Source: a virus. From it: a stretch of DNA of 23,513 nucleotides. How positions within the stretch are numbered: the first letter of the stretch is position 1; the number at the start of each line of letters is the position of its first letter. Below the pieces are notes generated by a model, which ran no database searches, was not told the DNA's origin, and saw only the letters and a list, made by a program, of their open reading frames with translations. Positions 1 to 23,513 of the stretch are shown here, piece by piece. A program made the position numbers and the translations under genes. Location: positions 1 through 23,513 of the IMG/VR virus record IMGVR_UViG_3300046694_000612; one strand, written 5' to 3'.

Positions 1-1095
1 ATGGGCACGATCACATCACGTAAGCGCAAGGACAACTCGACGGCCTACACGGCGCAGATACGGATCAATCGGGACGGGAAGACAGTTTATCAGGAAAGCC
101 AGACCTTCGACCGCAAGCAGGTCGCCCAGGCTTGGCTCAAACGCCGTGAGACGGAGCTGGCCGAGCCCGGTGCCATCGCGCGCGCGAAGCGCAAGGGTGT
201 GACGATCAAGAAGATGATCGAGCAGTACCTGGACGAATACGAAAAAATTCGCCCGCTGGGCAAGACCAAAAACGCGACGTTGAAGGCGATCAAGGATACC
301 TGGCTGGGTGATCTCGACGATTCGGCGCTGACCAGCCAGAAGCTGGTGGAGTTTGCGCAATGGCGGATGAGCAAGGCGGGCGGTAACGTCCAGGCGCAAA
401 CGGTCGGCAATGATCTGTCGCACCTCGGCGCGGTGCTGTCCGTGGCGCGGCCGGCGTGGGGGTATGAGGTCGATCCGCTGGCCATGCCGGACGCGCGCAA
501 GGTGTTGCGCAAACTGGGCATGGTCAGCAAAAGCAAGGAGCGCAACCGTCGGCCGAGCCTGGCGGAGCTGGACAAGCTGATGGAACACTATTTCGAAATG
601 CAGACGCGGCGCAAAGCCCAGATCGACATGCCGAAACTAATCGCCTTTGCGATCTACTCGACGCGCCGGCAGGAGGAGATTACGCGGATCCGCTGGGAGG
701 ACCTCGACGAAACCCGGCAGGCGGTCCTGGTGCGGGACATGAAAAACCCCGGGCAGAAAATCGGCAATAACGTGTGGTGTCATTTGCCGGATGAGGCCTG
801 GGCGATCCTCCAGTCCATGCCCAAGGCGGAAAAGGAGATCTTTCCCTATAACAGCAGGTCGGTGTCAGCCTCCTTTACCCGCGCATGCCTCTTCCTTGAG
901 ATTGAGGATTTGCATTTTCATGACCTGCGACATGACGGGGTGAGTCGGCTGTTCGAGATGGACTGGGACATCCCTCGGGTCTCCAGTGTTTCCGGGCATC
1001 GTGATTGGAATTCACTTCGGCGATACACACATTTGCGCGGCCGGGGAGACGCTTACAAGGGCTGGGCATGGCTTAAAGCAACAATTCAATCGTGA
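1..1095 (+). CDS. int: Tyrosine recombinase, phage integrase
   Basis: Site-specific recombinase that would integrate and excise the prophage by cutting and rejoining attP/attB through a phosphotyrosine intermediate. The 364-residue length is normal for the family. An N-terminal arm-binding-like segment (about 1-60) and a SAM-like core-binding domain (about 68-170) precede the catalytic domain. The catalytic set is visible: Arg223 in TRRQEEI, Lys248 in DMKNP, His307 and Arg310 in HDLRH, His333 in SGHRDW and nucleophile Tyr342 in RRYTH. The ATG is the first base of the window, so its ribosome-binding site cannot be judged and a slightly longer protein is possible. It points rightward, toward the cargo, rather than lying at the end of the leftward early operon. 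No att core can be identified because only one end of the prophage is present. Confidence 0.95.
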   Translation: MGTITSRKRKDNSTAYTAQIRINRDGKTVYQESQTFDRKQVAQAWLKRRETELAEPGAIARAKRKGVTIKKMIEQYLDEYEKIRPLGKTKNATLKAIKDTWLGDLDDSALTSQKLVEFAQWRMSKAGGNVQAQTVGNDLSHLGAVLSVARPAWGYEVDPLAMPDARKVLRKLGMVSKSKERNRRPSLAELDKLMEHYFEMQTRRKAQIDMPKLIAFAIYSTRRQEEITRIRWEDLDETRQAVLVRDMKNPGQKIGNNVWCHLPDEAWAILQSMPKAEKEIFPYNSRSVSASFTRACLFLEIEDLHFHDLRHDGVSRLFEMDWDIPRVSSVSGHRDWNSLRRYTHLRGRGDAYKGWAWLKATIQS

Positions 1096-1125
1096 TTTTA
1101 AGTGCATGGGTCTCAATATGTTCGT

Positions 1126-1154
1126 TTGAGTGCCTCTGTTGAATGTGGTATAAC
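1126..1154 (+). promoter_or_regulatory. Candidate sigma-70 promoter of the cargo operon
   Basis: TTGAGT (1126-1131), a 17-base spacer and TATAAC (1149-1154) closely match the -35/-10 consensus with ideal spacing, just after the integrase stop. Transcription would start near 1161. That places the ATG at 1143 inside the promoter, so the methyltransferase probably starts at 1182. Confidence 0.55.
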
Positions 1155-1181
1155 GCCGTAATTTTTGAGCGGGTTTTTTTA

Positions 1182-2234
1182 ATGGAAGCTTCAGTCGCTG
1201 ATATGGCTATAGTAAAAAATAAGACTGAAGGCAATGGCCTCTCATCTGATTCACATAAAGTTGTTAGTTTATTCTGTGGTGCGGGTGGTCTCGATTTGGG
1301 ATTTACCAATGCCGGTTTTGAAGTTTGCTACGCCGCAGATTATGACGCGGCTGCAATAAAAACATACAATAGAAATCATCCGGGGGATCTAGGGCGCGTC
1401 GTTGATCTCTTGGCCACAACTGTAGAACAGCTGTGTGATTCTATTGTCGATACGTGTGGTGAGAGTCCGGAAATTTCCGGGATCATTGGCGGACCTCCTT
1501 GCCAAGGTTTTTCTCGCGGTAATGCAGGGCGTCATGCAGACGATCCACGAAATCAATTAGCGCTCAAATATGCAGCTATCGTAAATTCTTTTTATGAGAA
1601 ATTTGGGCTGAAATTTTTTGTGTTTGAAAACGTGCCGGAGATACGGGCTCAGAAGAATAAAAGTTTTCTGGAAGGGTTGCGTAAAGAACTTTCGCAAAAC
1701 TTTAATATTTATGAGCAAGAGTTGAATGCCAGTAATTACCAAGTTGCTCAAGCTCGCCGACGTTTATTTATAGTTGGTGTGTGTAAGAGCTCTGGTGTCA
1801 GTGAATTTATATTTCCTGCGCCATCCCCATTGAGGGGAAAGGTCGTCAGTGATGTCATAAGTGACTTGCCCGATCCCGTATACCTATCTAGCAGTTTGGT
1901 CGCAGAATCGATTCCGTATCACCAGAACCACTGGACATCCCGACCGAAATCAAAGCGTTTTGAAACCGGAATAATGCCTGTCGGTGGCCGTTCATTTATT
2001 CAATTGGACTGGAAGAAGCCGAGCAGGACGGTAGCATATGGAAATCGTGAGATACACGTGCACCCAAATGGTAAGCGCCGTCTGAGCATCTATGAGGCTC
2101 TACAGTTGCAAGGTTTTCCTTTCAATTATGTGCTGGAAGGAAACATGAGTCAGCAAGTTAAGCAGGTTTCGAACGCGGTTCCGCCGCCGGTAGCGGAAAG
2201 AATTGCAGAGTCTATAATGGAACAAGTACTGTAA
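1182..2234 (+). CDS. DNA (cytosine-5) methyltransferase of the cargo module
   Basis: Transfers a methyl group from S-adenosylmethionine to C5 of cytosine in a specific DNA sequence. From the start at 1182 (350 residues) the family motifs appear in order: motif I FCGAGG (about 31-36), motif IV GGPPCQGFS with catalytic Cys107, motif VI ENV (149-151), motif VIII QARRRLF (190-196), motif IX (LQGFPFNY) and motif X (VSNAVPPPVA) near the C-terminus. An in-frame ATG at 1143 would add 13 residues but lies between the -35 and -10 of the predicted promoter, so 1182 is preferred; 1203 is also possible. The ribosome-binding site is weak. Base composition is clearly AT-richer than the phage genes, which suggests acquisition from elsewhere. 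It is followed after 12 bases by the GHKL ATPase gene, so it is probably the modification or self-marking part of a defence module. The target sequence cannot be read from the protein. Confidence 0.93.
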   Translation: MEASVADMAIVKNKTEGNGLSSDSHKVVSLFCGAGGLDLGFTNAGFEVCYAADYDAAAIKTYNRNHPGDLGRVVDLLATTVEQLCDSIVDTCGESPEISGIIGGPPCQGFSRGNAGRHADDPRNQLALKYAAIVNSFYEKFGLKFFVFENVPEIRAQKNKSFLEGLRKELSQNFNIYEQELNASNYQVAQARRRLFIVGVCKSSGVSEFIFPAPSPLRGKVVSDVISDLPDPVYLSSSLVAESIPYHQNHWTSRPKSKRFETGIMPVGGRSFIQLDWKKPSRTVAYGNREIHVHPNGKRRLSIYEALQLQGFPFNYVLEGNMSQQVKQVSNAVPPPVAERIAESIMEQVL

Positions 2235-2246
2235 GGCGAGTATGTT

Positions 2247-4223
2247 ATGGAAGACGTAGCTGAAAACAGTAAACGTTCCGAGGAGGAAGTTGCTCTTCGG
2301 AAGCAGTTGTCGGAAACAAAGCTCTACGATAAGCCTGTAGTAGCGACGTTGAAAACTAATGAGCGGGTTTTTGCTCGCATTACTGATGGGATCTATCGTG
2401 AGCCGGCGTCTGCGATTCGTGAATTAATCGCGAACTCCTACGATGCCGATGCCACTGAGGTAAGGGTTTTTACGGATGCACCGCGCTTTTCTCAAATTGT
2501 GGTCCGTGATAACGGTCATGGACTAGATGAAAGTACACTGGCGCATATCATTTGTAATATCGGCGGTAGCTTAAAAAGAAGTAATGATGGTAAGGAGCAC
2601 GAGGTTACAAGTATATCTGATAAGAACCTCAGTCCCAATGGTCGGCGCTTAATCGGGAAGCTAGGTATCGGATTGTTCTCGGTTTCTCAAATTACCCATC
2701 ATATTGTTATCGTTTCGAAGGTTAAAGGTGCGGATAAGCGCTTAGTCTGCGACATTATCCTTCGTCCGCAGTCTGAAGTTGTTGCGGATGTTGATGAAGA
2801 TACGTATGTAACCGGTCGAGCTGAAATCACGTATGTGCCGGCGGAAGATTTAGATCATTCGGGTACTGAAATTACGTTGTTGAAGGTGAGGCCGTTCGTA
2901 AGAGAAAGTTTGCAGTCAAAGCTAACCTGGAATGCTATACAGTATCAGCGGCAAGCAGAGGATGAACCCGAAGAAGTCGAGATTGATCTTGAGGAAGATT
3001 TAAACGATTTGCCTCGTGTTCCGGACTTTCATATAGGTGAAGTAGATCCATTAGACAGTGAGGGGCTCATAACTAATGCACTGCTGCCCTGGCTGCCAAC
3101 AGACAAGCCTTTAGAAAAGTTTAAGAAGCTTGTCTCAAAGGTTTCCGAGTTGACTGTTGATGCTAAGCGCGGAAACGTCAAGCTTAAAGAGTCCATAGAT
3201 TCTTATTTGAGAATGATATGGTCGATTAGTCTCTCTGTGCCAGTACAGTATATCGAAAAGCATCCATTTGATGTCTGTGCCTCTGATGAGGTTGATGTTT
3301 ATCTTATTAGTAATGGCGGTCGAGGAAGTTCTGCGACTAAGGTAGAGCTTTCTCCCGGGGAAACACTCGAGTCAAAACTGAAGTTATGTGCCAAGCGTAC
3401 TGAAAGCGACTTGCCTTTCGTTGTGTTAATCGATGATGTCGAATTGCGTAGGCCAATTTCTATTGCTGGAGAGGCAGATAAGAAAAAAGGGCAGCTTATG
3501 TTTGTTGGGGGCGCAAATCCGTCTTTAAGCAGCGTGCCGGAGAGTTATAGAGGTGGGGAGCTCGAATTCGAATACTACATGCTCTGGAACCATAAAGTAG
3601 TTCCGTTAGAGCATAATGGCTGTCTGATCCGCATCAACGGAGCGAGTGGGACTCCGTTTGATCCTAGCTTTCTTGATTATCAGATTTCTGAACAGACCCG
3701 TCTGAGGCAACTGACTGGCGAAGTATTTGCCATAAAAGGGCTTGATCCTGCGCTGAATATCGATCGAGAGTCTTATAACGTCGCCCACCCTCATTTTCAG
3801 TACCTGAAGAAGTGGATGCACAATGCACTTCGACAGTTTATGAGTAAAAATAAAGCTTTGAGCAAGGGAAATGCTGCTGAAAAAAACAAGGAGAAAGTAG
3901 ATCAGATTAAGGCAGATATTAATTCTGTAGTTAAAGTCTTTACCGACACTAAGCCTGTTAAGTTCTATTCTTCGTCTAAGGGAGAGCAGCCGTCCCTGCT
4001 AGATTCCCCTGGTACAATTAATATTGATCGCGGAGTTGTTTTTTCGTCTGTTCGGCCATCCTCTAGTACCGAGAAAGCGCGAATAGCGCTTCACGAGGAA
4101 AAGCTCATTGCTGTTGCAAATATCCTAGAGTCCTACGGGCTCTTATCCAGCTTGAGTTCCGCCGAAGTAGAAAAGCTCATAAGTGCAATCGGTAACATAT
4201 TTCTTCTGGATGTTAAGAAATGA
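2247..4223 (+). CDS. GHKL (MutL/MORC/Hsp90-fold) ATPase, cargo module
   Basis: Protein of 658 residues with an N-terminal GHKL ATPase domain. The N-box is RELIANSYDADA with Glu59, Asn63 and Asp66. The G1 box is DNGHGL (88-93) and the G2 box is GKLGIGLFS (137-145). In this fold ATP binding usually drives dimerisation of the N-terminal domains, so the protein is likely an ATP-gated clamp or switch. The middle contains an acidic stretch (about 230-260). The C-terminal two thirds have no domain I recognise, and no nuclease or helicase motif is evident. The ATG at 2247 follows AAGGCGAG at suitable spacing. Its stop overlaps the next gene by four bases (ATGA), so the two are likely made together. 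MutL/MORC-like ATPases beside DNA methyltransferases are known from restriction-modification-like systems (Iyer and colleagues on prokaryotic MORC relatives). A role in restriction or sensing is inferred from that. Confidence 0.85.
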   Translation: MEDVAENSKRSEEEVALRKQLSETKLYDKPVVATLKTNERVFARITDGIYREPASAIRELIANSYDADATEVRVFTDAPRFSQIVVRDNGHGLDESTLAHIICNIGGSLKRSNDGKEHEVTSISDKNLSPNGRRLIGKLGIGLFSVSQITHHIVIVSKVKGADKRLVCDIILRPQSEVVADVDEDTYVTGRAEITYVPAEDLDHSGTEITLLKVRPFVRESLQSKLTWNAIQYQRQAEDEPEEVEIDLEEDLNDLPRVPDFHIGEVDPLDSEGLITNALLPWLPTDKPLEKFKKLVSKVSELTVDAKRGNVKLKESIDSYLRMIWSISLSVPVQYIEKHPFDVCASDEVDVYLISNGGRGSSATKVELSPGETLESKLKLCAKRTESDLPFVVLIDDVELRRPISIAGEADKKKGQLMFVGGANPSLSSVPESYRGGELEFEYYMLWNHKVVPLEHNGCLIRINGASGTPFDPSFLDYQISEQTRLRQLTGEVFAIKGLDPALNIDRESYNVAHPHFQYLKKWMHNALRQFMSKNKALSKGNAAEKNKEKVDQIKADINSVVKVFTDTKPVKFYSSSKGEQPSLLDSPGTINIDRGVVFSSVRPSSSTEKARIALHEEKLIAVANILESYGLLSSLSSAEVEKLISAIGNIFLLDVKK

Positions 4224-5458
4224 TAAGCATGGATCGCGGGGACGAGTTAGACTCAGGGCTTGGTTACGAAGATGTAAGCCATGCGAAAGTCATTCTCAAG
4301 ACAAAATTTTTGCCGTGGCATAAACCACGTAAGCAATTTATTCGCAGTAATCAATGGAATAGTGTAGTCGGTCGCTTGATAGATGCCCTTGATTTAAAGT
4401 CTAAATCAAGGTCGTTAGAGTATTTGAGTCTGCCTGGGCCGGACTTGCTTGATGTTAGGGCGTTATATTCAACATGTGCGGACAAGGGGGTGCGTATAAG
4501 GTTTACGGGCCTGAATGCAATCCCTGTGGAGGATAAAGAGTCTACGATGGATCAGCTTATCTCTCTTGATGAGCTCCGTGGACTAGAGTTTATAGACCCA
4601 TCCTCTGGGGTTCATCAAGATCAGCTCGAAAGGTTGTCGAACAAGAGCTCGATTGCATATCAAAGCGTCATTAAGCAAGCACCAACGTATGATGTAGTGA
4701 ATATTGATCTTTGTGGGAGTTTTTTGGAGTCGCCTCCCAATGACTCACAAAGTAATTATTATGAAGCGCTTTTTGAGCTTCTCAGGTATCAGGCTGATAA
4801 TCGGAATGAGGATTGGCTATTTTTCATTACCACTCGCACTAATGAAGATATGGTGCATGCTGATACGTTCGAGCGTTTTGTAAAGGTTCTGGAAGATATC
4901 TTCGAGTTGGATGAAGCGGTTTATGAAAAGTGTAAAGAGCTAAATGTATTTGGTGCAGATGTGTTGGTTGATCGGAAGATTGACACGTCGAAGGTTGATA
5001 GTGTTTCTTTTAATAATCTAGTAAGTGCAGGGATTGGAAAGTGGGTTTTGAGCGCGTTGACTTCCCAGACACCAGCTTATAAATCTAAAATGCTCAAACT
5101 GTTTGGCTATAACGTCAAGCTTGACCCGAAATCTACATGTGACATGATTTCATTCGGATTTTGGTGCACCAAGATGCCAACTAAAGCGGTTGATGCGTTT
5201 GGATTGGCAGCTGGTGGTGTTAATTTGCAAAGCGAAGATGCTGAGGTCGCGGTAAGTAAGTGCAGAATATCGGTTGTTGAATCGATCTCTAAGATTGTAG
5301 ACGTGGATCAGCATCTTTCGAATGATGAGGCGTTTGAAGAAGCACTAACATCGTCTATGAAACTGATGAAGTCTGCAAGGTATGATGTGGATTCATATGT
5401 TGAGTGGGCAAGAAAAGAACATGCCAAAGTCATTCAGCTTTTAGCTGCTCGTGGCTAA
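4220..5458 (+). CDS. Unrecognised 412-residue protein, third gene of the cargo module
   Basis: I do not recognise a named family. The gene overlaps the ATPase gene by ATGA and ends the cargo operon. The N-terminal part has a striking LPWHKPRKQFIR segment (about 32-43). It is followed by LEYLSLPGPDLLDVR, then GVRIRFTGLN, and later YDVVNIDLCGSF. This strand/loop/acidic pattern resembles a Rossmann-type fold such as a degenerate methyltransferase, but I see no clear SAM-binding glycine loop and no catalytic (D/N)PPY or PCQ motif. No PD-(D/E)XK, HNH, PLD or TIR signature is visible and there is no membrane segment. The C-terminal 150 residues are rich in Ser, Asp and Val and look helical. It is AT-rich like its two partners. 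By position it could be the effector, the specificity factor or a partner of the ATPase; the sequence does not decide. Confidence 0.8.
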   Translation: MISMDRGDELDSGLGYEDVSHAKVILKTKFLPWHKPRKQFIRSNQWNSVVGRLIDALDLKSKSRSLEYLSLPGPDLLDVRALYSTCADKGVRIRFTGLNAIPVEDKESTMDQLISLDELRGLEFIDPSSGVHQDQLERLSNKSSIAYQSVIKQAPTYDVVNIDLCGSFLESPPNDSQSNYYEALFELLRYQADNRNEDWLFFITTRTNEDMVHADTFERFVKVLEDIFELDEAVYEKCKELNVFGADVLVDRKIDTSKVDSVSFNNLVSAGIGKWVLSALTSQTPAYKSKMLKLFGYNVKLDPKSTCDMISFGFWCTKMPTKAVDAFGLAAGGVNLQSEDAEVAVSKCRISVVESISKIVDVDQHLSNDEAFEEALTSSMKLMKSARYDVDSYVEWARKEHAKVIQLLAARG

Positions 5459-5466
5459 TAAGAGAT

Positions 5467-5487
5467 GGGGGCAGACGCCCCCCCGTT
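5467..5487. terminator. Candidate bidirectional terminator between convergent operons
   Basis: GGGGGC (5467-5472), loop AGAC and GCCCCC (5477-5482) form a 6-bp GC hairpin, followed rightward by CCGTTT. It lies between the stop of the cargo operon (5458) and the stop of the leftward operon (5504). The T-runs are weak on both strands, so efficiency is uncertain. Confidence 0.45.
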
Positions 5488-5503
5488 TCTGCGCCCCATT
5501 TCC

Positions 5504-5767
5504 TCATCGACCCATTAGTTTTTCATGATCAGACTTTGCTCTTGCCCGTTGAATATCTATATATCTGGCAAGGTCAGAGAGATGAACGCCCAAAGCGGCT
5601 TTTTGAGATTCCGCTCCCAATCTTACAATTGGTAGGTCGATCTCTCCTGATAGACACTTGCTTTTGAATTTTTCAACGGTCAACCCCATGTAGTCAGTAC
5701 ATACTTGACTGATTGGTATGACGGCTTGTCCGCTATATTGCGCCATGAGTAAAAATAGCGTGTTCAT
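5504..5767 (-). CDS. prtN: PrtN-family pyocin/prophage transcription activator (copy 1)
   Basis: An 87-residue protein resembling the pyocin activator PrtN family, small DNA-binding proteins that in Pseudomonas aeruginosa switch on pyocin genes after DNA damage. Visible family features are an N-terminal strand, then VIPISQV, a helix-turn-helix-like segment FKSKCLSGEIDLPIVRLG, and a C-terminal HLSDLARYIDIQRA helix. The ATG follows AGGAGGCCGC, an excellent ribosome-binding site. It forms an ATGA overlap with the stop (5764-5766) of the reading frame nested in the upstream methyltransferase gene. It is the last gene of the leftward operon, so it would be made only after the repressor is released. 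Targets in this phage are unknown; late genes are a plausible guess. A longer paralogue lies at 8214-8534. Confidence 0.85.
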   Translation of the reverse strand: MNTLFLLMAQYSGQAVIPISQVCTDYMGLTVEKFKSKCLSGEIDLPIVRLGAESQKAALGVHLSDLARYIDIQRARAKSDHEKLMGR

Positions 5768-6528
5768 GCGGCCTCCTGATCAGGTAGTGGAGAGCGCTTC
5801 GAATGCGCTCGCAGCCACGACTGGAACCTGTCCGTTGCCAATGGCCTTAAGCCGGTCCACCCGATGGGCCACCCCATCAGCCACTCGGCCCATTCCGGGT
5901 TCAGATGACCACCATCCAGAGCCATCACGGCGTGATCCAGGCGATCGTTCGAACGGTCGGCCCCGGATCGGCGAGTCAGTGCGGCAGGGGAGGATCCCTT
6001 TGCCATGCTCGCCACTGGCGTTGGCCATCGTCTGGTCGGCGTCTTCCGCGATGAGCCAGATCCGGTCTCGCTGATGAGGCGCGCCGAAGTCAGCCGCTCC
6101 GATAACACCCCATCGCGCGTCATACCCCATTTCGGCAAGATCACCGAGCACCACGGCAAGTCCTCTTCCCACAAGCAGTGGTGAGTTCTCCAGTTCGACG
6201 TAGCGCGGTCGTACCTCATCGGTAATTCGTGCCATCTGTCGCCACAGTCCGGAGCGGGCGCCGGCGAGGCCAAGCCCGTTACCGGCGGCCGAGATGTCCT
6301 GGCAAGGAAATCCTCCCGAAACCACGTCAACAAGCCCTTTCCATGGTCGGCCGTCAAAACTGCACACGTCAGACCAAATTGGGAAAGCCGGGAGCACGCC
6401 ATCGGTTTGTCGTTGCGCCAGAATTTGTGCTGCGTAGGCATCACGCTCAACGGCGCAGACTGTGCGCCAGCCGAGGAGGTGGCCGCCGAGTATTCCGCCA
6501 CCAGCGCCTGCGAAAAGAGCCAGCTCAT
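5764..6528 (-). CDS. Nested overlapping frame inside the phage methyltransferase gene
   Basis: A 254-codon frame, +1 relative to the methyltransferase, with no stop along its length. Its ATG (6528) lies eight bases after GGAGG and directly after the stop of the upstream gene. Its TGA forms an ATGA overlap with prtN, the coupling style of this operon. The protein is not random-looking. LTWFREDFLARTS (67-79), CGDRWHELPMRYDRATSNWR (95-114), LPKWGMTRDG (131-140), RWPTPVAS (167-174) and LNPEWAEWLMGWPIGWTGL (209-227) are blocks I recall from proteins encoded next to, or annotated as, phage cytosine methyltransferases. The 'NPxWxEWLMGWPxGWT' block is very widespread in phages. Function is unknown. 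Alternatives are that it is only translated through frameshifting with the methyltransferase, or that it is an unexpressed overprinted frame. Residues 1-60 look least family-like, so the true start may be internal. Confidence 0.6.
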   Translation of the reverse strand: MSWLFSQALVAEYSAATSSAGAQSAPLSVMPTQHKFWRNDKPMACSRLSQFGLTCAVLTADHGKGLLTWFREDFLARTSRPPVTGLASPAPAPDCGDRWHELPMRYDRATSNWRTHHCLWEEDLPWCSVILPKWGMTRDGVLSERLTSARLISETGSGSSRKTPTRRWPTPVASMAKGSSPAALTRRSGADRSNDRLDHAVMALDGGHLNPEWAEWLMGWPIGWTGLRPLATDRFQSWLRAHSKRSPLPDQEAA

Positions 6529-6532
6529 TCAC
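5780..6532 (-). CDS. dcm: Phage DNA (cytosine-5) methyltransferase, short form
   Basis: A 250-residue C5-cytosine methyltransferase from the phage early operon, distinct from the cargo enzyme. Motif I is FAGAGGG (7-13), motif IV is GGFPCQDIS with catalytic Cys77, motif VI is ENS (115-117), motif VIII is QRDRIW (154-159) and motif X is IGNGQVPVVA (231-240). The segment between motifs VIII and X is only about 70 residues, so the target-recognition region is very short or degenerate and activity is uncertain. The start is GTG at 6532-6530, overlapping the TGA of the upstream gene (GTGA). GGAGG lies only four bases upstream of it and fits the nested ATG at 6528 better. A likely role is self-protection of phage DNA from host restriction. 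Nearly the whole gene is overlapped in the +1 frame by a second apparently real coding sequence. Confidence 0.85.
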   Translation of the reverse strand: MNELALFAGAGGGILGGHLLGWRTVCAVERDAYAAQILAQRQTDGVLPAFPIWSDVCSFDGRPWKGLVDVVSGGFPCQDISAAGNGLGLAGARSGLWRQMARITDEVRPRYVELENSPLLVGRGLAVVLGDLAEMGYDARWGVIGAADFGAPHQRDRIWLIAEDADQTMANASGEHGKGILPCRTDSPIRGRPFERSPGSRRDGSGWWSSEPGMGRVADGVAHRVDRLKAIGNGQVPVVAASAFEALSTT

Positions 6533-6786
6533 GTGGCCTCCAACGAGAGACGTTTGTACCCCTGAACAAGCTGCGCGGGCGGGCGATTCTGAGCGACTAG
6601 CGTTTCATCAGGTGTGGCTGCCTCGCGCAGCTTTTCGTGGGGTATAAGTGACTCGGCAGTGGCGCTGAGAGGGGCAATAATGCCTGCTGCTGCGCAGCAG
6701 AGACTGTTTATTTCAGTTATGTCGACACCAGGGGTGTTGCGGAGCAAAGCGGTCGACGTTTGGGTGGTGTTCTGGTCCATTTTCAT
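6529..6786 (-). CDS. Small phage protein of unknown function (85 aa)
   Basis: The frame is open further upstream, but that part only mirrors the HD-hydrolase gene in another frame. The ATG at 6786 makes an ATGA overlap with the hydrolase stop and follows CGGAGGAAAGCGGC, so it is the supported start. The product begins MKMDQNTTQTSTALL and carries an Ala/Cys-rich segment CCAAAGIIAPLSATAESL around residues 30-47 that might be helical, but there is no convincing membrane segment. Its stop overlaps the GTG of the methyltransferase gene. I do not recognise the family. Confidence 0.65.
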   Translation of the reverse strand: MKMDQNTTQTSTALLRNTPGVDITEINSLCCAAAGIIAPLSATAESLIPHEKLREAATPDETLVAQNRPPAQLVQGYKRLSLEAT

Positions 6787-7325
6787 GCCGCTTTCCTCCG
6801 ATGTTCGATAGCGAGTTGGTCCATCAGGCGCTGGTGAAACGTGAGCCGGGCTTCGGTGGCGGACCATGGGCGGATGGTTTCTGCCCTGGGTTCGATATCG
6901 ATCAGGCAATCCCAAGTGGTCGGGTCTGCTGGCATCAGGTCGCGGCGTTCAGTTGCCAAGGCGACAAGATCGGCGTGGCGTACAGAAGCCGGTAGTTCTG
7001 AGGCGAGGTTGAAGCGTGTGCAGATGCGTTCCCAGATCCATTGCTCGACGTCCTGGTACGCATACATCCATTGCTTCAGCGGTTGCACCATGTCGCCGAT
7101 GTAGGCCTCGGCCGCGTCGTGGAGGAGGGCTGCGAGCTTGTCTTGTTCAGGCACCAGGTCAGCGACCATGCAGGCGTGTTGTGCCACGCTGTAGAACTCA
7201 CGAGTGTGGCCGTTGAAGCGGCATAGGTGCGCCAGCGAATGGGCTATGTCACGTGGGTCAATCAGATCGGCATCGGGTTCGTACAGGTCAAAGCGCTTTC
7301 CGGTGGCGGTGAGAATCTGGCTCAT
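6783..7325 (-). CDS. HD-domain phosphohydrolase (YfbR-like)
   Basis: A 180-residue HD-domain metal-dependent hydrolase. The metal ligands appear in order: His in AHLCRFNGH, His in YSVAQHACMVAD and the HD doublet in ALLHDAAEAYIGD, a spacing typical of YfbR/5'-deoxynucleotidase-like proteins that are common in phage early operons. The likely role is dephosphorylation of nucleotides to adjust the dNTP pool. The start at 7325 is preceded by AAGGAGGCCGC and overlaps the upstream gene by ATGA. The C-terminus (HRRKAA) overlaps the next gene in the same way, so it is translationally coupled on both sides. Confidence 0.85.
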   Translation of the reverse strand: MSQILTATGKRFDLYEPDADLIDPRDIAHSLAHLCRFNGHTREFYSVAQHACMVADLVPEQDKLAALLHDAAEAYIGDMVQPLKQWMYAYQDVEQWIWERICTRFNLASELPASVRHADLVALATERRDLMPADPTTWDCLIDIEPRAETIRPWSATEARLTFHQRLMDQLAIEHRRKAA

Positions 7326-7543
7326 GCGGCCTCCTTGACCAGGTCCGCCAGTAGCAGGGCGTTCTTGGTGTCTTTGTTCAGTTTGCGCAGAGCTTCGTTA
7401 CCGATCAGTGCGGCCAGCTGGCGATCAAACTCTTTGCGAAAACGCGTCACTTCCTGCAGCTCGGTGGTCGCATTGGTGAATTGTTGTTGCAGTGCGCCGG
7501 CTACCTGTGGGGTCAGACGCAGCATTGGTGTCGGGTGGCTCAT
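7322..7543 (-). CDS. Small coiled-coil phage protein (73 aa)
   Basis: Predicted mostly helical: residues about 14-65 are amphipathic, with Leu and charged residues alternating (QQQFTNATTELQEVTRFRKE). No domain is recognised. The ATG overlaps the stop of the upstream membrane-anchored protein (ATGA) and follows GAGGATGCAGC. Its own stop overlaps the HD-hydrolase start. Operon position and coupling are the main support. Confidence 0.65.
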   Translation of the reverse strand: MSHPTPMLRLTPQVAGALQQQFTNATTELQEVTRFRKEFDRQLAALIGNEALRKLNKDTKNALLLADLVKEAA

Positions 7544-7959
7544 GCTGCATCCTCTATTGCTGCGGGTGCTAGCAAGGCGGCCATTGCCAGGGCCTGTTCG
7601 CGAAGGGCGAGTGACTCGCGGTGGAGCTTTTTTCCAGTGCGGAATGCGCTGAAGGTTTCGGCCGCGATTCGCAACTTTTCCGCAATGTCCAGCAGGGTTT
7701 GGCGTGCAGGTTCCCCCAGTTTCGAGGTGGCTAGCGCGAGCTCGTAACGGGCGTACAGTTGCTTGCGGTGATCGCGAGCTTGGTCAAGCAACAGCTTCAG
7801 ATTGCGGATCGCTTCCGAGTTGTCCGATTGCTGAATGTCTTTGCCTTCTTCAATTCCCTCGACACGGCCGTCGATGAGGCCGCCGCGATAGCCGGCCCAA
7901 TAGGTGAGGCCAACGAGCAGGATAAGAACGATCAGTGCGCAAATCTGAATTGCGGTCAT
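7540..7959 (-). CDS. Membrane-anchored coiled-coil phage protein (139 aa)
   Basis: A single hydrophobic segment at residues about 4-23 (ICALIVLILLVGLTYWAGY) is followed by a Gly/Glu-rich linker and a long charged helical region (about 45-115). This suggests an inner-membrane protein with a cytoplasmic or periplasmic coiled coil. The ATG follows GGAGCACACCAC. It is too far from the lysis genes to be called a spanin, and no cysteine or lipobox is seen. Function is unknown. Fifty-five bases separate it from the next upstream gene, the largest gap in this operon. Confidence 0.65.
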   Translation of the reverse strand: MTAIQICALIVLILLVGLTYWAGYRGGLIDGRVEGIEEGKDIQQSDNSEAIRNLKLLLDQARDHRKQLYARYELALATSKLGEPARQTLLDIAEKLRIAAETFSAFRTGKKLHRESLALREQALAMAALLAPAAIEDAA

Positions 7960-8014
7960 GTGGTGTGCTCCTAGTTGTTTCGCTTGGCTGGTGGTGGCAG
8001 CCGCTGGTGGTTGT

Positions 8015-8212
8015 CTATTCGTCGTCAGGATCGGGTGGGTCGGCCAGCCCGCACATCAGCTTGGCCTGAAACTGCATGTAACCTTCATCGAGTAGGGCGT
8101 CGTAACGCCGGTAGTCGACCACAAGGAAGCAGCACACACCACAAAGGCGGTTAGCTGTTTCCTCCACTGATAGTGGCGTTCGGTAGTGCCTACATTGATT
8201 GAGAAGTGACAT
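8015..8212 (-). CDS. Small cysteine-containing phage protein (65 aa)
   Basis: A 65-residue protein with four cysteines (one near the N-terminus, two in CGVCC plus one later) and an acidic C-terminus (DPPDPDDE). A metal-binding fold is possible, but the spacing is not a standard zinc finger. The ATG at 8212 lies one base after the stop of the upstream PrtN-like gene. The ribosome-binding site is weak, so translation probably depends on coupling. The family is not recognised. Confidence 0.55.
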   Translation of the reverse strand: MSLLNQCRHYRTPLSVEETANRLCGVCCFLVVDYRRYDALLDEGYMQFQAKLMCGLADPPDPDDE

Positions 8213-8213
8213 G

Positions 8214-8534
8214 TCACGATTCCGGTTTGCTGGTTGTTGGTCGCGGCATGTCTTCGTCTGCCTTGTAGGCGCGGATGTCGATCAGCGCGGCAACGTGTTT
8301 GATATGGGCATACCTCAAAGCTTTTACGCTTTCGTCGATGGTCGTCACCGGGAGTTGAATCCGCCCGCTGTTGATGGCCTCCGAAAACGTCTTCTCGTTG
8401 AGGTTTCTGAAGTAACGTTCGCGCAGTTCTTCAAGGGGGATAAGCACATCGCCAAAGATTTGGTGCAGCATCTCGACAGTGGAGCTGTCCGGTGCGGGAA
8501 GTAGTCGCAGCGGTGTTTGGTTGGCATTATTCAT
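8214..8534 (-). CDS. PrtN-family protein (copy 2)
   Basis: A 106-residue protein whose core from VLIPLEELRERYF through FSEAINSGRIQLPVTTID to HIKHVAALIDIRAYKAD matches, block for block, the PrtN-family pattern of the protein encoded at 5504-5767 (VIPISQV, then SGEIDLPIVRL, then HLSDLARYIDIQRA). It has an extra N-terminal 25 residues. It is probably a DNA-binding regulator of phage genes. AAGGAGG lies about 12 bases upstream of the ATG, rather far. The start overlaps the end of the small gene at 8527-8706. Confidence 0.75.
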   Translation of the reverse strand: MNNANQTPLRLLPAPDSSTVEMLHQIFGDVLIPLEELRERYFRNLNEKTFSEAINSGRIQLPVTTIDESVKALRYAHIKHVAALIDIRAYKADEDMPRPTTSKPES

Positions 8535-8706
8535 GAGCTAGCTCGGCCTCCTTGCGTTTGAGTCGTGATGGGTGATTCCAGGCATTCAGGCAGTGGCGTT
8601 TGGTTAGCTCCCGCAGATGTTCAGGCACTTCGAGGAGTGCGGCGCTGCGCTCCTCGCGTGTGCGCATGGCGACGATCTGGCGGGCGTATTCCCTAGGCCA
8701 CGTCAC
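8527..8706 (-). CDS. Small phage protein with GTG start (59 aa)
   Basis: This gene is easy to miss because it starts with GTG (8706-8704), overlaps the upstream gene by 14 bases and overlaps the next gene's start by 8. The product begins VTWPREYARQIVAMRTREER and continues as a basic, Arg/Glu/Leu-rich helix (LLEVPEHLRELTKRH). Short 'WPREYARQIVA...EER' proteins recur in Pseudomonas phages as I recall them. Function is unknown; a DNA or protein-binding adaptor is possible. An internal ATG would leave a 46-residue protein. Confidence 0.65.
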   Translation of the reverse strand: MTWPREYARQIVAMRTREERSAALLEVPEHLRELTKRHCLNAWNHPSRLKRKEAELAHE

Positions 8707-8977
8707 GGTTGTCGACCGGAATAGCGGGTAGATCGAGGCCTAGTTGCTCGGCTAGCCAGCGCATGCCGGCTTGCCGGACCTTGGTCGACTGGCTGTATTG
8801 CATGCCGGCGGTTTCGTGGTACCAGGTGCCGTCCTTGATCCGCAGGTACTCGTGGTCGCGAACCGGGAATGCCGGCAGGTTGCGGTCATTGAGAAGGCCT
8901 TTCTCATGCATGAGCGCGATCAGCTTGGGTCGGGTGAGGCCGAAGTACTTGGCGGCTTTTTCAAGGCTACGTTCCAT
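8693..8977 (-). CDS. KilAC-like phage antirepressor-family protein (94 aa)
   Basis: A 94-residue protein resembling the C-terminal (KilAC-type) domain of phage antirepressors. It has a helix-turn-helix-like AAKYFGLTRPKLIALMHEKG (about 8-27), a DHEYLRIKDGTWYH strand pair and a C-terminal QAGMRWLAEQLGL helix. The N-terminal Bro/Ant domain is absent. A role in DNA binding or modulation of the repressor is plausible by family. The ATG follows TAGGAGGCCGAG, a strong ribosome-binding site, nine bases after the upstream gene's stop. Confidence 0.7.
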   Translation of the reverse strand: MERSLEKAAKYFGLTRPKLIALMHEKGLLNDRNLPAFPVRDHEYLRIKDGTWYHETAGMQYSQSTKVRQAGMRWLAEQLGLDLPAIPVDNRDVA

Positions 8978-8986
8978 CTCGGCCTC

Positions 8987-9577
8987 CTAGGCTGCATGCG
9001 CGGCAGGAGTCGCCACGGCAGCCAAGTGGTTGATGGATTCGGCTACTTGCTCATAGATCTCGGCATCGCTACCGCACACGGTGAAGCACTTTGTGCGCGG
9101 ACGTTTCACGCCGACGCTCATGATGGTGGTGACGCCTGGGCGTGTTTGGGTGCGATGGATGGCGACGTGGATGGGGAGATCGAAACCCATGTCTAGACTC
9201 AACACGCCACCGGTACGCACAAGCTCGAAAATCTGCTGTCGGTGCTCGACATCAAACTGTGCGTATTGGCGGCTTGCATGAGGAGGCGTCAGGCGCTCAG
9301 CCGTATTGCTGGGATCTACCGGACCATTTGCAATTTCTTCAATGAAATCGGCGAGTTTCAGGTGCATCCTTTTCTCGTTCTTCAAGGTCAGCGAATGGCG
9401 TTCGCTGCCGAGTTCGACCGTGAAGTAAGTATCAGATGCATTGCGCTCCACCTTGAGGCGGAACGTCAGTGCTTCGCGCTTAGGTGTCGAACGCAGGACG
9501 TGGCTGAAGGTCTCGGTTAGGTTGACCTGGGCGTTCAGCAGTTGCAGGGTGCGGTTGTCGATTTTGAACTTGTTCAT
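8987..9577 (-). CDS. Phage early protein of unknown function (196 aa)
   Basis: A soluble 196-residue protein with no domain I recognise. The first half is basic and mixed strand/helix (TFRLKVERNASDTYFTVEL). The second has alternating hydrophobic strands ending in an Ala-rich tail. The ATG overlaps the stop of the upstream gene (ATGA). As the second gene after PL it would be among the first made after induction. Confidence 0.75.
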   Translation of the reverse strand: MNKFKIDNRTLQLLNAQVNLTETFSHVLRSTPKREALTFRLKVERNASDTYFTVELGSERHSLTLKNEKRMHLKLADFIEEIANGPVDPSNTAERLTPPHASRQYAQFDVEHRQQIFELVRTGGVLSLDMGFDLPIHVAIHRTQTRPGVTTIMSVGVKRPRTKCFTVCGSDAEIYEQVAESINHLAAVATPAAHAA

Positions 9578-9753
9578 GCTGCGTGCCCTCCGCCATTCGG
9601 ATCGAAGGGGGCTGGGTCGTAGCTTTTCGCGACAAGCTTAGGTTTGTTGTTGTGGATGACGATCAGGCAGCCGGTGGTGAATTGCAGCTGCTCGATCAGT
9701 TTCCGATTGCTGGTGCACGCCGGATGAACGTGCAGGGTGGCTGTGGTGTGCAT
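9574..9753 (-). CDS. Small first gene of the leftward operon (59 aa)
   Basis: The open frame extends to 9789, but the ATG at 9753 has GAGG six bases upstream and lies downstream of the predicted PL start point near 9782, so it is the supported start. The product has a His-rich N-terminus (MHTTATLHVHPAC), a hydrophobic strand LIVIHNNKPKLVAKSYD and a Gly-rich end. The family is not recognised. Its stop overlaps the next gene by ATGA. Confidence 0.6.
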   Translation of the reverse strand: MHTTATLHVHPACTSNRKLIEQLQFTTGCLIVIHNNKPKLVAKSYDPAPFDPNGGGHAA

Positions 9754-9788
9754 GATATTGCCTCGCTCTGTGGTGGAAGAGTGAGGCA

Positions 9789-9817
9789 AATATCACGCAT
9801 TGTGTTTATCGTGTCAA
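9789..9817 (-). promoter_or_regulatory. PL-like leftward early promoter
   Basis: Read on the minus strand: a perfect TTGACA -35 (9817-9812), a 17-base spacer and a GATATT -10 (9794-9789). It lies between the end of cI and the first leftward gene, and both promoter boxes are covered by repressor-operator motifs. Confidence 0.7.
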
Positions 9818-9830
9818 CACGAAATGTGAT
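9792..9830. promoter_or_regulatory. OL: two repressor operators
   Basis: Two copies of ATCAC-N5-GTGTT(T/G)A. One is at 9792-9808 (plus strand) over the -10. The other is at 9814-9830 (minus strand) over the -35. Their centres are about 22 bp apart. The same motif occurs at the cI/cro promoters, so these are probably operators for CI and Cro. Confidence 0.65.
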
Positions 9831-10549
9831 TACTCTGGTTTGTCGTGCGCAAACCGTGATGATTTCAGTATTCCGCCTACCAGATGGACCTTGGTTACCA
9901 AATTTTGATCGAGATGGAGCGGGCTATGGTCCTGGTTAACGCTGTCGAATCGATATACCCCGTCTCGCAGGTAAATGAACTCTTTGATCATTGAGCGGCC
10001 ATCTTGAGTCTGCACCATGACCTCATCTCCAGTGACGAACACTTTATTGGGTTCAATGAGAACGTATTCGCCGCTTTTGATTCGTGGATGCATGCTATCG
10101 CCAATGACTCTAAGGCCATAAGCATTGGGGTCATCACTATAGATGTGGAGATACCCATCTCCATGACCAACTGGGAAGTCCAGCGCCTCAAAGAATCCAT
10201 CCATCCCTAGCTTTGCTGTGCCTACCACGGGCACCACTCCTTCCTTCGTAGGGCCAATTGGCCTAACAACGCTTCCCGTTTTCAATGGTGGCAGGGTCGA
10301 GGGGTGATGGGCTTGATTGGCTAATGCTGAAAAAATCTGTTGGGAGTCAGTGCCACTGATCAGCTCTGCGACCGAAACGCCTAAGGCAGGCGCAAGCAGT
10401 GTCAGATCTGCAAGATTTGGCTCTCTGAGATCACTCTCGTAGTTACCTATTCGCGACTGTGATGACCAGCCGCACTGTTCAGCCAAATTTTTCTGGCTGA
10501 AGCCTTTTTGTTTTCTGAGCCGCTTGATGCGGGAGCCTAAAGTTTCCAT
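9830..10549 (-). CDS. cI: LexA/S24-type phage repressor (CI)
   Basis: A 239-residue repressor that should hold the prophage silent by binding the operators on both sides of its gene. Residues 1-65 form a Cro/CI-type helix-turn-helix (SQKNLAEQCGWSSQSRIGNYE). Residues about 105-235 form an S24 peptidase domain with catalytic Ser152 (GDSMHP) and Lys189 (MIKEF). DNA damage would trigger self-cleavage through RecA. The usual Ala-Gly cleavage pair is replaced by Leu114-Gly115 in VPVVGTAKLG, at the expected 37 residues before the serine. No Shine-Dalgarno sequence precedes the ATG; the promoter boxes suggest a leaderless transcript, as for lambda cI from PRM. The gene is divergent from cro, and its 3' end abuts OL. 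Confidence 0.93.
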   Translation of the reverse strand: METLGSRIKRLRKQKGFSQKNLAEQCGWSSQSRIGNYESDLREPNLADLTLLAPALGVSVAELISGTDSQQIFSALANQAHHPSTLPPLKTGSVVRPIGPTKEGVVPVVGTAKLGMDGFFEALDFPVGHGDGYLHIYSDDPNAYGLRVIGDSMHPRIKSGEYVLIEPNKVFVTGDEVMVQTQDGRSMIKEFIYLRDGVYRFDSVNQDHSPLHLDQNLVTKVHLVGGILKSSRFAHDKPE

Positions 10550-10557
10550 TCGGAATT

Positions 10558-10586
10558 TTTATCACGTAATGAAATGTTTTTTTCTC
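10558..10586 (-). promoter_or_regulatory. PRM-like promoter of cI
   Basis: Read on the minus strand: GATAAA (10563-10558) as a -10, with only a poor -35 (GAGAAA) 17 bases upstream, as expected for a promoter that depends on bound repressor. The -10 ends eight bases before the cI ATG, so the mRNA would begin at or within a few bases of the start codon. Confidence 0.4.
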
Positions 10587-10621
10587 ACTTATCGTGTTGA
10601 AATAATCACGATACGTGTTTA
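10561..10621. promoter_or_regulatory. OR: three repressor operators between cI and cro
   Basis: Three copies of the ATCAC-N5-GTGTT(T/G)A motif: 10561-10577 (ATCAC half good, other half weak), 10584-10600 (CTCAC-N5-GTGTTGA) and 10605-10621 (ATCAC-N5-GTGTTTA). Centres are about 23 and 21 bp apart. The first covers the cI -10, the second the cro -35, and the third the spacer and first base of the cro -10. Confidence 0.6.
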
Positions 10622-10625
10622 GAGT
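10597..10625 (+). promoter_or_regulatory. PR-like promoter of cro
   Basis: TTGAAA (10597-10602), a 17-base spacer and TAGAGT (10620-10625). The predicted start is near 10632, giving a leader of about 20 bases that contains AAAAGGAG before the cro ATG at 10651. Confidence 0.65.
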
Positions 10626-10650
10626 GCGCCTATCAAAAGGAGCCAAGTTC

Positions 10651-10875
10651 ATGAATCGAATTGCCTGCCTCAGAAAGGAGGCACAGATAAAGCAAAGGGA
10701 TCTGGGTGAACTGCTTGGTTGGACCCAGACCAGGCTAAGTAATTACGAGTCTGGTCATAGGATGCCGGGGCTTAGTGAGTGCAGGGCAATCACCTCCGCC
10801 CTGAATCAGTTGGGGGCCACTTGCTCACTAGATGATGTTTTTCCTCCAGAGATTGAAACATCAAAAGCTGCTTAG
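10651..10875 (+). CDS. cro: Cro-like HTH regulator (74 aa)
   Basis: A small Cro/CI-type helix-turn-helix protein (IKQRDLGELLGWTQTRLSNY, about residues 9-28) divergent from cI, in the position of lambda cro. The frame is open back to 10615 by a TTG-type start, but the ATG at 10651 has AAAAGGAG nine bases upstream and sits downstream of the predicted PR start, so it is preferred. It probably represses PRM and tunes early transcription by binding the same operators as CI. The C-terminus is short and acidic (DDVFPPEIETSKAA). Confidence 0.8.
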   Translation: MNRIACLRKEAQIKQRDLGELLGWTQTRLSNYESGHRMPGLSECRAITSALNQLGATCSLDDVFPPEIETSKAA

Positions 10876-10899
10876 AAAAAAGGCGACCAAAAGGCCGCC
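10876..10899 (-). terminator. Leftward rho-independent terminator after cro
   Basis: On the minus strand GGCGGCC-TTTT-GGTCGCC is followed by a run of six T. The central G.U pair is stable only in the minus-strand RNA; in the plus strand it is an A/C mismatch with no T-run. It would stop leftward RNA coming from the cII side. Confidence 0.7.
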
Positions 10900-11203
10900 C
10901 AGTTCCTCCCGGCTCGCACCACCACAGCGCTGTCGGGTCGCGATAAAGATAGGCGGGCACACCACATGCTAACCACCTCCCTTTATCGCGCTTTTCCAAG
11001 GCATGGAGGCCTTGGTGTTGCTGCCTTTTCCACCACAGATTTGGCAGCTGTTGCGCCAGGGGTGAGCAACGGATTGCTCGCCCCGGCACGGTACCGGTGT
11101 CGATCTCTAAGATCTAGCCGGCGTTTGGGCCTCTTCAAGCCACGCGGCAAATGTATCACCACTGCATGTCGCGCGGCACTGGCAACTTATAAGGATTAAT
11201 GCC
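10900..11203. other. Structured non-coding region between cro and cII
   Basis: No convincing gene in about 300 bases. It holds a perfect 10-bp inverted repeat (10939-10948 with 10981-10990, extendable inward), a 7-bp perfect hairpin (10996-11002 with 11009-11015) and an 11-bp hairpin with one U.G pair favouring plus-strand RNA (11059-11069 with 11074-11084, loop CGGA). A 77-codon open frame starting at 10966 lacks a ribosome-binding site. The stretch could be a structured leader or a small RNA. Confidence 0.5.
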
Positions 11204-11722
11204 ATGAGCCGAATCGCTCTGAGTTCTATTCAGCGGGCGCAGCGGGAAGTTCTGCCGCTTGATCTCGCGCTTTACCATGCTGCTCGGGACTATCCCGGCG
11301 GCGCCGCTGCAATCGCCGCCACCACTGGCAGAAACGCCACCACACTGCAGCACAAACTCTCACCCACGCACCCGAGCCATACGGTGAACATTCAGGAGTT
11401 CGGCGAGATCCTGGAGCTGACCAAGGATCGCCGTATTCTGGATGCGGTGCATGCATTGGTCGGTGACACGACCTGGCAGGAACTGGCCGAGGCGTACACC
11501 AATGACATGCCCGAAACGTTGACCACCGGTATTGCTGAGTACTTTCGGCAGGTGGCGGATTTGGCTGATACCTGGGCTAAGAGCATCGGCGATGGGGTGG
11601 TGTCCGACGAGGAACTTGCCGCAATTCGCCTGCAGGTGTTTCGCGGGATACAGGGGCTGCTCGGAATGTTCAACCGCGCTGCGTATGTCAACCAGACAAC
11701 GCGGGGTGCTGAGCGTGGCTGA
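11204..11722 (+). CDS. Phage regulatory protein CII family
   Basis: A 172-residue protein resembling the phage regulatory CII family (Pfam Phage_CII), found downstream of cro in many Pseudomonas prophages. The N-terminal half carries LDLALYHAARDYPGGAAAIA and TTLQHKLSPTHPSHTVNIQE, the characteristic region of the family with a DNA-binding-like helix. The C-terminal half is helical. It probably controls the lysogeny/lysis choice, perhaps by activating cI transcription. AAGGA lies eight bases before the ATG. Its end overlaps the next gene's GTG start by eight bases. Confidence 0.8.
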   Translation: MSRIALSSIQRAQREVLPLDLALYHAARDYPGGAAAIAATTGRNATTLQHKLSPTHPSHTVNIQEFGEILELTKDRRILDAVHALVGDTTWQELAEAYTNDMPETLTTGIAEYFRQVADLADTWAKSIGDGVVSDEELAAIRLQVFRGIQGLLGMFNRAAYVNQTTRGAERG

Positions 11723-11942
11723 TATTGCTGATTTCGCTAACGATCTAATGCAGGAGCGCCTCGATCAGGCGCTAGCTGCACGTAATGCTGCCAGGCCAGC
11801 CTTGGCGGCGCATTCGTTTCTGTTTTGCGAGGGTTGCGATGAGCCGATTCCGGAGGCTCGTCGGTTGGCTCTACCGGGTTGCTCGCAGTGTGTGAGTTGC
11901 CAATCCATCAACGAAGCACGGGAGGCTCGCCATGCTCGATGA
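11715..11942 (+). CDS. DksA/TraR-type C4 zinc-finger protein (75 aa)
   Basis: A short protein with an N-terminal acidic helix (ADIADFANDLMQERLDQALA) and a C-terminal zinc finger (CEGCDEPIPEARRLALPGC, then CVSCQ), the pattern of TraR/DksA-like proteins that bind in the RNA polymerase secondary channel. Phage versions probably alter host or phage promoter activity. The GTG start at 11715 is chosen because the family begins just there and it overlaps the CII gene's stop; the upstream part of the open frame is a shadow of the CII gene. The stop overlaps the primase start. Confidence 0.85.
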   Translation: MADIADFANDLMQERLDQALAARNAARPALAAHSFLFCEGCDEPIPEARRLALPGCSQCVSCQSINEAREARHAR

Positions 11943-14148
11943 GGTGTTGGGGCAATTCGCAGACTATGGCCTTGAGCCTGAGCAGCCGCTGATCTTTGGC
12001 AAGCTCACCCGATGCAAGACTGCCCAGGACAAGGGTAAGGAAAAGAATGGCTGGTATGTAATCCATGAGCACCGGACCGAGAAAGACGAAACGCTGATCT
12101 TCGGCAGTTTCGGTGACTGGCGCTCCGGCGATACCCAGAAAATCAAGGTCAAGGCCGGGCGTATGAGCCCCGAAGAACGCGAAGTTATGCGTGCTCGCCA
12201 GGAGGAGGCAAAACGCAGGGCTGCTGAGATTGCAGCCAACGCTGCACGTCGAGCAGCTAACCGTGCAGCGGGCCTGTTCAAGCGCATGCCTGAGAAGGGC
12301 AAATGCGCCTATTTGGATCGAAAGCAGGTCGTCGGCTTCAGGGTTCGCTATGCGCCCCGTACCGGCGCATTTTTAGTGCCTATGTGCAACGTGCGGGATC
12401 AGATCGTTGGCCTGCAAGTAATCTTCCCGGCAAAGCAAGAAGACACTGGGCGCGACAAGGCCTACTGGCCCGCCGGCATGTCGAAGGAAGGCGCCTTCCA
12501 TCTGATTGGCCCGCACCCTGAACCGGGGGAGCCGGTGTTGGTATGTGAGGGCTACGCCACGGGGGCTAGCCTGCACATGGCGACGTCACTGACAGTCGCT
12601 ATCGCATTCGATGCGGGCAACTTACTCCCGGTCTCCAAGGCCATGCGCGAGCGTTTCCCCGGCTGCCCATTGGTCCTCTGCCGGGACGATGACTGGAAAA
12701 CCAAACGCCTCAATGGCGAGCCTTGGAACCCAGGTGAAGAAAAGGCCAACAACGCGGCGTTAATCGTCGGTGGCCAGGTGGTTGGCCCCGTCTTCTCTGG
12801 CGAGCGTGAGATCAAGTGGACTGACTTCAACGACCTGCATATTGCCGAAGGCTTGGAGGCTGTCCGCCGCCAAGTGTTGGCGCTGGTCAAGCCTCCTGCA
12901 GCTGGTGGTTGGAAAGATCAGTTGGCCCGTACGGAAAACGGCTCCCTGATTGCGCACATGCAGAATGTCGAACTGATCTTGGGTAATGACGAGCGCTGGG
13001 CCGGCGTGATCGGTTACAGCGTGTTCAGCTCGAAGATCGTCAAGCTGCGGTCCGCCCCCTTCGGTGGCGGGGCCGGGGATTGGGCCGACATCGATGACAT
13101 GCGGGTGATGAAGTGGCTCGCCCAGCAGTACAACTTACGAGTGAAAGCGTCCCATGTGATCGAGGCGGTCAGTGTGGTTGCCCACGACCATTCGTTTCAC
13201 CCGGTGCGTGAGTACCTGGAGAAGCTGGAGTGGGACCGTGTGCCCCGGCTGGAAAGCTGGTTGACCGATGTGCTGGGTGTCCAGGCCAGCGAGTATTCCG
13301 CCAAGGTCGGCAAGCGTTGGCCGATCTCTGCGGTGGCCAGGGTCATGCGCCCTGGCTGCAAGGCCGACTCGGTGATGATTCTCGAAGGTGGGCAGGGTGA
13401 AGGTAAGTCCACCGCCATGGGGATTCTCGGCGGCGAGTGGTTTATGGATACGCCTTTTGCCCTCGGTGACAAGGACAGCTTTCAGGCGATTCGCGGCAAG
13501 TGGATTGTCGAGCTGGGTGAGCTGGACAGTTTCAACAAGGCTGAGAGCACCAAGGCCAAGCAGTTCTTTTCGGCCTCCACCGACACCTATCGCGAGAGCT
13601 ATGGCCGCAGAACAAACGATGTGCCACGTCAGTGTGTGTTCGTGGGTACCACCAACCAAGAGGAATACCTCAAGGACGCCACAGGTAACCGACGTTACTG
13701 GCCGGTGTTCTGCAACAAGGTCGATCTGGAGCAACTGCGTGAGATCCGCGACCAGCTGTGGGCCGAGGCGGTGTTCTGTTTTGAGGCCGGTGATATCTGG
13801 TGGGTGACGAAGGACGAATCCTGGATGTTCGCCGAGGCACAGGACGAGCGCTTTGTTGTGGACGAGTGGGAAGGGCCAATCCTGACCTGGTTGGAAGAAT
13901 CGCAGATCGGCGAGACCGCTACCGGCAACGAGATTTTGACCCAGGCTCTCAAGCTCGATTTCGGGCATTGGGGCAAGCCTGAACAGATGCGAGTCGGCGC
14001 GATCATGCACCGGCTGGGCTGGCGCAAGAAGCGTATGCCGGCGTTGGCAAAAAGCGGTGTACGCCAGTGGGCCTATCAGAAGCCCGCAACGTGGGGGCGA
14101 GCGTCTGCATTGCAGCAGGCGGTGGTAGAGGAGCCTTGCTTTGATTAA
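11932..14148 (+). CDS. Phage primase-helicase, Toprim plus VirE/VapE-type ATPase
   Basis: A 738-residue replication protein. The N-terminal region has a basic Ala/Arg-rich helix (about 88-120). Residues about 195-300 form a Toprim-like domain (VLVCEGYATGASLH with its Glu, later PLVLCRDDDW). The C-terminal domain is of the virulence-associated E (VirE/VapE) helicase type. Its Walker A is GGQGEGKST (486-494), with KWIVELGELDSF as the Walker B region and the typical CVFVGTTNQEEYLKDATGNR sensor segment (about 562-583). It should prime and unwind DNA at the phage origin. It overlaps the zinc-finger gene by 11 bases and the next gene by 8. Confidence 0.92.
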   Translation: MLDEVLGQFADYGLEPEQPLIFGKLTRCKTAQDKGKEKNGWYVIHEHRTEKDETLIFGSFGDWRSGDTQKIKVKAGRMSPEEREVMRARQEEAKRRAAEIAANAARRAANRAAGLFKRMPEKGKCAYLDRKQVVGFRVRYAPRTGAFLVPMCNVRDQIVGLQVIFPAKQEDTGRDKAYWPAGMSKEGAFHLIGPHPEPGEPVLVCEGYATGASLHMATSLTVAIAFDAGNLLPVSKAMRERFPGCPLVLCRDDDWKTKRLNGEPWNPGEEKANNAALIVGGQVVGPVFSGEREIKWTDFNDLHIAEGLEAVRRQVLALVKPPAAGGWKDQLARTENGSLIAHMQNVELILGNDERWAGVIGYSVFSSKIVKLRSAPFGGGAGDWADIDDMRVMKWLAQQYNLRVKASHVIEAVSVVAHDHSFHPVREYLEKLEWDRVPRLESWLTDVLGVQASEYSAKVGKRWPISAVARVMRPGCKADSVMILEGGQGEGKSTAMGILGGEWFMDTPFALGDKDSFQAIRGKWIVELGELDSFNKAESTKAKQFFSASTDTYRESYGRRTNDVPRQCVFVGTTNQEEYLKDATGNRRYWPVFCNKVDLEQLREIRDQLWAEAVFCFEAGDIWWVTKDESWMFAEAQDERFVVDEWEGPILTWLEESQIGETATGNEILTQALKLDFGHWGKPEQMRVGAIMHRLGWRKKRMPALAKSGVRQWAYQKPATWGRASALQQAVVEEPCFD

Positions 14149-14506
14149 GCGAATCGATGAAATGCTCAAGCTCTGGGCGCAGGACCTGCATTCACCGGCT
14201 CCTGAAACTTATGGTGGTGCGAGTGGAGGCAACATGATTGCCATGTTGATGGAGTGTAAGGGCGAGCTGATCCGGGGCACTCGGGGTAGTCGGGTGCTGT
14301 TGGACGAATCGGCGGATATTGAGCTGATCGTCAACAAACATCTGCCGGCGCAGCTATCGGTGGTGGTGTGGGAACACTACTGCAACCATGAAAGCTTTCT
14401 GTCGCAGAAGTACACCCACTGCGGTTGCAGCCGCGATACCTACTATCAGCGTCTGCATGAGGCGCACCTGCATATCGCAGGTTTGTTGATGGGGAAGGCT
14501 GCATGA
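14141..14506 (+). CDS. Candidate late-gene regulator (antitermination-like, 121 aa)
   Basis: The start is TTG at 14141, seven bases after GAGGAG and overlapping the primase stop; an internal ATG exists at 14162. The C-terminal part WEHYCNHESFLSQKYTHCGC, followed by SRDTYYQRLHEAHLHIAGLL, reads as a helix-turn-helix of the kind seen in phage late regulators (sigma-like or antitermination proteins). It is the last gene before the terminator in front of the holin, the position of lambda Q. The function is inferred from position and the HTH-like segment; I cannot assign it to a family with certainty. Confidence 0.6.
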   Translation: MIKRIDEMLKLWAQDLHSPAPETYGGASGGNMIAMLMECKGELIRGTRGSRVLLDESADIELIVNKHLPAQLSVVVWEHYCNHESFLSQKYTHCGCSRDTYYQRLHEAHLHIAGLLMGKAA

Positions 14507-14739
14507 GCCTTTGCGTCACTCCGTGTGCTTTTGTCCTACTGTCCGGCCTTGTCCGACTGCCATTTAGTGCAGTCGGACAAGTGCAGGCCGCGCCGTTGCT
14601 GGGCTGTCCTACTGTCCAACCTTTGCCCGCACCATGCACACGTAAGCATAGCGGGCACGTAGTCGCGCCCATGGCGCGCATGCGTGCTTTTAGTTTTCTC
14701 TCTATACACAAGGAAAAGTTAAATAAGGTAGGACAGTAG
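14503..14739 (+). CDS. Doubtful small ORF over the repeat region (78 aa)
   Basis: The ATG overlaps the previous stop (ATGA) and GGGGAAGG lies close upstream, so translation is possible. However, the product (start MSLCVTPCAFVLLSGLVRLP) is largely the read-through of the GTCC-rich repeats and a hairpin, and has no recognisable domain. It may be a small membrane peptide, given the hydrophobic N-terminus, or simply an open frame. Confidence 0.3.
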   Translation: MSLCVTPCAFVLLSGLVRLPFSAVGQVQAAPLLGCPTVQPLPAPCTRKHSGHVVAPMARMRAFSFLSIHKEKLNKVGQ

Positions 14740-14806
14740 GGCGGAGCCCCGATTCTAGGCGCCTGTAGCTGTCCTACTTCGAATTATGATGGTGGGACAA
14801 GTAGGA
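14531..14806. repeat. Cluster of GTCCTACTGTCC-like repeats, possible replication origin
   Basis: Copies or close variants of TGTCCTACTGTCC lie at 14532-14544 (plus), 14549-14561 (variant), 14568-14580 (variant, inverted), 14604-14617 (plus), 14727-14740 (inverted), 14769-14779 (part, plus) and 14793-14806 (inverted). The cluster follows the primase-helicase gene. It is also the main content of the 526-base gap between 14507 and 15032, where the only other signal is the terminator at its right end. Confidence 0.55.
14549..14580. repeat. Perfect 12-bp inverted repeat
   Basis: TTGTCCGACTGC (14549-14560), an eight-base loop (14561-14568) and GCAGTCGGACAA (14569-14580) form a perfect 12-bp stem within the repeat cluster. 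No T-run follows in either direction, so it is not a standard terminator. It could be a replication or protein-binding dyad. Confidence 0.75.
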
Positions 14807-14987
14807 CCGAGCACCAGAAGCGATAGCCGATTGAATGTGTTGTCCCTCTGTTGTACCTGCGTCACACCCACGTTGCACCCATATTGATCCATGGCATTAA
14901 AACTCGCTTGCTGCCACCGGAATCCACCTGTAAAAAGTACCCATCTTCGATAGGTGCGACCGCAGAGAGCGGCAAGCACCACACACC

Positions 14988-15013
14988 AAACCCGGCCATT
15001 GCGCCGGGTTTTT
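14988..15013 (+). terminator. Rho-independent terminator before the late genes
   Basis: AAACCCGGC (14988-14996), loop CATTGC and GCCGGGTTT (15003-15011), followed by TT, form a strong stem with a T-run. It ends 19 bases before the holin start, so late transcription must read through it or begin downstream. Confidence 0.75.
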
Positions 15014-15032
15014 GCGTTTATGGAGTAGGGCG

Positions 15033-15377
15033 ATGACGAACGAGCAGCAAGCGCTGGCAGAGATGCCAATCTGGTTAGTGATCGTCCTAGCCTTGGTCGG
15101 CGGCGTATCGGGCGAGATGTGGCGAGCCGACAAGGATGGGGCGCGGGGCTGGGTGCTGTTGCGACGCCTGGCGCTAAGGTCCGGTGCCTGCATTGCCTGC
15201 GGGGTGTCGGCGATGATGTTGATGATCGCAGCAGGCATGTCGATCTGGGCGGCAGGCAGCTTGGGTTGCCTGACCGCGATGGCCGGCGCCGATGTTGCTA
15301 TCGGCCTTTACGAACGCTGGGCGGCGAAGCGACTGGGTGTCTGCGAAGTGCCACCCGCCGGAGGCAAACAGGGGTGA
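15033..15377 (+). CDS. Phage holin (LydA/class II-like)
   Basis: A 114-residue membrane protein that would form the inner-membrane lesion that times lysis. Hydrophobic segments lie at about residues 13-28 (WLVIVLALVGGVSG), 54-73 (ACIACGVSAMMLMIAAGMSI) and about 76-92 (AGSLGCLTAMAGADVAIG), ending in a basic tail (YERWAAKRLG). This resembles LydA-type holins. The ATG at 15033 has GGAG upstream and begins after the terminator; the frame's earlier TTG start would fall inside the terminator. No endolysin gene is next to it, so the lysin is probably at the unsequenced right end. Confidence 0.75.
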   Translation: MTNEQQALAEMPIWLVIVLALVGGVSGEMWRADKDGARGWVLLRRLALRSGACIACGVSAMMLMIAAGMSIWAAGSLGCLTAMAGADVAIGLYERWAAKRLGVCEVPPAGGKQG

Positions 15378-15403
15378 AGTTTCCCGCCCTGGTCGCCGAA
15401 AAT

Positions 15404-15516
15404 CGCCGGGGACCCTAGGGTTATCCGGCGGGTACGGGGTCGGAAACCCGCGGCTTTTAGTTAGTGGCTGGGTTTGAAAGTTAGTTGACCTCAGTTGACT
15501 GGTTGACCAGTTGACC
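15404..15516. promoter_or_regulatory. Candidate packaging (cos/pac) region before the terminase
   Basis: The non-coding gap of about 160 bases holds a nested dyad: CGCCGG (15404-15409) with CCGGCG (15425-15430) around the perfect palindrome ACCCTAGGGT (15412-15421). A CGGGT/ACCCG pair follows (15430-15434 with 15446-15450). Four TTGACC/T repeats lie at 15485, 15495, 15503 and 15511. Its position directly before the small terminase gene suggests a cleavage site plus terminase-binding repeats. Confidence 0.4.
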
Positions 15517-15538
15517 GGGCTTGGAAATAGGAGGTTAC

Positions 15539-16105
15539 ATGGCGTTTCTGACACGTAAGGAATACGGCGAGCTGAAGGGCTGGTCCAAGCAGCACATAAG
15601 CAAATTGATACTCAATAATCGGTTAGTGTTGGATGAGGCAGGGCTGATCGATGTTGATGCCAGCGAGCAATTCCTAGCGATGACGCGTGACCCCAGTAAG
15701 GTCGGAGTGAGTGTCCGTCACGCTCATGACAAACAACGCACGGGTCTCGTTGCCCCAGTACTTTCGTCGCAGCCCGCTCAAGTTTCGCAGCCGGTCATTC
15801 CAGATTATCAACGCTCTCGTGCGCGACGTGAACATGCTCAGGCAGAGCAGATTGAAAGCCAAGTACGCAAAGAAAACGGTTCTTTGGTTGAGGCTGAAGT
15901 CGTTGATAAAGCCGCCTTCGAGGCCGGTCGTATGCTGCGTGATCTCCTCCTCGGCATGCCGCCGCAGATCGCATCGGAATTGGTTGCGATGACCGATCCC
16001 TGGGAAATCGAGAAACACTTGACGGCGGCGATTCGCAGAACCCTCGAAGACGCTGAGCGTATGTCTGCCAGCGATCTTTCCCGAGCACTATCCACAAAGA
16101 GCTGA
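15539..16105 (+). CDS. terS: Terminase small subunit (Nu1-like)
   Basis: A 188-residue protein with an N-terminal winged-helix-like DNA-binding segment (LTRKEYGELKGWSKQHISKL, about 4-23) and a following IDVDASEQFLA. A long charged helix comes next (about 85-130; RRE, QAEQIESQVRKE). The C-terminal part (AFEAGRMLRDLLLGMPPQIA) would contact the large subunit. The organisation matches Nu1/gp1-type small terminases that recognise the packaging site. The ATG at 15539 is chosen because AGGAGG lies immediately upstream; an in-frame TTG at 15521 is less likely. The packaging-site candidate lies just upstream. Confidence 0.8.
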   Translation: MAFLTRKEYGELKGWSKQHISKLILNNRLVLDEAGLIDVDASEQFLAMTRDPSKVGVSVRHAHDKQRTGLVAPVLSSQPAQVSQPVIPDYQRSRARREHAQAEQIESQVRKENGSLVEAEVVDKAAFEAGRMLRDLLLGMPPQIASELVAMTDPWEIEKHLTAAIRRTLEDAERMSASDLSRALSTKS

Positions 16106-16110
16106 CTCTT

Positions 16111-18126
16111 ATGCACTTCCCATACGCAGACGGAGCAGAGGTTTACCGTGTTGCGTATTTTCGTGGCTTGCGCCCCGATCCAGATCTTTGGGTCGATGAA
16201 TGGGCGGATGAATACATGCGAATACCGCGCAGTGTCGGTGCCGCTGAACCAGGCCAATACCGAACCTCTCGAACGCCGTATGCCCGTGAGCCCATGCGCT
16301 GTCTGTCTCCGGCTCACCCGTGTAAGCGAGTGGTCACCATGGTGGCTTCGCAACTGATGAAAACGCAGATCGCGCTGAACTGGATCGGCGCGTTGATTCA
16401 CATGTCGCCATCGAACATTTTGACGCTACTGCCCACGCTCAAACTGGCTTCACGGGTTTCGTCACGAATCAGCAAAACGATAGATGCAACGCCGGTTCTA
16501 CGTGAAAGGGTGGCTGCGCCGCGCTCGCGTGATGCGAAGAACACCCAGGACACCAAAGAGTTTGAAGGCGGTACGCTTTACGCGGTGACCGCTGGCTCAG
16601 CGGCCAACTTGGCTGAACTGGCTGCTCGATTTATCTATGGCGATGAGATCGACCGTTGGGAGGTCGATGTGGGTAACGAAGGTGACCCGGTGAAACTGGC
16701 CGAGATCCGGGGGAGTACATTTGGCAGGAAGGCTAAGTTTTACTTCTCCAGCTCCCCGACTCTTAAAGGTGCATCGCGTATCGCCGATCTTTTCGCCATG
16801 AGCGACCAGCGTTACTACTATGTCCCATGTCCTCATTGTCAGCATATGCAAGTGCTGGAGTGGGAAAACCTCAAGTACACCGAGGACTACAGCCGGGTTG
16901 AATACCTGTGCAGTGGCCCTAATTGCGGAGTGCTGATTGAAGAGCACCACAAGGGTGAGATGCTCGCCAAAGGCGAATGGCGTTCGCATGCTGAAGGGGA
17001 TGGTGAAACCGTAGGTTTTCATCTCAACGCACTTTATGCCCCGCTGGGTTGGACGAGTTGGTTGTCGATGGCCAAGGATTACGACGAAGCCGTTATCAAA
17101 CAGGCCAGTGGTGACCTCGAAGCAATGCAGGTGTTTTTCAACACTCGGCTTGCAAAGGTTTGGGACAGTACTCAAGAGCAGACCAAGGCTAGTGTGTTGC
17201 AGGCTCGTGCACTGCAAGAAGATTACGTGTTGGGCTCTGTACCTAGCGGAGCATTGATGCTCACGGCTTCGGTCGATGTCCAAGCCAACCGGCTTGAGTT
17301 CATGGTCATGGGCTGGGGTGTCGGGATGGAGCGTTGGATCATCGACCACCAAGTGATCATGGGTAACCCTTCGGATGAACAGACTTGGTCTGCGCTGGAT
17401 GAAAAACTGAAGGCGCGTTATTGGCATCCCTGTGGGGTTGGATTGACGATTCTGGCAACCGCCGTCGACACGGGTGGCCACCACACCAATGATGTTTATC
17501 AGTTTTGCCGCGTCCGCCGCTGGCGCAATGTCTTCGCTATCAAGGGCGCGAGCAAGCCCGGAAAACCGCCAATTGCCCAACGGCCTTCGATGGTCGACGT
17601 GACTTGGCGAGGCCAGACCGAACGTAATGGTGCCGAGTTGTGGATCGTCGGTACCGACACGGCGAAGGATTGGATTTACAACCGATACCCGTTCGAATCC
17701 GGGCCGGGTGCATTGCACTTTGCCAAAGATCTGCCGGAAGACTTTTTTGCCCAATGCGTGGCCGAGCGCCGAATTACTCGCTATGTGAAAAATAAACCGG
17801 TTACCGAATGGATCAAAGGTAAGTCTGAGCGCAACGAAGCATTAGACCTGATGGTGTATTGCCTAGCGATGGCGCACTACCTGGGGTTGGATCGATACAA
17901 GGAACGCGATTGGGATCGTGTGACTCAGGCACTAGCGCAGTCGGAGTTGTTTGCCGACAAAGCCAGCTCCAGCAGTTCTGTCGAAGTTCAGGAAGTTGAA
18001 ACCACTGATGCGCTTCCTACGCTCAAGTCAGCTTCACAGCCTATCGCGCAGGGTGTGCCATCGCGACCTGCTGCACCGCCACCTCAACGCCGCAGTTCCA
18101 GCAGCGGTTATCTGAAGAGACGCTGA
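16111..18126 (+). CDS. terL: Terminase large subunit (GpA family)
   Basis: A 671-residue DNA-packaging motor and nuclease of the lambda GpA type. The N-terminal ATPase has a degenerate Walker A region (TMVASQLMKTQIALN, about 70-85) and Walker B acidic residues in IYGDEIDRW (about 175-183). A Cys-rich insert (CPHCQH, later CSGPNCG) looks like a zinc-binding element. The nuclease half shows three metal-binding aspartates of an RNase H-like fold: Asp389 (SVDVQ), Asp453 (VDTGG) and Asp579 (EALDLMVYC). The C-terminus is Ser/Pro-rich. The ATG lies five bases after the small-subunit stop with only a weak ribosome-binding site, so coupling is likely. Confidence 0.95.
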   Translation: MHFPYADGAEVYRVAYFRGLRPDPDLWVDEWADEYMRIPRSVGAAEPGQYRTSRTPYAREPMRCLSPAHPCKRVVTMVASQLMKTQIALNWIGALIHMSPSNILTLLPTLKLASRVSSRISKTIDATPVLRERVAAPRSRDAKNTQDTKEFEGGTLYAVTAGSAANLAELAARFIYGDEIDRWEVDVGNEGDPVKLAEIRGSTFGRKAKFYFSSSPTLKGASRIADLFAMSDQRYYYVPCPHCQHMQVLEWENLKYTEDYSRVEYLCSGPNCGVLIEEHHKGEMLAKGEWRSHAEGDGETVGFHLNALYAPLGWTSWLSMAKDYDEAVIKQASGDLEAMQVFFNTRLAKVWDSTQEQTKASVLQARALQEDYVLGSVPSGALMLTASVDVQANRLEFMVMGWGVGMERWIIDHQVIMGNPSDEQTWSALDEKLKARYWHPCGVGLTILATAVDTGGHHTNDVYQFCRVRRWRNVFAIKGASKPGKPPIAQRPSMVDVTWRGQTERNGAELWIVGTDTAKDWIYNRYPFESGPGALHFAKDLPEDFFAQCVAERRITRYVKNKPVTEWIKGKSERNEALDLMVYCLAMAHYLGLDRYKERDWDRVTQALAQSELFADKASSSSSVEVQEVETTDALPTLKSASQPIAQGVPSRPAAPPPQRRSSSSGYLKRR

Positions 18127-18127
18127 T

Positions 18128-18334
18128 ATGTCATTTACCCAGAAGCACCTCGACGCGGTTGAGGGGGCTATCGCACGCGGTGAGAAAACCGTGCGCTATG
18201 GCGACCGCACCGTGGAATACCGATCCATCGACGAGCTACTCAAAGCTCGCGACGAGATCCGCACCTCACTGGTGAACTCGGCCGGGCCGCGCTCTCGCGT
18301 CGTTCGGCTTTGTCACGGAGGCAAAGGACTCTAA
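18128..18334 (+). CDS. Head-tail joining protein gpW family
   Basis: A 68-residue protein with the gpW signature: an N-terminal helix (FTQKHLDAVEGAIARGEKTV), a short hairpin (RYGDRTVEYRS) and a second helix (IDELLKARDEIRTSL). gpW plugs the portal after packaging and lets the tail connector bind. It sits between terminase and portal as in lambda, one base after the terminase stop, and its TAA overlaps the portal ATG (TAATG). Confidence 0.92.
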   Translation: MSFTQKHLDAVEGAIARGEKTVRYGDRTVEYRSIDELLKARDEIRTSLVNSAGPRSRVVRLCHGGKGL

Positions 18335-19812
18335 TGGCCCGCTATCCGACGCTCACCCGTAACGGATTCGTGCTGCCGTCGAACATCAAAGCCAGTTACG
18401 AAGGCGCCGGAGAGGGCCGCCGTTCCACTGGCTGGGATGCGCCGGACAACGGGATCAACAGCATCAACACCCCGGCGCTGCGCAATCTGCGCTCACGATC
18501 GCGGGCAGCGGTTCGCAATGACCCGTATGCCTACAACGTGATCGACAAGCGCGTCAGTAACTTGATCGGTACCGGCATCACACCGCGACCGAAAACCGAC
18601 AACGAAGCCCTGCGCAAATTGCTGCAGGAACTTTGGGACGACTGGATCGATGAATCGGACGCCGACGAGCGTACCGACTTCAATGGCCAGCAGGCGCTGG
18701 TGGCCCGCACGGTGGAAACCTCGGGCGAATGTTTTGTGCGGTTGCGTCCGCGTGGTCTGGACGAAGGCCTCGCGGTGCCGTTGCAGCTGCAGATCCTGGC
18801 TCCGGAGTTTGTTCCGCATGACAAGTTCGAGACCACCCGTGACGGCAACTTCATCCGTGCAGGCATCGAGTTCACCCCCGGCGGCAAGCGCGTGGCGTAC
18901 TGGATGTACCTGGCACATCCGCGCGATGCCTCATCGCTGAATGCGGGGTACAACCAACTGGTGCGCGTACCGGCTGCGCAAGTGCTGCACATTTTCGAAC
19001 CGGTCGAACCGGGCCAGTTGCGCGGCGTACCGCGCTTGTCGCCGGTGTTGAAGCGCCTGCGCAGTCTCGACAACTACGACGACGCGGTGCTGTTCCGGCA
19101 GGAAGTGGCCAACCTGTTTGCCGGCTTTATCAGTCGGCCAGCCCCGGACTCCGGCCCCGTGCCAAGGGATCCGGTCACCGGCCAGCCGCTGAGCCTGGAT
19201 CGCGACGGCTTCACGCCGATGGTCGCGCTGGAGCCCGGCACCATGCAGGAACTGGGGCCGGGTGAGGAGGTTGAGTTTTCCAAGCCTCCAGACGCCGGCA
19301 ACAACTATCCCGACTTCATGCGGCAGCAGCTGATGGCAGCAGCAGCAGGGACCGGGACGCCATACGAAATTCTCACCGGCGACATGCGCGAGGTTAACGA
19401 CCGGGCGCTGCGGGTGGTACTCAACGAGTTTCGACGCCGTCTGGAACAACTTCAGTTCAGCGTGTACGTGCACCAGCTGTGCCGTCCGGTCCGGGCGGCG
19501 TGGATGGACATGGCGGTGCTGTCCGGTGTCCTCCAGCTGGATGACTACGCCCAGCGGCGCCGTGAATACCTGCGCACTCGTTGGGTACCGCAAGGCTGGG
19601 CCTACATCCAGCCGGTGCAGGACGTACAGGCGCGACGGATGGAAGTCCAGGCCGGCTTCACCTCGCGCAGTGAAATGGTCCTGCGTACCGGCTATGACGC
19701 TGAAACGGTCGATGCTGAAAATGCCGCTGATTTGGCCAGGGCCACAACCCTTGGCCTCAATTACACCACTCTTGACGCGTTCGTCCCCGTCGACGACAAG
19801 GAGCAACCATGA
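18334..19812 (+). CDS. Portal protein (lambda gpB family)
   Basis: A 492-residue portal that forms the dodecameric DNA entry vertex. Family features include SRAAVRNDPYAYNVIDKRVS near residue 60, the ILAPEFVPHD strand region and the GVPRLSPVLKRLRSLDNYDD block near residues 232-251, typical of lambda-type portals. The ATG at 18334 overlaps the gpW stop; an upstream in-frame ATG at 18310 lies inside the gpW gene and is less likely. Its stop overlaps the protease start. Confidence 0.93.
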   Translation: MARYPTLTRNGFVLPSNIKASYEGAGEGRRSTGWDAPDNGINSINTPALRNLRSRSRAAVRNDPYAYNVIDKRVSNLIGTGITPRPKTDNEALRKLLQELWDDWIDESDADERTDFNGQQALVARTVETSGECFVRLRPRGLDEGLAVPLQLQILAPEFVPHDKFETTRDGNFIRAGIEFTPGGKRVAYWMYLAHPRDASSLNAGYNQLVRVPAAQVLHIFEPVEPGQLRGVPRLSPVLKRLRSLDNYDDAVLFRQEVANLFAGFISRPAPDSGPVPRDPVTGQPLSLDRDGFTPMVALEPGTMQELGPGEEVEFSKPPDAGNNYPDFMRQQLMAAAAGTGTPYEILTGDMREVNDRALRVVLNEFRRRLEQLQFSVYVHQLCRPVRAAWMDMAVLSGVLQLDDYAQRRREYLRTRWVPQGWAYIQPVQDVQARRMEVQAGFTSRSEMVLRTGYDAETVDAENAADLARATTLGLNYTTLDAFVPVDDKEQP

Positions 19813-20963
19813 GCAAGAAGGCGCGGCCACGCGTTTATAACCGGGCGGGCAAACGCGTGCCGGTGCAGGACAAGACCTGGTACGCTCTGCAGGCCGGCGG
19901 CGAGGCTACCGAGCGGGTGATCGAAGTGTTTGTCTACGGTGAGATCGGCGCTTGGGGCATTACCGCGAATCAGTTCGTGCAGGACCTGCGCGCCATGGAC
20001 GACGGTGTTTCACCGGTGATCGCCGCGTTCAACAGCATCGGCGGCGACCTGTTCGACGGTCTGGCGATGCACAATGCGCTGTCACGGTTAGGCGAGCGCT
20101 GCACTGGCCGCATCGACGCGTTGGCGGCCAGTGCTGCCAGCGTGGCGGTATGTGGCGCACACCGTGTCGTGATCGCATCCAACGCCATGCTGATGATTCA
20201 CAACCCATGGACTTATGCGGCAGGCGATGCCGAAGACTTCCGCAAGGTGGCCGACGTCCTCGATCAGACGATGGAAGCCATCATTGCGGCCTACAAAGCC
20301 AAGGCTCCGGACATCGATGAGGATGAGTTGCGGCGCTTGGTTGCCGCTGAAACCTGGTTGACCGCCAATGAGGCGGTGGCCCTAGGGTTGGCCGATGAAG
20401 TCGGTGACGGTGTCACGGTGAAGGCTTGTCTCGGCCAGGGTGCCGTGCTGCAGCGTTACCAGCATGCGCCGGCAGAATTGCTCGCCCAGCTGGACGAGCC
20501 ACCCGAGCCAGATCCCGAGTTAGAGCCCGTCGATCCGCCCTTGGTACCGCCGGTGGTCGATTCGGCCAAGCTGGCCCTAATGATCACCCATCGTTGTACC
20601 GAGGCGGGCATCAGCAACCTGGTCGAGCCGCTGCTCAGTTCCACCCGACTTGAAAGCGAAGAGATCGTCCAGGCTGGCCTGACGCGGGCCAAGGCCGTGA
20701 ACGACCTTTGTGTGGCTGCACGCTTACCCGAGTTCAGCGTCGAGTATGTCGCGGCGGGTCTGGACGTTGCGGCGGTCCGAGCGCGCCTGTTCGACAAGAT
20801 CGTCAGTAGCGGCAAGGGCTTTGAAATTGATAACAGCTTGCCGCTGGACAATGACCCAGCACCTAAGGTGCAGGCCAAACAACTTGATCAACCTTCCATC
20901 TGGTCCGCGCGCCAAGCCGCGCAGTCCGGTCAATCCCGACCCGCAACAGGAGCAAGACGATGA
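19809..20963 (+). CDS. ClpP-like prohead protease with scaffold-like tail
   Basis: A 384-residue head maturation protease of the ClpP/crotonase fold. The catalytic Ser108 lies in LAASAASVAVC and His131 in MLMIHNPW, with an expected third Asp further on. The glycine-rich FNSIGGDLFDGLAMH forms the oxyanion region. The C-terminal 170 residues are Glu/Pro-rich and then helical, in the place of the scaffold region that lambda makes as Nu3. The ATG overlaps the portal stop (ATGA) and follows AAGGAG. Its own stop overlaps the decoration gene start. Confidence 0.92.
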   Translation: MSKKARPRVYNRAGKRVPVQDKTWYALQAGGEATERVIEVFVYGEIGAWGITANQFVQDLRAMDDGVSPVIAAFNSIGGDLFDGLAMHNALSRLGERCTGRIDALAASAASVAVCGAHRVVIASNAMLMIHNPWTYAAGDAEDFRKVADVLDQTMEAIIAAYKAKAPDIDEDELRRLVAAETWLTANEAVALGLADEVGDGVTVKACLGQGAVLQRYQHAPAELLAQLDEPPEPDPELEPVDPPLVPPVVDSAKLALMITHRCTEAGISNLVEPLLSSTRLESEEIVQAGLTRAKAVNDLCVAARLPEFSVEYVAAGLDVAAVRARLFDKIVSSGKGFEIDNSLPLDNDPAPKVQAKQLDQPSIWSARQAAQSGQSRPATGARR

Positions 20964-21304
20964 GTATCCAACGAGAGCCGATGCATGCAGGCGAATTTCT
21001 CCTGTCCGAAGCGGCGGGCACCATTTCCCGCGAAGCCATCAATGTCGCCGCCGGTCCTGCATTGGAACCGGGGCAGATCCTCGGCCTGGTCAGCTTGACC
21101 GGTGAGTTCGCCCCCTACAACCCGACCGCCGAAGACGGCAGCGAAAACGCGATCGCCATTCTCTATGGCCCGCTGGGCGAGTCGGATGTAGTCCGACGCG
21201 GTCGGGCAGTGGTGCGCCTGGCTGAAGTCAGCGAAGCCCATCTCACTGGACTGGATCCAGCTGCTGAAAAGGCGTTGGCCGCTCACTTCCTGATCGTTCG
21301 CTAA
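20960..21304 (+). CDS. Head decoration protein (gpD-like)
   Basis: A 114-residue capsid-stabilising protein of the lambda gpD/HDPD type. The conserved pattern is visible: FLLSEAAGTISREAI near the N-terminus, then PGQILGLV, YNPTAEDGSENAIAILYGPL and a strand RGRAVVRLAEV. It binds the outside of the expanded head as trimers. The ATG follows ACAGGAGCAAGACG and overlaps the protease stop. A terminator follows at 21325. Confidence 0.9.
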   Translation: MSIQREPMHAGEFLLSEAAGTISREAINVAAGPALEPGQILGLVSLTGEFAPYNPTAEDGSENAIAILYGPLGESDVVRRGRAVVRLAEVSEAHLTGLDPAAEKALAAHFLIVR

Positions 21305-21324
21305 GACGGTCAACCTGATTACCC

Positions 21325-21348
21325 AACCCGCCGAGTGCGGGTTTTTTG
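21325..21348 (+). terminator. Terminator or attenuator before the capsid gene
   Basis: AACCCGC (21325-21331), loop CGAGT and GCGGGTT (21337-21343), then more T. It lies between the decoration and capsid genes, inside the late operon. It could set relative expression of the genes either side or stabilise the mRNA end. Confidence 0.7.
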
Positions 21349-21366
21349 CATTCTGGAGATTGCTTC

Positions 21367-22362
21367 ATGGCTGACATTGAAATCTTTAACGACGATGCGT
21401 TTTCGGTCTCCTCGCTGACCGCCGCCATCAATGAGCAGGAATACCTGCCGGGCCGCATCAGCAGCTTGGGCCTGTTTCAGGAAGAAGGCATCACCACCCT
21501 GACCGTGCAGATCGAAAAGGACGGCGACACCCTGGCCCTGGTGCCTGCGGGTGAGCGCGGTACCTCCGGGCTGGTGGTGGCTGGCAGCAAACGCAACCTG
21601 ATTCCGTTCAACACCGTGCACCTGCCACAGCGCTTTTCGATTAAGGCTGACGAGATCCAGGGCATTCGTGCCTTCGGTACCCGTTCTGAATTGCAGGCAG
21701 TGCAGGACGTGGTCAACAAGCGCCTGGCCAAAGCGCGTCGACAGCTAGATGCCACGCACGAATTCCAGCGCATGGGCGCGCTGAACGGCCAAATCCTCGA
21801 CGCGGACGGCACCACCGTCTTGCTCGACATCTACAAAACCTTTGGTGTGACCCGCAAGAAAATGTCCATGGGGCTGAACAGTCCGGACACCGAACTTCGC
21901 GTCAAGTGTGGTGATGCGTTGGACCTGCAGGAGGAAGCCCTGGGCAGTATCACCAGCACGGGCTCGCGAGCGCTGTGCGGTAAGAATTTCTGGAACAAGC
22001 TGCTGGTCCATAAGTCGGTCAAAGAGACCTACCTCAACAGTCAACAGGCGGCTGCTTTGCGTGGCGATGCCCGCGAAAGTTTCGAGTTCGGCGGCATCGT
22101 CTGGGAGCGCTATCGCGGCAAGATCGCGGGTGTGACCTTCATCCACGACGACAAGGCGCTGCTGATTCCCGAAGGTGTGCCGGACCTGTACATCTCGGTG
22201 TTCGCACCGGCGGACTACATGGAAACGGTCAACACCGAAGGCGTGCCGTACTACAGCAAGATCGAGCCGCTGCCGTTCAACAAAGGCATGGCCGGTGAAG
22301 CTCAGTCGAACCCTCTACACCTGTGCACGCGCCCGCTCGCGCAGATCCTCCTGGAACTCTGA
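21367..22362 (+). CDS. Major capsid protein (gpE family)
   Basis: A 331-residue coat protein of the lambda gpE/HK97-fold type. Supporting features are the N-terminal IEIFNDDAFSVSSLTAAINE, the FNTVHLPQRFSIKADEIQGI segment, QRMGALNGQILDADGTTVL mid-protein, and the C-terminal VYFAPADYMETVN-like block (here ISVFAPADYMETVNTEGVPY) seen in this family. The ATG at 21367 follows CTGGAGATTGCTTC; an in-frame TTG further up would overlap the terminator. Confidence 0.95.
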   Translation: MADIEIFNDDAFSVSSLTAAINEQEYLPGRISSLGLFQEEGITTLTVQIEKDGDTLALVPAGERGTSGLVVAGSKRNLIPFNTVHLPQRFSIKADEIQGIRAFGTRSELQAVQDVVNKRLAKARRQLDATHEFQRMGALNGQILDADGTTVLLDIYKTFGVTRKKMSMGLNSPDTELRVKCGDALDLQEEALGSITSTGSRALCGKNFWNKLLVHKSVKETYLNSQQAAALRGDARESFEFGGIVWERYRGKIAGVTFIHDDKALLIPEGVPDLYISVFAPADYMETVNTEGVPYYSKIEPLPFNKGMAGEAQSNPLHLCTRPLAQILLEL

Positions 22363-22364
22363 CC

Positions 22365-22685
22365 GTGGCCTTTCGCGACTTGGTCGCCGAGGTCGACGCG
22401 GTGGTGTTCGAAACGTTGGGCGACAGTGCACGGATCGAAGGCCGGGATGAGCCGGTGCTCGGCATGTTCGCGGCGCCCTGGCTGCAGCCGAAGTTCGGCA
22501 AGCTCAACACCGGGTTGCGTGAGCCTCGGTTTGAAATCCGGGTCAGCGATTCCCTCGGCCTGGAGCCGGGCCTGTTGGTCAGTATCGACCTACCGGCCCT
22601 GGACGGTGGTGGTGACTACGACCTGCTGCAGCTGGAACCGAGCGGTGACGGTTTGGTCGCTTTGATCCTGAGGATGCGTGCATGA
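22365..22685 (+). CDS. Head-tail joining protein (gpFII-like)
   Basis: A 106-residue protein starting at GTG 22365, two bases after the capsid stop. The frame runs further back but only as a shadow of the capsid gene. The sequence starts AFRDLVAEVDAVVFETLGDS, with strands RFEIRVSDSLGLEPG and LVSIDLPALDG, matching the phage tail-attachment (FII) pattern and the lambda gene order E-FI-FII-Z. It would complete the head neck. No FI-like gene intervenes. Its stop overlaps the next gene by ATGA. Confidence 0.8.
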   Translation: MAFRDLVAEVDAVVFETLGDSARIEGRDEPVLGMFAAPWLQPKFGKLNTGLREPRFEIRVSDSLGLEPGLLVSIDLPALDGGGDYDLLQLEPSGDGLVALILRMRA

Positions 22686-23335
22686 GCATTGGTAGCTATT
22701 ACAAGTCGTCGGCCGGCGGTGGAATGGTCACCATCCAGTCTTCGTCGACGGATCTGCAGGCGTTCCAGGACTTCGCCAAAGTGGTGCCCAAGGCGGCCGC
22801 CGCCGCACATCGCCGAGCGATCAACAAGACGCTGGGTTGGTTGCGTACGCATATCGCCCGGGCAGTCAGTCGGCAGGAGCGCATCGCTGTCGCGGCGGTG
22901 CGTCAACGGTTGCGCAGCTACCCGGTCACCGGCGGGGCCATGAGCGGCAAGCTGTGGTTTGGCTTGAACGCCATCGAGTCCAGCCGGATCGGCCGCGCGC
23001 GGCAGACTGGCAGCGGCGTGTCGGTGGCCGGGCGGCGGTACCAGGGTGCGTTCCTCAAGCAGGTCTACGGCAACAAGCCCGATATCTGGATCCGCACGGC
23101 GAGCAAGCATTTCGATGCGGACGATTATCCCGACAGTGCGGTGTCCTCGGGGCGCGGGCCGAGTTCGGGTTGGGTCGCTGAAAATGGCAGCCGGTTTCCA
23201 CTGGCCAAGGCCAAGGTGTCCTTGGAACAGGCGCGGCCACATTTCGACAGCTGGGTGCGCAAGGCGGATGAGCGCTTGCTACAGATCCTGCTGCAGGAAC
23301 TCAACTTCGAGCTGCAAAAGTACTTGAGGAGTTAA
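22682..23335 (+). CDS. Minor tail protein Z
   Basis: A 217-residue protein of the prophage minor tail protein Z family. The basic helix (KAAAAAHRRAINKTLGWLRT, about 38-57) is the family hallmark, followed by AVRQRLRSYPV and a GRRYQGAFLKQVYGNKPDIW block. Required in lambda for proper tail-end and DNA positioning. The ATG overlaps the previous stop. A long C-terminal helix (RLLQILLQELNFELQKYL) closes the protein. Confidence 0.88.
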   Translation: MSIGSYYKSSAGGGMVTIQSSSTDLQAFQDFAKVVPKAAAAAHRRAINKTLGWLRTHIARAVSRQERIAVAAVRQRLRSYPVTGGAMSGKLWFGLNAIESSRIGRARQTGSGVSVAGRRYQGAFLKQVYGNKPDIWIRTASKHFDADDYPDSAVSSGRGPSSGWVAENGSRFPLAKAKVSLEQARPHFDSWVRKADERLLQILLQELNFELQKYLRS

Positions 23336-23339
23336 TGCC

Positions 23340-23513
23340 GTGTCGGAAGAGCCTTTCAGCCTGGATCAGCTTTACCGGGCCATTGAGCAACAACTGCTGG
23401 GAGAGTTACCGGGTGTGTGTGCGGTGACGGCCTGGCCGAATATTAAAGATCGTGTGGCGCTGCCGGCGGTGTTTCTGGAGATGGCCGAGATTGAACCGGG
23501 CGTCGATATCGGC
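23340..23513 (+). CDS. Tail terminator, gpU position (truncated by window end)
   Basis: Fifty-eight codons from GTG 23340, four bases after the stop of the tail Z gene, run off the window. The product starts SEEPFSLDQLYRAIEQQLLG and continues with AWPNIKDRVALPAVFLEM, a mix of helix and strand compatible with the gpU/tail-terminator fold. The assignment rests mainly on gene order (Z then U in lambda). The ATG at 23335 is in another frame. Confidence 0.65.
   Translation, partial: MSEEPFSLDQLYRAIEQQLLGELPGVCAVTAWPNIKDRVALPAVFLEMAEIEPGVDIG

Follow-up and report, generated by a model that had tools for sequence, protein, structure and literature searches.

The window, the whole stretch of 23,513 nucleotides from virus record IMGVR_UViG_3300046694_000612 that was analysed, carries on its minus strand a gene for a C5-cytosine methyltransferase (alpha), 63% in GC, and an open reading frame (ORF) in the +1 frame that spans nearly all of this gene. 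An earlier note on this DNA had reported a 254-codon +1 ORF over almost the whole methyltransferase, and that ORF is present as described, at 6528..5764 inside 6532..5780. The features of the locus, in order of coordinates, are the following (TRD, target-recognition region).

5504..5767, minus strand: prtN-like gene (PF11112, 2e-25); its ATG overlaps the beta stop
5764..6528, minus strand: nested +1 ORF, proposed beta (TRD and motif IX subunit); ATG start, 254 aa; phrog_1008, 9e-18
5780..6532, minus strand: alpha, C5-cytosine methyltransferase; GTG start, 250 aa; PF00145, 8.1e-31
5822..5842, minus strand: alpha motif X, IGNGQVP, in the alpha frame again (sequence; constraint back on alpha)
5857..5904, minus strand: motif IX block of the proposed beta, LNPEWAEWLMGWPIGW (hhalign to L282, Camerico beta and Catdawg gp5)
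5858..6037, minus strand: alpha codons 166-225, constraint on the nested frame and not on alpha (substitution pattern)
6010..6027, minus strand: WPTPVA element of the proposed beta, target-recognition region (sequence)
6062..6085, minus strand: alpha motif VIII, GAPHQRDR, end of the part alignable to M.HhaI (profile alignment)
6296..6316, minus strand: alpha catalytic motif IV, GGFPCQD; nested reading REDFLART (sequence)
6494..6517, minus strand: alpha motif I, LFAGAGGG; nested reading LFSQALVAEYS (sequence)
6529..6531, minus strand: TGA stop of the upstream ORF, abutting the nested ATG and overlapping the alpha GTG
6537..6541, minus strand: Shine-Dalgarno (SD) sequence GGAGG common to both starts (sequence)

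The nested ATG lies 4 nt downstream of the alpha GTG (GTGAATGAG), and the shared GGAGG is spaced 4 nt from the latter and 8 nt from the former. The better-spaced ribosome-binding site and the ATGA overlap with prtN that had been claimed for the nested frame are both in the sequence, the overlap at 5767-5764, and the blocks that had been quoted as family-like in both frames were quoted correctly (VSGGFPCQDIS in alpha and FREDFLARTS in the nested frame; the motif X region and PEWAEWLMGWPIGWTGL). These starts are kept among relatives: 128/141 loci have the nested ATG, and in 99 of 113 it is separated from the SD sequence by 8-9 nt. The beta start of K1G relatives lies deeper inside alpha and is preceded by an internal SD sequence (e.g. 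AAAGGAGTATTGAAGATG); in some phages, alpha has its own start further upstream and the nested ATG is retained. It was concluded that beta is probably initiated at its own ATG.

Two PrtN/excisionase-like genes (phrog_1300) occur in one short region of the window, at 5504-5767 and 8214-8534, both on the minus strand; the former is the one that overlaps the beta stop. The stretch 6783-7325, which lies on the same strand and immediately precedes the methyltransferase, has a weak match, below the cut-off, to an HD-domain, 5'-deoxynucleotidase YfbR-like family (PF12917, 7e-4).

Alpha itself carries an incomplete set of motifs. Motifs I, IV (PCQ), VI (EN) and VIII are present, and motif X (IGNGQVP) is present in frame 0 and kept in relatives, but the chain lacks motif IX and the TRD: the PF00145 match stops at profile position 168 of 324, and alpha can be aligned by profile to M.HhaI only up to residue 179, at motif VIII. 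The missing motif IX block is found in the +1 frame instead. At several loci (L005, L087, L088, L110, L124, L130, L150, L160 and L166), TTA or CTT stands at the usual alpha start and the nested ATG is retained; an apparent alpha start was found 3-20 codons earlier, in some cases with an SD sequence, so that alpha was not considered dead. In Klebsiella phage BUCT711 (L004), alpha is changed right after the catalytic PCQ (FPCQAFSKASRGR) and both frames are open.

Coding constraint in the two frames

Taken alone, the window offers a marginal case for a second gene. On permutation of synonymous codons in alpha, a nested ORF this long has P=0.046 and a stop-free frame P=0.062; because the gene is 63% GC, a long nested ORF arises in 4.6% of shuffles, and one genome therefore proves little. 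An ORF length so marginally unusual is what might be expected if the nested ORF were a by-product of GC-rich coding and of constraint on the methyltransferase, and not a gene. The case from relatives is strong. A tblastn search with the nested protein gave 34 phage records, and all of those examined encode alpha overlapping it at a fixed offset. To avoid selecting on the nested frame, 80 viral loci were fetched with a profile made from alpha only. The nested frame has no internal stop in 73/80 of these relatives and, in nearly all of the remainder, is interrupted near its end. Among the 78 testable loci of this set, 72 are stop-free where 0.5 would be expected from synonymous-codon permutation, and the stop-free loci include genes of 46-50% GC.

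Loci were also classed by the frame of a motif IX-like block (core [WLMA]xMGxP), with about 35 left unclassified, and stops were counted for each clade between alpha codon 30 and motif VIII. With the block in the +1 frame, this frame is stop-free in 142/142 window-clade loci (10.0 expected), in 60/74 of the clade of E. coli phage K1G (9.3 expected) and in 10/13 of a mycobacteriophage clade (0.8 expected). Control enzymes with motif IX in frame 0 (n=28, single chain) have +1 stops at 2.96 against 2.82 expected, and the +2 frame of the nested clades showed no stop avoidance. The longest +1 ORF of E. coli Dcm, a canonical monomer, has 88 codons (P=0.74); that of an enzyme on a Methanomethylovorans archaeal plasmid has 180 (P<0.001) and ends in TLNPVWTEWLMGLPTNW. 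The plasmid locus (L289; NC_019972, 929-1717) is a 'dcm' whose nested +1 ORF carries LNPVWTEWLMGLPTNW. Single indels in one or both frames at L046, L047, L049, L051 and L064 were taken as broken copies or sequencing errors.

The earlier note had proposed that synonymous-site constraint be compared in both frames across related phages, and such a comparison favours both frames, on different stretches of the gene. The third position of an alpha codon is the second of a nested codon, and the first position of an alpha codon is the wobble position of the nested one. Substitutions per site, counted among 32 close relatives and given for alpha positions 1/2/3, were 0.040/0.011/0.080 over alpha residues 1-60, 0.046/0.036/0.196 over 61-120 and 0.066/0.021/0.142 over 121-165; they then turned to 0.296/0.063/0.039 over residues 166-200 and 0.117/0.043/0.042 over 201-225, and finally to 0.173/0.138/0.300 over 226-250. 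The wobble position is therefore that of alpha as far as motif VIII, that of the nested frame as far as motif IX, and that of alpha once more at motif X; this frame switch has a Fisher P of 1.6e-7 on variable columns. Three further sets, namely the alpha-selected loci and the K1G and mycobacteriophage clades, also have their lowest p3/p1 ratio between motifs VIII and X, although it drops there to 0.7-1.0 only.

Ratios for overlapping frames were obtained by an OLGenie-style count written for this analysis, in which sequence pairs are non-independent and intervals derive from a bootstrap over codons. Over alpha codons 166-225, the nested dNN/dNS is 0.06 (0.03-0.10), and the alpha dNN/dSN of 0.88 (0.42-3.43) is near neutral. 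In the window clade, the nested frame is under moderate constraint over alpha codons 2-165 (dNN/dNS 0.51, 0.33-0.79), with a value of 0.43 (0.19-0.85) over codons 2-60; in a wider set, its N-terminal part gave 0.86 (0.70-1.08), an interval that includes 1 and is not significant. Much of the N-terminal ~165 residues of beta may thus be a passenger.

Both frames are accordingly under selection. The proposal that the nested frame is a genuine gene under selection was upheld by its kept start and SD spacing, by coding constraint and by the scarcity of stops in relatives. Against its being a by-product stand the excess of stop-free loci, which extends to the genes of lower GC content, the monomer controls, which lie at expectation, and the switch of substitutions between frames; these comparative data refute the by-product explanation, short of a codon-pair bias artefact specific to nested-type genes, and its probability is negligible.

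A single chain made by programmed frameshifting, with a +1 shift after motif VIII for the TRD and motif IX and a shift back for motif X, would also fit the succession of constrained frames (alpha, nested, alpha), and frameshifting has been suggested as a possibility for the related Corndog pair (PMC4351075). Such a chain requires two shifts, however, and would have no need of an open nested frame upstream, yet this frame has no stop between codon 30 and motif VIII at any locus of the window clade. The ATG and SD sequence kept at the 5' end of the nested frame, and the internal SD-ATG that K1G relatives have for it, likewise argue against frameshifting, which is considered very unlikely. Two separately initiated chains remain the preferred reading of the constraint data.

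Probable identity, distribution and proposed role of the nested protein

The nested protein ends in WPTPVASM...GGHLNPEWAEWLMGWPIGWTGL and matches a PHROG family, phrog_1008; no match was returned for it by Pfam or NCBIfam, or for nested proteins by a profile search of the PDB. An AlphaFold2 model of beta alone, made with 55 relatives, was poor (pLDDT 40), perhaps because the partner was absent. The probable identity of the nested protein emerged from enzymes of mycobacteriophages and related phages (L282, L292-L333) that carry motifs I-VIII, LPTPxA repeats, PEWMMGWPAGWVT and GNGVxPQQA in a single frame. Among these, L282 has no long +1 ORF, the single-chain L304 matches PF00145 over profile positions 1-317 of 324, and a model of L330 is closest to M.HaeIII and M.HhaI (TM about 0.5), its core being confident and its TRD not. 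A profile of 55 nested proteins is homologous to the monomer L282 at the motif IX block (hhalign E=4e-8), to the beta of Gordonia phage Camerico (1e-11) and to gp5 of Mycobacterium phage Catdawg (2e-14). Camerico and Catdawg encode split enzymes, in which the second ORF holds the TRD, motif IX and motif X. For the N-terminal ~100 residues of beta, no homologue was found outside the overlap.

Monomeric and split enzymes carry in-frame homologues of the C-terminal half of the nested protein, and this conserved half was therefore taken to be a part of the methyltransferase that has been moved into the other frame. The suggestion that the nested family arose by overprinting of the methyltransferase gene therefore does not hold for this half, and de novo origin of the whole nested ORF was rejected on the same grounds; the N-terminal ~100 residues alone could be truly overprinted. 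A related possibility, suggested by that idea of its origin, is that the nested ORF encodes an independent overprinted protein with a function unrelated to methylation, and the N-terminal half, which has no homologue outside the overlap and shows some constraint (dNN/dNS 0.43), is consistent with this. Yet the best-conserved part is homologous to the TRD and motif IX that methyltransferases carry in frame, alpha lacks exactly this part, and +1 stops are avoided only where motif IX lies in +1 and not where it lies in frame 0. An unrelated function is accordingly given little credence, and the nested ORF is most likely, on these homologies, the beta subunit of a two-chain methyltransferase.

Motif IX lies in the +1 frame at 258 loci, nearly all with motif X in frame 0, and this nested layout occurs in phages of Proteobacteria, Actinobacteria, Firmicutes and Bacteroidota as well as on the archaeal plasmid. 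Altogether three layouts were distinguished: all motifs in a single frame; a split after motif VIII with TRD, IX and X in +1; and TRD and IX in +1 with X in alpha. In a tree of the N-terminal part of alpha, the nested layout appears as one change, and monomer and split forms are mixed. The tree is based on 120 columns and is poorly resolved, so that a single origin is allowed and not proved; L322 is wrongly labelled in it as split, which leaves the nested group unaffected. The window-type enzyme L153 (2501-3399) has its motif IX block in the alpha frame, a possible natural re-fusion or a frameshift error. Two monomer-related mycobacteriophage enzymes, L310 and L323, have motif IX in +1 after an early alpha stop and appear to be recent splits.

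Taken together, the data point, with a probability of about 0.88, to one stretch of DNA that encodes both chains of a single C5-cytosine methyltransferase in a layout like that of M.EcoHK31I. This reading is supported by selection on both frames, by the frame switch between motifs VIII and X, by homology between the nested C-terminus and segments that bear motif IX, and by the kept starts. Alpha, in frame 0, would supply motifs I-VIII and X, and with them the AdoMet site and the catalytic PCQ, and beta, translated from the +1 frame, would supply the target-recognition region and motif IX. By analogy with the alpha and beta chains of M.EcoHK31I, the two would assemble into an active enzyme, which would methylate phage DNA, presumably as a defence against host restriction. 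The layout may have originated from a single-frame enzyme when an indel after motif VIII moved the TRD-IX segment to +1, with motif X restored to frame 0 in a later step. It is possible, though somewhat doubtful, that these enzymes form an old class, perhaps of single origin, whose halves lie in two frames and whose beta has an overprinted N-terminal domain with a function of its own, such as alpha-beta assembly.

The layout has consequences for annotation and cloning. Most of the nested loci inspected have alpha alone annotated (e.g. L001, L002 and L008); in L003, L006 and L178 (as hypothetical) and in L009 (as 'DNA-cytosine methyltransferase') the nested frame alone is annotated and alpha was missed. 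Because only one frame is annotated at most loci, many phage methyltransferases are half annotated. Recoding the codons of one frame for cloning would abolish the other, and alpha expressed alone would be predicted to have no activity. The loci also provide a large natural data set of long same-strand overlaps in which each frame appears to be part of the same enzyme.

Relation to known methyltransferases

Two-chain C5 methyltransferases are already known. The beta gene of M.EcoHK31I reportedly lies inside its alpha gene, in a different frame, and, if so, the encoding of a small subunit within the large-subunit gene is a likeness to the window. The distribution of motifs is another: M.EcoHK31I (YGGCCR) is described as having motifs I-VIII and X on the large subunit and only motif IX on the small polypeptide (PMC3404938). 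Unlike that system, the window's nested ORF spans almost all of alpha and shares its ribosome-binding site, and it belongs to phages and not to a restriction-modification pair. Furthermore, the target-recognition stretch of the window is constrained in the beta frame, whereas the TRD of M.EcoHK31I was predicted in the literature to reside in the large subunit.

M.AquI (CYCGRG) is similarly split after motif VIII, with a distal variable region and motif IX on its small subunit, but motif X is also on this subunit (PMC3404938), and in the window it is in the alpha frame. Gordonia phages Camerico and Upyo and Mycobacterium phage Catdawg have the AquI-like layout. Catdawg, used above in the profile comparison, is a relative of Corndog, and in Corndog and other Cluster O mycobacteriophages gp7 and gp6 likewise represent an N-terminal methylase half and a C-terminal half in overlapping frames; in contrast to the window, these overlap partially and motif X is in the second frame. 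HHpred matched the 53 C-terminal residues of Corndog gp6 to the last helices of M.HaeIII, the start of gene 6 with the best support falls within gene 7, with the internal start ambiguous, and neither product was seen by mass spectrometry; two products and one frameshift product were left undistinguished by the authors (PMC4351075).

Both overlapping frames are annotated in Escherichia phage K1G, as ORF31 ('C-specific methylase') and ORF30 ('Mte8-like protein'), with beta starting 88 nt inside alpha. The GenBank record states no function for or link between them, RefSeq calls both 'DNA methyltransferase', and nothing about function was found in the literature on 'Mte8'. An out-of-frame ORF within a phage DNA methylase gene has also been described as the ShiLan domain or hidden HNH endonuclease (PMC11855218); it is a mobile insertion with an HNH nuclease and is unrelated to the nested ORF of the window.

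A literature search limited to open papers found no report of such a layout for phages. Compared with the known systems, the present findings offer a testable answer to the published question of how split methylases of the Corndog kind are expressed (PMC4351075). What is new is how widespread the layout is, with >250 loci classified from several bacterial phyla and one archaeal plasmid; the evidence from comparison that both frames code, and where each does so; the homologues in a single frame by which the nested block is identified; and nesting that is nearly complete, with one ribosome-binding site shared by both frames.

Follow-up and report, generated by a model that had tools for sequence, protein, structure and literature searches.

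Probable lambda-type operators and a candidate start-site-dependent leader hairpin in the immunity region of a Pseudomonas prophage

Do the five copies of a short inverted repeat that lie on either side of a repressor gene in a virus record of 23,513 bases serve as the operators of a genetic switch like that of phage lambda? A first-pass annotation of this record (hereafter the window, meaning the whole stretch analyzed) had proposed a lambda-like layout of two plus three sites, sharing the motif ATCAC-N5-GTGTT(T/G)A and lying over the promoter boxes of PL, PRM and PR. Our analysis indicates that the five sites are very probably the operators of a lambda-type switch. Such operators are of a familiar kind; the phage group that carries them is new. 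For this set of Pseudomonas prophages, on which a literature search did not find an operator paper, they provide an operator code that can be tested and that comes with heteroimmune relatives.

Genes, operator sites and promoters of the immunity region

The window is a prophage of Pseudomonas with a lambda-type CI/Cro switch. Pseudomonas genomes account for five of the seven similar-CI matches in the genome collection, and the remaining two (L006 and L007) are distant, match the helix-turn-helix (HTH) part only and were dropped from the locus set. The cI gene (positions 9830 to 10549, minus strand) encodes a 239-aa repressor with the two domains that mark the lambda type, namely an N-terminal HTH (HTH_3, 8e-13) and a C-terminal S24 domain (Peptidase_S24, 2.6e-14). 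Among the matches listed, CI is about 41-52% identical to coliphage CIs, mostly outside the DNA-binding part. A search of solved structures with CI returned HTH-level matches only, including the 434 repressor, and no full-length match at E 0.001. Divergent from cI is a gene for a 74-aa cro-like repressor (10651 to 10875, plus strand; HTH_3), the Cro candidate, whose HTH is 41% identical to that of CI over 51 aa. Since the HTHs of CI and Cro are related, both proteins can use common sites, and the sequences support the earlier suggestion that these two are the likely binders of the shared motif. The first gene of the PL operon (9574 to 9753, minus strand, ATG at 9753) encodes 59 aa and belongs to phrog_35204 / phrog_13491. 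To the right, a gene for a CII-like regulator (11204 to 11722, plus strand; Phage_CP76, phrog_101) is followed by a VapE-type primase gene, where lambda has O and P.

All five motif copies were found where the first-pass annotation had placed them. They do share a motif, the natural unit of which is a 15-bp dyad, AWCAC-N5-GTGWT, instead of the form first given. Under lambda naming, OL1 (9792 to 9806) is the site nearest the PL start; it is an exact dyad and touches the PL -10 box. OL2 (9816 to 9830) is likewise an exact dyad. It overlaps the PL -35 box and shares one base with the cI stop codon, the final one, in agreement with the earlier placement of the OL cluster downstream of cI. On the right, OR1 (10605 to 10619) is an exact dyad inside the PR spacer, and OR2 (10584 to 10598), with one mismatch, overlaps the PR -35 box. 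OR3 (10561 to 10575) is weak, with two mismatches, and has a good ATCAC half and another half that is conserved but off-consensus. The centers of OR3, OR2 and OR1 lie 19, 42 and 63 bp before cI. By dyad center, OR1 and OR2 are 21 bp apart, OR2 and OR3 23 bp, and OL1 and OL2 24 bp; the 21-23 bp claimed for both clusters therefore holds for OR and not for OL, where the spacing was misjudged because one of the two copies is inverted. A third OL site within two mismatches was not found near OL in the window. Two relatives (L004 and L027) carry a one-mismatch dyad in the 3' end of cI, centered at +675 from the cI start and 33 bp from OL2, which is a possible third left operator in these two phages.

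A promoter scan independently identified PL (TTGACA-17-GATATT, 9789 to 9817, minus strand; boxes 9817-9812 and 9794-9789; 10/12) and PR (TTGAAA-17-TAGAGT, 10597 to 10625, plus strand; boxes 10597-10602 and 10620-10625; 9/12), and the dyads overlap or adjoin these boxes. The +1 of PL is predicted from spacing to be the A at 9782. PRM was not picked up by the scan, and its location was set by analogy with lambda, with OR3 expected over its -10. The clusters were thus correctly said to lie over the boxes of PL and PR, while their position over PRM follows from the lambda analogy only.

In lambda (NC_001416), as in the window, cI and cro are divergent, cI is transcribed toward PL, OL lies over PL, there are three OR sites, and OL1 and OL2 are 24 bp apart. 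Measured from the first base of cI, its OR3, OR2 and OR1 are centered 19, 42 and 66 bp upstream, against 19, 42 and 63 bp here. Lambda differs in having three annotated left operators, where the window has two, and in carrying rexAB between cI and PL; rexAB is absent in the window, where OL2 reaches into the cI stop codon. The operator sequence also differs from that of lambda, and the CII of the window is of the Phage_CP76 family. The layout is consequently lambda-type in its OR distances, but two plus three is the count of phage 933W, lambda having three plus three. According to two reports on 933W (PMC3317979, PMC5977221), that phage has five naturally occurring 15-bp operator sites and lacks OL3. 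Its two left and three right sites match the layout of the window, and its motif differs from the one found here.

Operator conservation and the proposed switch

We weighed the possibility that the repeats reflect chance or shared ancestry, that is, promoter-like AT-rich sequence kept by descent. Had the motif of the first-pass annotation been retained as the unit, this explanation would have gained from it, as the motif is un-enriched at up to three mismatches (27 in the window vs 25.5 expected). It was set aside in favor of the dyad and a matrix. The exact dyad occurs three times in the window, each time at one of these operators, and a reversed control pattern does not occur at all. The matrix was trained on 36 distinct sites from relatives, leaving out the window and its 99% twin (L011), and is not a fully independent test because these relatives share ancestry with the window. 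It ranked the five sites first to fifth in the window, with scores of 30.0, 26.8, 23.1, 16.0 and 6.4, and the best scores in 100 Markov-1 random sequences had a mean of 7.6 and a maximum of 14.7. Four sites outscore every random control, which argues against chance. OR3 (6.4) falls inside the random range and rests on its position and conservation.

Conservation was assessed in 25 further CI-match loci (L001-L005, L011-L030), 22 of which share the HTH part of CI, with a best-segment identity of 53-99%. Each of these 22 has its OR sites at -63/-42/-19 from cI (1 bp off in L004 and L027) and its OL1 and OL2 24 bp apart directly after cI, and the arms of the OR and OL sites alike are kept; the OR3 of L028 has three mismatches. 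These relatives are homologous loci, so that the positional agreement is partly descent. The sequences of the sites speak differently. Across 23 loci (the window and these 22, leaving out L005, L029 and L030, which match only the C-terminal part of CI), the mean column identity of distinct sites in arms and center was 0.98/0.69 at OR1, 0.90/0.87 at OR2, 0.93/0.73 at OR3, 0.97/0.62 at OL2 and 0.99/0.72 at OL1. The arms are conserved and the central 5 bp vary in four of the five sites, which, together with the matrix scores, leaves chance or mere descent next to no credibility. OR2 displays little contrast. Its center is also invariant in most relatives, and the overlapping promoters may therefore be what holds OR2. 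Exact dyads were present in 18 of 21 related records searched whole, and 50 of their 51 matches fall in the immunity region, the sole exception being G017:46243; the reversed control gives three matches.

It might also be argued that only Cro, or some other regulator of phage or host, acts through the dyads and that CI uses other DNA, given that the Cro candidate is encoded divergently beside OR and has an HTH related to that of CI. That same relatedness leads one to expect common sites for the two proteins. In addition, OR3 and OR2 lie at exactly the lambda distances from cI, and the dyad is absent where only the C-terminal part of CI matches (loci L005, L029 and L030; records G019, G020 and W01, the last of L031). 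We regard this explanation as very unlikely. In each of the four repressor groups assessed (MIDKE, MSKQT, MKYLP and MKISD; one representative per group, read by eye), the group's own OL motif, of another sequence, recurs in its own OR.

With the five sites taken as operators for CI, the observed positions suggest how the switch would operate. CI dimers would most likely occupy OR1 and OR2, turning off PR, and OL1 and OL2, turning off PL. From OR2, centered at the same distance from the cI start codon as its lambda counterpart, CI would most likely activate PRM as well, and the position of OR3 is one from which Cro, or CI at a high level, would switch off PRM. If PRM has the lambda geometry, its start would coincide with the AUG and the cI message would be leaderless; no Shine-Dalgarno sequence is visible upstream of the cI AUG. 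The cI message of lambda is leaderless, and lambda CI activates from -42.

CI bound at both OL and OR could additionally loop the intervening 0.8 kb, as the first-pass annotation suggested, and the two sites per end with a same-face spacing of 21-24 bp speak for such a loop. The sequence comparison lends it no support: the distance between the centers of OL1 and OR1 is 813 bp in the window and varies from 796 to 842 bp in the 22 relatives, in steps that do not correspond to full turns of the helix. At about 0.8 kb, however, phasing would be unnecessary, and the varying distances are hence compatible with a loop. Also weighing against it, the repressor of 933W, the phage with the closest layout, is reported not to bind adjacent sites cooperatively (PMC3317979). 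We consider looping conceivable, at somewhat less than even chances.

The PL leader hairpin

PL lies directly after cI, and a scan of the 180 nt before the ATG found no terminator-like hairpin in any of 93 distinct repressor-adjacent leaders. Run-on transcripts of cI would in that case enter the lytic left operon. The PL leader contains an inverted repeat, TTGCCTC-A-CTCT-TCCACCAC-AGAG-C-GAGGCAA (9789 to 9758, minus strand). Its outer 5' arm, TTGCCTC (9783 to 9789, minus strand), sits upstream of the predicted +1, in the stretch that separates it from the -10 box, and PL-initiated RNA would therefore lack this arm. The outer 3' arm, GAGGCAA (9758 to 9764, minus strand), holds the Shine-Dalgarno sequence of the gene that starts at 9753, and the loop motif TTCCACCACAGA (9767 to 9778, minus strand) is repeated in the PR leader. 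In run-on messages only, the hairpin with its 5' arm would mask the Shine-Dalgarno sequence, and PL-started messages, without that arm, would be translated. Based on modeled folds, it appears reasonably probable that a start-site-dependent leader hairpin of this kind blocks translation of left genes in run-on repressor mRNA. The hairpin, if real, would allow a compact lambda-type switch to avoid lytic leak from a repressor transcript that has no terminator.

Leader RNA produced by read-through is predicted to fold with a dG of -33.3 kcal/mol (z -6.8; a value reached by none of 200 shuffles), and leader RNA started at 9782 with a dG of -4.9 kcal/mol (z -0.8), retaining the inner 4 bp. In all 93 repressor-adjacent leaders, PL RNA is predicted to leave the Shine-Dalgarno sequence more open (median 0.29) than read-through RNA does (median 0.00). 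In these same leaders, a -10-like hexamer and the purine that follows the arm are separated by 6 nt in 71 and 5 nt in 4; the hexamer was not found in 17, and an arm match is lacking in 1.

The persistence of the inner 4 bp in PL RNA would fit a different explanation, in which the inverted repeat binds a protein as a palindrome or forms the 5' stem of the PL message, and does not serve occlusion. So would the recurrence of the loop motif in the PR leader, and the retention of the loop and 3' side even behind a non-repressor gene. This explanation has greater difficulty with the outer arm, which tracks repressor adjacency and changes with compensation (e.g., L100, L374, L426 and L355), and we judge it less likely than not. 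The comparisons that bear on these two properties of the outer arm are as follows.

Leader loci were gathered by protein searches that supplied the best 80 loci of 260, 305, 261 and 191 relatives. One leader set comprised 196 loci with the left protein, 194 of them with enough upstream sequence, and 155 distinct leaders; the 196 include loci picked by a pattern that fixes part of the leader. The comparison of upstream genes used protein-search loci only, of which 155 were kept, 185 duplicates and 3 without an ATG were dropped, and 8 unclear cases were left out. Among the listed loci, a strong hairpin (dG <= -12.5) was present in 86 of 92 repressor-adjacent leaders vs 27 of 54 leaders with another gene. 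A tree was built from DNA downstream of the ATG for 146 leaders, on which the state of having a repressor gene directly upstream changes 19 times, and 17 tree-independent pairs were drawn. Four dG thresholds, including -13.5, were run and were not fixed beforehand. At -12.5, repressor adjacency went with a strong hairpin in 6.7 pairs and against it in 0.0 (median p 0.016); the corresponding values were 10.1 to 0.6 at -14.5 (median p 0.006) and 4.1 to 0.0 at -10.8 (median p 0.125).

The orientation of the upstream gene was also considered as a driver of hairpin strength and was rejected, as it fails per gene family and repressor adjacency fits better. Per listed locus, the median hairpin dG was -15.5 for 107 codirectional upstream genes vs -11.8 for 40 divergent ones (p 2e-8), and the folds of the PL RNA did not differ between the two (p 0.7). 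Per upstream-gene family (12 codirectional vs 25 divergent), the difference was not significant (p 0.088). On the tree, the split by orientation at -12.5 was 5.7 to 0.9 (p 0.125), which is weaker than that by repressor adjacency.

Covariation in the outer stem was 0.129 across 103 distinct leaders vs 0.101 +/- 0.006 in shuffled alignments (0 of 500 as high), and at most 0.094 when the partner was slid. Double-changed cells in the outer stem numbered 24 vs 12.4 +/- 2.5, a value that is also reached with the partner slid by +2 columns, and two other outer-stem measures were not beyond the shuffles (31/500 and 173/500). In an arm-exchange control covering 34 leaders whose 3' arms are off-consensus, the native 5' half paired better than foreign ones in 28 (p 2e-5), and the native 3' half in only 18 (p 0.22). 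Behind non-repressor (accessory) genes, the openness of the Shine-Dalgarno sequence was below 0.1 in read-through RNA in 44 of 53 leaders; it is still mostly closed there, and erosion of the hairpin behind such genes is therefore partial.

In other phages, genes lying between cI and PL are often defense-like (methyltransferase, PtuA, SIR2, KAP, NACHT and AbiC). Ten such genes were picked out of 54 for looking defense-like, and PADLOC matched seven of these ten. Examples of intervening genes are L083:112-1266, L424:302-1654, L373:324-1628, L375:294-1637, L439:301-1665 and L426:496-1662.

A similar case of occlusion is that of IS10 and external promoters. The ribosome-binding sites of the T4 genes e, soc, 49 and I-TevI are hidden in long early transcripts (PMC3014915). 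The PL leader would resemble the e type, in that longer upstream transcripts would form the predicted hairpin and the RNA from the nearer promoter would be without the 5' arm. Unlike in the T4 cases, the nearer promoter is here the early promoter PL, presumably controlled by CI, and it is the repressor's own transcript that arrives from upstream.

A structured RNA after cro and the motif of both early leaders

Between cro and the gene for the CII-like regulator lie 328 nt (10876 to 11203, plus strand) of untranslated RNA that is predicted to be structured (z -4.0; 0 of 100 shuffles as low). Rfam gave no matches, either at the gathering threshold over the whole window or at E up to 1 in 9700-11220. 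The 330 nt after cro were compared with the window in 20 relatives, leaving out L004 and L027; identity was 88-99% in 18 of these, 81% in L028 and 46% in L025. The element aligns across 13 loci with several repressor types (alignment A3, rows chosen by the analyst). At least one double change occurs in 40 of the 82 predicted pairs of this alignment, although covariation contributes little (-1.4 of -77.8 kcal/mol). This RNA could represent a new RNA family and, by analogy, is possibly a non-lambda antitermination system. Together with the leader hairpin, it sets the region apart as a new variant. Directly after cro, a terminator-like hairpin (10881 to 10900, minus strand) points leftward and would halt leftward transcripts, such as a message of the lambda PRE type, ahead of cI.

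The 12-mer of the PL leader, TTCCACCACAGA, recurs exactly once, in identical form, in a hairpin of the cro-cII RNA (11028 to 11039, plus strand). The shorter motif CACCACAG occurs five times in the window vs 0.9 expected, four of these occurrences being in the two early leaders and at the left-gene start. An RNA motif common to both early leaders is also known in lambda (annotated nutL and nutR), from which the motif shared here differs in both sequence and structure. The PR hairpin was found by regular expression in 77 of the 155 leaders, and these make up the set in which both loops are readable. PL loops with CCACC were paired with CCACC at PR in 35 of 35 cases and those with TTACC with TTACC in 24 of 24; a third PL form is accompanied by TTACC at PR in 11 cases, and six cases are other, unread at PL or not of the same form. 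In L250, a rare ATCAC loop form is present on both the PL and PR sides. One further sample (77 contigs) covered the TTACC form only. Clade linkage could partly explain this matching of PL and PR loops. As a tentative and, in our estimate, rather doubtful extension, the early-leader element (loop YACCACAG) of this large group of Pseudomonas phages with exchangeable immunity would probably be a nut-like antitermination site, and its PL copy would also serve as the core of a start-site-dependent hairpin that acts as a protein-free read-through lock. The immediate succession of cI and PL in these phages would call for such a lock.

Elsewhere in the window, a gene set adjoining the integrase (1143 to 5458, plus strand) encodes a C5 methyltransferase, a 658-aa protein with weak restriction-enzyme matches (4e-7) and a 412-aa protein without matches, and is a possible restriction-type defense cassette. 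A second C5 methyltransferase-like gene lies in the region of the left operon (5783 to 6532, minus strand).
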